Of a stretch of DNA of 64,000 nt, positions 1 through 64,000 are shown one piece after another. Made by a program: the position numbers and the translations under genes. Location: assembly GCA_029834535.1 (NCBI GenBank), contig JAQMWT010000349.1:124001-188000 (forward strand), given 5' to 3'. The notes under the pieces are model-generated. The model saw only the letters and a list, made by a program, of their open reading frames with translations. It was not told the DNA's origin and searched no databases. Positions within the stretch are counted from its first letter, which is position 1, and every line of letters begins with the position of its first letter. Source of the DNA: Chrysophaeum taylorii. Lineage: Eukaryota; Sar; Pelagophyceae; Pelagomonadales; Pelagomonadaceae.

Positions 1-790
1 TCACGACGTGCTTCGAAATTCGAACAAAGCAACGATATTCAGCGTCCACCCATTCAAACAGCGCCTTTCGAGTCATGAACGGGCACTTGCCTTTCCCGCC
101 ACCGCCGCGGTAATACGGCTCAGTTAGGTTGCGATGATCTTCGTCGTCAAAGGTGCGCTTGGAAAAAATCCGCTGCGACGTGTACACGTAGTGCCGAGCC
201 GAGAACGCCATCAGGGAAGAGTGCCTTGCCTGGCTGGGCATGGCCATGAAGTATCTCGTAATATCCGATTTACCCTTCGAGGCTGCCACAACGCCCACGG
301 CCGTGTCATAACGCCCTCCTTTTCTTGGTCTGTCTTCTGTTTCTTGGTGAGCTGTTGACGTCCCAGCTCGTCCTCCTCCGGATGCGCAGCCTTGAAGTGG
401 GCCCCAAGAGGGTTTGGTCGTCTGCCACGTGCCTTTTTTGAAGTCTCTCGTCACCTTCAGGCGCTCCCAGCACCGGATACACACATGTGTCGCCTTCCCA
501 CTGACGCGGCCAGGATGATTTTCCTTCAGGCGACGCACGCAGTCCCACACCTTGGAAAAACCTGGTTGATCGTCCACTTTTGTCGGGTGTGTTCCACGTC
601 ACAGCATCGACGTCGCAATCGGCTCGTTCTTGTGAACTTCCTCCTTCTGTTCCGCGTTTAAATTCCTCCTCATCATCAACATTATCCTCCACCTCCAGGT
701 AGCGCGGCTCGACTTCGCTCATCAGACGGGGCCGTCAGCCAAAGTGAATGAACGTGAAGTGAACTTTGGACTTCGGACGAAAAAATTCGG
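1..790 (-). mobile_element. hAT transposon fragment (5' part, broken, no TIR in window)
   Basis: This stretch is highly similar, with scattered indels, to positions 23489-24255 inside the complete hAT element of this window and runs in the same (-) orientation. It covers the start of the transposase (acidic leader beginning MSEVEPRYLEVED at 722) and the region of the BED-type zinc finger. The reading frame breaks within the finger region relative to the second copy, so this copy cannot make the full protein. Similarity stops near 790, before the terminal inverted repeat that the other copy reaches at 24332. The element end is therefore lost or rearranged here, and the rest continues beyond the left edge of the window. 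It is an independent older insertion or a segmental copy. Confidence 0.8.
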
Positions 791-3361
791 ACGAGGTGCT
801 GCTCTCCGCAAGGTGCGGGACGGCCCGCGACTCGAGGTCGCCGACGACTTGTTTCCGGACCAATTCGAGATGGAGGAGCGCAATCTCGGGACCCGCGTGC
901 CCCTCCTGAAACTCGTGCACGGCCAGAGCCGGTTTGGCTCTGTCGATGATACCCGCGGAGACGGCTTCCTCGCCTTCCTCGCTCTTCGACCGCGAGGTCG
1001 CAACGGCGACGCGGGGGCGACGCGGCGGCGTTGACGAGACGATTTTGCGCCGCGACGGGGTTGTCAAGGCCAAGCTCGTGAGTCCGGTAAAGCGCCACGG
1101 TGTTTGGGTGGGGGGGTGCGCAAGACCCACTTCGTGCGTGTTACGCGGCTCGCCGGACGACCCGCCGCCTCCTCCTAAAGAGCGCGAGCCCCGGGGTCAC
1201 CTCGATGCTGTGGTATGTCGCGCGGCCCGGCCTTCCGCCTTAGCTTTGTTTTTCACCCCCGGTATCTCGTCGCAAAGTGCACGCAGGGGCCTGGTTTCCC
1301 TCCCTCCGCGGGCTTTTGGCTCCCGTTCTTTTCCACGACTTCCGGTCCGACCACTACGCCGAGCGCGAAGTCTGCTCGACATCGCGGCCGCAACTAAGCG
1401 CGATGCCATCCCAAGCTCGGCTGCCACCCCACCCCACCCCACACCACACCACCTCTGTGCGCGTGCCCACACACCACACCAAAACTTTCAAGCACCCGCA
1501 CCGCCACCTCTTTGCGCGTCCCTATTTTTAGAGCGGGGTCAAGCGAATCAGGGCAGGGTTGCAGCCACGTAGCACCGTTAAACACTTGATCCCAACATTT
1601 GACTTCTTGTAGTGTTATGGGGGTTTTTACCCAAAATTTATGATCCCTGGGTGTGTACGTAAACCATGATCCCAAGAGCGACCTCTGGTCCCGTTGTTGT
1701 TGTTGATCCCCAGACAGACAGGGTGGGAGCTCCCTTACTCTGATGGCTTTCCGCATGGTTTTTGAGATGGTGGATGGTAATTAATGAACCCGCGCTCTGC
1801 GCGCGCATCGGTCCTCCCGGCGTATGTTGGCATCTGTTCTCGCTTCCCGAGCGGAAGGTGGAACGGTTGCAGCGGGACAGCGTGTGGCCGGAGGAGAAAT
1901 TAAAGACGAAGTTGATTGTCCGTCAAATTGCGATCTCCGCGTCGCATCGTGTCAGGCCATCACCCCCCACCGTCCTTTTTGCTCCCATCGTATGAAAAGA
2001 CGGCCTGGTGATCCCACGCACTACGTACCCAATGCTTCACGCACTGGGCTCGCTTATCGATATTGGGTTGGTCTGTTGTCAACAAGCAGCAGATAGGAAA
2101 AGGGGGCGCGAGGAAACAAGAGTATGGGCGGTCGGCATAGGCGCCAGGGGCAGCCGCCAGTAAGGGCCACGGATGTCGTTAGCATCACGACGCGTGCCGG
2201 TGCGCGGTGAGGTCGTAATCGTCAGCGCGACGAGCAGCCATTGCGATAATGATGTGTGGTTCAATCCGCCCAGCTGCAGACGGACCAAGCTCCTTGCCGT
2301 AGCGGTCCGATTTGAAACCCGACGCGTTGCTGTGCGCAGTTCTTGGTCGCCAACCGGCCGTCGGCGGGCAGAAGTCGGTGGATGTCAGTTTATACGTTGT
2401 TAGTGTTGGTGCGTGTTCTGTCTTTAAATGGTACGTGCTCTATGGAATATTTTGGGTGTGTCCACCTGGACGCTCAACAAACAAACCGTTCTTGAAATAC
2501 AGAGCACCACCTAAGAACTGCAAGTCAGAGCTAACTGCACCGATTGGAATGAATCACAGTTCGTGCACTGTCGAAAGAGCACACGTCCCAAAGTTAAAAG
2601 GAAGGGCGTTTGTGGGCCTGGGGCTTGTGTTCTCGGGGAAGCATGTCTACAGGCTCGGCGTAGTCGCACTATTTGAGTCGGGCTTCCTTCTCGCGGCAGA
2701 GGCTGCTGCTGCAGACAAAAAAAATGTCACGCCACCGATGGTGGAAAATTCATAATTCCTTCCCTCGTGTAATCCAAGATCGGTAATCCAATCTCCGCGG
2801 CGCACAGCCTTCGTAAGTGTCGGCGAGACTTGCCGGTCATCTTTCTCGGAGGTCTATTGCTCCTCCGGTCTGCATTCATCGTCCGCTCGAAAAACGCGGG
2901 CTGACCGTCGTCTTCGTCGCTGTCCCCGAAATCCATCGTAGACCCGATGATGAACATGTATGCTGTACACTTCTCTGACCAGGCGCCAGGATAAGGGATC
3001 TCGACGATCTTCGACCTCGTGCAAATACGATCAAGCTCGAAGAACTACGCACTTGGCATTCCTCACATCTTCGCCCCCAACACCTGAAAGAAAGGAAGGA
3101 TATACCCGCCTTCCAGGCATCCACACAACCCAAAGCCCCATTCTTGCCCCAGTCGGCCTTCTAAAAACCACCAACCACTTGGGCTTCTTATTAGTTTGAT
3201 ATACCAAGTGGATGAACAATAATAATAAGTCACCACCACCGATTTTTATGCTGAACCTATTAGGTAAAAAGTCATTGCCGCCGAAGTCTAATAATAGAAG
3301 GCAAAAGGATCATAAAAGTTGGATAAAACGCAGCTCGAATTATTATTAGGATAGTCCCTAG
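791..3361. other. Intergenic, no gene recognised
   Basis: About 2.6 kb in which no open frame gives a recognisable protein. The longest frames (for example 934-1572 +) are rich in Pro/Arg/His from CA-rich low-complexity DNA near 1425-1500. The last 150 bases before 3362 are AT-rich and probably hold the 3' untranslated region and polyadenylation signals of the large (-) strand gene. No tRNA or rRNA was seen by eye. Confidence 0.5.
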
Positions 3362-6300
3362 TTACAAACGGGATAGCTGTGGGGCCAGACTCATCCGGGA
3401 CTGTGGGTCGTGGGACTTGACGTAGAGCCAAGCGAGAACGACGACAAAGGCAACGGCCAACATAGAGGCGAGGAGGAAATAGATCTCGCCGACAAGGCCT
3501 TCGGAGTTCGGGGAGAGACGGTCGAGCAGAGCGGAGGTCGCGATTGCTCCGACGGTCGCGACCGAGAGCACGAATTGGTTGAAGGCTGGCTTGCGGATGG
3601 AATTGGGCAACGCGACGAGGGCGGCGCAGAGCCGCAGACCCGCGCGAACGACGGGCGATGGCGACCACGTCACGTCCTCGTAGATAGCCGGGAGGTCGTT
3701 GACCAAGAAGGCTTCGTCGTAGTCCTCCGGTGACTTGCGCTTGATGTCGCCGAGGGCGTACCTTCCGAGGCGCGTCGATGCGTACGCCGGCTCGAGCTGG
3801 CAGAAAAAGAAGACGGGCGAGGATGGAATGTGGGCGACGAAAGGAAACGTCTGAATATCGGTTGGATCGTCGAGGCGCCGTAATCTGTCGGCGATGAGCG
3901 AGGGCATGGCGGATTCGAACAAAATGATTTCGAGCGGGATGATAATGCTGTATGTGAGTACCAGATGGACGACGACGCCCACGAGCCAATGGAGCGAGCG
4001 GTCGTAGCCAATCGTGGTCGCTACCTGTAGCATCACGACGACGGTGGCACCCATGAGCCCAAGAAAGCAGAGCCAAGCCGCCACGTAGGCGACGGGCGAG
4101 GGTTCGAATTTCTTCTTCTCCCGGCGACGCGTCGTACGGTAGATGCGTCGCTCGACCAAAGTGAGGTGCGAGGCGCGTTCAACGTCGACGAGGCGCTCGT
4201 ACCGCTTGACGACGGTCCCGCCCGGCGTGTCGGCCTTGATCTTCTGTACTTCGTCTCGCAGGATCCATGCTTCGCGGATGTGACCCCTCATCATTCGCAG
4301 TACGTTGTCCTCCCACGCGTCGTCGTCTGGATCCCAACGCCATTCGCTTCGAAAGAACTGCTCGAGCGCCGCAAGCATCATGGCTGCTTCGGCCGAGTCT
4401 TCGTTCATCTCGGCGCGAGTGCGTCGTCTCTCCAGATCGCGCAAACCCAGCCGCATGTTCTGCACCACATCCATAGCCAGCGCGCGCACGTCCGTCGATG
4501 CTACTTCGAGGCTTACCGTAGAGGCCCACTTTCGAATCCCGTACGAATCCCGACTGACCGACTCCCGACTAAACGACCTCTTTCGACGAGAAGACTTCGC
4601 TTCGGCGTTTTCAGGACTACCGATCTTCTGCTGCTGCCGCAGGCTATCTCTCAGCTCGTCCGACGGCGTGACGGGCGACAACCCGTCATCGCCAACGTCC
4701 GATTCGAGGCACGAGTGACACCGCGCAACAAACTGCGGCCACATCACCTGATCCAGACCTCTTGTAAGCCCTCCGTCTGCATCGTCGATATCGTCGCTGC
4801 TCTCGATCAACTTCTTCTTCTTCTTCAAAGCGCGAGAAGAAATTTTGTTTTTATCCATTTTTTCTTCCAGATTTTTTTTCTGATCACCGCTGCCGAAGAT
4901 GATGAGCGCCTGCTGCTGCGCCTCGTCGCTTTCCGTCGACTCGGTCGATTGTTCGCAAATGTCAATTATGTCGGTATCACCGCAGCCGCCGCGGGCTCCT
5001 TCGAGTTGTTTCGCCGCCTGTCCTTCTTCCCCCCAAGCGATGACCACAGACTCTTGCGGGGAAAGAGCCTCACCTTGCTGCTGCTGCTGCTGATGTGGCG
5101 CAGACTCCGACGCCCCATCAGCCTCGACTGGGATGGAAATCGAGCTCGCATCATCGTGAAAGCCTATTTTGATTTGCGAAAACCCCCCATCGTCTAATTC
5201 GGGTGCCGGCGGAGCGCCGGCTGCTTCAGACCGTCTGATAGTTCCTCCGCGAGAACGAGAGGCACGACATAGCCAGGCAGGTTTTAGCGCCCGCGGTACC
5301 GGCGCGGCGATGAAGTTGTCGATGAGCCAATCTAAGAAAACGAACAACGGAATGACTATGGACAAAACGGCCATCAACAGGATGAAGTGTTCCAAGGTGG
5401 CTGCTGCCTCCCTTATACTCTTCTCGACACACGACCCAGAGCACATGTCAAACTTACAGAGTGGTTTGCGAGATACGAGACTCAACGCTTTGGTATCGCA
5501 ATCGCTTTCGTCATCGTTATACGCGCCGCAGTCAATACTCGGGAACTCGATCCAGACGACCTCGAGCGCTAGCATGAGAAATATGAGGGCGATCTTCCCG
5601 CCGAGCTTAAGAGCGCGGTACTTCCGCGGCATCGTCGCGCTGTAATGAAAATACCAGTCGAGCATGGGGTGGTTCTGAGTGAGAGATTCGACGACATTTA
5701 GCAAAGAACGGCCGGGGAGATGAAGATGTAGACGCGCGAGGGCGCGCGTCGTCGGCGTATCGAGATCCTCGAGGCGCTTTCTGCCCACCATGGCGAAAGA
5801 ATCGCGAGACTCCTGGATTTGACTAAAAGTATCGCGGCCGTTGAATGGCTTTTTGCTGTCCTCGTCGAGATGTTCGCCGACAGCGGCCGCGACGCAAGTT
5901 GCGAGGACAAGACCCAGGCATGCTGCCAGCACGAGCCGTGATCGGCGGAGGTCGGGTTTCGTCTCAAAGACAGACGTGTACAGCTCGACTGCATTCGTTA
6001 CTTCAGCGCGCGTAGAGTAATCCCTGGCACCCTCGTCTTCGACGCGGCATTCGCAGCGCGTCGAGGCATCATCCGTGACAGCGTCGCAGAACGGCACGAC
6101 CCAGCGACGACTCGACACGTCCCACGACACGCAGGCGAGCGATGTTGAGTTGCACGTGTAGTTTATGATTCCGGGCGAGACCCCGTCGCAGAAGACTGGG
6201 ACCTTCGCTTCCGGGCACTGAACCTCCTTAAAGCCAACGAATCCGCACTCGCACTCCGTAGTAACGGTGATTGCGGGCGTCACATTCAGTGCCACCACCT

Positions 6301-8176
6301 TCCCGGGGATCGTCAAGTTGACGCGAGTGACGGGCTGCGCGAAAGAACCTGCTGCTCCATTTTTTTCTTCTTTGCTCGTCGAGACATTGAGGTCGAAGCG
6401 CACAATCCGCGACAACGCTGGGTTGCCTTCTTCTTCTAGATCGTGCGGGTTGACGAGGAACTCCGTGATCGAGATTGCGTACACAGAACCGTCGTCGGGT
6501 GCAATCGATGACGATGCGTTCATCCCCGCGAGCCCGATCTCTTGCACCCCGTCTCTAAGCTGATTTGAGACGACCTTTGATGCCGTCTTCAGATTGGCAG
6601 CCTCCACCCCGATCGCCTCCTCGTTTTCTGCTAGCGTCTCGCGCTGGATCTGCGTCAGCGCGTCAACGGTCTGTAGGAAAACATCAGAAGCAACTCGAGG
6701 GCTTTCATCTTCGAGGAGACGGTGTCGTCGCGACGTTTCGTTTGCATTGAGCGACAGCCCCATAGCCAGTAAATTGCTGAGCGCTTCGGTGACCACTTCG
6801 ACGGCCGTCGTGCTGCCGGATGCGCCAAGGCCCACAGTTGCGAGCGTCGAGGTCAACCCATTCAAGACATCGAGAACTTCTTGCGCCGATGCGTCGTTGA
6901 GGTTTGTCTCGGTCAAGGCCCGCGACGATTCGATGCTGAGCTCGAGCTGTTCTAGCTCCGGGTCGACTAGATTTTCCACGGCATCGGTGAGCGCGCTTAC
7001 GATTGTTTCGAGCACCTCGTCTTCGTCGTCCAAGATACCCGCCGTCGAGACAACGACCTGGCAAATTTCGCTCAGTGAGTATTCTGCGAATCCCGTCGAC
7101 AAGGCATCATTCACTTCGTTGACAAGCGAGGAAGATGTGTTATAAAGAGTCACGTTCACGTTTCGAGACGCGCTCGCCGAGCCTTCGAGCGCGTCGGTAA
7201 CAACCACGGTGACTTGCAGGCTAGGTGGTGTGATACCCATCGGGAAGCGCGCGTTTTCGAGAACAGTATCGGGCGACGACGTACTTAGACTACCGCGCTC
7301 AGTCTCGAAACGATATTGAAGAGGCGGCTCGGCCGACACCCAGCCATCAGCCATGAGCGTGAAGGACGTGTACAGCGCAAAGCCGGCGACCGGGGACACG
7401 GCCAAGTCCCCAGATGTTGGGGGTTCGATTGAAGTAACCGAGATGCTAGCATAGCCGCGATTGCTGCCGAGCGTCGCTTCGAGTTCAAATGTGTATGCGC
7501 CACCGGGCACGAGCGCTGAAGGTGCGATGACGAGCGGGTGAGAGCGCGATGCATTGCCAGCAAACGCCTTAGACACGCTCAGCGGCGTCCGCGCAAGACT
7601 TGCGAGGCTTTGGTCAGCGAAAAGTTCACCGCGGACGAGCGTCCAGGTTGAAACGACGACCTGCTCAGCGTCGGCTGTGTCATCTGTCAACGCGACTGTA
7701 GCTTCAATTCTCAACTTGTCTGTGGAGCTCACGGTAGCATAAGACGCGGCGATATCGACACTTGGTATTGCAATTGCAACCATAGCCAGGACCTTTTGCA
7801 CTTCCGCCGTTCGTCCGTCTTGGGTGGAGACTTCGACACTGAACGTGTATGTACCGGGCACAAGTGTTCCAGGAGCCAGGGATAGCACGGGGCTTGTTGT
7901 TGTGAATGGGACGTTGTCGCACAGACCCGCACTCTCCGAAGCACAACGCCATCTGAACGCGAGGGCTGCCGTTGGGTCATCTTCGTCGTACGATGCCGCG
8001 GCCGAAAGCACAACTTCCTCTATAGTCGTGGCCGACTGACTCGCGCCACCTTCAACGACCGCGATGACTTGACCCACGCCGACGTCTATCAACACGTCCT
8101 GCGTGTTGTTTAGCCCTAGAGAGCTCTGGTCGACGACGGTAGTTCGGAGTACATAAGACGTGTTCGATGCCAAGGC
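3362..8176 (-). CDS. Exon 4 of the giant mosaic gene (REJ/GPS and transmembrane region)
   Basis: An open frame of about 1,600 codons that has no ATG at its beginning and joins the previous exon at an AG acceptor (8178-8177). The first 650 residues are beta-rich REJ/PKD-like repeats. A GPS-like motif (C-V-S-W-D ... W-V-V-P-F-C ... C-E-C) lies at about 6145-6030, followed at once by a membrane helix (about 5950-5890). Two more helices lie near 5610-5540 and 5400-5310. A charged cytosolic region of about 400 residues follows, with poly-Gln (5073-5093) and Lys-rich stretches, then a C-terminal set of four or five helices (4090-3410). The polycystin-1-like layout without a recognisable PLAT domain or channel pore loop suggests a receptor-like role rather than a channel. 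Confidence 0.7.
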   Translation of the reverse strand, partial: ALASNTSYVLRTTVVDQSSLGLNNTQDVLIDVGVGQVIAVVEGGASQSATTIEEVVLSAAASYDEDDPTAALAFRWRCASESAGLCDNVPFTTTSPVLSLAPGTLVPGTYTFSVEVSTQDGRTAEVQKVLAMVAIAIPSVDIAASYATVSSTDKLRIEATVALTDDTADAEQVVVSTWTLVRGELFADQSLASLARTPLSVSKAFAGNASRSHPLVIAPSALVPGGAYTFELEATLGSNRGYASISVTSIEPPTSGDLAVSPVAGFALYTSFTLMADGWVSAEPPLQYRFETERGSLSTSSPDTVLENARFPMGITPPSLQVTVVVTDALEGSASASRNVNVTLYNTSSSLVNEVNDALSTGFAEYSLSEICQVVVSTAGILDDEDEVLETIVSALTDAVENLVDPELEQLELSIESSRALTETNLNDASAQEVLDVLNGLTSTLATVGLGASGSTTAVEVVTEALSNLLAMGLSLNANETSRRHRLLEDESPRVASDVFLQTVDALTQIQRETLAENEEAIGVEAANLKTASKVVSNQLRDGVQEIGLAGMNASSSIAPDDGSVYAISITEFLVNPHDLEEEGNPALSRIVRFDLNVSTSKEEKNGAAGSFAQPVTRVNLTIPGKVVALNVTPAITVTTECECGFVGFKEVQCPEAKVPVFCDGVSPGIINYTCNSTSLACVSWDVSSRRWVVPFCDAVTDDASTRCECRVEDEGARDYSTRAEVTNAVELYTSVFETKPDLRRSRLVLAACLGLVLATCVAAAVGEHLDEDSKKPFNGRDTFSQIQESRDSFAMVGRKRLEDLDTPTTRALARLHLHLPGRSLLNVVESLTQNHPMLDWYFHYSATMPRKYRALKLGGKIALIFLMLALEVVWIEFPSIDCGAYNDDESDCDTKALSLVSRKPLCKFDMCSGSCVEKSIREAAATLEHFILLMAVLSIVIPLFVFLDWLIDNFIAAPVPRALKPAWLCRASRSRGGTIRRSEAAGAPPAPELDDGGFSQIKIGFHDDASSISIPVEADGASESAPHQQQQQQGEALSPQESVVIAWGEEGQAAKQLEGARGGCGDTDIIDICEQSTESTESDEAQQQALIIFGSGDQKKNLEEKMDKNKISSRALKKKKKLIESSDDIDDADGGLTRGLDQVMWPQFVARCHSCLESDVGDDGLSPVTPSDELRDSLRQQQKIGSPENAEAKSSRRKRSFSRESVSRDSYGIRKWASTVSLEVASTDVRALAMDVVQNMRLGLRDLERRRTRAEMNEDSAEAAMMLAALEQFFRSEWRWDPDDDAWEDNVLRMMRGHIREAWILRDEVQKIKADTPGGTVVKRYERLVDVERASHLTLVERRIYRTTRRREKKKFEPSPVAYVAAWLCFLGLMGATVVVMLQVATTIGYDRSLHWLVGVVVHLVLTYSIIIPLEIILFESAMPSLIADRLRRLDDPTDIQTFPFVAHIPSSPVFFFCQLEPAYASTRLGRYALGDIKRKSPEDYDEAFLVNDLPAIYEDVTWSPSPVVRAGLRLCAALVALPNSIRKPAFNQFVLSVATVGAIATSALLDRLSPNSEGLVGEIYFLLASMLAVAFVVVLAWLYVKSHDPQSRMSLAPQLSRL

Positions 8177-11100
8177 CTGAGGTCGCGCGCTTTAGGTGAA
8201 TGAATTCCTTCTCTATGCGAAGAGCACAAATTACTATAAAAAGCGATCTGAAACTGACTCTGGGCTATGCAAAGGCATCGAGCTTGAAAAAGCGCTTGTT
8301 CTTGGAGGTCGAGCCATAATCCGTGCGCACGAGGGACCCATCGTTTGGTTGCTCCTCGAAAAGCGCCCACAGAAAGTCAACTTGATGCTCTGATGCTGCC
8401 CTCCCGTCACAATCTGTGGAAAAACCCTTCGCTTCGATGGAGAGATCATCGCTTCGGCTCGCCAACACAACGTTTGCTCCGCCGACAATCTCGAGCGACG
8501 GGATCAGGTCGTACATCAGTCGAGTTTTGTAGCTGGCAATAGTGGTAGCCTATGCGTGAATCACGTGATCAGTGCGCAGGACATGTAAAGTGTCATGGAG
8601 AATTTAATCGTGTGGCGAACCTGAAGAAAATTCGTCAGGCTCAATGTCAACTCGAGCAACGAGCTTGCTACGATGATTTTATCGAGCTCGGAGTTCGACA
8701 ACTCGAAGAATGCGCTCCCTTGTGCACGATCAACAGCAGCTGCCAACGTCGCGCTCTCAGCCGCAGCTGCCGCACTCCAGCGAAAAGTCATCTGCCTACC
8801 AGCGCTGCCCGTTGATTGATCGGCCCGCAATGTGTAATTCTCGCAGACAGATATCGACGTGGGACCTTGGAACACGACGCGCGGGATGATGGCATTGGTG
8901 GGCGCCGTTGCGTGTATGGTCGTCGCTTTCACCGGTTCGAAGCAATCACACCTGTGCACGAATCATCAGATTGTCGACCGAGTGCCTCAGGCTATAGTAT
9001 ATTGAATTTCCACGAGGGCTTTTGATCTGACAGCGAGACGCACCTTTCGTCGTCAGCGCATTCTGCTCCCACCACGCCACCCAGGAGCGTGACGTTGCTT
9101 CCTGGCACGAAGCCAAGAGCACTGCTGATGATGGCATCTACAAACGTTGCGTTCACCCACGTGCACGTTGTCGCATCGACACCCGCGAACACAAACAGCT
9201 CGTTGCAGGCGAAATCCACGCCCGCGACGCGCCCAGCGCGATTTGTCGGCGAGTCGAAGGTGAGATCCAGGCGAGCGCCACTCGAGCTGAATTTCGCCCA
9301 GAGAAGCTTTGGTGGCTCGGGAATGTCAAGTTTATCGCACGGGACTTGGGTTGGTGATGTGGACGGCTCGCTGCCAGTCGGAACTGAGGACGGGTGTGGC
9401 GTCATTGGGTGAAGCGTCGGCGAGATGCTGGTCCACGTTGGGGCGTGACTCCGTACAACGATCGGTTGTCGCGTCGGACTTTGCGTTGGCGTCTCCGTAA
9501 CGACCTTAACTCTCGTTTCGTCCGCGATAATAGCCAGCGAAGCGCCCTCGTCGACTGATGCTTCGTCCAATGGCGACGTGGTGTTCGCCGCCGCGACGGC
9601 AGCTCGTAGTGAGTCTTGGAGAGGACTCGTTGACGTGTTGACCGAGGTCGTAACCGCAGTCGAGAGTTGTGCTTCGACGCGAGAAGCGAGCAAGGACTGT
9701 TTGGTTGCTGAGACATAACGGAATAAGACGACAAATGAGACATCAGTCAAACTTTCGCCTTGCTGCAGCAGTCGACTGGTGTCCGCAAGCCGACGAGTTG
9801 TACGATCTTGCGCTTGGACGTCGGTCACGTCATCGGCACCGTCTATCATGCCGACCAAAACCGTTGAAACAAGATCTGCTTCGGTTTCGCCGAACACACT
9901 TGCTGTAATGCCCGCGAAGACGACAGATGATCCAACGCCAAGAGTCACATTACTTTCTACTGACGGTGCGGGGGTCGGCGGCTCGGTGGGAGACATCGTC
10001 GGTAGAACCAACTCTCTGGATTGCGACGACGGATAGCTTGTTGGCACCACCACACTGGGTAGCGCGCTTGGTTGCGTTGCTCGCAATTGACTTGGTTTCA
10101 TCGCGGTGCGCACTGCCGTGGGAACGTGCGTGCTAATTGGTGTTGGATAAGGCACAGTCTCGACATAGGTTGGTGCTGTCGTATTCGAACCAAGTGTTGG
10201 ATCCTCAGATATTGTGCTCGACGGTCGCGTAGTTGGAACAAGTGAGGGATTGCCTGTCGAAGCAGCTGGCATTTCGGACGAGACACTACCCGTCGGAATC
10301 ATCGTAACACTTGCCGTTGGCAGCATTGTCGGCGTGCTCGTGGACCACAATGTTGATACCATCGTAGGTAGAGTGACAGGTACAGTCAGAGGTTGAGATG
10401 TCGGCGTTGGCATCGACGTTGACGTTGACGTAGGCGATAGCGACGGATGGGGGATTGGCACCCACGATGGTTGAAGTGTTGGCCCGGATGACGGTTCGGA
10501 AAATGATGAATCAACGCTGGGAAAAGTGGATGGTTCTCCGTCGTTTGACATCGTGGGTGTCAGTGATGCGCTCTGAGTGGGTGATATGCTCGAAGGATAC
10601 GGGATGCTTGCGGTCGGAAACCCCGAAGACAGCACGGTGCTAGGCGTGATTCCCATCCTACCGACGCCGGGTGCCGATGGCTGCGTCTGCGAGGAGACTA
10701 CTGAACTAGGAGATGCTGTCATACGAGCTTCACTGTGATTGAAGCTCGGAAGTGGCGACGGCGCAGAAAGTAAGACTGTAGGCATTGGTAATGGCGACGA
10801 GTGCGTCGCCAATGAAACAGGAGACGTTGTCGCTTTGGACACGCTCGGCACGGGGCTCGAGTGCAAACGTGTGGGAGCTGTCGAGGCGTTGACGTTGCTT
10901 GGCTGCGCTACTGGCAATGGCGTCGGCGATTTAATTGGGCCCGTGGTCGGCACGCTCGAGATTTCAGCAGACGGTGCCGCCGATGGTAGCGATGTTGGCC
11001 TTTGAGTTGGGGAAGGCGACAGCGACGGACCACTCGTGGGAGACGAGGTTGGTGACTTTGATGGGACACTCGAAGGAGCTGTCGACGGAACAAGGAGCAA

Positions 11101-14100
11101 GCGTTCGCTAACTGCAGACGGGTGCGTTGATGGTGCTGCTGTAGGGCACGGAGATGGCCCGGGAGACAACGATGGAGAAAATGTGGGAGAAGAGGTTGGC
11201 AGCCGCGAGGGAATGCTCGTTGATGTTGTTGGATTCAGAGTTGGCGAAGGCGACAGCGATGGAGGGCTCGTTGGGAGGCTCGTCGGAGTTGTCGATGGTT
11301 GGCGCAGGAGATCACCACCAGAATGTGATAGCGAAGGATGAGTAGTTGGAGAGGAGGTGGGCTGTTGAGAAGGGATCATGGTCGGGATTTTAGATGGGCC
11401 GTGCGATACTGCACTTAACACCGATGGTTGTGATGTTGGACTCCAACTCGGGTACGGACTTGGTGAGGGACTTGGAGACTGAGTTAGTGGCACACTTGCG
11501 CCGAAAAGTGATCTCGTGGGCAGCCTTGAAGGAGAGCGCGTGCTCGGCGGAGCAGTCGGAGACGGCGGCGAAGGCACAAGTGTGGAAGGCTGGAGCGAGG
11601 TTGACACGAAGGGGCAGATCGTCGGTGCCCCACTGGGGAAGTTCGACGGCTCAGACGTTGGAAGCACTGAGGGCACAACTGTGGATGACGCTGAGACATG
11701 GGTCGTTGGAGCTTCGTCAAAAAAGGCTGATGACGGCGTCGTGGGATGCAGTGAATCAAGGGCTGATGGTTTTGACTTGGGCGATGCACTCGGAATGCCG
11801 CTAGGGAAGCTCGAGGGACTGCTTGCAGGTGCAGAGCTCGACATGCTTGAGGGCAAAGGAGATGGTTTCATCGTCGGTAGCGAGATAGGAACTGACGTCG
11901 GGACTGCAGTGGGGAAAGAGCTGGGCGGCTTTGTGGGAAATGACGACGGGAAGGATCTGGGCGTGGGCTGATTCGTGGGTGTTGTTGTCGGGATCTTTCG
12001 TATCGACGAGGGGATGGCACTCGGAAACAGACTCGGGTGCTTTGTGGGTTGGGTCGTCGGCACTGCAATAGGTGAGACTGTCAGTTCAGAGGTCGGGGCG
12101 CTCGTTGGAAGCGATGATGGCTCGGAGCTGGAAGCGCGCGACGGAATCGAAGACGGGCTCACAGACGGCTGGCTCGATGGACTCGCGCTTGGCATGCTGC
12201 TTGGTGACACTACGGGGAGAGTCGACGGCACAGATGTTGGAAACGACGCTGGCAAAGGTGAGGGAAACGAACTGGGCTCCTTTGAAGGCGCGGTCGATGG
12301 TGAGAGTGTTGGCAGATTTGTTGGCACTCCTGAGGGGACTCCTGTTACGATTGACGGGCTTGAGCTCGGTGCGCTCGACGGCAGATGAGAGGGAATCGAC
12401 GTTGGCCCGACGACGAAAGGAACAGGAGTCGGAACCGCTGTTGGATATGAGTCAGGCTGCTCCGTGGGCCTTGTTGTCGGGGATGAGATGGGCATGAAAG
12501 TTGGCAGCGACGATGGGCAATTGCTAGGTCCGTTTGACGGCGCTGCCAACGGATTACCAGATGGGGCTCCGGTGGTGGGTAGCCTCGTAGGCGTTCCACT
12601 TGGGACGCCACTCGGGAAACTCGCCGGTGCAGCGCTCGGCATGCTCAAAGGCAGTGGAGAAGGATCCGTGGTTGGGAACGAGACGGGTAGTGACGTCGGC
12701 AACGCTGAGGGATAGGAGTACGGCCGGTGAATTGGTCTTGTCGTTGGCAAGGAGCTAGGTGGTATGCTTGTTGGATCAGTCGAAGGCGCGGCTGTTGGTG
12801 CTTTCGTGGAAAGCGATGAGGGCCAGGAGCTGGGTGCGCTTGAAGGAGTTGCAGAAGGGGTTCCGATCGGACGGCTTGCAGGCGACGCGCTCGGAGCAAT
12901 GCTCGGGACGCTCGAGGGACTTGCCATAGGCACAGAACTCGGCTTGCTCGAAGGTAGAGGAGAAGGAACCGTCGTCGTCGGGACCGAGGTGGGCAAAGAC
13001 GTTGGCAACGCCGTGGGATACGAATAAGGCTGCCGCGTTGGCCCCGTCGTCGTCGGCGATGAGTTTGGTATGCGCGTTGGATCTTCTGAAGGAGAAACGG
13101 TCGGTGCTGTAGTGGGAATCGATGACGGCCGAGAGCTCGGTGCGCTCGAAGGAGTGGCAGATGGGGTTCCGATGGGTCGGATAGAGGGCAATTCGCTCGG
13201 AGCTAGGCTAGGGTCGCTCGAAGGCACTGAGATCGGCGTGCTCGAAGGTAGAGGAAACGGAAACGTCGTTGGAAATGACACGGGTATTGAAGTCGGCACC
13301 GCTGTAGGGTACGAGGAAGGCTGCCGCGTTGGCCCCGTCGTCGTCGGCGATGAGGTTGGTATGCGTGTTGGGTCTGCGGAAGGAGCGGTGGTCGGAATCC
13401 ACGACGGCCGAGAGCTGGGAACGCTCGATGGAGAGACTGTTGGGGTTCCGATGGGTCCGGTAGAGGGCAAAGCACTTGGAGCCGTGCTAGGGACGCTCGA
13501 GGGACTTACCGTTGGCACAATCCTCCAAGGTAGAGTAGACGGAAACACCGTCGGGAACGATGTGGGTAATAACGTGGGATACGAGTAAGGCTGCCGCGTT
13601 GGCCCTGTCGTCGTCCCCGATGAGGTTGGTGTGCGTGATGGATTTGCTGAAGGAGCGGCGGTCGGTGCGTTGGTCGGAATCCACGACGGCCGGGAGCTGG
13701 GTACGCTTGAAGGAGGAGAGGCGGACGGAGGTACAGTCGGTCTGCTCGAAGGCAATTCGCTCGGAGCTGTGCTAGGATTGCTCGAGGAACTTGCCGTAGG
13801 CACAGAACTCGGCATGCTCGAAGGTAGAGGAAACGGAACCATCGTCGGGGACGATGACGGCACTGCTGTGGGATTAGAGTAAGGCTGCCGCGATGGCCCC
13901 GTCGCCGTCGGCGATGAGGTTGGTGTGCGTGTTGGATCTGCTGAAGGCGCAGCGGTCGGTGTTTCGGTGGGAAGCCATGATGGCCAGGGACTTGGTGCTC
14001 TTGAAGGAGCGGCAGATGGGGTTTCAGAGGGCTGGGTAGATGGCAAAGGGCTCGGAGCTGTGCTAGGGGTTGCCGTAGGCACAGAAAACGGAATCGTCGT

Positions 14101-17100
14101 CGGGGATGATGTGGGTGCTGTCGACGGCACCGCTGTAGGGTACGAGGAAGGCTGCCGCGATGGCCCCGTCGTCGTCCCCGATGAGGTTGGTGTGCGCGAT
14201 GGATTTGCTGAAGGAGCCGCGGTCGGTGCGTTGGTTGGAATCCACGACGGCTGGGAGCTAGGGACGCTCGAAGGAGTGGCAGATGGGGTTCCAACGGGTA
14301 GGGTTGAGGGCAAAGCGCTCGGAACCGGTGTGGGGACGCTCGAGGGACTTGCTGTTGGTATAGACGTCGTCGGCATGCTTGAAGGCAGAGGAGAAGGAAC
14401 TGTTGTCGGGAACGACGTGGGTCCTGATGTCGGCAGCGCTGTTGGATTAGAGTAAGGCTGCGGCGATGGCCCCGTCGTCGGCGACGAGCTTGGTACGAGC
14501 GTTGGATCTGCTGAAGGAGCCGTGGTCGGTGCGTTGGTCGGAATCCACGACGGTCGGGAGCTGGGTGCGCTCGAAGAAGGAGATGCAGATGGAGTTACTG
14601 TCGGTCGGCTCAAAGGCAATTCGCTCGGAGCTAGGCTAGGGTCGCTCGAAGGACGCGCCGTCGGCACAGAGATCGGCACGCTCGAAGGTAGAGGAAACGG
14701 AACCGTCGTTGGGAACGACGAGGGTACTGACGTCGGCAATGTTGTGGGACACGAAAAAGGCTGCCACGTTGGCCCTGTCGTCGGCGATGAGTTTGGTACG
14801 AGTGTTGGGTCTGCTGAAGGCGCGGCGGTCGGTGCTTTTGTTGGAAGCGGGGATGGCCAGGAACTGGGTGCTCTTGAAGGAGGAGCAGAGGGCAACGCGG
14901 TTGGAACGCTGCTGCTAGGAAAACTCGAGGGAATCGCTGACGGCGCCGAGGTGGAAGGTGGGCGCGACGGGTCAGTCGTCGGGAACGAACTGGGTACTGA
15001 CGTCGGCACAGCCGTGGGAAACGATCTCGGCTGTTTCGATGGCGACGAAGTGGGTACGCGTGTCGGGTCTGCTGAAGGAGCCACGGTGGGTATCGAAGTC
15101 GGTGCTATGATGGGAAAGGATGAGGGCAAGGCGCTGGGTGCGGTCGACGGAAGCGACGAAGGTGTTACGCTGGGCGCGAGCGAAGGTCGCGAGGAGGGGC
15201 CGGCCGTAACTGTCGGCGCGTTCGTGGGCCGGCAGCTGTAGTTTGTTTCGGTGGTGTATTCCTCCGTCAAACGACGACGCGATGGAGGTGCAACATGCAA
15301 TTCTTCGCCATCGATACTTTGCCTATTAATCAAATAAGTCCGCTCCGAGTTACCGAGCTGCCACGATATCTCCCATTCAAATTTACCACCCGTGACGGTG
15401 ATCACGTACGAACCGGGAGCGTCGCAATGTATGCAAACCCCCTGCGTCCCTTGGTAGCCAGAGGAGAGCGTGCCCTGCTCGACCTCGCAACTCGAACATG
15501 CCGAGTTGTTGATCGTAAAGCAGCCCCCGTTCCAGCCATCGCCAGCGAGGTCGTACATGAAAAAGTCCATTAAGGTTCCGTTGCAGGTTGAGTTGGTCGA
15601 GTTTGTTTGCGGACAATCCACGTCGTCGTCGTCGTCGTAAAAGAAGGTGGGCACAGCGGTGGGTATTCCAGACGGTCGCCTCGAAGGCGATGCGCTCGGG
15701 GCCGTGCTAGGGACGCTCGAGGGACTTGCGGTTGGCACAGAGATCGGTACGCTCGAAGGTAGGGGAAGCGGAAGCGTCGTCGGGAACGATGTGGGTCCTG
15801 ATGTCGGCACCGCCGTAGGATACGAGTAAGGTTGCCGCGTCGGCGATGAGCTTGGTTCGAGTGTTGGATTTGCTTCAGGAGCGGGAGTCGGTGCTTCGGT
15901 GGGAAACGACGACGGCCGGGAGGTGGGTGCGCTTGAAGGAGAGGCAGACGGAGTTCCGGTCGGTCGGCTCGAAGGCGATACACTTGGAGCGATGCTAGGG
16001 ACGCTCGACGGACTCGACGCAGGCACCGAACTCGGTACGTTCGAAGGTAGAGGAGTTGGAAAAGTCGTCGGGAACGATGTGGGTGCTGACGCCGGCACCA
16101 CTGTGGGATACGAGGAAGGCTGCCGAGTTGGCCAAGAGCTGGGCGCGCTCGAAGGAGAGGCAGACGGGGCTCCGATGGGTCGAGTAGAGGGCAAAGCGCT
16201 TGGAGCGATGCTAGGGACGCTCGACGGACTCGACGCAGGCACCGAACTCGGTACGCTCGAAGGTAGAGGAGTTGGAAAAGTCGTTGGGAATGACGCGGGT
16301 ACTGACGTCGGCACCACCGTGGGATACGAGGAAGGTTGCCGCGTTGGCGAAGAGCTGGGTGCGCTCGAAGGAGAGGCAGATGGAGTTCCGATGGGTCGGC
16401 TCGACGGCGATTCACTTGGAGCCGTGCTGGGTACGCTCGAGGGACCTGCCATCGGCACAGAGCTCGGCGCGCTCGAGGGTAGAGAAACCGGAACGTTCGT
16501 TGGGAACGAGGCGGGCAACGACGTCGGCACCACCGTGGGATACGAGGAAGGTTGCCGCGTTGGCGAAGAGCTGGGTGCGCTCGAAGGAGAGGCAGATGGA
16601 GTTCCGATGGGTCGGCTCGACGGCGATTCACTTGGAGCCGTGCTGGGTACGCTCGAGGGACCTGCCATCGGCACAGAGCTCGGCGCGCTCGAGGGTAGAG
16701 AAACCGGAACGTTCGTTGGGAACGAGGCGGGCAACGACGTCGGCACCACCGTGGGATACGAGGAAGGTTGCCGCGTTGGCGAAGAGCTGGGTGCGCTCGA
16801 AGGAGAGGCAGATGGAGTTCCGACGGGTCGGCTCGACGGCGATTCACTTGGAGCCGTGCTGGGTACGCTCGAGGGACCTGCCATCGGCACAGAGCTCGGC
16901 GCGCTCGAGGGTAGAGAAACCGGAACGTTCGTTGGGAACGAGGCGGGCAACGACGTCGGCACCGCCGTAGGATACGATCTCGGCTGCTTCGAGGGCGTCG
17001 TCGTCGTCGGCGACGAGCTAGGCACGTGTGTCGGGTCTGTCGAGGGAGCCACGGTCGGTGGTGTGGTGGAAAGGGATGAGGGCGAGGCGCTGGGGGCGGT

Positions 17101-18915
17101 CGACGGTTGCGACGAGGGTGTTACGCTGGGCGCGAGCAAAGGCCGCAAGGACGGGCTGGCTGTAGTTGTTGGCGTGTTCGTGGGTCGGCAGGTGAATGTG
17201 GTTCCGGTGGAATAGTCGTCTTCATCCGTCAAACGACGACGATCACCTTCTTCCTCCTCCTCATCACCATAATCGCCGCCGTAGAGGCTCGTTTTCGGCA
17301 AGTTCCCGAGTTGCCACGATATCTCCGAGGGGAATATTCCATGCGTGACGGTGATCACGTACGAACCGGGAGCGTCGCAATGTATGCACACCTCCTGCGT
17401 CCCTTGGTAGCCAGAGTAGAGCGTGCCCTGCTCGACCTCGCAACTTGGACATGCCGAGTTGTTGATCGCGAAGCAGGCCCCGTTCCAGCCGTCGCCCCAG
17501 TCGTCGTACATGATAAAGTCCATCAACGTCCCGTTGCACGTCGAATTGGTCGAGTTCGTTTGCGGGCAACCAACAGCGTCATCGTAGTAACCTCCTTCGT
17601 CGTCGAATATAAACGGCGTGGGCGTCACCGGCAAGGGCGTCACCGGCGCGGGCGAACTCTTAGTCCTAATCGTGGGGCACGCTGTTGGCACGCGTGTGGA
17701 CGGACCCCACGTGGACGGAAAGTAGAAAATTTGGCCGTCGTCTTCCTGCATGCCGTCGTCGACCTGTATGTTCCCCTGGTCCAGCTCTCTGGACGCCGAC
17801 ACTGAGAAAGGTACGCGCGAAAAAACGTACGCAACGTCGCCGGCACCTTCGCTACCAGCAACAACTACGAGCGCGTTGTCGTATAGAGCTACGGTCCGAC
17901 TGAAGACTCCTTCATCGCTGCCTGGGAGCTTGGCGATGATCTGAACGTGTGTCCCTTGGTTATGCTCGAACACGTAGGTCGCGCCGGAGTCGTGATCGCC
18001 CCCGGCGCCGACGGCAATCTTGTCGTCGAATATCGCGACCGAGCGTCCGAACCAGTCGTTGGCGGCGGCGCCATCGCTCGCTTTGAGCTTGGCAAGCTGG
18101 GCGTAGGTCGGACCACCACCACCGAAAACGTAAACCGCCCCCGCGTCGCTGTAGCCATCGACATCGCAGAATCTCGCGCCGGCGACGATCGTGGCGTCGT
18201 ACACGGCCACCGCCTCGCCCAACCCGTCGCTTTCGGCGGCGTCGCTCGCGGCGAGTTTTTTCTTCCGAGCGCAGGTCGCGGCGTCGAAGACGTACGCAGC
18301 ACCCGCGGCGTTCTCATTTTTTGGGGCTCCCACAACGATCGTGGTTCGGTGTATCGCAACGGACCGACCGAAAGCATCTCTCGGGTGCTCGCCCGAGAGC
18401 TCGCAGAGCGGGTCGAAGCTCGTGCCGTCGAACACGTAAACCGAGCCGCCGCGGTATGCGCCGACGACGATCTTGTTGTCGAAGATCGCCACGGAGCAGC
18501 CAAAATAGACTCCCGGTGCACTCGGAGTAAGCTTGGCGAGTCGAACCAACGACTCGAGGTCGAACACGTGGGCTGCCCCGGCGTCGACGCCGACTTGGTC
18601 ATCGTACATCGCGCCGACGACGATCACGCTGGCGTCGAGCGCGACCGAGCACCCGAACAACGAAGTTTTTTTGTCGTCGTCGAGTTTCGCGAGTTGGGCG
18701 TGGGTTGTCGCGTCGAAGACGTACGCCGCGTCGTCGCGGACCCCGACGACACCGACAACGATCACATTTTCGAAGGTCGCCGTCGCAACATTCTTCTTTT
18801 CCCCGTGCGCGGCCACCACCCGCGTGGCTTGACTCGTCAGCTGCCGACCGCTCACCAGAGCGACCAGCAGCCACATCCACATGATCGATCGGTCGGTCGA
18901 TATGGGAATTTCCAT
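3362..18915 (-). CDS. Giant mosaic surface protein: propeller, Ser/Pro stalk, REJ/GPS, polycystin-1-like membrane region
   Basis: I read this as one gene with four exons (18915-9044, 8951-8621, 8549-8271, 8176-3362), because frames join across short introns and the domains follow on. The start is the ATG at 18915, which gives a hydrophobic signal peptide (around MWMWLLVALVS); the frame open upstream lacks an ATG. Order: FG-GAP/integrin-alpha-like beta-propeller (about 18830-17800); a domain with D-x-x-GDGWNG (17575-17320) and a second copy (15620-15350); a Pro/Ser stalk; a SEA-like segment (about 9950-9480); REJ-like Ig/PKD modules (about 9400-6200); a GPS-like Cys/Trp motif (about 6145-6030) lacking the usual HL-S/T cleavage site; then about seven or eight membrane helices with a large cytosolic insert containing a poly-Gln run. 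It is probably a cell-surface adhesin or mechanosensory protein of the polycystin-1/REJ type. No PLAT domain was recognised. The domain calls are from motifs, and the joining of exons is inference. Confidence 0.72.
8177..8270 (-). other. Intron 3 of the giant gene (probable GC-AG, 94 bp)
   Basis: The upstream exon reads in frame up to Asp-Ala-Phe (8279-8271) and then meets gcatag, an in-frame stop. The next exon resumes after cctcag at 8176 with Ala-Leu-Ala-Ser-Asn. No GT donor lies close enough to keep the conserved strand of the REJ module, so a GC-AG intron fits best. An earlier GT donor near 8320 would delete about 17 residues. Confidence 0.5.
8550..8620 (-). other. Intron 2 of the giant gene (GT-AG, 71 bp)
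   Basis: The donor follows ...ttcttcag with gttcgccac, and the acceptor is ...cgcatag before gctaccact. The junction is phase 0 (Leu-Gln followed by Ala-Thr-Thr). Both sides are beta-rich REJ-like sequence on the same strand. Confidence 0.65.
8952..9043 (-). other. Intron 1 of the giant gene (GT-AG, 92 bp)
   Basis: On the (-) strand the exon ends ...gaaag and the intron begins gtgcgtctcg. It ends ...gtgcacag before gtgtgattgc. Splicing restores AGG TGT GAT TGC (Arg-Cys-Asp-Cys) and links two coding segments of the same REJ-like protein. Unspliced, the frame stops at 8992. Confidence 0.75.
9044..18915 (-). CDS. Exon 1 of the giant mosaic gene (extracellular propeller and Ser/Pro stalk)
   Basis: A single open exon of about 3,290 codons. 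It encodes the signal peptide, a propeller of repeats of the form V-A-I-x-D-x-x-I-V-V-G-A with Y-V-F-D, two Cys-containing GDGWNG domains, each followed by an acidic or RRRLT segment, and thousands of residues of P-S-x-x-P-S/T repeats. It ends with a module with conserved Cys and Trp (C-N-E-L-F-V-F ... C-T-W) typical of the membrane-distal part of REJ proteins in this lineage. The exon ends at GAA AG followed by the donor gtgcgt. Ser/Thr/Pro richness implies dense O-glycosylation of an extended stalk (inference). It could be called as a stand-alone gene, since the frame runs on to a stop at 8992, but the continuation across the intron is better. Confidence 0.75.
9410..15245 (-). repeat. Ser/Pro-coding repeat block 2 (main stalk)
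   Basis: About 5.8 kb coding for degenerate Pro/Ser/Thr/Ala repeats with recurring P-S-S-x-P-S and P-T-x-x-P-T triplets, loosely arranged in units of about 70 residues. The units become less regular toward the membrane-proximal end. Codon choice (CCG/CCC/TCG) makes the complementary strand read as Gly/Val/Asp/Glu-rich open frames, which explains the long spurious (+) frames. Confidence 0.8.
15640..17215 (-). repeat. Ser/Pro-coding repeat block 1, between the two GDGWNG domains
   Basis: This block encodes P-S-S-x-P-S/T-x-x-P units organised in a higher-order 72-residue (216-bp) period, lying between the two GDGWNG domains of the giant protein. Periods keep the reading frame, so expansion or contraction alters stalk length without breaking the protein. 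Confidence 0.85.
16349..16996. repeat. Three nearly identical 216-bp tandem copies
   Basis: Copies start at 16349, 16565 and 16781, exactly 216 bp apart, beginning gaagagctgggtgcgctcga. They differ at only a few positions by eye (for example c/t near 16612 and 16829). Their near-identity against the more diverged neighbouring units shows a recent expansion inside the coding stalk. Collapse or over-expansion in assembly is also possible here. Confidence 0.85.
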
Positions 18916-19312
18916 TGTGGGCACGTTCGGGTGCTTTCCGGAACATTTCAGAGGCAAAAGTTGTAGTCGTGGATGATGATGATGATATATGCAGCTTCGA
19001 CCGGCACCTGATTTTCCCGAGGGAGGAGAGGTGATGGTGTAGGACGAGCGAGCGAGAGTTGCCTGTCTGTCTGACCTGGTGGTTCTGGTGGTGTCGTCGT
19101 CGACTTGGACGACAAGGCGATAGATAGCCACCCCCCCTTTAAGTAGCAGTAAAAACACTTAACCCTCTCAGAAAAAAAAGGTTGCATACATTCTAAATTT
19201 TATGCAGGCCACGTCACTCTCACAAATTTTGGGTAGATTTTCGGGTTGGTAGTAATTTTCCAAGACAATTTTCGTCGTCCTAGCAGCGATCGCAGCGACG
19301 GCTTATTAACAG
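18916..19312. promoter_or_regulatory. Divergent intergenic region between the giant gene and the kinase gene
   Basis: 397 bp separate the two start codons. The part near 19130-19260 is AT-rich with T-rich and A-rich tracts, the likely shared promoter area. No specific box can be named with confidence. The (tgatga) microsatellite at 18970-18990 lies in the 5' untranslated side of the giant gene. Confidence 0.4.
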
Positions 19313-20515
19313 ATGGAGCCGTGCCTGGTGGAGCGCCTGGCCATGGGATCGTTCGGGGCCGTGTACAAGGGCATCCAGGCAAACGAGGTGGTCGCCGTGA
19401 AGACGATCGACCTCGACGGCACCGAGGATGAACTCGAAGCAATAAAGCGCGAGATCGAATTCCTGTCGACGCTTCACAACGAACACCTCGTGCAATACCT
19501 GGGGTGCCATCTCACAAACGGGCAAGTGTGGATCGTGACCGAGTACCTGGAGGCCGCGCTCCACGAGTTGTTGCCGCTCCCCGAGGCGTCCATCGCCGGC
19601 ATCGTCGCCCAACTCCTCAAGGGGCTGGCCTACCTCCACAGCCAGCGCCGCGTGCACCGTGACATCAAGGCCAAAAACATTCTCGTTTCCACCACGGGTG
19701 CCGTCAAGCTGGCGGACTTTGGCGCGTGCACACAGCTCACCGACACGACGACAAAACGAGCGACCCTAGTTGGGACGTGCCATTGGATGGCCCCGGAGGT
19801 CATTCAGCAATCCCGGTACGACGCCAAGGCCGACGTCTGGTCGCTGGGGATTACGGCGATCGAGATGGCAGAGACCTTGCCCCCGCACGCCGCCCTCCAC
19901 CCGATGAAGGTGTTGTTCGTCGTCCCCTCGGCCCCCAGCCCGCGATTGGAGGGCAATGATTACGGCCTCGCCTTCAAAAAATTTGTCGCGCGCTGTCTTC
20001 ACAAAGAACCCGCCGACAGACCCACGGCGCTCGAGCTCCTGGAGGAGGACGACTTTGTCTCGAGTGCCAACGTCCCTGCCTCGCGACGAAACCTCGCGGC
20101 GCGCCTCCCGGCGCGTCCGCCCCCGCCCCGAATGGTCGTCACCCCCCGCGAGTCCCCGCCAGTCATCAACAACAAGCCCCACAAGTCGTCGAGCGTTTTC
20201 CGGGCGCTCTTCGCACCGGCTGTTGCGAGCGCCGCCCGCCGCGCGATCAAAACCGCGGGAAACCAGCGCCGCGACGCTGCTTTGGCCCTCGACGACCTCT
20301 GCTCGGCTCTCGCGGCCGTCGACAGGGTCCTTCCCGACGGCCGCCTCACCCTTTACCTCGCGCTCGGCCTCGTCGACTCCATCGACAAGCACCGCCCCTC
20401 GCTCGACTCGGCCGCGCATGCCGTGGCGCAGCAGGCGGCGGCGCTCCAGGGCCCCAAGAGCGCACATCTTGGCATACGGCCTTGTTCGAGCCTCAGGCAC
20501 GACAGCCTCCCCTAG
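19313..20515 (+). CDS. STE20/GCK-like serine/threonine protein kinase
   Basis: A 400-residue single-exon protein. The kinase domain spans about residues 4-258: glycine loop M-G-S-F-G-A-V (the usual first Gly is Ala), V-A-V-K (catalytic Lys), H-R-D-I-K-A-K-N catalytic loop, D-F-G, and the GCK/MST-type activation segment V-G-T-C-H-W-M-A-P-E-V-I. The remaining 140 residues are a Pro/Arg-rich linker and a helical tail with no recognised domain. In the STE20 family such kinases phosphorylate downstream kinases of the MAPK or Hippo type, so a cytosolic signalling role is inferred. The start is the only ATG before the glycine loop, which leaves an unusually short N-terminus. A hAT element is inserted 300 bp downstream of the stop. 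Confidence 0.9.
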   Translation: MEPCLVERLAMGSFGAVYKGIQANEVVAVKTIDLDGTEDELEAIKREIEFLSTLHNEHLVQYLGCHLTNGQVWIVTEYLEAALHELLPLPEASIAGIVAQLLKGLAYLHSQRRVHRDIKAKNILVSTTGAVKLADFGACTQLTDTTTKRATLVGTCHWMAPEVIQQSRYDAKADVWSLGITAIEMAETLPPHAALHPMKVLFVVPSAPSPRLEGNDYGLAFKKFVARCLHKEPADRPTALELLEEDDFVSSANVPASRRNLAARLPARPPPPRMVVTPRESPPVINNKPHKSSSVFRALFAPAVASAARRAIKTAGNQRRDAALALDDLCSALAAVDRVLPDGRLTLYLALGLVDSIDKHRPSLDSAAHAVAQQAAALQGPKSAHLGIRPCSSLRHDSLP

Positions 20516-20815
20516 CATTTTCTATCATAGTGGCGTGGGCATGATGACTGAGATGGATGCTCATATTCTTTCTTATAAGGCGAATGAATTTAATCAAACC
20601 ATCATCTATAACCGTCGTGCCGCTCCAGCCACAAACGCCGCGGCGCTTGGACCTTGCTCTTTGGCGAGCTCGCCTCCTCCTCCGCGACTCTCCGCTTGAT
20701 CGCGATTGCCGCGCCTGCTTTTCGGCTCCGAAGAAGAAACCAGAAAGAAAAACGGCCACGTCAAATTTTAAACGGTCACGGCGTATTCGAATATCTCGTG
20801 ACGTGTCCAACTTTT

Positions 20816-20833
20816 CAGCGTTGGGAATTCACT
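20816..20833 (+). repeat. hAT left terminal inverted repeat
   Basis: cagcgttgggaattcact, identical to the reverse complement of 24315-24332. It is immediately preceded by the target duplication caactttt. Confidence 0.93.
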
Positions 20834-21249
20834 TCAGGAAGTGAACGTGAACCACTTCACCAGCCACGCAATATTGGTGAAGTGATTTAAAGTGAACACG
20901 TCACCCTACGTGGCCACAGTGAACCTTTTGTGTGAAGTGAACACCACTTTTTTTTTTTAACGCCACACGTCGCCAGCGCCGGTCCCTGCCGCGCCCCGTC
21001 AGTTCCGTGCCCCCCGCGCGCTATTGCCTCCTAGGTCTGGTGCTCTTTGATTCATTCGCGTTTCGGGGCGAAGGAGGACTTACCGTGGATGGGGTTCAGT
21101 GTTTCTTACTTTAGGCGATGTGTACGACGACCTCGGTATCTTCGTCTGGTTCTTCCTCATCAACCTCCATCTCCAAAGAGTCTTCGGGGAATCGTGGTGC
21201 TCTCGGCGTTTTTGAAAAACTCGTTCTCGTGTCCGAGGTGCCTTTACTT

Positions 21250-24196
21250 AATCCTCCGGGCCGCCGCAATGAAAGTCTTGTTCATGCGCAGTATACTGGC
21301 AACTTTGTCCGTCTCGTCCGCGCCGAGCAACGTGTTTCCCTCGGTCAGGACAAGATTTCCAATGCTCAGGCAGCGCTCACAGGAGCTCTGCGCGCCATGT
21401 GTACCAATTGAACCCTTAGAGGCTCTCGCCATGTCCGGAAGGAACCCATACCGCCCCTTGGTGAGCGGTCGATACAGCTTCCCAACATCGAGCACAGCCA
21501 GGTCTGTTGTGAAGCCGACTTCATCCTTCTTCTCAAGTTCAGGATAATGCTCTTTCCAGTTGAGCGATCTCGAGAGCCTGATCCATTGAGTGAAGACCTG
21601 TTCAAACTCCACATTGAAATCGGGCATCTGGTTCTCAGGCATAGCAAAAGAAGGGACGTCGCCACTACTGTCGTCCCAAACGCCGGGTGCGTCGAGTGCC
21701 GCCAAGAGACTGCGAGCAGGCGCAGGCTCGGAGGAAGTCTTTGCCTTTTCGTGGTGGAATGCAGTCCGTGCGTAAATCACATATTCTTCCTTGAGCAACT
21801 TCCTGGCCTGGGCTCTCAGATCGGACGAGAGGTGCCGGCAGTTGATAGTCCGAAAGTCAAGAAGGAAGGCAATCAGCTCGCGATCGTCGAATTCGTAGTC
21901 GAAGTGATGCACGTAGTTTCCATTATTCTCGCAAAACCGACACATTCGAGTATAGCCCGTTCAAGACAGATTTTGCTGGTCTCGCTGAGGTCGTCAACAT
22001 CGACAGTCTTACGTGGCATGGATTTCGTAGTTATGTTCGGGAGATTAATGACGTCTAGCGTCCCAGCTCGCAGAGACTCGATCATGTTGTGCTTGATCAA
22101 TGCGGCGCGCACCCCCATGTATATGTGTTCATGTTGCACGAAAACAACGGCCTTATCCTAACTAACTAACTTCGGACCTCTCCCGGGCATGGGAGCCAGG
22201 CTGGGCCGGCAGTAGCCGGTCCAGGATCACAGAGCAAAAATCACACAGTTGGGGTAGAGGCGAGGGATGAGAGGGCGTGGATGGCGGACCGCCACTGCGC
22301 GCGGTCTTGTGCGAGGTCGTGCCACGAGTTGAAGGGGATGTCGCATTTCCGGAGTGCCTTGGCGAGCGACCTCCCGTACGTCATCTGCGGAGCCCCCGGT
22401 GGGCGCTTGGAGCGGACCCAAGACGAGAGCATCTTGCGAGGGAGTCGGGAGAAGGGCATGCGGGCGACGTGACCGGCCCAGCGGAGCTGGCGGCGCGTGA
22501 CGTAGACGTCGATGGACTCGAGGCCGAGGCGCCGCAGCAGGATCTCCGTTGAGATGTGGTGGAACCAGGTGTGTTTCCGGGTCACACGACACATGACGCG
22601 GGCGCACTGCGCGTGGAAACACCGCAGCCGGCGGAACAGGACCTCGGTGAGGCACCACGATTCCGCACCGTGAAGGAGGATGGCCAGGACGAGCGAGACA
22701 TAGACGAGGCGCTTGGCGCGAGCAGAGACGGACTTCGAGGCGAAGATGCAGTCCCGCAAGGCACCGAAGGCCTGAGACAACGGCCTCATCCGTTATAGCA
22801 AAAATCGCCTCGAAATCAGCCAACGCCACCCATTGCTCATCACTGATTGTCCAGGGGAGTCCAATGTTGGTAGCCGTGTACAGTTTGAGCACGTGGTGCA
22901 TACGCAGCAAGGAACGAACGAATAAGTTGGTATCGCGCCCGGAACCTCGTCTTATTGAGGTCGAGCTTGAGCTTCGGCGATTTATTCCCCGGCTGTAATG
23001 GCAATAGCGCATGCATATCCTTCAAACGTGTGCCGTAAGAAAAGTACTTGGCTCCATCGTGGGCACTGTTCAGCAGCTCCTAACCAGCTGGGAATGGATT
23101 GATCGCCGGCTTGCCTGTGGATCGTGTCAAGTTGCCACATGCCGCTGCCGAGATTTTTGAGATATCATGCATGTCACACGCTTCGACCTCAACAAAAAAT
23201 TCTTCAGCGACGCCAATTGCAGCCCGGTCTTGAACAATGGTTGCGGCCGCCAAATCGATATCGATTCTCGCACGCTCCGCGACCACAGAACGGAGCAGAG
23301 AAGCCGCGCCGGAATCGGATCCGTCGTCAGCTGGAACAAGGCCCACGCACACTGAATCAACGCCTCTCCAATCGGGCCAGATGAAGGATAGGCCAATGGC
23401 CTGTCGCTTGAACTTATCGTTGAGTGTCCCGCCGTCATGCAGCACCTGGGCGAATGGATTGCCGAAAGCCGCTTCATAACACTCCGTAACGACGTGTATC
23501 AAGATTCGAACAAAGCAACTATATTCAGCGTCCGCCCATTCAAACAGCGCCTTTCGAGTCATGAACGGGCACTTGCCTTTCCCGCCACCGCCGCGGTAAT
23601 ACGCCTCAATTATTTGGTTGCGATGATCTTCGTCGTCAAAGGTGCGCTTGGAAATCCGCTGCGACGTGTACACGTAGTGCCGAACCGAGAACGCCATCTG
23701 GGAAGAGTGCTTTCCCTGGCTGGGCATGGCCACGAAGTATCTCGTAACATCCGATTTACCCTTCGAGGCTGCCACAACGCCCACGGCCGTCATAACGCCC
23801 TCCTTTTCTTGGTCTGTCTTCTGTTTCTTGGTGAGCTGTTGACGTCCCAGCTCATCCTCCGGATGCGCAGCCTTGAAGTGGGCCCCAAGAGGGCTTGGTC
23901 GTGTGCCACGTACCTTTCTTGAAGTCTCTCGTCACCTTCAGGCGCTCCCAGCACCGGATACACACATGCGTCGCCTTCCCACTGACGCGGCCAGGATGAT
24001 TTTCCTTCAGTCGACGCACGCAGTCCCACACCTTGGACCTGGTTGATCGTCCACTTTTGCCGGGTGTGTTCCACGTCACAACATCGACGTCGCAATCGGC
24101 TCGTTCTTGTGCTCCTCCTTCAGTTCCGCGTTTAAATTCCTCCTCATCATCAACATTATCCTCCACCTCCAGGTAGCGCGGCTCGACTTCGCTCAT
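21250..24196 (-). pseudogene. Broken hAT transposase (BED finger to C-terminal dimerization domain)
   Basis: The coding remnants follow the hAT order on the (-) strand. First comes the acidic leader MSEVEPRYLEVED at 24196. A BED-type zinc finger follows (W-D-C-V-R-R ... C-I-R-C ... H-F-K-A-A-H, about 24030-23855). Next is the catalytic-region remnant (23793-23080), then a segment cut by a LINE at 22159-22776. The last part is the hAT C-terminal dimerization region near 21560-21250, with the E-R-C-L-S-I-G-N-L-V-L-T-E signature and the closing hydrophobic stretch ending M-N-K. Frames change within the finger, near 23020 and near 21900, and a stop lies at 23080. No functional protein is expected, unless some breaks are introns. 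Confidence 0.85.
22159..22776 (-). mobile_element. 5'-truncated non-LTR retrotransposon (LINE) inserted in the hAT
   Basis: A 618-bp (-) strand insertion encoding the C-terminal end of a LINE reverse-transcriptase polyprotein (22789-22241). Family features include the R-L-V-Y-V-S-L-V-L-A stretch, the R-R-Q-L-R-W-A-G-H-V-A-R-M motif and S-S-W-V-R-S-K-R-P. The 3' end is a short UTR finishing in GTTAGTTAGTTA (complement of 22159-22170), a microsatellite-type tail. The insertion is flanked by a 15-bp duplication: 22144-22158 acaacggccttatcc and 22777-22791 acaacggcctcatcc, one mismatch. The hAT frame reads Thr-Asp-Glu-Ala-Val-Val on the 5' side of the insertion and resumes at the same residues downstream, so it postdates the hAT coding sequence. 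Confidence 0.9.
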
Positions 24197-24314
24197 CAGA
24201 CTTGGCCGTCAGCCAAAGTGAATGAACGTGAAGTGAACATTGGACTTCGGACGAAAATTTTCGGTGAAGTGAAGTGAAGTGAACCAAATTCAGTGAACCT
24301 AGTGATTTGAGCCC

Positions 24315-24332
24315 AGTGAATTCCCAACGCTG
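24315..24332 (-). repeat. hAT right terminal inverted repeat
   Basis: Reverse complement of the left TIR. It is immediately followed by the second copy of caactttt at 24333-24340. Confidence 0.93.
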
Positions 24333-24340
24333 CAACTTTT

Positions 24341-25302
24341 CATTGGACGATGAAACGCCGCCTGGCGCTGTAGCGGCCCCAGCTCGGTCGGAGCAACCCA
24401 CAAGTTGCCGGCGTTTCCGACGACCAACAACACCTCCTAGCGCGGCAAATCGCTGCTAGTGCGTTGCTCCCTTTGCTTCAGGCGCGGTCGCGGGCTGGGG
24501 CTCTAGGAGGCTTCGAATAGATATATGAGCGAGAATATCGACGCTGCCAAAGAAGCCGCGGCGGTGGAGGACGCACCGGCCGGACCGGAGCCTGTCGGCA
24601 TCGGTCGGCATCGACACGTCAACCATCGCGCGCACCGCATCTGGCGCGCCGGTTGGCGCTCAACGACGACGTCTGTTGCCCCCACTTCACGTTGGCCGTC
24701 GGCTTTGGTGTCGTACACCCCATCAGCTGCGAGAAGCACGACTGGCTTGACGAGTTCTTCGTCCGATACGTTGATGGCTCGGGGCTCTTCCACCGTCCGA
24801 GCAGAACGCTGGCGATTCAGCAGTGAGGATGTCGACCAATACCTCCAAAGTCAGGAGTTCGCCGACGCCGCAGCTGAGCAACGGGAGCGCAAGTGCCCGT
24901 AGTTTGCTGCTCTCGGGAAGGTCAGATGGCTGATCGTCGACCCAACTCGCTAGTCGGCGCAACCCATCTGTCCGGGTGACCTGATTCCACCTCGCCGCAC
25001 TCCAGCACCGATCGAGGAGGAGGTGCCCGAGCCCATGGATCTTGACGAAACTTACGACCGGCCGCGACGACTACGACCCCCCGGCGAGCCAGGCTGCCCC
25101 AGCAACTAGAAAGCATATCCGTGCGGACAAGTCGAGCGCGAGACAATCTTGCAGGCACGCAGCATTGGGCCGGATTAGGGAGTCGCGGCTGCACATCTCG
25201 AGCAGATGGCCACGACGACAAACCCGAGGCCTCTCGGCGTACCGCACGCGGCAGAAGATCGAAAACTCTTCCTTTTGAGTTTTTTAGGGTTCGGGTTCGG
25301 GC
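24341..25302 (+). other. Degenerate coding-like stretch, not assigned
   Basis: Short open pieces follow one another in different (+) frames: MSENIDAAKEAAAVED from 24525; a piece at about 24680-24825 reading P-H-F-T-L-A-V-G-F-G and D-E-F-F-V-R-Y-V-D-G; and Gln/Glu-rich DQYLQSQEFADAAAEQ at about 24835. No frame is longer than 125 codons and no family is recognised. It could be a decayed gene split from sequence on the other side of the hAT insertion, or a gene with several small introns. Confidence 0.3.
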
Positions 25303-25779
25303 ATGTTGTTTGGCATCCTGGTCATAGCCACGACCTTGGCCTTTGAGTCGACCGCGCCGGTGCGCTTCGCATCGCGCGCGCAGGAGCGAGGCGCTGGCCA
25401 GCTATGGCTCGAGCGCAACCGAAGGCCGAAGAAGATCGCCGTCGCGCTTGATGATGATGCGCTGCAGCAAAATCAGCGGCGGCACGCCGCCAACTCAATC
25501 CTGGCGGGCTTGGTGTGCCTCTTCCTCCCCCCCGCGCTAGCCGTCCCCTCCTGCGACGCCGACTGCCTCTCCAATTGCAAGCGCGTTGCCCCGGGGAACG
25601 AGCGCTACTGCGTCGCGGCCTGCGGAGACTACTGCGCGCAGCCCGACCGTCGCGATGGACTCTCGGGCTCGGTGGGGGGCGGGTACCGGGGGTTTCTCTC
25701 GGGCCTCATTACGGGGACGGTTCCTTACGGCCAGGATCTGCCCCCCTCGGTCAGGTCACCGAACGAGGGTAATGAATGA
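25303..25779 (+). CDS. Plastid-targeted small Cys-rich protein, probably thylakoid lumenal
   Basis: 158 residues. The N-terminus is a signal peptide (hydrophobic LFGILVIATTLAF) with Phe at the presumed cleavage site, as in the A-S-A-F-type leaders of secondary red plastids. An Arg/Gln-rich transit-like stretch follows, then a second hydrophobic run (about residues 65-81) ending A-L-A, which looks like a lumenal export signal. The mature part is about 77 residues with seven Cys in C-D-A-D-C-x-x-N-C ... Y-C-V-A-A-C-G-D-Y-C, probably disulphide-bonded. No enzyme family is recognised. The stop is only 9 bp before the next ATG, in the same frame. Targeting is inferred from composition alone. Confidence 0.65.
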   Translation: MLFGILVIATTLAFESTAPVRFASRAQERGAGQLWLERNRRPKKIAVALDDDALQQNQRRHAANSILAGLVCLFLPPALAVPSCDADCLSNCKRVAPGNERYCVAACGDYCAQPDRRDGLSGSVGGGYRGFLSGLITGTVPYGQDLPPSVRSPNEGNE

Positions 25780-25788
25780 ATAAATGAA

Positions 25789-26862
25789 ATGTGGCTGACA
25801 TTAGGAGTGTTCGTGTGCGTCGCCGGGGTGGTGAGGTGGGTAGTGGCGTGGGCCCTCATGCCGTTCGGCGCGGCGAGGGCGCGGAGGGAGCGGCGGGGGT
25901 CCGAGCGCGCCGAGCGGCGGGCGTGGGCGCGGGAAATGGCGGCCCGGGAAGAAGCAATAACGTTGTCGGCAGCGAAGGACCGCGTCGAATTGAGCGTTGT
26001 CGTGCCCGCGTTCAACGAGCGGCGGCGGCTCGCGAAGATGCTGCGGGAGGCCGCCGAGGTGTTGAGAGGGTCGTTCGAGGTTGTTGTCGTCGACGACGGG
26101 TCGGAGGATAATACGGCGATGGTCGCCGAGGAGGCGGGCGCCGCGCTGCTTCCTCCCGGCGCCGTGCGCGTCGCCAAACTCAAAACGAACCGCGGAAAAG
26201 GCGGCGCCGTTCGCGAGGGGGCCCTGCGTTCGCGCGGGGACTGGATTCTTGTGGCGGATGCGGACGGAGCCACGCGCTTTGCGGACTACGAAAGGCTGCG
26301 CGCGATTATCGGGAACGAGCGAGCGATCGCCGTCGGTTCGAGGGCTCATCTCACGTCCGAGGTTGTTGCCAAGCGGTCGCCGCTCCGGAACTTTTTGATG
26401 CGCGGGTTCCATGTCCTGGTGGCGGTTGTGGGGGGGGTTAGGGACGTTCGCGACACGCAGTGCGGCTTCAAACTCTTTCCTAGAGCAGCGCTTCCGGCGA
26501 TCGCCGCGATCCATTTGGAGCGCTGGGCCTTTGATGTTGAGCTCCTCTACATCGCCAAACACCTCGGCTTTCGGGTCTTCGAGGTCGACGTACACTGGTC
26601 TGAGATCCCGGGATCCAAGCTCAGCATCCTCAAGGACAGCCTCCAGATGGCCCGCGACATTTTCTGCTTTCGCCTCGCCTACCTCGCGGGTATCTGGCGC
26701 CTCCCCCTCGACGACGCCAAAGACGCTTGGGCTCTCCGAGGAGGAGGAGGAGGAGGAGGAGGAGGAGGAGGAGCAGACCACCGGCGTCGCGCTTTGGCCC
26801 CACCATACGACGACGACGACGACGACGAGAACGAGGTCCAGTGCGGTCCTCTGTGCTGGTAA
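25789..26862 (+). CDS. ALG5: ALG5-like dolichyl-phosphate beta-glucosyltransferase (GT2)
   Basis: 357 residues, single exon. An N-terminal membrane anchor (residues 2-26) is followed by a GT2 domain: S-V-V-V-P-A-F-N-E (69-77), V-V-V-D-D-G-S-E-D-N-T (98-109), R-G-K-G-G-A-V-R (135-142), the metal-binding D-A-D-G (157-160), G-S-R (183-185), D-T-Q-C-G-F-K-L-F (222-230) and the ALG5/DPM1 R-W-x-F-D-V-E segment (245-251). In this family the enzyme transfers glucose from UDP-glucose to dolichyl phosphate at the ER membrane, supplying N-glycan glucosylation. The C-terminus ends in poly-Gly (a GGA repeat at 26740-26770) and poly-Asp runs of no known role. A DPM1-like mannosyl activity cannot be excluded, but the N-terminal anchor favours ALG5. 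Convergent with the next gene, 11 bp between stops. Confidence 0.88.
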   Translation: MWLTLGVFVCVAGVVRWVVAWALMPFGAARARRERRGSERAERRAWAREMAAREEAITLSAAKDRVELSVVVPAFNERRRLAKMLREAAEVLRGSFEVVVVDDGSEDNTAMVAEEAGAALLPPGAVRVAKLKTNRGKGGAVREGALRSRGDWILVADADGATRFADYERLRAIIGNERAIAVGSRAHLTSEVVAKRSPLRNFLMRGFHVLVAVVGGVRDVRDTQCGFKLFPRAALPAIAAIHLERWAFDVELLYIAKHLGFRVFEVDVHWSEIPGSKLSILKDSLQMARDIFCFRLAYLAGIWRLPLDDAKDAWALRGGGGGGGGGGGADHRRRALAPPYDDDDDDENEVQCGPLCW

Positions 26863-26873
26863 TACACAACTCT

Positions 26874-27737
26874 CTATCTTCTCGCGGGGAGGTGGGTGTG
26901 GTGGGTGACGTTCATGGAGGCGAGGACTTTTTGGTAGGCGAGGCCTCGGGCCCCCGGGCGGTGCCAGTAGCCGAAGCAGACGTCGTAGCGGAAGCGGAGG
27001 TGGGAGGTGCCGTAGGTGTGGGCCCAGGAGTGGTGCTCGCCCGGGACGAGCACGGGCTGGCCGGGGTCAACGCCGGAAAAGAAGCCTCGGGTACAGTGCG
27101 TCCCGATGTCCGCGGCCTCCTCCTCGATCGAATAGTTGCTCAAGCGCGAGGGCGAAGCAAAGGCGAAGGGGTCGCAGAGGGTCTTTCCGAGGGTAAACGG
27201 CCCCGTCACCACGAGCGCGCCGGCGGCGACGGCCTTGTTCTTGGCGGCGAGGACGTTGGCGATTTGGCGATAGAGGTTCGCCCGAAGCAAGGGATGCGCG
27301 TGGCCCCCGATAACCATGTACCGGACGTGGCCGTGCTTGGGTTCTCTGACGAGAAACAAGCGCACGTCGCCCGCGCCGTCGAGGTCGCACTGCGCCTGGA
27401 GCCTCCCCGGCTTGACGTCGCTGTCGAACCAAAACCCTCCCTCGTAGAGCATGTAGGCGATCCGGAAGACATCGGCTCTTGCGGCCCCGGAGACCAGGAG
27501 CTCGTAGGCTTCGAGGCATCGCGGCACGTCGCAGTGCCTTTTCATAAACTCGAGCTGGGCGGCGTCGTCGAAGTACGCAAATTCCCACTCGCTGTTGAGC
27601 GACCGCCACGTGTCGATGTTCTGCCGCAGGGGTTCTGGAAGCAACTCGAGCTCGGTCTTGTGAGATGTCACGAGTCGCCGCGGAATGTCGATGCCGCCGC
27701 AGCAGCAGACGACGAGAACTAGGACGAATGACCCCAT
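26874..27737 (-). CDS. GT32-type (OCH1-like, DXD sugar-binding) glycosyltransferase
   Basis: 287 residues from the ATG at 27737, chosen because it starts the hydrophobic signal anchor M-G-S-F-V-L-V-L-V-V; the frame open upstream lacks an ATG. The domain shows features of the Gly_transf_sug/GT32 family: W-R-S-L-N-S-E-W-E (44-52), A-R-A-D-V-F-R-I-A-Y-M-L-Y-E-G-G-F-W-F-D-S-D (87-107) with the D-S-D metal/nucleotide-sugar site, and a conserved G-P-F-T-L-G-K patch. Such enzymes act in the Golgi, transferring mannose or other hexoses to glycans; donor and acceptor cannot be told from sequence. It starts 47 bp from the divergent next gene, suggesting a shared promoter. Confidence 0.85.
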   Translation of the reverse strand: MGSFVLVLVVCCCGGIDIPRRLVTSHKTELELLPEPLRQNIDTWRSLNSEWEFAYFDDAAQLEFMKRHCDVPRCLEAYELLVSGAARADVFRIAYMLYEGGFWFDSDVKPGRLQAQCDLDGAGDVRLFLVREPKHGHVRYMVIGGHAHPLLRANLYRQIANVLAAKNKAVAAGALVVTGPFTLGKTLCDPFAFASPSRLSNYSIEEEAADIGTHCTRGFFSGVDPGQPVLVPGEHHSWAHTYGTSHLRFRYDVCFGYWHRPGARGLAYQKVLASMNVTHHTHLPARR

Positions 27738-27784
27738 TCTTGAAGAAGACCCTAAATAAATAAGCAAGACCCTATCCGTTGAAG
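27738..27784. promoter_or_regulatory. 47-bp divergent promoter region of two glycosyltransferase genes
   Basis: The start codons of the GT32-type gene (-, 27737) and the NodZ-like gene (+, 27785) are only 47 bp apart. The gap contains an AT-rich core (cctaaataaataagcaagac). Untranslated leaders must be very short or overlap the neighbouring gene. Confidence 0.5.
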
Positions 27785-28990
27785 ATGGCGCTCTTCTTCG
27801 CGGCGGCCGTAGCTCCCTGGGTGCCGCGGGCAGCCAATCGATCGAACTTCACGGGTACCGTGTTCACGACGGGATGCTGCGGCCTGGGGCACCGGACCTC
27901 GCGGCTCGCGAAGATCTACACGTATGCCGCATCGCGGAACCTGCGCGTTGTCGTCGACTGGGGCGCCTGCGTCGGCACGGGCGTGACCAACATCTTCGCC
28001 GAGCTCTTCGAGGACTCGCCCTCTATTGCGGGAAACCGAGAAAGCCTCCTTTTTTACTCGTCGCGGTGCCCGCAGGGCGCGTGCGAGTCCAAGGCCGAAT
28101 GGGTGCGTCGCGCGTCGCCTCCGACGAACCCGTCGCGTCCCACCGACGGAGACGTCATCTTCAATAACGAACCCCCACCAGACTGGTACCCGCCGGGCTC
28201 GGGCGACACTCGTCTCCTCGCGCAAAAGGAGTGGGGTCTCGAGACGACGAGGCCGCGTCCCGCGCCGTTCGCCGAGCAGTTCGCGACAGACTTGGTTTCG
28301 TCGCTCAAGGAGCCGTTCCGATCGCGACTCCGCGAATTCATCGACGCCGAGTTCCGGGGGATAGTGCTGGGGGTCCACTTCCGCCTCGGAAACGGCGAAA
28401 AGTTTTCGCGACGACCCTCAAACAAAACCCTCGTCGTGCTAAAAGCCGCCGCAGCGCTCCGGGAGATAGCGAGACGACACCGCGGCGCCGCGTGCCGCGT
28501 CTTCGTGGCTACCGACGATATGGACGCCCTCGATATCCTCAAGCAAAATATCGACCTCGACGTCTTCGCGAGACCGCAGTGGCGCCCGCCCAGGGGGGCC
28601 GGCATCGTCTTTTCCAGCTGGCGCCTCAAGCACCGCGACGTCGCCGACGGCGACCTCAAGGAGCAGGCCCACCGCGACATGGTTACCGACGCCCACACCT
28701 GCGTCTCGCGCTCCGCCGACATGCTCATCGACGCGATTTTGTTGGGCTACGCCGACGCCCAGCTCCTCACCGTACCCTCCACCTTCACCGTCCTCCCGCG
28801 CCTCATCGCCTACGCCCGCGCCGCCCCCTCCTGCCTCTTTCTCCACGTCAACTGGAACCGACTCCCGACCTACCACACCTCCCCCCTCCCGCTCTCCTGC
28901 TTTCGCCGCATCGACAAATCGCACCGCCTCGTCACCCTCGAAATCAGGGTACCTGCGGGGGGCAGGACTACTACGAACTTTTTCAACTAA
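27785..28990 (+). CDS. NodZ/GT23-like fucosyltransferase-type protein
   Basis: 401 residues from the ATG at 27785. A short hydrophobic N-terminus (MALFFAAAVAPW) may be a signal peptide. The G-V-H-F-R-L-G-N-G-E segment (about 195-204) corresponds to the H-x-R-x-G-D/N-x-E donor-site motif of the NodZ and protein-fucosyltransferase superfamily. F-V-A-T-D-D (about 240-245) and the C-terminal C-V-S-R-S-A-D-M-L-I-D-A-I-L-L (about 310-325) also fit that fold. These enzymes use GDP-fucose; the acceptor here is unknown. With the two adjacent glycosyltransferases it forms a small secretory-pathway glycosylation cluster (inference). The assignment rests on one strong and two weaker motifs. Confidence 0.65.
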   Translation: MALFFAAAVAPWVPRAANRSNFTGTVFTTGCCGLGHRTSRLAKIYTYAASRNLRVVVDWGACVGTGVTNIFAELFEDSPSIAGNRESLLFYSSRCPQGACESKAEWVRRASPPTNPSRPTDGDVIFNNEPPPDWYPPGSGDTRLLAQKEWGLETTRPRPAPFAEQFATDLVSSLKEPFRSRLREFIDAEFRGIVLGVHFRLGNGEKFSRRPSNKTLVVLKAAAALREIARRHRGAACRVFVATDDMDALDILKQNIDLDVFARPQWRPPRGAGIVFSSWRLKHRDVADGDLKEQAHRDMVTDAHTCVSRSADMLIDAILLGYADAQLLTVPSTFTVLPRLIAYARAAPSCLFLHVNWNRLPTYHTSPLPLSCFRRIDKSHRLVTLEIRVPAGGRTTTNFFN

Positions 28991-29508
28991 CTAACTTTTT
29001 TTTTTTTTTTTTTTTTAATTTTAATAAAGTTTTCATTACCCAAGATACCTAAGGTGCAAGCAAGATACGTTCGAATAATTAATTAATTATTATTAGTTGT
29101 GGATTGATGAAAAAAAGATCATGATGTCCGAATGATAAATAAGCGAAAAAAAAAGGGCCAAATATAGAAAAGTGCCGCGCGCCTCAACGGGTCTACAAGA
29201 GCACGACGTCACAACGCCCGCGAAAACACGAAAGAGGCCGACCGAGTCAGCGACACGGTCGCGACTTCCGCGCGGGGGAGTTTACAAGCCCGAGGGAGAC
29301 GCGTAGGAGTCGCTGCCGCTACAAGGTGTCGCGCCAAAGTCGTATTCTTATGCTGAATTTGGGCCACTTATTATTAAATTGCACGGATTTTAACCGGCCT
29401 CTTTTTAATCGAGGATGGGAACGGGGGGTGAATAGCCCCACCAACGAGGCCGGATGGCCTACGGTGCGTGGTGACTGGAGCTGGCGGCGGAGATCGAGGT
29501 CGCAGGAA
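28991..29508. other. 3' region with poly-T tract and polyadenylation signal; no gene seen
   Basis: A run of more than 20 T follows the NodZ-like stop at 28997, then aataaa near 29023, a plausible polyadenylation signal for that gene. The rest up to 29508 shows only short frames. Confidence 0.4.
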
Positions 29509-30010
29509 TCAAGCATCGACCTCGAAATCATCCTCAAGATCGCCGAAGGAACCGACGATGTAGCTCTCGGGGCAGGATCTCGTCGTTGTCGGCGGGGGCG
29601 GACTCGGCGACCTCATCTCGGGGGGGGGCAGCGGCCGGCTCGGCCGCGGGCTCGTCTTGAACTGGCGCTGGCGTCGGAGGCAGAAGCAGGGGCTTGTCGA
29701 TGTGGAAGCAGGCCTCTTCGACGAGGGCATTCTCATTGTTGTCCTTGGCCTTGACGCCCTTGCCTCTGCGGCCGTAAGCGGCTCTTCTCTCAAAATCGGC
29801 CCTCTTCTGCTCAGTTTCTGCGGCCTTGCGACGGCGCTTGATGGGGAGCCGCCGAACCACCGGAGCAGTCGCCGTCAGCAGCGCCCTCTCCGCCGCCTTG
29901 ATTTCTTCATCTTTCGGGGTCCCGGGTGGTGTCGTAGGAGCCGCGGACCTTGACCTCGAACGTCACGCCCCGGCGCGCTCCAGCGAGACCATGCGACGGT
30001 GTTTCCGAGG
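29509..30010 (-). pseudogene. Basic, Lys/Arg-rich protein remnant with frame breaks
   Basis: On the (-) strand, coding-like sequence runs in more than one frame. One part reads V-T-F-E-V-K-V-R-G-S-Y near 29960-29930. A second (from about 29910) gives E-I-K-A-A-E-R-A-L-L followed by R-R-L-P-I-K-R-R-R-K and C-F-H-I-D-K-P-L-L-L-P-P-T. An acidic end D-L-E-D-D-F-E-V-D-A (stop at 29509) lies in another frame, joined across a G homopolymer near 29621. No family is recognised. It may be a real gene with sequencing indels at homopolymers, or a decayed one. Confidence 0.35.
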
Positions 30011-30779
30011 CGTTGACGCGTGGCGACGGCTGGTGTGCCGACGCAACCTTGTCAGCGTTCGAGTCGAAGGTCGCCGGGACAGCTCGTGCAACGCACTGCT
30101 CGCGCGCTCAATCACCCGCCGTGAGCGTCACCCTTTGGTTTCGCGGCAGCGATGGCTCGGCCGCAATCGTCGCGTAGCCCCCACGCATTTGACACTCTTG
30201 ATGAAGGATGTGCCGCGCATCATCGACCACCACTTGCCGCGCCTTGTAATGCTTCCTCAGAGCTCCGAGCGAACCGTGGGCTCGCGTTTTTCCCTCCCGC
30301 AGATTTCGCATCCAGGCCCATCACGACCGCGCGACCAGTGGTCGCGTGCAGGCACGTAGCCACCCTCAACCGCAGCTCGCTTGCGCCCGTAACACGAGGG
30401 CTTTCTCGTTGACCCGGCGACCTAGACTGATGACTCTAGAGACTGGCTCGAACGTGATAACGCTGCGGTCCATAGATTTGATTTTCACTGTTGAAAACGC
30501 CCAGAAGACACCTACGAGAATCTGATGACGTTTTTTTTTTTGTGGTAAAGGAAGTTGTGCGAAAACGGCAATAGCTTATAATTGTGGCAGAGTTTGGAGC
30601 AATTTTCAGCACCCACCGGTGTATGTTTTTACCATGGCTTGATGACGTATCAAGAATTTTGCTGCCCCTCTCGCCGCGAGTGCGGGAGCTCCGCGAGGCA
30701 CTGGACCAGGCAATGAGACATGCGACGACGTTGGGATGACGTCGAGGAAGCCGCGATGGTTTCGCCCCTGGAGCGACGA
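30011..30779. other. No gene recognised
   Basis: Only short frames on both strands. The (-) frame 30311-30108 is the most protein-like but matches nothing known to me. A 10-base T tract lies at 30531-30541. Confidence 0.35.
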
Positions 30780-32757
30780 AGTATGTTGGCAGGAACAGGC
30801 ACAAAAAACGGCAGCTGCGCTCGACAACGAGATCTTCTTCACCTAGCTCGACGGCGCTGGCGCCGAAGTTGCCAGCCTGTAGTTCGGAGAGATGTGGGGG
30901 CCGCTCGACGTTCGTGGTGGCAAAGTGGCTTCTCGGGGACCTTGGTCTCGCGCTGGGCGATCGCGCCGTGCTACGCACCTGGGCCCGAGTTCTTCGTCGC
31001 CTTCGTCGCGTGTCTCCGCGCGGGCGTTTTGGCCGTACCGAATTATCCTCCCGACCCCGCCCAGGTTCAACGCGGCCTCGAGAAGCTGGACCTTGTAACC
31101 ACAGGCTGTGGTGCCGAGTTGGGTCTTACCGACCGTATTGTGAATAAGCTGCGCGTGACGACGAGCGCGCGGCACTCGTGGCCCGGGATAGGCTGGCACA
31201 ACACGGAGGGCCTGGGGGAGGGTGAAAACGATGACGACCTGAATAGAGCACTGTTTTTTCATCGGCTGGTGAGCTCACGCGCGGAGTTTGCACGGTCGAC
31301 ATCGTCTCTCCACTTTGTTTCGAGTGATGCCACCTCGGCGTTTTTGGGTGACGCCCGACGATCGGAGGACGCCAGACCGCCAGTCGCCACCGTCTCCCTC
31401 AGCCACAGCCTCAGCACAGGGTCGAGTGAATCGCTACAGGAGCAGAGCACCAGTGTTCTCAAGCAGTCTCCCCCCGATGACATTGCCTTCCTCCATTCAC
31501 GTCCGGCTCGACAGGGTGCGTTTGCCGCAGGGCCAAAACTCTCCTGATTGCCTTTCGCAGGGACCCCAAGGGCGTCATGATTTCACACGGCAACATCTGG
31601 CACAATGTCAACGATATTTGCGCAGCGCCGATGTTTCGACCTTCGTTTGGGTGAGGCAGTAGCCGTTTGTGCAATCTGCACGAACCGTCGGAGCGCGTCG
31701 TGGCGGTCTCGTGGCTCCCGCAGTTCCATGACACGGGGTTGATGCTGACGTTGTGCTTGGTCCGTTCTGTGCAGCCTACCGCATGGTAATAAACTTCTCG
31801 CATCTCCCGTTCCTCGCCGACCCCCTCATGTGGATGCGCGCCGTGTCGGAGTACCGCGCGCTGTGGACCACCAGACTTCGGCTACCAGCTGTGCACAAAG
31901 CGCGCCGCCGGTGCCGATACCAGCGACATCGACCTGGGTTGTGTGGTCATTCTAGCTTGTAGCGCTGGCCAGCGATGCGTGCCTTCGATCCTCCGCGAGT
32001 TCGCCGCGTACTTCGCCATTCACTGCGAGTTGCAGGACGACGACAACCGTAACTTATTCGTTCCGAACTATGGTCTGGCTGAGCACGTAGTCGCGACGTG
32101 CGCCGAGGCCGAGGGCATCATAACGTCGCGGCAGCGGCCAGATCTCGCCTCGTGCGGCTCCGAATTCCAGATTGACTTCCGCGTCGTCGATGCGGAGACG
32201 CGGTGCGTCGCGCCAGAAGGAACGCCCGGCGAGCTGTGGTTGAGCTCTGGCTCGGTCGCCCTGGGGTACTGGGGCAAACGGGACCTCAGCTCCGAGACCT
32301 TTCACGCCCGACTCGAGCCGGACGATGGCACGCTATACCTGAGGACGGGCGACGAGTCGTTCATCGAGGATGGCCGCCTTTTCGTTTGCGGCCGAATCAA
32401 AGACATGATCATCATCGGCGGCGAAATTACTACAGCGATGACGTCGAAATTGCTGCGACGGAGGCTATGGTCGACGCCGTGAGACCGGGATGTATTGCCG
32501 CCTTTTCCGTCGTCGGCTCTGACGACGACGACGACGACGACGAGTGGTTGCGTATCGTGCTCGAAGTCCGTGATCACGCTGCATCCGAGTGTGAGGCTCT
32601 CGCGTCGACGCTCACTAAATGCGTTCGCAAAGCGGTTGGTCTGGCACCGCGCCGCGTCGTGTTCATCAAGCAGAAGACCATTTTAAAAACGACGAGCGGG
32701 AAGCTACGGCGCCGGGCGATTCGAGACGCGCTGTTAGCTGGCGAGCGTCGTCTTTGA
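30780..32757 (+). pseudogene. Fatty acyl-AMP ligase-like (AMP-binding) gene remnant
   Basis: The segments follow the order of a fatty acyl-AMP ligase. An A-P-G-P-E-F-F-V-A-F-V-A-C-L-R-A-G-V-L stretch and V-P-N-Y-P-P-D-P (about 30965-31060) come first. The ATP-binding S-G-S-T-G-D-P-K-G-V-M region is at about 31500-31580, where G-S-T and D-P-K-G are separated by an intron-like GT...AG piece. Then come S-W-L-P-Q-F-H-D-T-G-L (about 31707), the Y-G-L-A-E motif (about 32070), Y-L-R-T-G-D (about 32337), G-R-I-K-D-M-I-I-I-G-G (about 32390) and the C-terminal catalytic-Lys area S-G-K-L-R-R-R-A (about 32697). Such enzymes activate fatty acids as acyl-adenylates and load carrier proteins. Frames break at several points not explained by introns, and no continuous protein can be read, so it looks decayed. 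A diverged partial duplicate lies at 63060-63560. Confidence 0.75.
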
Positions 32758-33354
32758 TTCGAACCCTACACTCGGCCGCAAACGACAGACGCTATCCACC
32801 GGGGCCGATAGAGGTCGCAACATTTCCCCGAGCAATTCAGCAGAGGACGGTGCCAATTCTTTCCAGTGGCTATGGCGGCTCGTCAGCACTGTGAGTGAGT
32901 GATACGCTTGGTTGTCCCCTCTATTCGATGGTTCTGGCACCACCGGAGGAAGTGGACACAGAATTAACCGCCCAAGAAGATCCGACATTGAAGTGGTCCG
33001 AGTGCTTGCTCGCGGAAGCTCAGCCTCGGGGACACTGCTACGAGCTTTTCGACTTTCTGGGCGCGTGGGAAGTGCTCGACGACCACTACGGTATTCGAAA
33101 GTTCGAAATCAAGGCTGAAAACACGATCAACGACAGTCGTAACCAGAGTCACAATCAAACACACGTGCTGGGATTCGCCTAAGAAAGTGGATGCAACATT
33201 GTGATGAATCAAAGCAACGATTTTTTATTTCCACAAGTAAAACCTCTACTGCCAGCACCATCTGGGCGTCGGGCACACGAAGGGTGCTGTGGTCGCAAAG
33301 ATAGTCATATCGAAGGACGACATCGAGCCGCGACCCTGTGTTCAAGAGAACGTA
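32758..33354 (+). other. Linker region after the acyl-AMP ligase remnant, coding-like but unassigned
   Basis: A 95-codon (+) frame (32895-33182) contains E-D-P-T-L-K-W-S-E-C-L-L-A-E and H-C-Y-E-L-F-D-F-L-G-A-W-E-V-L-D-D-H-Y-G. It looks protein-like but has no recognised family. A (-) frame over 33501-33127 is equally open, so strand assignment is uncertain. Confidence 0.3.
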
Positions 33355-34446
33355 ATGACGCAACTGCCGCACGAGATCTATGTGCTTGTTCTCCTTCAAA
33401 ATGGCGTCGTCAAGATCGTTCCTCACGCTTCCAGCTCGCGTCTCCTCCTCGCGGCGCTTGATAGCTGCGACAGCCTTGATGCCGAGATGAATCTTGCGCA
33501 TTTGATAGAGACGTGGAAAGAGCGATGCGTTGTGTTATGTGCGCGTGCATTTTTAACGCGATTTTTTGAACTCAGGCACGCTGATAGATTTAGGTGGTTG
33601 CGTTTTGCCATCGTCGTATGCGAGGGCCGAGATCGCAGAATGATTCGCTGCAATCGATGGGCGACGGACAACCGCTATTTCTGGTCCGCAGTCAACGACA
33701 CGGCTGACTTTCATCCAGACGAAGTCGGTGAGCATCAAATCGCGCCTGGCCTCGCAGCGCATTTCGGTGTCGACGGCGCGACTGCTTCCGGCGCGCTCCG
33801 CGACGCTATTGTTGCGATCGTTGGTGAAGGCTCTGGCAAGGAAGCCATTGCTTCAAGAGCAGCAAGTGCGGTCGCCAAGCCAGCTGTCGATGATTTATTG
33901 TTTGCGTGGCAATCCGAGAGCACCGAGGGCTTGCCCTCTCTCGGCTTGGCTTTCATCGACCGTGTAGCGGAGCAGATCGTTGGACTCTTCCCGCCAGACA
34001 CCTCGCTTAAAGACCACCCAGATTTGCCAAGCACACTGCGGCAGCTTGACGTCCCGGAGGAGCTTATGCATCGTCTCGAGTACGACGATTCTGTGGTCTA
34101 TGTCGCAGCTTTCGTCGATGCGTCAAAGTTTAACCTCATCAAGATGCCCGTGCTCCTGCACGTCGCGCAAGATCTCGAGATCAAAAAGCCTGGCCGCGGT
34201 CTCCGCATTTTAGATGAGCGCGCTGTCGCCGACCTGCATCTTGCGGTCCTCTATTGTTTCGCTCTTCACACGCTCGCGATCTCGATGATGCGGCCGTCTG
34301 CACCATCAGGAAACTCGGACTTCTTGCTCGACATTTTGAAGGCCCAAGAAGCTGCCATAAATCTCGCAAACGACGCGGTGGACATAAACACGTCTTCACC
34401 CTTCGAGTATGACCCTCATGTATTTCAATTGAGTAAACACACGTAA
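33355..34446 (+). CDS. Hypothetical protein, 363 residues, intact among decayed genes
   Basis: Open from an ATG at 33355 (the frame extends back to a GTG at 33289) to a stop at 34446. The second half has balanced composition with alternating amphipathic helices (for example L-A-F-I-D-R-V-A-E-Q-I-V-G-L-F-P-P and A-V-A-D-L-H-L-A-V-L-Y-C-F-A-L-H). There is no signal peptide, no membrane segment and no recognised domain. It lies between the acyl-AMP ligase remnant and the carrier/PosA remnants, all on the (+) strand. It may therefore be an internal piece of the same large gene whose frame happens to be preserved, or a separate gene. The first 100 codons are less convincing than the rest. Confidence 0.4.
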   Translation: MTQLPHEIYVLVLLQNGVVKIVPHASSSRLLLAALDSCDSLDAEMNLAHLIETWKERCVVLCARAFLTRFFELRHADRFRWLRFAIVVCEGRDRRMIRCNRWATDNRYFWSAVNDTADFHPDEVGEHQIAPGLAAHFGVDGATASGALRDAIVAIVGEGSGKEAIASRAASAVAKPAVDDLLFAWQSESTEGLPSLGLAFIDRVAEQIVGLFPPDTSLKDHPDLPSTLRQLDVPEELMHRLEYDDSVVYVAAFVDASKFNLIKMPVLLHVAQDLEIKKPGRGLRILDERAVADLHLAVLYCFALHTLAISMMRPSAPSGNSDFLLDILKAQEAAINLANDAVDINTSSPFEYDPHVFQLSKHT

Positions 34447-35527
34447 ACGCAGGCTCATGAAACACGAGGCGGTTCTATCGGCTATGCGGAACATAGTCGA
34501 GACGAGACGTGATTCGAGTCAAATCGCCAATGCGCGCGCATAGCTGGGGGGCTGCTTGCGGACAATATCATGATGGCAGCCATTGTGAGGACGTCTCGAA
34601 AACTTTCGACCGCAATGCTCGCGCTACGCCAGAGTCCATTCTCAATTGCAGTTTTTCAAGGCAAAATTCATATGCGTGCTGAGCACGGTCATCTCAGGCG
34701 CTGGTTTCGAACTCGGTTACTGGAGCTGTGTGCTTCAACAACCAACCGTATGTGTAGAGGTTTTCACGAAGACAACATATTCAGGTGTCGCAGAGTTCGT
34801 ATGTTTTGAGACGTGCCCAGCTATGATGTCGGAATGGGTCCAAGTGTATATCGTATGGAATCTTACGTTCGGGCTAGCAGAGCCGCGCCTTTTTCTACCT
34901 CACATTGCTAAGCTCCTGGTACTATGCTTTGCTATCGTTGACGAACCAAGACCCGGCGTTGTTTTTGTGGATACGTATCGTGACGCTGCACACGCACGCC
35001 ACTTCTCTGGCTTGTCACCCCGAGCTTAGGCAGATATCAGCGACGACGTATGACTGGCGTTCGACAGAGACCACCTCTGCCTTGGGCGCCGCGCTGAGCG
35101 CACGTCTTGCGTAACAATCAGAGTTCGAGTTTTCTTGTGGTTGATCGTCCTTTCGCGTGTTAAACATTACCTATCCATGTGTGGAGTTGTCTCGTTTTCG
35201 CGAGAAAATTCGACCCCAGGTGCCATCTCTCAAATGCAATCTGAGCGAAGATAGCCAACAACAGCCGAACTCGGCGCAAAGTCGAAGGCGATGCACAGCT
35301 CGCAGCGTTGTTTTTAAAGACGCGGCATACAAGATGCTGCAAGATGCGGCATTTAACAATCAAAGTGGAGCCCTCGGCGACGGATGGCTCGACAGGATTC
35401 GATCGCGCGTGACGAGACTGGACAAGGAGGCCGGAGAAGCACATGCAGGCGGCGAAACCTCGACCCATTGCGCGCGAAAGCGGGCGCTCTAGAAAGCAAG
35501 GCATCGTCGTCCGAATATTAGACCGTT
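34447..35527 (+). pseudogene. Unassigned coding remnant upstream of the carrier domain
   Basis: A 127-codon frame (34646-35029) with V-C-F-E-T-C-P-A-M-M-S-E-W-V-Q and V-F-V-D-T-Y-R-D-A-A-H-A-R-H-F reads like protein. Other short frames follow to 35492. The stretch 34727-34890 recurs with about three-quarters identity by eye at 63829-63990. Its two copies keep E-x-V-x-F-E-x-x-P-A-M-M-x-E-W-V-Q, supporting former coding function. Family unknown. Confidence 0.4.
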
Positions 35528-35815
35528 GTGGTCGAGTTCGAGATGGCAGCGCCGATAGACTCTCTGGAGATGAATGTGCGACAAGAACAGCTCGCGTATG
35601 TACGAGCTACTCTTCTTCACATTCTTGCATCGATGGCAGAGACCGATATCGACGCTAAGACAGCATCCGTCGCACATCTTGGCCTGTCTTCCCAAGACGC
35701 GCTTGTGGTGCAGACACAGTTGCGGCGTAACTTGTCCGTTGAAGTGCACTTCAACACACTAATGAATCAAATCTTACAATTGCTGAACTGGCGAGCGAGA
35801 TTCTTTGTATTGCGC
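35528..35815 (+). pseudogene. Acyl/peptidyl carrier domain remnant
   Basis: Reads as a phosphopantetheine carrier: helix 1 (R-A-T-L-L-H-I-L-A-S-M), then L-G-L-S-S-Q-D-A-L with the candidate Ser for the 4'-phosphopantetheine arm (about 35680-35705), helix 2 (V-V-Q-T-Q-L-R-R), and after a frame change T-I-A-E-L-A-S-E-I-L (about 35775-35805), the usual last helix. The G-L-S-S-x-D-A form is typical of carriers paired with fatty acyl-AMP ligases. It sits between the ligase remnant and the PosA-type terminal region, as in bacterial proteins of that architecture. Confidence 0.6.
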
Positions 35816-35939
35816 ACGAGGAAAACGAGCCGCGACTCGCGGCGCTCGTGCCACTCACCAACGGCATAGATCTCGGGTCTCCTACAAGACTGCCGCAATG
35901 GGTCGTCGACATGGTTCAGGCGCTTTTGATGATCGTCGT

Positions 35940-38421
35940 CGTAATACTGGTATGAATCGCGCTCATTCCATCGTATCCCTTTGGGCGCTGGGTGCAGTGG
36001 CGTGCCAAGTCGATAGCTTCGAAGCGCATCGAAGTTCGACGCGACAATGCACCATGGTCACACATCAAGGTGGCCGCGTCTACACATACGGTCTCTTACT
36101 GCCGTTGGTTATCCCGCTCTTCATGGTGTCGGTCACAGCAATCACCATTCTTGCAAAGTGGTTCGTGATCGGTCGCTACCAGGTCGGATTGACGCGCCGG
36201 AGTACACAGTATTTTTTGCGCTGGTGGCTCGTTGATCGGCTGCTCGACCAGTTCGAATTGTGGGTCGGCACAACTTTATCCACGACAACTTGCTCGTAAC
36301 GTGTTCTACGTCGTCGTGGGCGCCCGGATCTCGGTTCGTGCGTCTGTCGAAGTTCTGTTCCGAGAGTTCGATCTTGTCTCGGTTGGGGAGCACGCACGAG
36401 TGAGCGGCTTCTGTTAATAAGCTCGTATGTTTGAACCTGATGGCGGTATGCGCTTCGCGCGCGTGGCCATCGAACCACGCGCGAAGATCGAGTCAGCGGT
36501 TGTCGTGATGCCAGGCTGCAAGCTAGAGCATGATGCTGTGCTAGACCACCGCGCCGCAACAGTGAGTGGCCAAATTCTGGCTCGTGATAGCCTGTATCGA
36601 TCGAGCCCTGTGCACAACTGACAGGCGTTGTGAACATCGCGCGCGTAGACACGTCGCCGCGGATCAATTGGTTCTGATTTGAGATGGCAAGACTTGCGAC
36701 GCTCACTTGCTACCTTTACGGATCACTGATCGGGTCAAACGTGCTCCTGGAGTATCTTCTACGGCAACTGGATTGGTACTCCTGGCGCTTTCGATGTGTC
36801 GCGAGCTTGCTTATTTTGTAGCGAGCTACTTCTCTTTGCGATGTTCGTTTCGGCAGGAGTTGGCGTCGTCGTCTTAAAGTGGCTGCTTATCGGCCGTTTA
36901 CGTCCGGGGGTACACAAGTCCGACAATTGGACGTGGCGACTGCGAACGTGGTTCATCGAGTGGATTTGGTATCGCATCTTGTTGAAATTCGGGGCCATGG
37001 TGTGGGAAGAAAATGGCGTGTTCAGCGTTGCGTTGATCAAGGCGATGGGCATGCGCGTTCGCTTACAGCAAGCACGGCAACCATCTTCTTCTTTTCACCT
37101 GTTGAAGCAGACTTGATCGAGGTCGGAACAGCAATGTTTTTGCTCCCTCCCTGAATGTCAGAACTGGTGTATTTAGTGCAGTAAGCACCCTCTCGTATCA
37201 CGCGAAGAATCATCTGGACACCTCAGGTCTATCGTCCGGATTTTCAATTTCGTGCAGCAAAGGAGCCACTGGAGAATATAAGCCAGTGAAGATCGGGGTG
37301 CGCGCACAAGTTGGTCTTCGCTCGCGGCTCAACGCCGGTGTCGTCGTCGAAGACGACGCAGTTGTGGAACATCAAACGGTTTTGCTGGAGAACGTCGTCG
37401 TCCAAACAAGGACAACATATTTTGCGTCCAGCGTCTTTTTGCGCAAGGCTGTGCCGATTGAAGGCGAAGAGAATAAAAATCGCAAGCCGTGCTACATGGC
37501 CGCAAGACTACAGCAACCGCTCTTACGTGCTCTCATTCTATTCTTTCTCAGCATTGTTGCGCTCATTTCTGCGCACGAATCGCCATTCGGCTACTCTCTA
37601 CAAGAAGGCAAACTACTTCAAATCAGAGTACTACAACTACGGATTCCTTGTCCGCGAGTCCGGGCGTGTAGAAAGCATGGCGGCCCCCGGTTGCTCGCAC
37701 TCCCGCGCTCTTGCTTGATGGGCCCATTGCCCTCCTCGTGGCCTACCTAGCGTCGATGGCAGTAGGCTTCCGTGCTTGGCAGCGGCTGATAATGCGAGAC
37801 TGGAAAAGTGCAAGCGACGCGGCGCGGCTGCCTTGGCGAAGGTTCGCATGCATTGACTTCCAAATGATCTTCTTCGGCCTTTGCTGCGGTCAAATCGTGC
37901 CGTTGATCCGCGGTAGTCGAATTGCTAACGCGCACATGCGCTTCTGGTCGGTGCCAAGGTTGACTCTACCGCCTTCGTGAATAATTGGTACTTCCTCGAA
38001 CCACCGTTGCTCTCTATTGGTGCCGGCGCCGTCTTAGACGAACACTCAGTGAATGTTGCCCACGTTTCTGAGACAGTGTCAAAACTGCGTGCTAAAACGT
38101 GTGTGAATCGAGTCATATGCGAATAATTTGACGCAGGAACGCAGTTTGTCTGACGTGTGCGCAGGTCTTCGAGCACGGGCATCTTATTTTTAAGAAAAAG
38201 GCAAAATTGGTAGAGGCGCGATTTTGCATCCGGTATCCATTACCTGGGCTGCTGGGGACGTAGTCCCCGATGGTGTCATCTTAGGTCCCAAAGCGCAGTT
38301 CGAAAGCCGAGACACTTTAGCGTACCCACCTCCAAGGCTGTCCGGCTCTCGAGACTATACGACGCTCTTTCGTGATTCTCATGCACAAGAAGCACGCAGC
38401 CTCAACGACCTCACTCCATGA
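35940..38421 (+). pseudogene. Pls/PosA-type NRPS terminal domain remnant (membrane plus left-handed beta-helix)
   Basis: Two segments match the membrane repeats of the terminal domain of Pls/PosA-type peptide synthetases. One is L-A-K-W-F-V-I-G-R-Y-Q-V-G then R-W-W-L-V-D-R-L-L (about 36150-36245). The other is L-K-W-L-L-I-G-R-L-R-P-G then L-R-T-W-F-I-E-W-I-W-Y-R (about 36875-36975). Each is followed by hexapeptide, left-handed beta-helix sequence (V-A-I-E-P-R-A-K-I-E-S-A-V-V near 36465; K-I-G-V-R-A-Q-V-G-L-R-S-R-L near 37290; G-D-V-V-P-D-G-V-I-L-G-P-K near 38260), with further membrane stretches near 37710-37790. Frames change repeatedly, so the gene is broken or has several introns. In bacteria this module ends carrier-containing synthetases; its exact reaction is not settled. 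Confidence 0.6.
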
Positions 38422-41277
38422 CCTCATTGCAAACCCAAAAACGAGTCGAGCGACAGACAATTATGGTCTTGACATGGTTAGAATTGCGCCAAAAAACCCA
38501 TGACTCCGTAACCTCTCGGCAGCACACTTCAACCAACACACGTGCAGTCCCAACCCCGCTTGGATTTGGGTGGATCTCGCTGCCAAAGAGAGAGTCACGC
38601 AGAAGATGTGAGTTCAAGGCTCGATGACACACGCTGCTTTAGTGTCCCACTTTGCTTAGCTCTTCCCTTGGCTCTGCTCTTGTTTCTCTCTCCTGCATCT
38701 CCAATGCATATTCTTCTCCACTTGTTCCCTGCGCTTCTTTCTTCCTGGAGTATATGCCGGCAGGGGCTTCCATTATTCCGCTTCTGTGAACCTCGAAAGC
38801 CTCTACTCCCCTACAGCGTTGCCCATGGTTTCTCCCCCATCGCCCTCTTGTCACTCTGTGCTCCTTTCGGCGGTCAGCTGATCGGGTCTTATATCCCGCC
38901 TCACTTTGCACATCTTCTTTTAGTGATATAATTTCCCCGAGCTACGCCGACTCTGACAAGACTGGTCACCGGCAATAACACTGATGTACGTCGGCGACGT
39001 CTTACAAGACGTCGGTTTTCTAAGCCTTCGCACACAAAGGTCGTCCGCGTTCACTCTATTCTAACGTGCGCTTTCGGCTCGAAGAGCTGAAGTCCACGCG
39101 GTCTGCTGGAATGCGAGTACAGTTATGTTCGAAGGCTATTGGAGCACCCAGTTGTGATGCGATTTCAGGCCTGGATTCCACCAACTCCTTCTAGATTTCC
39201 ACATCTTGTATACGCCTCGCGTAAGGTTACGTCGCGGACTCTTACATGGCTTCAATTAGCCACCCGGTAGCGTTTTCTGCTCCCTAGGTCTTTGGAGTCG
39301 CGTCCCCGATCGCACGCATCGATGTTATCGTCTCCTCGAGTTTCTACACCTTATCGGACGGACTCTGAATTTCAATAATAGAAACTTAACCGAAACTGAC
39401 AAAGCGGATCGCGGCAGTAGTTTAGAATAAAAAAATCGAGTTCTTGAGACTAGCGCGTGCGAGCGAGGGTCGGTTTCCACTCACAAATTAACTTCGTTGC
39501 TTCGTCGAGCCTGGGAGTTGTATTAACTTGTAAACCATAATAAATATATAAAAACTCTACAACGTTTTGAGGGGACGCTTAAATACTAAAAACTGCAAGG
39601 GGAGGAGGATTTTCAAAGGCCACTGCGAAAAATTGGGGCAGTGAGTCAAGCGAAGGGGTATGGGAAGGTGCGAGTGGCTGGGGAGGTCAGAGAGTGTGAG
39701 TGGCGGAAGAGGACAGAGGAGCACTCACCCACAAGGCATAACCTGCGGTGGGTGCGGCGTAATTTTAACTTTTTGGGCTCGGCGAAGCTGGCACAGTTAC
39801 TTTTTACCCACGGTGCCGCAGCTGCGTAGCCGCTGCTCGACAGGGCCCAGGAGAACGGGTGGGGGCGCGGCGCCAGGCTGGGGGATGGTGACGCTGATGG
39901 TACGAGCCCGTTGAACGTAGGCGTTGTGGACTCGCGCTGCGAGCCGATGGGAACGGTTGAGAGGGGCGTAGGGCGTTATGAGTATAAAACGCGCTTCAGG
40001 CAAGCGTCTTGACGTCTTAGAAATGCTCACTGTCGAGTCATGCCAGGTGGTCCGTGCTAGTCTACGATTGAGAAGGTGGAGGTCAGCGAGAAGGTTCTAG
40101 CCGCAATCCTCGAGAGCGGCGTCAACGTTGCGGGTACCCGCGTGGCCCGTGCAAGCCGGAGAAGCATGGCTTAAGTATTGGGAGCCCATCTCGGCCCAGC
40201 AGCGGTTGGGTTTTGGAAGCGAGGAGCTTGATCACGGGCTGATGAAGGTAGTGGAGAAGCGATCCCACGAGGACGGCGGCAACCCGACGAGCATCGGTGA
40301 TCGGAACGGTGGCCACCATTTGCCGGAGCGCAGCGGCCCGAGATACTTCGCGCCGAGAAGAAAGACCACGTTGAAGCTTGGGTATGAACAGAGGTGTTGG
40401 AACGAAGGAGTTCACCCAAGAGTGGCGACACAGACCAAGACGGAAGGAGAGCAACGCGAGGGGGCGGCAAAGGCGAAGAGCGCTCTTGAATGAGTGCAAG
40501 TTTTGGGTTGAGCTTTCGATGTGATTGTGGAGAGTGCCGCTGATGGGTTAATTGTCTTGGTCATCCTCGCTCTGGTCGTACGCGCCGCCGCTCAGCGTTC
40601 TTGCTCACAGTTCAACTAGAACTTGCTCTGGTCAACCACAACACTAGACGTCGAGATTTAATTAACCAACGAAGGACCCTGCGACCTGACGAGAACCAAC
40701 TTTGAGAGCGTCGCGACAATGTTAAGTGGCTGCTTTGCCGCTTCATCATCGTGGTCTTGCAAGCCCAGCTTTGCGCGGCTGGTAGGCTTTGCGCCTCTCT
40801 CTTCACCAGGCTCCCCGTGTGCTCGACTTGCGGTTGTGCACCTGCCCTTCCTCTTGCTGATGGCGCCGCTTATGATGGGATACTTTTCAGCGGTCGCGTG
40901 CCGGAGGTGGTTCGAGCCACCGTTGTCGACTGTGCTGCGGATATAGCTTACGATGAGAGGTTCACTCGTGTTTGACAGCGGCGTTCGCCCGCCCCCCCGT
41001 TTCTTGAATAGTCCTTTTACTACGCACGATCCGCTCGCTTGCCACACTCACGCTCGCTGCCTTTTCGTTGCCGCCATTTCTTCCGCCCCGAGTCTCCTTG
41101 CCTCGCCGTCTTTTTTTTTCTGCGGTACTCTGACGCTTGCCATAATAATTGTTTCTGTGTAAGGATTAAAAGCAACGAGGGCTGGCTTCTTTACACGAAC
41201 TTTACAAAAAAAATTCCACTCGCCACCACAGCTACGAGTCAGGCCTGTTTTTGTCGTGTTTGCGAAGTTGGAGGAGT
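38422..41277. other. Long intergenic stretch, no gene recognised
   Basis: Nearly 2.9 kb. 39400-39600 is AT-rich; 38640-38930 (+) is a pyrimidine-rich frame with hydrophobic character but no family. The pair of opposing frames around 40122-40499 shows no recognisable product on either strand. The last 150 bases before 41278 hold T- and A-runs and probably the scramblase promoter. Confidence 0.45.
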
Positions 41278-42390
41278 ATGGGAGCACCTCCAGCGTACGA
41301 AATGGGTCCACCGCAAGAGCCCACGGGTTACGTGGTTGGGATCGTCGATCAGCCGCAGGCCCAAGTAGTGAGCGTCGAAGTCCCCGTCGTCGCTCAGCAG
41401 CCTGTAGTGGTTCAGCCCGCGATGACGCAGGCCGTCGTCGTCGTCCAGCCCATGGGCGTCGCACCGCAGGAAGTGAGCGGGACGGCGGGCGTGAACGCGC
41501 GGCTCGGGTCGTACGCGTACATCAAGGTCGTCCAAAAGTTCTCGTGGCTCGAGGCCGCGTCGCAAGGCCTGTGCGAGATTCCGAACGTCTACAACGTCTA
41601 CGGAGGTTCGGAATTTTCGTCTTCCGACGCTCACATATTGATTGCCGAGGAGAAGTCTTCCGGGTGCACGAGGACGTTTTGCGCGCCGCATCACTCGACG
41701 CTGTTGCTGTTGCGCGACGCGCAGACCCGAGACATTCTCGCGACTCTCGAAAGGCCGGGGGCGGAGTGCTGCTTCGACGGTAACTGTTTCGGACCCAAGC
41801 CGTGCTTGTGCTGTTTTGCGTGTTCTGAAGGGTGCGCCGACCAACTCATCGTGCACGAGGGCGCGGTCGAGGGCCGGCCGGGGCAAATGGTGCCGGGGGT
41901 CGCGATCATCAGGCAGCCGGAAAACGGCGGCGGCGGGTGCACGCCGACGCTCTACATCGAGACTCAATATCAAAGGGAGGGAACCATCAGGGGGCCGTGC
42001 GTGTTTGGCGGCTGCTCGGAGCTGTGTTTCGACACGATATTCAGGTATTACGAGCACGCAGACGGTGCCGAGATAGGGCGCATCCAGCACGTCCACCCCG
42101 AATGTTGCACGGGGGATTGCTTCGCCGAGATGTGCACCGATTCGGACCGATTCGGGATCGAGATGACCCCCGCTTTCAAGGGGGACGACAGGGCCAAGGC
42201 GCTTGCGGCGCTTCTCCTCATCGACTACATGTTCTTCGAAATGGACAATGGCATGTTCACCGTCAAGCCCGCGACCGGCAGAAATCAGGGTTGCACCATC
42301 TATGTTACCTTCTTCCAGTGTTATTGCTACGGCTGCATCTGTCCCTGTCGTATCGTCCTTCCGTGCGAATCGAACGACAACAACGACTAA
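41278..42390 (+). CDS. Phospholipid scramblase family protein
   Basis: 370 residues from the first ATG of the frame at 41278. A Pro/Gln/Val-rich N-terminal tail (residues 1-70, Y-E-M-G-P-P-Q-E-P and V-V-Q-P-rich) is typical of scramblases. The domain follows with the Cys-rich palmitoylation-like patch C-L-C-C-F-A-C-S-E-G-C-A-D (about 177-189), internal beta-barrel repeats (V-F-G-G-C-S-E-L-C-F-D, D-C-F-A-E-M-C-T-D-S-D-R-F-G-I), and a final hydrophobic helix area L-L-L-I-D-Y-M-F-F-E-M-D (about 313-324) where the family carries its membrane segment. These proteins mediate Ca2+-dependent lipid mixing or act as lipid-binding signalling proteins; a classical EF-hand-like Ca site was not identified. 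Single exon, with its own intergenic regions on both sides. Confidence 0.85.
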   Translation: MGAPPAYEMGPPQEPTGYVVGIVDQPQAQVVSVEVPVVAQQPVVVQPAMTQAVVVVQPMGVAPQEVSGTAGVNARLGSYAYIKVVQKFSWLEAASQGLCEIPNVYNVYGGSEFSSSDAHILIAEEKSSGCTRTFCAPHHSTLLLLRDAQTRDILATLERPGAECCFDGNCFGPKPCLCCFACSEGCADQLIVHEGAVEGRPGQMVPGVAIIRQPENGGGGCTPTLYIETQYQREGTIRGPCVFGGCSELCFDTIFRYYEHADGAEIGRIQHVHPECCTGDCFAEMCTDSDRFGIEMTPAFKGDDRAKALAALLLIDYMFFEMDNGMFTVKPATGRNQGCTIYVTFFQCYCYGCICPCRIVLPCESNDNND

Positions 42391-43789
42391 AATCACGGAA
42401 GGATGATTTCTCTGCTTTTATCGCGCGGGGCTTTTATGAATCGGTAAGTGCGTCGTCGACGTTCGTTTTCGATCGCGCGGCGAAGGCAAGTCACGATTTT
42501 TTTCTTTCTTACTCGAAGTCGTCGTCGTCGTCGACGGGTTTAATTTTGCCCTCGGCAGCAAACAGCGGCAGTCGCCGTCAGCCGCTAAGTAAGTTAGTTC
42601 CCCAGTGCCATCTTCGAAGTTGCTGCCTCGGGTCGATGGAATGATTTCTGTCGCGACGGAAGCCGCCGCTGGTGGTTTGGCGGCGTTCGTCGTCCAACTT
42701 GAAACTTCTTTTTAAACAACCGCAACACTTTTGAACGTCGTCAAATCTTCGCCACTACCAGGAGCAGCGCCATTCCCGCCGCGGATCGTTGTCCTGTGCC
42801 AGGTGCCGTCGTTCGCGGAGCAGGGCAGGCGGCAAGCGAAAGGAGTACGGAAGTACAGGGAGCATCAGAGACGCGCGGGAACGCGCGCATTAATGATTTT
42901 TTTTTGATAGAAGCTCGAGATCCCTCCCTCCGAAGACACGGCCGCGCGACGACTGCGGCGCGAGCTCTCGGTCGGACGTCGGCCGAACGGAACGTAATGA
43001 CTTTGGCGGTGCGAACGAAGCAATGATTGAAATGACCGTGTGCGGGAGACTTCCTCTTTGTCGTCGTAGTTGAACTAGACGTTCGATGCCATCTCGCGAA
43101 CAGCCAGTCCAACGGCAAGTCGGCGTACGCCAGCCCCAGCGTACGCTAAGCGGAGAATCGACCTCTCGTAGTCAGCCTTTCATGCTCTGCGCGACATCGG
43201 TGTGGCCCTCGCTACTCGCCTCGTCTATTGCATGAGTATCACGAGGTGACATCGATCGCGTTGTTCTCGCTCTAAATAATAAACGGAGTCTAGGCTTTGT
43301 TTGAAGAGGGGCTTCCTTCATCTACACCGTCAACGTTATTATACCGTCATGGCACTGTTCAAGGCCGTGATGAGGAGGCGTGCCGCCGCGAGAGCAGAGC
43401 GAGCGAGCGAGCTCAAAGTTAGGCTCTGTGCTGTAGTGTTAAAGTGGTATTCGCGGATATTGGCCTTTTCACCGATGCGGTTCGCCGCATCCACCGGAGA
43501 AGAGTGAAGGATCGCTCGGGCTGTGTGTGCCCCCCCCGCCCGCCCTGACAGCTCGGGTAGTAGCCCCGGAACCCAGGCCGTCCTTGCCCAACAGGACGTC
43601 ACGCTTCGTCCCACATACGTCGCGGTGGGAGCATGCGTGCGGCCTGCGCCCCGAGGCCCTCTCTACGCCTGCCCCGATGTCGGCGATGACCCTCCCTTCG
43701 CCACCCCCCCACCCCCACTTATTATTATTATTAGAGTACGCAGCCGACGTTTGATGAAACCCCCTCTTCATACCGAAACCATAATTATA
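42391..43789. other. Intergenic between scramblase and MCM2; small frame only
   Basis: No convincing gene. A 52-codon (+) frame (ATG 43349) reads M-A-L-F-K-A-V-M-R-R-R-A-A-A-R and then L-K-V-R-L-C-A-V-V-L-K-W-Y. It is amphipathic but unsupported. A (tta) microsatellite at 43719-43734 and the AT-rich stretch before 43790 mark the MCM2 promoter/leader. Confidence 0.4.
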
Positions 43790-46408
43790 ATGGCGTCGCG
43801 CGATGATGATGTGGATGTTGATCGCGGCCGCGGCGAGGAGGCGGAGGAGGAGATCAATGAGGAGATCATTGAGGAGGAGGAGGAGGAGGAGGAGGAGGGC
43901 GAGGACTTGATGGACGAAAACATGGCGGAGGACTACGTGGCGATTCCCGAGCTGGATCGGTACGACGAGGCGATGTTGGACGAACGGGAGTACGAGGAGA
44001 TGGACGCCGAGGCCCGACGGCAAGCCGAGAAGGAGATCGACGTGCGGCTCGCGCGCGTCGAGGGCCGCGTGCTGGAGGATTTGGAAGAGGATGTCGTTGA
44101 CCGGGCTCACCGGGAGCGGCGGGAGGAGGAAGAGGTGGAGGATGTGATCGAGGAGGAAATAAATCTCGAGGGCATGGGCGAGTGTCCTCTGCGGGAGTGG
44201 ATTGCCCAGGAGCGGACGCGGCGCGAGATCAAAAGGAGGTTTGCGGAGGTGTTGAGCACGGAAACGTACGCGGAGCGCGTGAGGTCGATGTGTTCGCGTA
44301 ACTCGTCGTCGTTGGAGGTGAGCTACGAGCACATGAGTAGGAACGCGCCCATTCTCGCGACGTGGGTTATTGATGCTCCGCGGGACATGCTCGAGATCTT
44401 CGACGAGGTCGCGCGAGAGGTGACGCTGTCGCAGTTTCCCGCGTACGATTCGATCAGGGACGAGATCAAGGTGAGGATCGGGGAGCTTCCTCTGAAAGAA
44501 TCGCTGAGGGATCTCCGGCGCACCCACCTCAACCAGCTCGTGTGCGTGCGGGGTGTCGCGACGCGGCGGTCCGGGGTGTTCCCGCAGCTCCGGTTGGTGA
44601 AGTTCGCTTGCTCGGGGTGCGGGATGCTCCTCGGGCCTTTCAAGCAGCAAGGCGGAGGAGGCGAAGTCGTCAAGCCGTCGAGCTGTCCGAACTGCAAGAT
44701 GGCGGGGCCGTTTCGGATCGCGCAGGAAGAGACGATGTACCGGAATTACCAACGGCTCGCGGTCCAGGAGCCACCCTCGGAGGTGCCGGCCGGGCGAATG
44801 CCGCGCCACAAGGAGGTGGTACTGCTGTCCGACTTGATAGACGCGGCGCGGCCCGGCGAGGAGGTCGAGATCACGGGGATCTATTGCCACAGCTACGACA
44901 GCGCGATGCTGGGGGGAAAGAGCTCGGGATTTCCGATATTTGCGACCACCATCGAAGCGAACCACGTGGTGAAACTGGGGAAAGGTCAGGAGTCGACGGT
45001 CGTCTCCGAAGACGACGAGAAGGTTATCCGCAAATTGGCGCGCGATTCCCGCATCCAAGACCGGATCGTCGCTTCGATCGCCCCCTCGATTTTTGGGCAA
45101 AAGTTTGCGAAAAAGGCCCTCGCTACCGCCCTTTTTGGGGGATGCTCCAAGCAGACGGATTCGCGCCACCGGACGAGAGGCGACGTCAACGTTTTTTTGT
45201 TAGGAGACCCGGGCTGCGCGAAGTCCCAGCTCCTCAAGTATTGCTGCGGGCTGGTTCCCCGTGCTGTCTACACCACCGGCAAGGGCGCCTCGGCCGTCGG
45301 GCTGACGGCGGGGGTGCACAAGGATCCCGTGACCAAGGAGTGGACCCTCGAGGGCGGCGCGCTCGTTTTGGCCGACAACGGCGTGTGCGCGATCGACGAG
45401 TTCGATAAGATGAACGAGCAGGACCGGACTTCGATCCACGAGGCGATGGAGCAACAGAGCATCAGCGTCTCGAAGGCTGGGATCGTCACAACCCTGCAAG
45501 CGAGGTGCGCGGTCTGCGCGGCCGCGAATCCGATCGGCGGCCAATACGACTCTTCCCTCAACTTTGCTCAAAACGTCGAGCTCACGGACCCGATACTGCA
45601 GCGTTTTGATATATTGTGCGTCTTGCAGGATGTGGTCGATCCCATCTTCGACGAGCGCCTCGCCTCCTACGTGGTGGCCTCTCATCAGCGCGCCAAGCCT
45701 CTCGACGACCGCCATCGCCAGAACGATTCTCGCGAGCTCGTCGCGACCAGCGACGACGACGACCGCGAGACCATACCCCAGCACCTCCTCCGGAAGTACG
45801 TCACCTATGCGCGCGAAACCTGCCGCCCGCGTCTCCAGCAGATCGACCAGAGCAAAGTCTCGAGACTTTACGCTGATCTGCGTCGAGAGTCGATCACGTG
45901 CGGCGGCGTTCCCGTAGCCGTCAGACACCTCGAGTCCTTAATCAGAATCGCCGAGGCCCACGCGAAGATGGCGCTGAGGGACTACGTCTTGGATTCGGAC
46001 TTGGACGCAGCGATCGCCGTCGTCGTCAAGTCCTTCATCGACGCTCAAAAAACCTCCGTCCGAGCTGCTCTGCACCGCGGCTTTCGCAAGTACACGCAGT
46101 CGGCGTCCGACTACTTCGACCTGCTTCTCCACGCCCTCCGTGCCCTCGTCCGCGAAGCCCAAACCTACGCCTCCTTCAAGGTTCGGGCAGGGGCGCCCCA
46201 GCCCGACCACTACGAGGTCCTCCTCGATGACCTCGAGCACAAGGCCCGCGACTACAACATAGCTGACGCCGTCCTCGACGACTTTCTCCAATCCCCCCTC
46301 TTCAACAACAACCACTTCAAACTCATCCGCCACCAGCGCATCATCATTTGGGCCGCCGCCGAACAACACGAGCCTGCGGCGGCGGCGGCGGCGGCGGCAG
46401 CGGCGTGA
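43790..46408 (+). CDS. MCM2: DNA replication licensing factor MCM2
   Basis: 872 residues from the ATG at 43790; an in-frame ATG at 43754 would add 12. The acidic N-terminus (poly-Glu/Asp, 1-50) and the R-E-Y-E-E-M-D-A segment are MCM2-like. The N-domain has G-V-A-T-R-R-S-G-V-F-P-Q-L then a C4 zinc finger (C-S-G-C ... C-P-N-C, about 272-305), and P-A-G-R-M-P-R-H-K-E-V-V-L-L-S-D-L-I-D, diagnostic for MCM2. The AAA+ domain has Walker A G-D-P-G-C-A-K-S (472-479), Walker B I-D-E-F-D-K-M-N (534-541), and L-T-D-P-I-L-Q-R-F-D with the arginine finger (about 598-607, Gln in place of the usual Ser before Arg). It is a subunit of the hexameric CMG replicative helicase. The C-terminus ends in a poly-Ala run from a GCG repeat. 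Length is normal for MCM2. Confidence 0.95.
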   Translation: MASRDDDVDVDRGRGEEAEEEINEEIIEEEEEEEEEGEDLMDENMAEDYVAIPELDRYDEAMLDEREYEEMDAEARRQAEKEIDVRLARVEGRVLEDLEEDVVDRAHRERREEEEVEDVIEEEINLEGMGECPLREWIAQERTRREIKRRFAEVLSTETYAERVRSMCSRNSSSLEVSYEHMSRNAPILATWVIDAPRDMLEIFDEVAREVTLSQFPAYDSIRDEIKVRIGELPLKESLRDLRRTHLNQLVCVRGVATRRSGVFPQLRLVKFACSGCGMLLGPFKQQGGGGEVVKPSSCPNCKMAGPFRIAQEETMYRNYQRLAVQEPPSEVPAGRMPRHKEVVLLSDLIDAARPGEEVEITGIYCHSYDSAMLGGKSSGFPIFATTIEANHVVKLGKGQESTVVSEDDEKVIRKLARDSRIQDRIVASIAPSIFGQKFAKKALATALFGGCSKQTDSRHRTRGDVNVFLLGDPGCAKSQLLKYCCGLVPRAVYTTGKGASAVGLTAGVHKDPVTKEWTLEGGALVLADNGVCAIDEFDKMNEQDRTSIHEAMEQQSISVSKAGIVTTLQARCAVCAAANPIGGQYDSSLNFAQNVELTDPILQRFDILCVLQDVVDPIFDERLASYVVASHQRAKPLDDRHRQNDSRELVATSDDDDRETIPQHLLRKYVTYARETCRPRLQQIDQSKVSRLYADLRRESITCGGVPVAVRHLESLIRIAEAHAKMALRDYVLDSDLDAAIAVVVKSFIDAQKTSVRAALHRGFRKYTQSASDYFDLLLHALRALVREAQTYASFKVRAGAPQPDHYEVLLDDLEHKARDYNIADAVLDDFLQSPLFNNNHFKLIRHQRIIIWAAAEQHEPAAAAAAAAAA

Positions 46409-46679
46409 CGCGTGTGTTTTTGTTACCTCCGGCGCGTTTGTTATATTTAGGAGCAAAATAGCGTTTTTTGGTAGAAGACCCAACAGGGCCGCCAATATAG
46501 TTGCGGCTCAAGTCGAAGTGGGGAGCGTCTAGTTTTCTGTCGTAGTGGTTGGTACTCGCGTCGTCACGTTGAAGACGTCTCGCCTACGGCCTTGGGCTTG
46601 CTGCTTGACGACGGGGAGCCAGATGTCGCGAGGGGCCCCCAACTCGGGGGTTGGCGTCGACGCCTTGGTAGCCAGCCTA

Positions 46680-47580
46680 CTCCGACGTAGTTAATTGTCG
46701 ACCGCGGATCCAGCCAGCACGGCGTCGCGAGCGCGGGCCGCGTCGAGTCGCCTCGCGGTGACCAGACAGACGACAACAACCTTCACGAGTTGAGGAACCG
46801 CCAATTTTGGGGACAGGTCGTATCCCCGCAACGATCCTTCGTTCTCGAGGCAGGGTAATATATATATCTCTCGCGACATTCGTCGAGCTATCCCCGAGCT
46901 CGGCGCGCGGGCAACCAGGACCTGGTTCCGGAACTCGAGTGCCCCGTGCTCCCCGACGTTGGTGGCGAAGACGACGGCAAAGAACCCTTCCGGGTCGCTC
47001 TCGTCGGCGGCCCGGAGCTCGTCTCTGAGCATCAACTTTTGGCCTCGACCAGCGCTCCCGCGACAGCTCGTCCATCGCATCGCCTGCTGCTGCCATTCCA
47101 GCGTGGTGGTGGTCGAGCAGCCGTTTCTGGACGAAGCGCCACGCGCGCCTCAGACCGCTCGAATCTTCCCAATACTGAGCGCGCCACGGGATGCGCGAGA
47201 GGAGGCAGGCGGCCGCGTCGGGCACACCCCGAACTCCTCGGCGGCGTTTTCCTGGACGACGTCCAAGGTCCGGCGGTTGTATTTCGACATTCGGGCAAGC
47301 TCCTCTTCGTGACCGTCTCGCTCGACATGGCGACCATGCACTGCGTGTACTCGTTGTCCTCGTTGTTCCCGAGGGCTCCCGCGATGACATGATCATTCCA
47401 ATCATCTGGTGTAGGTATCTTTCTTCTTTGGGAAAAAAAAAAGCCTAGCGTCTCGTTCCTAAACCCCGACTTTCGGCAAGCCAGGACGTCGTATAAGGCA
47501 CCGTCCCCCATCGCAACCGTGCGGTTGGCGATGACCGAAACAAGCCCCACCACCACATTAGCATTCGAAGGGGAACACAC
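46680..47580 (-). pseudogene. Unassigned (-) strand gene remnant with frame changes
   Basis: Two protein-like pieces lie on the (-) strand in different frames. The first (47580 to about 47290) reads V-V-V-G-L-V-S-V-I-A-N-R-T-V, Y-D-V-L-A-C-R-K-S-G-F and P-T-P-D-D-W-N-D-H-V-I-A. The second (about 47040-46691) reads L-M-L-R-D-E-L-R-A-A-D-E-S-D-P-E-G-F-F and Y-D-L-S-P-K-L-A-V-P-Q-L-V. Between them an amphipathic frame (47341-47150) could bridge. No family is recognised. The gene is either decayed or spliced with short introns I cannot define. Confidence 0.35.
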
Positions 47581-47713
47581 ATTTCGATCATTCGGCGGTT
47601 CGCAGCAGCAGCAGCAGCAGCAGCAGGGGACCGGCCTCGTTGAATTGCAACGAGGCGATCTTCGCGGGAGCGTTAAAATAATGATGATGCCAGAACAAGA
47701 TTTTATGCGTCGT

Positions 47714-48253
47714 CTACACCTGGGTAAGGAGTGCGTTTCGACTCACGGGGGCCCCGAGCTCGAGGGGCGAGGCAAAGGGCGTCGCGACGGCGGCGGAGGA
47801 CGGCTGGGCGACGGGGATGTCGGGGTCCTCCTCGGGTTTGGGATGGCTGACTGCGGCGTCGACGGGCTCGTTGGTCACCTCGGCGAGAGGCGACGTTATT
47901 CTGTAAGCTTCCGTCACGGTGACGCCGTCGCGACGCCGACGGTGTTCGTAGTGCACGAGCGCGCTGCCGCAGCACACGCACAACAGAATGGAGACCACCA
48001 CACTCGCGATCCAGGCGAGGGATTGGTCCTCGTCGTCGTCGCAGCTCTGATGATGCCGCGCGCAGCAACTCGAACACTCCACCTGCGGATTCCAAAAGTC
48101 GGACACCACACAGTCCTGGCACCGCCCGATCTCCTTGATGCACACGAGATTCGACATGTTGCACGCGCCCCCGGGGGCGTACGCCCCCACGCAGCAGTCC
48201 GTTGCGACCACCACGGGCGCACCCGACGCGACGACCAACCACCACCACCACAT
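47714..48253 (-). CDS. Hypothetical type I membrane protein with Cys-rich ectodomain
   Basis: 179 residues from the ATG at 48253 (the frame open further upstream has no ATG). A signal peptide (M-W-W-W-W-L-V-V-A-S-G-A-P-V-V-V-A) is followed by about 50 residues with ten Cys (C-C-V-G-A-Y ... C-Q-D-C ... C-S-S-C-C-A-R), one membrane helix (W-I-A-S-V-V-V-S-I-L-L-C-V-C-C, about 78-95) with a basic stop-transfer H-R-R-R-R, and an acidic/Pro-rich cytosolic tail. The layout suggests a small cell-surface or endomembrane protein with a disulphide-rich head. No family is recognised. It is the last of three tandem (-) genes, 42 bp after the previous stop. Confidence 0.65.
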   Translation of the reverse strand: MWWWWLVVASGAPVVVATDCCVGAYAPGGACNMSNLVCIKEIGRCQDCVVSDFWNPQVECSSCCARHHQSCDDDEDQSLAWIASVVVSILLCVCCGSALVHYEHRRRRDGVTVTEAYRITSPLAEVTNEPVDAAVSHPKPEEDPDIPVAQPSSAAVATPFASPLELGAPVSRNALLTQV

Positions 48254-48295
48254 ACGCACTCTCTCGGATGAATGATTGATTACGGCGGCCCTTAC

Positions 48296-49093
48296 TTACC
48301 CCCTATCGTTGTCGTCGTCATCTTCTTTCTCGCTTCTTGGGGGGGTCGAAGAAAGGTTGTCGTCGTCGTCGTCGACGGGGAGGGTTCGGCGAGCCTCCGT
48401 CCGCAGCTTGGCGGCCTCCTGGAGGATGGCGTCGACCTCGGTCCTAGGGACCGGCTCGACATCGATCTCTTCCGCCTCCTCGTCGTCAGCCGCCGCCGCC
48501 GCCGCCGCCGCAAACTGGCGGACGAGGGCATCGAGGTCGCTCGGGGGAGCAGCAGCAGCCTGGGCCTTTGCCCAAGCGAGGATGGCGTCCTCGTCGTCGT
48601 CGTCCCGGCCCCAGTCCTGCTTCGAATAGTCGTTGAACGCGGGACCGGAGGTGTCGCCGCCGCGCAGCGCCGCCAGTCGAGCCTTGAGGGCGTCGACGTC
48701 GGGTTTTTTTTTCTTGCCGTTGAGATCAGCGAGGCGCCGCGCGGCGTCCCTGACGCGGAGGTCGTCGTCGCGGCTCTCTGCCGTCGGCGCGACCACCGCC
48801 GCGGGGGGGGGTACCACCGCCGCGGGCCGACTAATGTGTTGGCGGAGGGTGTCGAGGGACTGGCAGCGGACTCTGACGGTTCGCGACGCGAGCGGTACGA
48901 TGTTGGCTTCTCTAGCGCGCCTGTAGGCCACCTCGTCGCAGAACGCGAGCCGCGCCCCGTTCGGTTCGGCGTCGATGCGCAGCAGCACGCCCTCGACGCT
49001 CTTCTTCCCCTTGAGCCTCACGAACCCACCCTCCCCGAGCTCGACCGACACGGGCACCCAAGGCTTCCACCTCGACCCGCTTTCCAGCTCCAT
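48296..49093 (-). CDS. Hypothetical acidic protein with helical repeats
   Basis: 265 residues from ATG 49093. The first 85 residues form a small beta-rich domain (V-S-V-E-L-G-E-G-G-F-V-R-L-K-G-K ... V-R-V-R-C). The middle is helical with D-V-D-A-L-K-A-R-L-A-A-L-R-G and S-D-L-D-A-L-V-R-Q-F. It also has an 11-residue Ala/poly-Ala run, and it ends in poly-Asp clusters. The K-A-R-L-A-A-L-R-G motif resembles the short motif seen in ANCHR/ZFYVE19-type proteins, but no FYVE finger is present, so this is only a hint. Cytosolic or nuclear by lack of targeting signals. It lies 68 bp downstream of the kinase-RBR gene stop. Confidence 0.55.
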   Translation of the reverse strand: MELESGSRWKPWVPVSVELGEGGFVRLKGKKSVEGVLLRIDAEPNGARLAFCDEVAYRRAREANIVPLASRTVRVRCQSLDTLRQHISRPAAVVPPPAAVVAPTAESRDDDLRVRDAARRLADLNGKKKKPDVDALKARLAALRGGDTSGPAFNDYSKQDWGRDDDDEDAILAWAKAQAAAAPPSDLDALVRQFAAAAAAAADDEEAEEIDVEPVPRTEVDAILQEAAKLRTEARRTLPVDDDDDNLSSTPPRSEKEDDDDNDRG

Positions 49094-49161
49094 CCTAGAA
49101 AAGGCCTACTAATTAATAACCCTAGATCGAAAAAAAGCTCCAGGGTTTAAAATGGGTTTTT

Positions 49162-52100
49162 TCACTGCGTGCAGTAGGCGCCGGGGTCGAGTCCTAGGTC
49201 GCGAAGCTCGCGATCCAGGCCGGCGACGACCGTGCGCGCATTCTCGTCCGACAGCGTCTGGAGGTAGGCGCGGAGGTCGCGGTCCCGGCGGTCGCGCTGC
49301 GCGATCTCGAATGCCTCCCGGCCGCGCGCAGGAAACAGACCCTCGCCGTGCGCACAGGTGCGGACGTGCTTGTGCGCGTCGGCGCCGCAGTCGGCGAGAC
49401 AATAGGCGCAGAAGCTGCAGCCGCAACCGGGGCGGTGGCATCGCAGCGCGAAGCAGCCATCAAAGCCCTGATGGCCGTCGAGCGCCTCGGCGAACGCGGC
49501 GCCGCACCGCGGACACGCGAGGGTGAGGATGCGTTCGACGACGTGAAGGCGCATCTCGCGCGTGGGTCCCGCCGCGATCCGCTGTGCTTCGGCTTGGACG
49601 CGCCTGTCGAATCCCGCCTCGAGGTCGGCTACGATCCGCTGCTCGAGCAGTCTCGTCTTCGCGGAGAAATACGCGGCGAAGACGTGCTGGGGCACGTGCG
49701 ACGCGACGGCGGCGTCCGTGTAGCACTCGTCGCACCCCACCCCGACGCATTGAATCCGCCCACCGCGCTCCTCGAAGGCGCGCAGGCTCTCAGCGTCCGT
49801 GTTGGCGCGCGCGTGGCCGGCGAGGCACTCGTCGCACGCGAAGTGCCCTCGCGTCGCGCACTCCACGCCAGCGATGCCCGCGTCGCCGCATACCTCGCAT
49901 TGCCGAAGGGACACTCTTTCCGCGACGGCCTGGTCGGCTAAGATCTTGTCGCTCGCCGCGAAAAACGAAGAGGTTTCGAGCGCGCTCGCGGTCGGCCGCT
50001 CGAGACCGACGCCGAGGCACGCGCGCAAGACCGCGGCCAGCGGATCGTCGTCGCGACGGCTGGTTGCTTGGAACACCACGTCGTCTTGTTCGTTGAGCGC
50101 GTGCTGCGCAGTCTTGTCGTCGGCAGCGAGCGCGACGGCGACGCATATCCCGTAGGAAAACACGTCCGACTCTAGCGTCGCTCGAGCTCCCTCTCGGACC
50201 TCGGGCGCGACGTATCCGGGGGTGCCGCCGCCCACCCGTGTAGTCATCGTGATCGAGGAGGAGGAGGAGGAGGAGGAGGAGGATCCGCCGTCGTCGAGCA
50301 CGGCCCGACTCATGTCGAAGTCGCTCAAGACGACCGTCCACGTCCCGTTAGCTCTAACGTCGACGAGCGCGTTGTCGAGCTTGACGTCGCCGTGGACGAC
50401 GCGTTTGGCGTGGACGTACGACAGGGCGGCGAGGAGTTGCCGGAGGGCCCGCACGTGCGTGGTCGCGACGCGACGGTACTCCGCATTCATAAACCGCAGC
50501 GCGCCCCACCGCGAGATTGCTGCTCCTTCTTCTCCGATAGCTTTGTTCTCGGGTCGAGAAAGCCAGCGTCGCAGCGTGCCGCCGCGATACAAAGGACTCT
50601 GGACGAAGGCCTCCGCGTCTCCTGCACGAGCGTTATCCACAAAGAACACGCACTCCAGCTTCAAGATGTTTGGGTGAGCCAAAGCGACGAGCATTTCCAC
50701 TTCTCGCTCCAAGCCGCGTCGCTCCGAAGAGTTTCGAAGGTGGAACTGTTTCAAGACGCACGGTCGGCCGTCGTAGAGACAAGCTACCACTGTGTGACGG
50801 GACGCGGGGGGCTCGATATCCTCTGGCCACGGGATTCGTTCGTAGTCGTGCGGGTTGCGTCCTTGGCGAACGACGCCGCGCAGCGCGGGCGACAGCGCGA
50901 CGACCGAAGCGAGCGCGTCCTTCGCGACCCGCCCGAGCTCGGGGAAGTGATCTTGAACCAGCTCGACTAATCTGCTCAATTCGTCCTCTGTGGCGCGCTG
51001 AGCGCGATGGAGATCCTTCCGTGCGGCGCGCACTTTCTCAGTCAGCAGGACCACGTCGGGGGGGGCCTTTTCCTCTTCGCCAGCAGCAGCGGCAGCGGTA
51101 GCAGCATCCTGGAAAAAATGGGCCATTTTAGCGTCCTCTAGTTCGTGCTGCGCGTCTTCCAAGTCGCGCTGCGAATTTCGGAACACTTTCTTCGCATTTC
51201 GCAACCACCTGTTCGATTCGCGCCATCGCTTGTCCCCGAGCGCCGCGCTGCTTTCGGCCGCGGCGATCTCGTCGACTCGGGCGCGAGCCTCGCGCGCGCG
51301 GTCGCGTGCCCGACCGACCTCCGACAGGCTGTTTCTGCACGCGTCCAGGCTCGCGACGATGGCACTCTGAATGACGTCCACGGGCAGCAGCGAAAAAGGA
51401 TGGGGGCACGACGACCAGTGCGTCAGCTCGCGGTCGACGGCCTCGATTGCTTCGCGACGCGATTCTTCCCAAATATCGCACGCGTCCCGCGCGCCTCGAG
51501 CCTCGGCCACGTCGCGCAGCGCGCGCCAGGCCTCCGCCAAAGCACGGTCTGTCGCGTCGGCAACGGCACTTGGGTCGGTTATCTGCTCCCAGAGCTCGAA
51601 CGCGCGGCGGACCACCGTTCGCGGCGGCGGCGGCGGCGGCGGCAGCTTGGTGGTGGTGGTGGTGGTGGTGGTGGTCGTCGTCGTCGTCGTCGTCGGATCT
51701 TCTGTCGGTGGCGTCTGAAACTCGCTCCGAATCTTCTCGAGCGAACTGAGAGAAGCTTCTAACAGCTGCATGTCGCGCTCGAGGGCACGACGCTCGCGAC
51801 CGAGGTCCGAGCTCGAGTACCCCGTTTGGAGGGCGATCAACGCCCGGACGTACCGCGACCGCACCTCGTTGCGTCCTTCGACGACCGACTCGAGCTCCGC
51901 ACTTCCATCGTTAAGAGCACTGCGAACGCGGGCCTGCGCTTCGGCGAGCTTGCCGCGCTCAACGCGAGCTTGGCCTCGCAACTGCTGGAACTTGTCGAGC
52001 GACTCGGTCTCGACGGGGATAGTCTCGGAGGAGCGGCGATCAAACCTCTCAATCACCGCGCGCAGGGGTTCGAACAATCTCCCGTCGGTGCCACGCGATG

Positions 52101-53256
52101 AATAGTCGGTTCTCGCAGCATAAACTTGTTCGGCAGCTTGACGCAGCGCGGTCATGGGGGCGTGGGCGCTCGCGTCGAGCCGCGCCGCGACCTCCTGATC
52201 CGCGGAGCCGTCCGCGATCTCTCGGTCTCGCGGCGGCTCGATTACCAAGACGGAATCCGAGTTGTTCGGGGCACAGTATAACTTGCCCGCGCACTCCGCG
52301 TTGCCACTCCACTTTGCCTCGCCGCGAACGCCACAGTCGATGGTTCGCGCGGCGGCATCACCGTTCGAAGGATTCAAAACCAGGATCGAATCCGCGTTCC
52401 ACGGCGAAAAGTACAGCGCGCCCGCGCACTCCGAAATGCCGCACCACTTACCCCCGCCTCGAACACCGCAGTCGATGACGCGTGCGACATCTGCGTTCGA
52501 CGGATCGATCACCAGGATCGAATCCGTTTTGTAAGGCGCGCAGTACAGCTTGCCCTCGCACGCGGCGATGCCGTTCCACTTCCACTTCCCTCGAACCCCG
52601 CAGTCGATGAGCCGCGTGGCATCTCCGTCCGAGGGATCGATCACCAAGATATAATCGGCGTTCCAAGGCGCGCAGTAGAGCTTGCCCGCGCACGCGGCGA
52701 TGCCGCTCCACTTGTTGCGGCCTCGAACGCCGCAGTCGACGACTCGCGTCGCGTCATCTGTTGGATCGATCACCAGAATCGAATCTGCGCTGAACGGCGA
52801 GCAGTAAAGCTGGCCTTCGTACTGGGCGATGCCAGCCCACTTCGCCCCACCGCGAACGCCGCAGTCGATGGTGTACGTCGCGTCTCCGTTCGAGGGATCG
52901 ATGACCAGAATCGAATCTGCGTTCCACGGCGCGCAGTACAGCTTGCCCGCGCGCTCCGCGATGCCATACCACTTTCCCCCGCCCCCAACGCCGCAATCAA
53001 TGGTACGCGTGGCGTCCGCGTTCGAGGGGTCGACCACCAGGATCGAGTCCGAGCTGAACGGCGCACAGTACAGCTTGCCGGCGCACTCTGCGATGCCAAT
53101 CCACTTGCCCCCGCCTCGATGACCACAGCTGATGGTGCGGATGGTCGCTCCCGCCTCCAATTCCTCCAATTCCTCCAATTCCTCCAATTCCTCCAATTCC
53201 CCCGGGGGGGGGTCCAAGGCCTCTTCTTGGGCCTCTGCGCCGACGACCGAGCACAT
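49162..53256 (-). CDS. Propeller-protein kinase-RING/IBR fusion protein
   Basis: 1,364 residues from the first ATG at 53256; the open frame upstream has no ATG and is built on a microsatellite. An acidic Leu-Glu-Glu repeat leads into seven 44-residue repeats (about 44-355; K-W-x-G-I-A-x-C-x-G-K-L-Y-C-A-P ... S-I-L-V-I-D-P) that suggest a seven-bladed propeller. A helical region of about 430 residues follows. The kinase domain (about 825-1080) has V-L-K-Q-F, H-G-D-V-K-L-D-N (Gly in place of Arg of HRD), D-F-D in place of D-F-G, and G-T-P-G-Y-V-A-P-E-V. The C-terminus (about 1115-1300) is RBR-like: C-E-V-C-G ... C-D-E-C, then C-P-R-C-G-A-A-F, C-F-A-L-R-C, C-S-F-C-A-Y-C-L-A-D-C and H-x-C-type closing ligands. 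This implies ubiquitin-ligase activity linked to a possibly altered kinase. No characterised protein with this order is known to me. Confidence 0.85.
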   Translation of the reverse strand: MCSVVGAEAQEEALDPPPGELEELEELEELEELEAGATIRTISCGHRGGGKWIGIAECAGKLYCAPFSSDSILVVDPSNADATRTIDCGVGGGGKWYGIAERAGKLYCAPWNADSILVIDPSNGDATYTIDCGVRGGAKWAGIAQYEGQLYCSPFSADSILVIDPTDDATRVVDCGVRGRNKWSGIAACAGKLYCAPWNADYILVIDPSDGDATRLIDCGVRGKWKWNGIAACEGKLYCAPYKTDSILVIDPSNADVARVIDCGVRGGGKWCGISECAGALYFSPWNADSILVLNPSNGDAAARTIDCGVRGEAKWSGNAECAGKLYCAPNNSDSVLVIEPPRDREIADGSADQEVAARLDASAHAPMTALRQAAEQVYAARTDYSSRGTDGRLFEPLRAVIERFDRRSSETIPVETESLDKFQQLRGQARVERGKLAEAQARVRSALNDGSAELESVVEGRNEVRSRYVRALIALQTGYSSSDLGRERRALERDMQLLEASLSSLEKIRSEFQTPPTEDPTTTTTTTTTTTTTTTKLPPPPPPPRTVVRRAFELWEQITDPSAVADATDRALAEAWRALRDVAEARGARDACDIWEESRREAIEAVDRELTHWSSCPHPFSLLPVDVIQSAIVASLDACRNSLSEVGRARDRAREARARVDEIAAAESSAALGDKRWRESNRWLRNAKKVFRNSQRDLEDAQHELEDAKMAHFFQDAATAAAAAGEEEKAPPDVVLLTEKVRAARKDLHRAQRATEDELSRLVELVQDHFPELGRVAKDALASVVALSPALRGVVRQGRNPHDYERIPWPEDIEPPASRHTVVACLYDGRPCVLKQFHLRNSSERRGLEREVEMLVALAHPNILKLECVFFVDNARAGDAEAFVQSPLYRGGTLRRWLSRPENKAIGEEGAAISRWGALRFMNAEYRRVATTHVRALRQLLAALSYVHAKRVVHGDVKLDNALVDVRANGTWTVVLSDFDMSRAVLDDGGSSSSSSSSSSITMTTRVGGGTPGYVAPEVREGARATLESDVFSYGICVAVALAADDKTAQHALNEQDDVVFQATSRRDDDPLAAVLRACLGVGLERPTASALETSSFFAASDKILADQAVAERVSLRQCEVCGDAGIAGVECATRGHFACDECLAGHARANTDAESLRAFEERGGRIQCVGVGCDECYTDAAVASHVPQHVFAAYFSAKTRLLEQRIVADLEAGFDRRVQAEAQRIAAGPTREMRLHVVERILTLACPRCGAAFAEALDGHQGFDGCFALRCHRPGCGCSFCAYCLADCGADAHKHVRTCAHGEGLFPARGREAFEIAQRDRRDRDLRAYLQTLSDENARTVVAGLDRELRDLGLDPGAYCTQ
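52203..53130 (-). repeat. Seven 132-bp coding repeats (propeller blades)
   Basis: Seven tandem copies of a 132-bp (44-codon) unit. Each has G-x-x-K-W, a G-K-L-Y-C-A/S-P core and D-S-I-L-V-I-D-P. Copies are well conserved at DNA level (for example atcgaatc and ttgcccgcgcactccg recur), suggesting recent amplification or gene conversion. Confidence 0.85.
53155..53200. repeat. Nine-base tandem repeat coding Leu-Glu-Glu
   Basis: Repeats of ttcctccaa on the (+) strand encode L-E-E-L-E-E units at the N-terminus of the propeller-kinase-RBR protein. Copy number probably varies between strains. Confidence 0.8.
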
Positions 53257-53336
53257 CACCTCTCTTCTTGGTTGTGGAGAGACAACCACCACGAAAAAAT
53301 TAACAATCCGTTGCGAGTAGTCTATCTTTACAGAGG

Positions 53337-53366
53337 GGCAGACAGACAGACAGACAGACAGACAGA
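53337..53366. repeat. (CAGA)n microsatellite upstream of the kinase-RBR gene
   Basis: Seven tandem cagacaga-type tetranucleotides about 80 bp upstream of the ATG at 53256, in the presumed leader or promoter. A similar (GTCT/GTTT) tract occurs in the repeat array at 57572-57625. Confidence 0.85.
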
Positions 53367-53399
53367 CTACCGGACCGGACCGTATGTGGGGGGGGACCA

Positions 53400-56300
53400 A
53401 CAACAACTCTCGAAATCCAGAGTTGTTCGTTCCACCATAGCGAACGGCCAGCGTGCGTGCGGCGTCTTTGGGGTTGCCAAGCCCTCGGTGGACCTCGCGG
53501 GGGGCGACGACGGAGACATGCGATCATGTCGGTGCCGGAGACGGGCGATCCGAGCTGCCGTTTTTTGCCTCGAAAAGGCCCCGACTTGCCTGGCTCGTCG
53601 GGGCGATGCTTCAATGCCCCGCTCGATTACGTGCCACTTCCGGCCGAAGGATGCGAGAGACAGCGCCCGCCACGAGCCGCCAGCATATTCAGCTTTGCTA
53701 ACGCGATTCGTCGCGCCGAGTGAAGGTAACTCGGCTAGCGCGGCCCATCCATCGAAGAAAGATGACAGGGGGCGAAAAGGCCAAACGTGGTTTTCTGGAA
53801 GGGCGGCAATCAGCAAACCCGCGGCGAGAGCGCGAATCAATTTCCGGAAGTGAGCGCGAATCCTGTCGAGCCTGCCGACAGCCGAGCCCTCCTTGCCAAC
53901 CTCGTCGGCCACCCGCTTCTGTCGCGTCGATCAGATCCGCGACGGGTTGACGAAGCTCCACGCGGGGTGGGCTCCGGTTGTCGAGCCCTCCGGCTTTCGA
54001 GCGAGGGGAGGCCGGGGCCAAACGATACGGCGAGATCACCCCACCGTTGCGCCCGAGGCTGCTACAGCTTCTGCGCGCGAGGCTGACCGGGCTCCATCTT
54101 TAGACGCGGCTCCCGCGGCGCAGTCGGCGCCTGCGCTGCCGGCGCCTTCTGACCAGCCGACTTCCGGGCGGTCAAGTTGCCTTGGCGGCTGCCAGAGCAC
54201 GTTGTTGCAGTTTTGACGATGGGAGGCACCATCTCGACCGCCGCCGTCTAGGACGCCGCGGTCCACGGTCTCGACGATGATGAGCGAGCCCTTCTCCTGG
54301 TCAAGGCCGAGTCTGTCGTGCAGGGCGTGGCCACACGAGCGAGCCTTCATACATCATCTTCCACAAGTTGCACAGCAGGGATGCTGCTTCGTTCGTCCTC
54401 AACGCTTTCGACAAGCCCGCGTCGACGAGATAGACTCCGATTCTCTCATGCCGAGCGAGTGCTCTCGATGCACCGCCCTCGGGATGCCCGGTCTTCTCCG
54501 CGGCGTACACTCAGTAGTATGAAGCGTGCACCCGGTACGCGATGAGCTTGTCGAAATTCGAAATATCGCGCGCAATGCTGCACTCCTTTTTTAACAGCAG
54601 CTCTTGCTGACGCGCGGCGCGAGCACGCCCTCGTCCGCGAACGCGCGTAGCGGTCTCCTCCGTTTCAGCTCCTCGACGGCCTTTAAGTCGGTCCACGCCG
54701 CCTAGTCCTCCGCCAAGTCCACTAACGATCTCATCCCTTCGTCGATCCCGGCCGCATACGTGATGCCAGCTTCCTCAAAAACCGACGATAGCTTCGGCAA
54801 TCTGATCGCGTCGTCGTCCTCGTCGTCGTCCCGTCGTAAGAGCGATGCCAAGGCACCACCTCGAAAAGCTTCGTCGTCAGCCACGGGCCACCCTCGACGT
54901 CTCCGCCGCACGTCGATGTCCCGCGCGACAGCCCCGCCGCCCCAGAGGACGGAGCGCTTGAAGCGTGAAGAGTTATGTCGTTATCGGAAACACGGCGGAG
55001 GCGAGCTGCGCCGACGCCAACGCGGCTGACCTTTCAAAAATTGTCACATCCATTCACAATCTCTGCGCGCGACGTTTTTTTTTTGCGTCCGGGCCTCGCC
55101 CGTGACCCAGGACAAGGCGAGGCCCTCGCCGCAACGCTGCCGGATAGAAGTCGCGCTTGGAGTGAGCGAGCGAGTCGCGGGCGGCGGCGCTCGTCGCCGA
55201 GGCCGGGGTGCTTCCCTATCGATGGAGTGGCTTTCATCCCGTCGGCACGGAGGAGCCAAAGGCCACGTCGTTCGCGCCGCCTCGTCCCGCTGTCGACGGT
55301 GGTTAGGAAAGCATCATCTTCACCCGGTCCGGTTCGAGAGCGTGGTACGACCGCGGCGACGACGAGAATAACGCGGTCCGTTCCCAAAACGGTCCGATCG
55401 TAGCGGAGTTAGACAGACTGAAGCGTCGCGTGTTCTGTCAACAAACCGTTTCGGGTGTTTCTGCTATCCGCGAGCGACTGCGGAGGTCCGGCGCTTAAGT
55501 TGGCACCATCTTCGTCGACGTTCTGCCCACTCGAGCTCGTCGGGCCCGCGTCCATTTCCAGCGTCAGACCATCTTCGAAGACAATTACGGCGACGTTGCC
55601 GAGATAGTCGCTTGCACACCAAAAGCGTCCGAAGTTTTGTTCCGTCCGAGACGCTGAGGTGTTTGACGCAAAAAAAAACAGGCCGCTAGCACCGCGAAAA
55701 ACGGCATCACCGCCGCCGCCGCCGCCCGAACGTCGAAGAGACAGTTCGTTTGCTTGCCTGGAAAAATTGCAACGCCAAGATGAAGTCCGCGGCCAGCGTC
55801 GACGACAATTGCTTCGCGGCGGCCGCCATCAACCACCGCGTGTGCGTGCAATTCTTTCAAGAGTTGCTGGGACCTTGAGTGCTTCAACTATGGGCTCCGG
55901 TCGCGCGCCAGACTATCATCGCCGAAAGCCTCGCCCCCGACGAGCTCGCCGGATTTGAGAACAAGATCTGGGAGGAGTTCGAGTTCATGTCTTGCGCCAT
56001 CCTGTCCAGCGAGGAATACGGCGCCTAGAGTGCCGCGTCCTTCCTCGACCGGATGAAGCTGCTGGCAGCACGAGGTACCCCCGACCCGTCGTCGTCCTCT
56101 AGGACAACAAACAATCCCGCGAGGATCTCGAGGTCGGTGCCTGGACCGCGAAACACGTCTACAAGAAAGGCGTCGGCTACCACGCCCGTTTGACCGCCGA
56201 CCAACCCAAGATCCTCGCCAGTAGTATCTGGCCGTGCGTTCTATCCGCCTCGATTGAATCTGCCGCAGATATTGGAACGCCCCGACTGCGGTCGCGTACT

Positions 56301-57060
56301 TCTTGGTGCGCAAGAAGGACTTGGTCGACCTGACCATCACGTCGCCGGCTGGCGTGCCCAAGGACGCGGCTTTCGACTACTTTTTACCGAGTCCAAGCTC
56401 TTGAGAGAGAGCAAGCCCAGCGCATCATCGTGCTGCAGTCCGAGGTCAACCCCGAGGAGCCGAGTAGTACTCCTGGAAACCGACCAGGATAAGTGAAGTG
56501 TTTTGTTACCCGCGTTCAGATCACCGACGGGCATGGTTCGGCCAAGCTGTTGGATCTCCTGGGCAAAAGCGCAGCAAAGCCAAGAAGGCTGTCCGCGCCC
56601 AGGAGGCCGAGTCCAAGCGCGAGCGCGCCGAAAAACCAGAAGCGCGCCAACCAGGATATGGCTGAGCTCCTGGCCGCATGGACGCGATGCAAGAACGGCT
56701 GGATCTCTGAGGATCTGCCGATCGGCGTGGAGGCTTGCGACGCCCGCCCGCCGCCTCGCGTCTGACGCGCGCGAGACCTGCGTCGACTCGAGGAATAATA
56801 ATCCCTGGGGGAAGAAGAAGAAGAAGAAGTGCAGAGCGGAGCACGAGGGGGTCGCCGCTGCCGACGTCGACTTCAACGACGACGGGCCTGCGGACGCATT
56901 ATCCCTCGCGGTGACGGGCGCGCGGACGCCGACTATGTCGACCGGAAAATATTCCGGACTTTCGTCCTCGTGCACCACCCGGCGTTAAGACGCCCACTGG
57001 CGACTCAGCAAAGATCGTGGCTAGCACTGTCTGAAGCTTCCCACACACACACCTAGGAAC
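53400..57060. pseudogene. Region of decayed coding-like pieces, unassigned
   Basis: No frame over about 240 codons gives a recognisable protein. The best pieces are on the (+) strand. One at 55780-56030 reads S-A-A-S-V-D-D-N-C-F-A-A-A-A-I-N-H and then A-P-D-E-L-A-G-F-E-N-K-I-W-E-E-F-E-F. Another at 56100-56235 reads S-R-E-D-L-E-V-G-A-W-T-A-K-H-V-Y-K-K and T-A-D-Q-P-K-I-L. A third at 56655-56740 reads M-A-E-L-L-A-A-W-T-R. They may be parts of one former gene or several. Stops and frame changes interrupt them. No family is recognised, and the G/A-rich (gaa)n run at 56811-56830 is simple repeat. Confidence 0.35.
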
Positions 57061-57482
57061 GCACTTTTGGTGGTGTCTGTCCTTGGCTCCCCGTCGTCGA
57101 GGCTCTCGAAGCCGAAACTCACGTTGCTGGGGGGGTGAGACTCCGGTCGGTTTTGATGCCTAAGCCCAAGATTTTTGAGCCAAATGGAGTATCTTAGCTC
57201 GTGCTCTTCAGCGCCGTCGTTGACGCATCAAAATGAGCTCGTGCGGGCCTGGCGACGCGGGCGATGAGTCCTTTGATATATATATGTATGTATGTCCAAG
57301 GCAGGCTGCCTCGTCTTCAACTTGTGTGGCGACGCGCGATCGTGGTGAGTTCGATGTCGATGGGGAGTGCCACTCCTTTTTTTTTTTGTTTTTTAAAAAA
57401 GGTTGACTGAAAATGAGAGGGCGCCAGCCACCAAGGCAACCTTCAAGCATAGCATCCACCCCCTCAATTCAATTAATTAAAG
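57061..57482. other. Intergenic, no gene seen
   Basis: Contains a T-rich tract (57378-57398) and a (ta)n/(tatg) simple repeat near 57280. Nothing coding-like is recognised. Confidence 0.4.
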
Positions 57483-57553
57483 ACAAGTGCAGGCCAGTAA
57501 GTTCACCTTGTCCCAATCTCTAACCCTAGTAAGTTCACCTGGTCCCAGTAAGT
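57483..57553 (+). repeat. Inverted repeat arm A, left
   Basis: A 71-bp block with three gtaagt motifs. Its inverted partner at 58539-58609 differs at about two positions. Confidence 0.9.
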
Positions 57554-57689
57554 CCTAACTACTAATCGACAGATGTTTGTCTGTCTGTCTGTCTGTTTGT
57601 TTGTTTGTCTGTTTGTCTGTTTGTCCCTCGATTTAGGGTAAGGATCAGGTAGGCGCGAGAGTAAGGATCAGGTAGGCGCGAGAGCCAGA

Positions 57690-58256
57690 CAGTGATCCTC
57701 CAAGCCGTCTACGGCGACCTCGCAGACTATTTCCACGACCCGCGGCGGCTCTTTTAGCCAGCGCGCCATTCTCACGCCCCGTCGAAACGATGTTGTCGAT
57801 GCTGACAACGCGCGCATGACCGCGGCCTTTATTTTCCCGGAGACGAGGCGTCGGAGTTCTTTTCGGCTGACTAGGCTGGGTCGGAAGACGACGCCTCGCT
57901 CTTTACTGTAGAGTTTTCAACTCCCTGACAACCAACGGCATGCTGACTTCGATCGCGAGCTTGATGTCTTCGCAACCTCGACCCGTCGCACGGCCACTGC
58001 AACGGTACCAGATACATGATCGATCGCGTCGTTGTCACCGAGGCTCCTCCAACCTGTATCCCTTGAGGCCCGCCTACGCCAAACGATCAACAAGAGCCAG
58101 GGCCAGACGCCCCGCGAGGTCGGCGTCCTCTTTCCCAAGCCCGTCTTCTGCCACGTCCAGCTCTACGTGGCTCTCTGTCGATCGGCATCCCCGAGGATAT
58201 ACTCATCTGGGTCGACGACTCCACCCTACCCCACACGTGCTGCGCAATACCGATAA
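57690..58256 (+). pseudogene. PIF1/Helitron-type helicase C-terminal remnant
   Basis: The clearest piece (58032-58256) reads R-Q-T-I-N-K-S-Q-G-Q-T, then F-P-K-P-V-F-C-H-V-Q-L-Y-V-A-L-C-R. This matches the C-terminal helicase motifs of PIF1-family enzymes (T-I-N-K-S-Q-G-Q-T and G-Q-L-Y-V-A-L-S-R). Upstream weak traces (N-S-L-T-T-N-G-M near 57920) fit the preceding conserved segment. Only the end of the domain survives, in broken form, so it is a fossil. PIF1 domains are carried by Helitrons and other mobile elements as well as host genes; origin cannot be decided here. Confidence 0.6.
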
Positions 58257-58538
58257 GCCCCCTCCCGGCGTCTACACGCGCACTATAGGTGAACTTACTG
58301 GGACCACGTGAACTTACTGGGGTTTGAGATTGGGGCTAGGTGAACTGAGTGACCAGGTGAAACTGGGACCAGGTGAACATACTGGGGTTTTAGAGCAAAG
58401 GGTGTTTAGAGTAAACTCACTCAAAGGTTGGCGGCGCGTGCGGATCGAAGCAGCTTAGATTGGCGGAGGCGAGAGCGACGAGCTCAAAGGAGTTGGTGTG
58501 AGCTAGGTGAACTTACTGACCAGGTGAACTTATATGAA

Positions 58539-58609
58539 ACTTACTGGGACCAGGTGAACTTACTGGGGTTAGAGATTGGGACTAGGTGAACTTACTGGCC
58601 TGCACTTGT
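58539..58609 (-). repeat. Inverted repeat arm A, right
   Basis: Reverse complement of 57483-57553 with about two mismatches. It ends 211 bp before the FtsH start codon, so it may lie in that gene's promoter or leader. Confidence 0.9.
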
Positions 58610-58820
58610 CGACATTTAAAGACAGACAAACAAACAGACAAACAAACAAACAAACATCTGTCGATTAGTAGTTAGGATAAGAAGAAGCCAGAGAATATGA
58701 ATGTTCGCGATCCGTTGCGGAGGAGCTGAGGTGGCGAGGCTTGCTAGGTGGTTGAACCCAGTCAGATTGGCGCCAAGTCAGTCGAAGCCGAGGGGCGTCA
58801 GTGACCAGAAGAAGAGTGAG

Positions 58821-60788
58821 ATGACGAAGAAGACCATGTTGGTGTGCTCGCTGTTGTGCTCTCTAGAGGTCCACGCGTTCTTGTCCAAGGCGCCGACGGT
58901 GGTGCCGCCGCGGGCGAAGACGACGGTGTCGATGAAGGCGTCGTCGCTGCAGAAGGCGGGGGCTGCCGCGTTCCTTGCCGCGTCGATCGCGGCGCCGGCC
59001 GTCGCCGCCCCCGTGGGTCCGTGGGCCCTCTCGGAGTTCCTCGACGCCGTCGAGAAGGACCAGGTGGAGCGCGTGACGTTCGACGACGCCGGGCGCGCTT
59101 TAGTGGCGGTGGACTCGGACGGCGGGCGTCACCGCGTGGAGATCCTCGCGTCGGAAGGACCCGAAATCCTGGGGGCGCTCCGATCTCACAACGTGCAGTT
59201 TGCCGTGCAGCCGCCGACCCAGGATCCGCTCCAGGGCGTCGGGAGTGTCGTGGGAAACTTGCTGTTTCCGCTGTTGTTTCTCGGCGGGCTTTTTTTGCTC
59301 AACCGCCGCGGCGGCGGCATGGGCGGCCAGGGCCCGATGGGCGGGCCGATGGGGATGCTCAACTCCAACGCGAAAATCCAGCTCGAGCCCCAGACGGGAG
59401 TGACGTTTGAGGACGTGGCGGGATGCGACCAGTCGAAGCTCGAGCTCACGGAGGTGGTGGACTTCCTCAAGTTCCCCGAGAAGTTCACCAAGGTCGGCGC
59501 GAAGACGCCGCGCGGCGTGCTGCTGGAGGGCCCTCCAGGCACCGGGAAAACCCTGCTCGCGCGTGCCGTCGCCGGCGAAGCGGGCGTTCCCTTCATCTCG
59601 ACCTCGGGGAGCGAGTTCGTCGAAATGTTTGTCGGCGTCGGCGCGAGTCGAATTCGCAGTTTGTTCGGCGAGGCCAAGAAAAACGCGCCCTGCATCATCT
59701 TCATCGACGAGATCGACGCTATTGGCCGCCAGAGATCGGGAGGGGGCGGCTTCGCCACGAACGACGAACGCGAGCAGACCTTGAACCAGATCTTGACGGA
59801 GATGGACGGCTTCTCGGGCAACACGGGCGTGATCGTGCTCGCCGCGACCAACCGCGGCGACGTCCTCGACACGGCGCTCCTGCGCCCGGGCCGCTTCGAC
59901 CGCCGCGTTCCCGTCGATCTCCCCGACAAGCAGGGTCGCATCGACATCCTCAAGGTCCACTGCCGCAACAAGCCCCTCGCCGAGGACGTCGACGTCGGCG
60001 AGATCGCCGCGCGCACCATCGGCTTTTCGGGCGCCTCGCTCAAGAACCTCATGAACGAGGCGGCGATCATGGCCGCGCGCCGCAACAAGGACACCATCAC
60101 CTTCGAGGAGGTTGATTACGCGATTGACCGCCTCACTGTTGGTCTGGCCAAGTCGACCGGCATGAACAACCCCGCTCGCCAACGCCTCGTCGCCTACCAC
60201 GAGGCGGGTCACGCGGTGATGGCTGCTCTTACCGAGGGGTACGACACGGTTGCGAAGCTCACCATCATCCCAAGGTCCAACGGGGCCGGCGGCTTCACGT
60301 TGTTCACGCCCTCCGAGGACCGCATGGAGTCGGGCATGTACTCTTACAAGTTCCTCAAGGGACAGCTCGCCGTCGCGCTCGGCGGACGAGTTGCCGAAGA
60401 ACTCGTGTTTGGCGACGACGAGATCACTACCGGGGCCTCGAACGACCTCCAGCAAGTGCGCAACATTGCGCGCCGCATGACGGCGCAATGGGGCTTCTCC
60501 AAGGATGCTTTGGCCCCGACGGCCTGGGAGCCCATGGAGCAGCCTAGCATGTTTTCCCGCGCCGGAGCCTCGGAGGAAACCGAAGCTACAATCGACAAGG
60601 AGGTCGCCAAGCTCGTCGCCGATGCCTACGAAATCTGCAAGAAGACCATCGCCGACAACAGACCTCTCCTCGACGCGGTCGTCGACGAGCTCCTTGAGAA
60701 GGAGACTATTGATGGCACCGAGCTCGACGCTCTCGTCGAAAAGTACACCGGTAAGGTTGTCAACGTCCGCGAACCCGTCCTCGCCTAA
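58821..60788 (+). CDS. ftsH: Nucleus-encoded plastid FtsH metalloprotease
   Basis: 655 residues from the ATG at 58821, chosen because it starts a bipartite plastid leader. That leader has a signal peptide ([15 protein letters not shown] with Phe at the junction), a transit-like Ser/Lys/Thr-rich stretch and a hydrophobic [15 protein letters not shown] that resembles a thylakoid signal. The upstream 40 codons (from 58701) are probably leader. One membrane helix ([14 protein letters not shown], about 150-164) precedes the AAA domain: Walker A G-P-P-G-T-G-K-T (about 237), Walker B I-I-F-I-D-E-I-D (about 290), second region L-R-P-G-R-F-D-R-R. The M41 protease site is H-E-A-G-H (about 459-463) with the distal acidic ligand near D-L-Q-Q. 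It degrades membrane proteins such as damaged photosystem II D1 at the thylakoid membrane. Complete, normal length. Confidence 0.95.
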
Positions 60789-61200
60789 AAACCCAACGTC
60801 CGCGCGTTGTCCTTTTTTTCGCGCTCCTTTCCCTCCAGTAACCCCGAATTCCGAATCTCGAAAAACCTCAAATTGCGAATCTCGGATCTCGAATCCTGAA
60901 TTTCAAGGGGGGGTTGGATTTGAATTGGGTGCACCTCTCTCTTTCTTTACTCGTACTACTGCTCCCTGCCGTTTTCCCCTTCGTTTAGATCTATATTAGC
61001 GTGTGGTTTTAGTGAGCCCGAAGGAGATTGATTTCGGCATTAAATGGCCGGCGAGGTGAGTAATCCCCAATTTAGTAGTAGTAGTAGTTGTTGTTGTTGG
61101 ATCGACCCCGTTGAGATTTGACGACTCTACACTCAGAACCGTTTTTACGGGCTCTTCACTTCGTTACGTCACTCCCCCACGACCACCAACGACGGACGTC
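60789..61200. other. 3' flank of ftsH, no gene seen
   Basis: Contains a short internal repeat of the type gaatctcgaa/cgaatctcgg (60845-60900) and (gta)n/(gtt)n trinucleotides at 61072-61099. No polyadenylation signal stands out. Confidence 0.4.
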
Positions 61201-62290
61201 ATGAGGGAGGGAGGTACCAGAGAGGCGACCTGGACTATGTGTGAGTTATGACTTGGGCATCGTGCCCGCGGCCGCGGTTCGTGGAGCAGATTTGGTATCA
61301 CATCGTCTTTCGTTCTGGTTTTGCGGAAATGGTCTCGTCGGCGCAGCGTCGGAGGAGAGCGGCAGCACTCAGAACTGGTTTGTGTGGCGTTGTCCAAATC
61401 AACTTTCGATGGTGTAATAACTGTGCTAAGTATCGCGGCGAATAGACGAGCCCCTTACTCTTCTCCCTCATGAAATGCACGCGGATCTTGTCGAGGTCGA
61501 CGTATTTTTCGTAGTTGTTCTCCTACAAAAGAGTGATGGCATGGTCGCGCGAAAGCTTTTGGCACTTTTTGCAAGCATGCTTTCAGCATATGGTCTTCGC
61601 ACGGACGTCTTTCGCATCCTACACATTGGCCGTTGGCCAAGATTCTCGAGGCCAAGCACATGACATTCTGGGTGATCACATGCTGCTCGTCAGCGCTTCT
61701 TCTTCTTCTTCTTCTTCTGCCGGTCTTGCGGGCTGTCGCCGCATTCTATTCTGGGCTTCTCCTCGTAGCGCTTGTCCCTGGGTACGAGTGGTAATAATAA
61801 GTCCTTTGGTCCGTAGTGGTGCGTGACATGCCCTATTACCTTCAAATCAGACCGTTGCGCAGACGGACAGTTCCACATCCGCGGTAACCAAGTATGGCGC
61901 CCACGAGAGGACAACTCACTCGTAGGCCCCGTCGCTCTGGCGTAGTCGTTGGCAATCGCGGCCGGGAGTGAATTGTGTTGTGTGATTGGAAAATCAGTAC
62001 CGTAGACTCCATATTTGTTTCAAGTCGACACATCCTGGTGCTGCATCGCGGCTCTAAAACTTTCCTACCCTTGCCATCTTCTCGTTGATCGCGCGATGTG
62101 CGTGTTCAAATGCTCGCGCGTGGGTGCGCTTGGCGAAGCGACGCGCCCGCGCGCTTCTTCGGGGCTGCCAGATATTGGCTCGAGGTGGGTCCTTATTGCT
62201 GAATACCCCAACGTAGATCTTCGAGCTGCCCGTGCTTTATCTTGGTCGATAGCGAATCATACTGTCGTCGATGACGGCGCATAGAACATC
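61201..62290 (+). pseudogene. Second, heavily decayed Pls/PosA-type terminal domain remnant
   Basis: Short pieces echo 36.9-38.3 kb in order. P-R-F-V-E-Q-I-W-Y-H-I-V (about 61268-61310) resembles W-F-I-E-W-I-W-Y-R-I-L. D-L-V-E-V-D (about 61490) resembles D-L-I-E-V-G. A Trp/Phe-rich membrane-like stretch lies at 61520-61640. A hexapeptide-like end I-A-N-H-T-V-V-D-D-G-A lies at 62250-62280. Frames are short and broken. The order and strand match the first locus, so a duplicated, more eroded copy is likely. Confidence 0.45.
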
Positions 62291-62782
62291 GTTCTCGCCT
62301 CACGACGACTCGCGTCACGCGAGAAACGAATCGGTCGTTTTGCGATTATGCATCCAAGTTCTAAAGCCTGGGGACGTCGAGCCCGGCGGTGGTGATCCAT
62401 GGCACAGTTGGTGAGCGTCGAGGCAGTTGAATACGTCTAGAATGGCCAGAGCCTTGATGGCTGTAGAACGAACTCGCGCGAAGCGTCTCGTCTCGAAATG
62501 AGATTGGGCTAGCGTGACAGTGTTGGTGTGCACGAGGAACCCATTTCCGGAGGGGAGGGTGTGCGTCCGTTTACGAGGACGCGAGAGGCCGCTTGCTGAT
62601 TGATGTCACTCGGACGGAAGCACAGGCGGTATGAGAGTTGTTGGCGAAGTCCGCCCGAGATGATGGTGCCGGAATCGTACGAATTTGCGACCCGAACAGG
62701 AAGTAGTAATAAACGTCACTTTCCTTGACATTGAAGAATAGAAAGTTTGTAGGAAAACCAACCATTTTGCCGTGCGCAGTAA
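62291..62782. other. No gene recognised
   Basis: Only short frames on both strands, and nothing similar to the neighbouring loci was spotted. Confidence 0.35.
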
Positions 62783-62855
62783 TAACTAACTAACTTCAGA
62801 CCTCTCCCGAGCATGGGAGCCAGGCCGGACCGACAGGAGCCAGTCCGGAATCACG
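62783..62855 (-). mobile_element. LINE 3'-end fragment (solo tail)
   Basis: On the (-) strand this ends in GTTAGTTAGTTA. It is closely similar, with a handful of differences over about 70 bp, to the 3' UTR of the LINE at 22159-22235 (shared core cctctcccg-gcatgggagccagg). Similarity ends near 62855, so only the extreme 3' end of this family is recognisable; it marks a second, heavily 5'-truncated or diverged insertion. Confidence 0.75.
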
Positions 62856-63059
62856 GGCCTGTAGACGAGGAGCACCGAAAGGTCGGTCGGCGGAGAGTGA
62901 CCATCAAGCTTGTCGCCATGCGACAAATATGCCGCTCCGGCGAAAGGTAAGATCTTTTCGGTGGTGCTTGCGTTGCAGCAAAGCACGCGAGTCATCACGA
63001 CGCTAGCGTGACGTCAAGTATTAAAGCCGCTTTGGTGGCGGCCCTGGAAAATCATAGTT

Positions 63060-63560
63060 GGCCGGCACGGGCACGCGAATGAAACGGCAGCTGCTCTCGA
63101 AACAAGGAAGTGTTCCTGACGTGGCTCGACGCTGAAGCTGCCAACCTGTCGTATGGCCAAGTCTGGAGCCACTCGCCGGTCATAGCCGAGTAGAGAACGT
63201 AGCTCTGGAAATCGCACCATGCACGCTCCATGGGGCCCCGAGTTCTTCGTCGCTATAATCGTCGGGCGTCTCCGCGCTCGCATCCTGGCCGTGCCGAGTG
63301 ACCCTCCTGACCCCTCCTGACCCCTCCTGACCCCTCCTGACCCCTCCTGACCCCTCCTGACCCCTCCTGACCCCTCCTGACCCCTCCTGACCCCTCCGAC
63401 CTAGAACGAGGCCTGGAGAAGCTGGACCTTGCAGCAACCACCACCTGCGGCGCCGAGGAGGTCCTCACCGGAAGTGTCGTGCAGAAGCTGCGCTCAACAA
63501 ACAGCATCTAGCACACCCGCAATACGTTGGTACAACTCTGACGGCCTTGGCGACGGCCCA
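63060..63560 (+). pseudogene. Duplicate fragment of the acyl-AMP ligase N-terminal region
   Basis: Collinear with 30790-31230. Both have the A-P-C-x-x-H/P-G-x-P-E/S segment around the string gggccccgagttcttcgtcgc (compare 30985), the E-R-G-L-E-K-L-D-L stretch (63403-63430) and the C-G-A-E-x-x-L-T segment. The part coding V-P-x-x-P-P-D-P in the first copy is replaced by a 10-bp tandem array. Stops interrupt all frames. It is a fossil duplicate of the ligase gene. Confidence 0.7.
63301..63398. repeat. 10-bp tandem repeat (cccctcctga)n, about ten copies
   Basis: Ten near-perfect copies of cccctcctga. They lie exactly where the related ligase copy reads cctcccgaccccgcc (about 31048), so the array grew from a single ligase codon stretch after the duplicate lost its function (10 is not a multiple of 3). 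Confidence 0.93.
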
Positions 63561-63828
63561 AGTCCCACCACCGCTCTATCTTCTGGCGAGCTCGCCCACG
63601 GAAACATGACGATGCTACCGCGAATTCGGGGGGTAAGGCCCCGAGACCGGCGGACGCCCAGCAGACACTCTTCCAACCAAGTCAGGCGGAACTCCGGCGA
63701 CGAGACGAGCGAATCGCTTTATGACGGCCAGCACGATGTCGCATAACGCGCCCTTCGTACTTGCAGTGACCAACAACAGGGCAGCGTCTCCCGCGACCAA
63801 GTCCCTGGCCTTATAGAGTTGTGTGCTT

Positions 63829-64000
63829 TACCAACCAACTGCTTTTGTGGAAGTTTACACGCGCAAGGCCCCGTATTGAATGGTCACGGAGCTCGTGCGT
63901 TTCGAAGTGAGCCCAGCTATGATGTTGGAGTGGGTCCAGACGAGCCTCGTGTCTGGAATATATCGTGTTCGGGGGCTCGCAGAAAGGTCATGATGATGCC
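63829..64000 (+). pseudogene. Duplicate fragment of the 34.7-34.9 kb segment, runs off the window
   Basis: Similar to 34727-34890: shared gtgcccagctatgatgt-like and gggtccaag/gggtccaga strings, and the protein trace F-E-V-S-P-A-M-M-L-E-W-V-Q against F-E-T-C-P-A-M-M-S-E-W-V-Q. It lies downstream of the ligase duplicate in the same order and strand, with about 3.3 kb of the intervening locus missing. The copy probably continues beyond 64000. Confidence 0.6.

Follow-up and report, generated by a model that had tools for sequence, protein, structure and literature searches.

A Pelagophyte Gene Family Joining a Seven-Bladed Propeller, a Kinase and an IBR-less RING1–Rcat Part in One Chain

A gene of the alga Chrysophaeum taylorii raises the question of whether a propeller, a protein kinase and an RBR-like ubiquitin ligase can be joined in one chain, as a sequence-only reading of this DNA had proposed, and what such a protein might do. 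It lies in the window, the stretch of 64,000 nucleotides that was analysed, where the claimed open frame across all domains does exist: from 53256 to 49162 on the reverse strand it starts with ATG and runs uninterrupted for 1364 residues with no internal stop. From N to C terminus the protein consists of a seven-bladed propeller, a helical region, a kinase, RING1, a linker and RING2/Rcat (Table 1). The same genome holds six more intact paralogs (59–65% identity), all of which keep the order, the blade number and the Cys/His positions. Two genes read as one could be ruled out, as the frame spans all domains in each of the seven paralogs. The seven copies have stayed open across ~1300 codons at a median dS of 0.81-1.21, with dN/dS of 0.11-0.39 (medians by domain run from 0.114 in Rcat, the lowest, to 0.391 in the coil). 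Because six further intact paralogs under purifying selection share both order and seven blades, the fusion goes beyond chance.

Table 1. Features of the propeller–kinase–ligase gene, with their positions in the window
Feature	Residues	Position	Strand	Basis
Whole gene		49162..53256	-	1364 codons + stop; intron not required; open frame and six other intact paralogs
N-terminal low-complexity stretch	1-37	53146..53256	-	Paralog alignment; pLDDT <50 for residues 1-35
Seven-bladed YVTN-like beta-propeller	38-342	52231..53145	-	AlphaFold2; PDB profile match; 7 blades in 7/7 paralogs
Long helical, probably coiled-coil region	343-790	50887..52230	-	Model helices, low to middling confidence
Protein kinase domain	805-1112	49921..50844	-	Pfam Pkinase; residue table
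RING1, RBR type	1118-1180	49717..49905	-	C3HC4 ligands C1120 C1123 C1133 H1138 C1141 C1144 C1170 C1175
Linker in IBR place	1181-1246	49519..49716	-	Cys-free, predicted helical
Rcat (RING2)	1247-1302	49351..49518	-	Parkin profile match; 7/7 invariance; lowest dN/dS 0.114
Catalytic-position Cys1268	1268	49453-49455	-	Placed by alignment to parkin and canonical RBRs
Conserved C-terminal tail	1303-1364	49165..49350	-	Predicted helical; dN/dS 0.238

The seven propeller repeats of about 44 residues that had been read from the letters are borne out by both spacing and fold. Repeats follow each other at 43-45 residues in the window copy (41-55 over the seven paralogs), the DNA of the region has a 132-bp period (6.7 copies, 74% matches), and the AlphaFold2 model contains 28 strands arranged in seven four-stranded blades, the ring being closed by the N-terminal strand, which completes the seventh blade. 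Taken in ten-residue blocks, pLDDT over residues 41-340 is 75-94, mostly near 90. A PDB profile search matches the propeller to 1l0q, a protein of YVTN repeats (E 1.4e-9), and Foldseek gives virginiamycin B lyase as the best match, followed by beta-TrCP, with FBXW11 also among the top matches. The helical region that follows shows the weakest conservation of the whole protein, with a median pairwise identity of 0.48 among paralogs. Two features are found in the window copy only among the seven, namely a Thr/Pro-rich insert in this helical region and the N-terminal low-complexity stretch with its 9-bp array at 53154-53200 that encodes ELE repeats.

Variation among the blades is concentrated, though not exclusively, on one face. 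The four most variable positions (-13, -12, -9 and +5) map, in all seven model blades, to the D-A or B-C loop or to where strand A begins, and together have an omega of 0.83 compared to 0.16 for the remaining 25 core positions; the value of 0.83 does not differ significantly from 1 (p 0.48), and no propeller position had an omega significantly above 1 in either of two tests. The first was run on 29 ungapped core codons, without the C-D loop and strand D, and 2 of the 49 blades (L004_6 and L005_7) were out of register upstream in it; the repeat used a gapped alignment of 44 blade columns with the start of L004_6 masked. In the gapped test the ratios of the face positions are 1.29 (position -13, p 0.8), 0.62, 0.83 and 1.01, the last being position +5, which had reached 2.68 (p 0.14) in the ungapped core. 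The same 44 columns give a ratio of 1.09 for one position ahead of the D-A loop tip, and reveal several moderately variable positions on the opposite face together with one in the C-D loop that equals the variable face in its nonsynonymous rate (1.21; ratio 1.10). Because this opposite-face position changes equally fast, the one-face variability is best described as a tendency. A conserved Lys that scored 1.99 in pairwise counts is an artefact of few synonymous changes. Blades are slightly more alike within genes than between them (identity 0.716 vs 0.690), an excess driven mostly by L002 (0.859), with some contribution from the window copy and L003, little from L004 and L007, and the reverse trend in L005 and L006. 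Between genes, blades at the same position are no closer than other blades (0.690 vs 0.689).

A similar picture is found in the fungal HET-D/HET-E proteins (NACHT-WD40), whose blades are likewise repeated and similar and vary most in the D-A and B-C loops on one side of the propeller, according to PMC1805685. However, their blades are WD40 whereas those of the window family are YVTN-like, and in the window family omega is not significantly above 1, one fast position lies on the other face, and within-gene homogenisation is strong in L002 only. Pfam gave no NACHT or NB-ARC match for the window protein at E 1 or for any of the 7 members at E 0.01. The family might be one of NLR-like alga receptors for self/non-self or pathogens, assembled from new parts, with HET-E-like variable propeller faces, a kinase and an IBR-less thioester ligase in one chain. 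The gapped re-test lowered the probability of this reading, and we regard it as rather doubtful. The repeated, variable propeller may be an immune-kind recognition system in an alga.

The kinase, with HGD and DFD in place of the usual motifs, was correctly recognised from the letters: Pfam Pkinase matches the window protein at E 1.9e-20 (73.8 bits against a cut-off of 31.7), and the match recurs in all seven members. It carries K836, E852, HGD at 955-957, N962 and DFD at 979-981; K836, E852, D957, N962 and D979 are unchanged in 7/7 paralogs, and the position of the DFG glycine is Asp in six of them and Glu in one. The human kinases MNK1/2, with DFD, are working enzymes. DFD is documented for them in PMC3326643, which also describes a DFD-out arrangement that blocks ATP, and HGD occurs in the aligned kinase 9gmp, so that a dead kinase deduced from HGD or DFD alone was rejected. 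As judged from the residues, the unusual trait is instead the missing glycine loop, as GxGxxG was not found in any of the seven kinase sequences. The proposed alteration of the kinase goes too far where the two motifs are concerned, as the catalytic residues are invariant, though the loop is missing; with the loop absent throughout, this kinase could have weak activity or serve as a scaffold.

At the C terminus, the RING/IBR-type (RBR-like) cluster that had been claimed stands in part. RING1, RING2 and a Cys in the catalytic position are present, but the IBR is replaced by a linker of 68-73 residues with no Cys in 7/7 paralogs, and a full RBR was rejected as the IBR ligands are absent. In a profile alignment with five canonical RBRs from this genome, RING1 falls on RING1, Rcat on Rcat and the IBR opposite the linker (probability 95%, E 3.6e-8, as a single comparison), and Rcat matches the parkin chain 9c5e with GC-x4-C over GC-x4-C (E 0.0027). 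The eight RING1 ligands, the putative Rcat ligands and Cys1268 are unchanged in all seven paralogs. With Pfam, neither the window protein (E <= 1) nor its C-terminal part alone (E <= 10) gives a RING or IBR match, and the structure model of kinase and RBR is poor (mean pLDDT 47.6); the linker is probably helical, with helices modelled at low confidence. On the alignments, the ligase part is a RING1 and an Rcat without an IBR. The sequence-only reading had also proposed a fold test for a propeller and a RING2 catalytic Cys, which came out in its favour: the former is modelled, and Cys1268 occupies the position of the latter.

Taking these parts together, we consider it about an even matter that the gene encodes a single-chain, ligand-gated, kinase-regulated, thioester-forming ubiquitin ligase. 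The propeller would serve to bind a ligand or target, the most likely site being the face picked out by its variability, and the helical stalk would gather copies. By analogy with the action of PINK1 on parkin, the kinase might then phosphorylate itself or the ligase part and so release the ligase. RING1, going by domain homology, would receive E2~ubiquitin and hand the ubiquitin on to the Rcat residue Cys1268, from where it would reach the propeller-bound target, with the job of the IBR either taken by the linker or unnecessary in this protein. A shared framework with differing propeller faces would give the seven paralogs several specificities.

Other explanations account for parts of the same evidence. 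All three parts could form a phosphodegron machine without signal sensing or immunity, where a beta-TrCP-like propeller receives the substrate set by its variable face, the kinase marks it and the ligase ubiquitinates it. The presence of all three in one chain, the retained catalytic residues of the kinase and the Foldseek matches to beta-TrCP and FBXW11 are consistent with this; however, the propeller superposition is generic, with virginiamycin B lyases as best matches and YVTN repeats as the sequence match, and we think the idea unlikely. Much the same standing is given to a pseudokinase scaffold, in which the kinase fold relays conformation between propeller and ligase without phosphotransfer, as the missing glycine loop and the Asp or Glu in the DFG motif would suggest, though the five invariant catalytic residues and the DFD of the MNKs argue against it.

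The lack of an IBR bears on whether the ligase uses a thioester at all. A compendium of human E3s describes RING1, IBR and RING2 as an invariably linked and required triad (PMC13061254), and given this an IBR-less version might be inactive, or RING1 might act alone as a plain RING ligase beside a structural Rcat-like cluster. We hold the latter to be decidedly unlikely, since no domain is more constrained than Rcat and the catalytic-position Cys, though outside the eight expected zinc ligands, never changes among the seven. Least probable by far is a lineage-specific expansion heading for loss, in which the fusion has no steady role: broken family copies do occur on C456, C25/C521 and C309, and the C24 copy aligns with window residues 38-434 only, but seven copies have remained open at the divergence and dN/dS given above. 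This constrained natural family, which has RING1 and Rcat without an IBR, offers a direct test of the triad requirement stated in PMC13061254: should it form a thioester, the IBR would be dispensable for the chemistry.

Among known systems, the plant KEG and U-box/kinase proteins also combine a kinase and an E3 within one chain, though of the RING or U-box scaffold type rather than the thioester type, and with other accessory domains. The RBR E3s parkin, ARIH1/HHARI, HOIP, HOIL-1 and RNF216 share the RBR-type RING1 followed by an Rcat with its catalytic-position Cys, whereas the window family lacks the IBR, has the Cys-free linker and is fused to a propeller and kinase. PINK1 and parkin likewise pair a kinase with an RBR-type ligase, but as two proteins; the window family has both on one chain, where regulation would follow by analogy, and would offer a simple system for phosphorylation switching of such ligases. 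Among the literature matches listed, with subscription papers mostly outside coverage, no propeller-kinase-RBR protein and no IBR-less RBR was found, and the architecture may exist in other algae as unnamed proteins. A related case within this genome is found in L029/L053 on C389, where the same IBR-less RING1-Rcat part forms the end of a frame with many CGH-type zinc motifs, without propeller or kinase. Upstream, AAA_11 helicase and zf-CCCH matches lie in separate frames, and Pfam finds no NFX1-type finger in the region at E 0.1; if these frames belong to one gene, it would resemble ZNFX1-like helicases. The RING1 and putative Rcat ligands, together with Cys1268, are likewise kept in L029, which is 34% identical.

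The sequence-only reading had placed propeller repeats, a helical stretch and a kinase in a single open frame, and this was borne out: the window gene runs from its ATG without interruption, and its product opens with a brief low-complexity stretch, followed by seven propeller repeats, some 450 mostly helical residues, a kinase, RING1, a linker, RING2 (Rcat) and a tail. Of the RING/IBR-type cluster proposed at its end, the homology to RING1 and Rcat stood, including a Cys at the catalytic position, and the IBR proved absent throughout the family. By homology, the family is a putative ligase of the known RBR type in a new form, lacking the IBR and joined to a propeller and a kinase. No propeller-kinase-RBR protein of this kind was found among the literature matches listed (literature only).

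Searching the genome assembly (70.8 Mb; 697 contigs) with the whole window protein gave at least 44 matches. Loci were cut at stops to recognise intact frames, yielding six more full-length copies: L002 (C551; 65% identity to the window copy), L003 (C202; 63%), L004 (64%; on C349, as is the window copy), L005 (C407; 62%), and L006 and L007 (both C524; 59% and 64%), L007 and L009 being a single gene. All seven members have exactly seven LYCAP-type blades and an identical domain order. Pairwise NG86 estimates over the 21 pairs (20 usable for Rcat) gave median dN/dS values of 0.294 for the propeller, 0.391 for the coil, 0.228 for the kinase, 0.284 for RING1, 0.237 for the linker, 0.114 for Rcat and 0.238 for the tail, with median dS between 0.81 and 1.21. 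Because these medians span only 0.114–0.391 over every region, selection, as read from the sequences, maintains the whole chain, linker included, as one protein. Within RING1, L007 carries a short duplicated stretch (two GRIQCVG.. stretches) with the frame still open. The Ser, Thr and Glu-Leu-Glu runs encoded by simple repeats in the window gene are missing from all six paralogs in the alignment, and the length of these repeats could perhaps differ among strains. Broken copies lie on C456, C309 and, as a near-identical pair, C25 and C521; a frame on C24 aligns with window residues 38–434 only. The paired copies lie at almost the same position and score equally, which suggests that C25 and C521 are duplicate haplotype contigs of the assembly.

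The kinase is recognised by Pfam in all seven members (Pkinase, E 1.9e-20 in the window protein), with K836, E852, D957, N962 and D979 unchanged throughout. A rival reading is that the fold is a pseudokinase. A residue table of the seven members revealed no glycine-rich loop in any of them, and the motifs are HGD in all seven and DFD in six (DFE in L004). The best solved match, the MAP-kinase-kinase-like protein 9gmp (E 2.4e-8), likewise reads HGD in the aligned segment, further matches including RIPK1, LIMK1, CDPK1, NEK7 and IRAK1, and MNK1/2 have DFD as well, arranged DFD-out, according to excerpts of PMC3326643. We consider an active and regulated kinase the probable reading. In the chain as a whole, the propeller would bind, the helices would oligomerise the protein, the kinase would control, and RING1 would recruit an E2 for transthiolation to Cys1268.

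The propeller fold is predicted by an AlphaFold2 model from the alignment of the seven (28 strands; pLDDT 75–94 in blocks of ten), in which the first strand completes the last blade. A profile matched the YVTN propeller 1l0q (E 1.4e-9), Foldseek ranked virginiamycin/streptogramin B lyases first (target TM 0.86–0.89) and beta-TrCP next, and Pfam reported Glu_cyclase_2 (E 1.1e-9 in the window protein) in four of seven members. Numbering blade positions from the Leu of LYCAP and scoring entropy over 49 blades, the most variable positions are -13 (3.40 bits), -12 (2.83), -9 (3.39) and +5 (3.34). In all seven window blades these map, in the model, to two loops (D-A and B-C) and to the place where strand A begins, sites that by the usual convention form one face. 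A site model on the blade tree gave omega 0.83 for the four together (p 0.48 versus 1, no difference) and 0.16 for the remaining 25 core positions (p 9e-69 versus 1). Repeating the test on a gapped 44-column alignment that took in the C-D loop and strand D gave ratios of 1.29, 0.62, 0.83 and 1.01, none significant; neither test put omega significantly above 1 at the variable positions. On the opposite face, one C-D loop position had an equally high nonsynonymous rate (ratio 1.10; entropy 2.58), its neighbours being moderately variable.

These features show a tendency, at the sequence level, towards the fungal HET-D/E propellers, for which the consulted sections of PMC1805685 describe positive selection at four positions of each repeat, likewise in the D-A and B-C loops. 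Here omega is not significantly above 1 and the variation extends beyond one face. Many fungal NLRs are described in the portion of PMC4986451 consulted as having high internal repeat conservation, whereas here blade homogenisation within one gene is strong in L002 only.

Parts of the protein also recur at other loci of the genome. A search with the segment of L029, a relative on C389, gave 12 matches: seven are the family members, three are pieces of broken copies (C456, C25, C521), and the other two are L029 itself and C315:89509. L029 ends a 1479-codon frame that by eye is rich in CGH-type zinc motifs, and in which Pfam reported only weak IBR-type matches (E 0.003–0.004) and a DUF; AAA_11 (E 1.1e-12) and zf-CCCH (E 9.9e-10) fall in separate frames upstream. 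The locus resembles ZNFX1-type helicases and, should its frames belong to one gene, may encode a ZNFX1-like protein whose ligase end is unusual. The IBR-less part has thus been combined with no fewer than two distinct front ends. At a third locus, L057, no IBR cluster was seen; by eye, the N-terminal part of this locus resembles a WWE domain, but Pfam reported no WWE there. The propeller is likewise found elsewhere, in C315 frames with a KAP P-loop NTPase (E 1.5e-11) and a PH domain (E 8.3e-6); these frames are consecutive in one register, and the stop between them may reflect an intron, a break or a boundary between two genes. Such swapping of sensor and effector parts would be typical of recognition systems.

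Positions of the window gene, related loci and neighbouring features
Feature	Locus or frame	Position
Window gene, 1364 residues	minus strand	window 53256 to 49162
Simple repeats in the window gene		window 50255-50283, 51648-51675, 53154-53200
Broken family copy		C25:140727-142884
Same broken copy		C521:140716-142873
IBR-less RING1-Rcat at end of CGH-zinc-rich frame; AAA_11 and zf-CCCH frames upstream	L053 (same relative as L029)/L060	C389:187500-199900
RING1- and Rcat-like clusters over two overlapping frames	L057	C315:88000-92000
Propeller with KAP P-loop NTPase pieces and PH domain	L015:619-3639, L018:595-2460	C315:154181-161218
3307-codon frame, very long PSSxPS-type repeats	minus strand	window 8992-18915
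Strong GC skew		window 10001-18000

The window (C349:124001-188000) also includes, as read by eye, a frame resembling plastid FtsH, along with several long open frames, a content that would fit an alga. The strong GC skew is probably due to the 3307-codon repeat frame.
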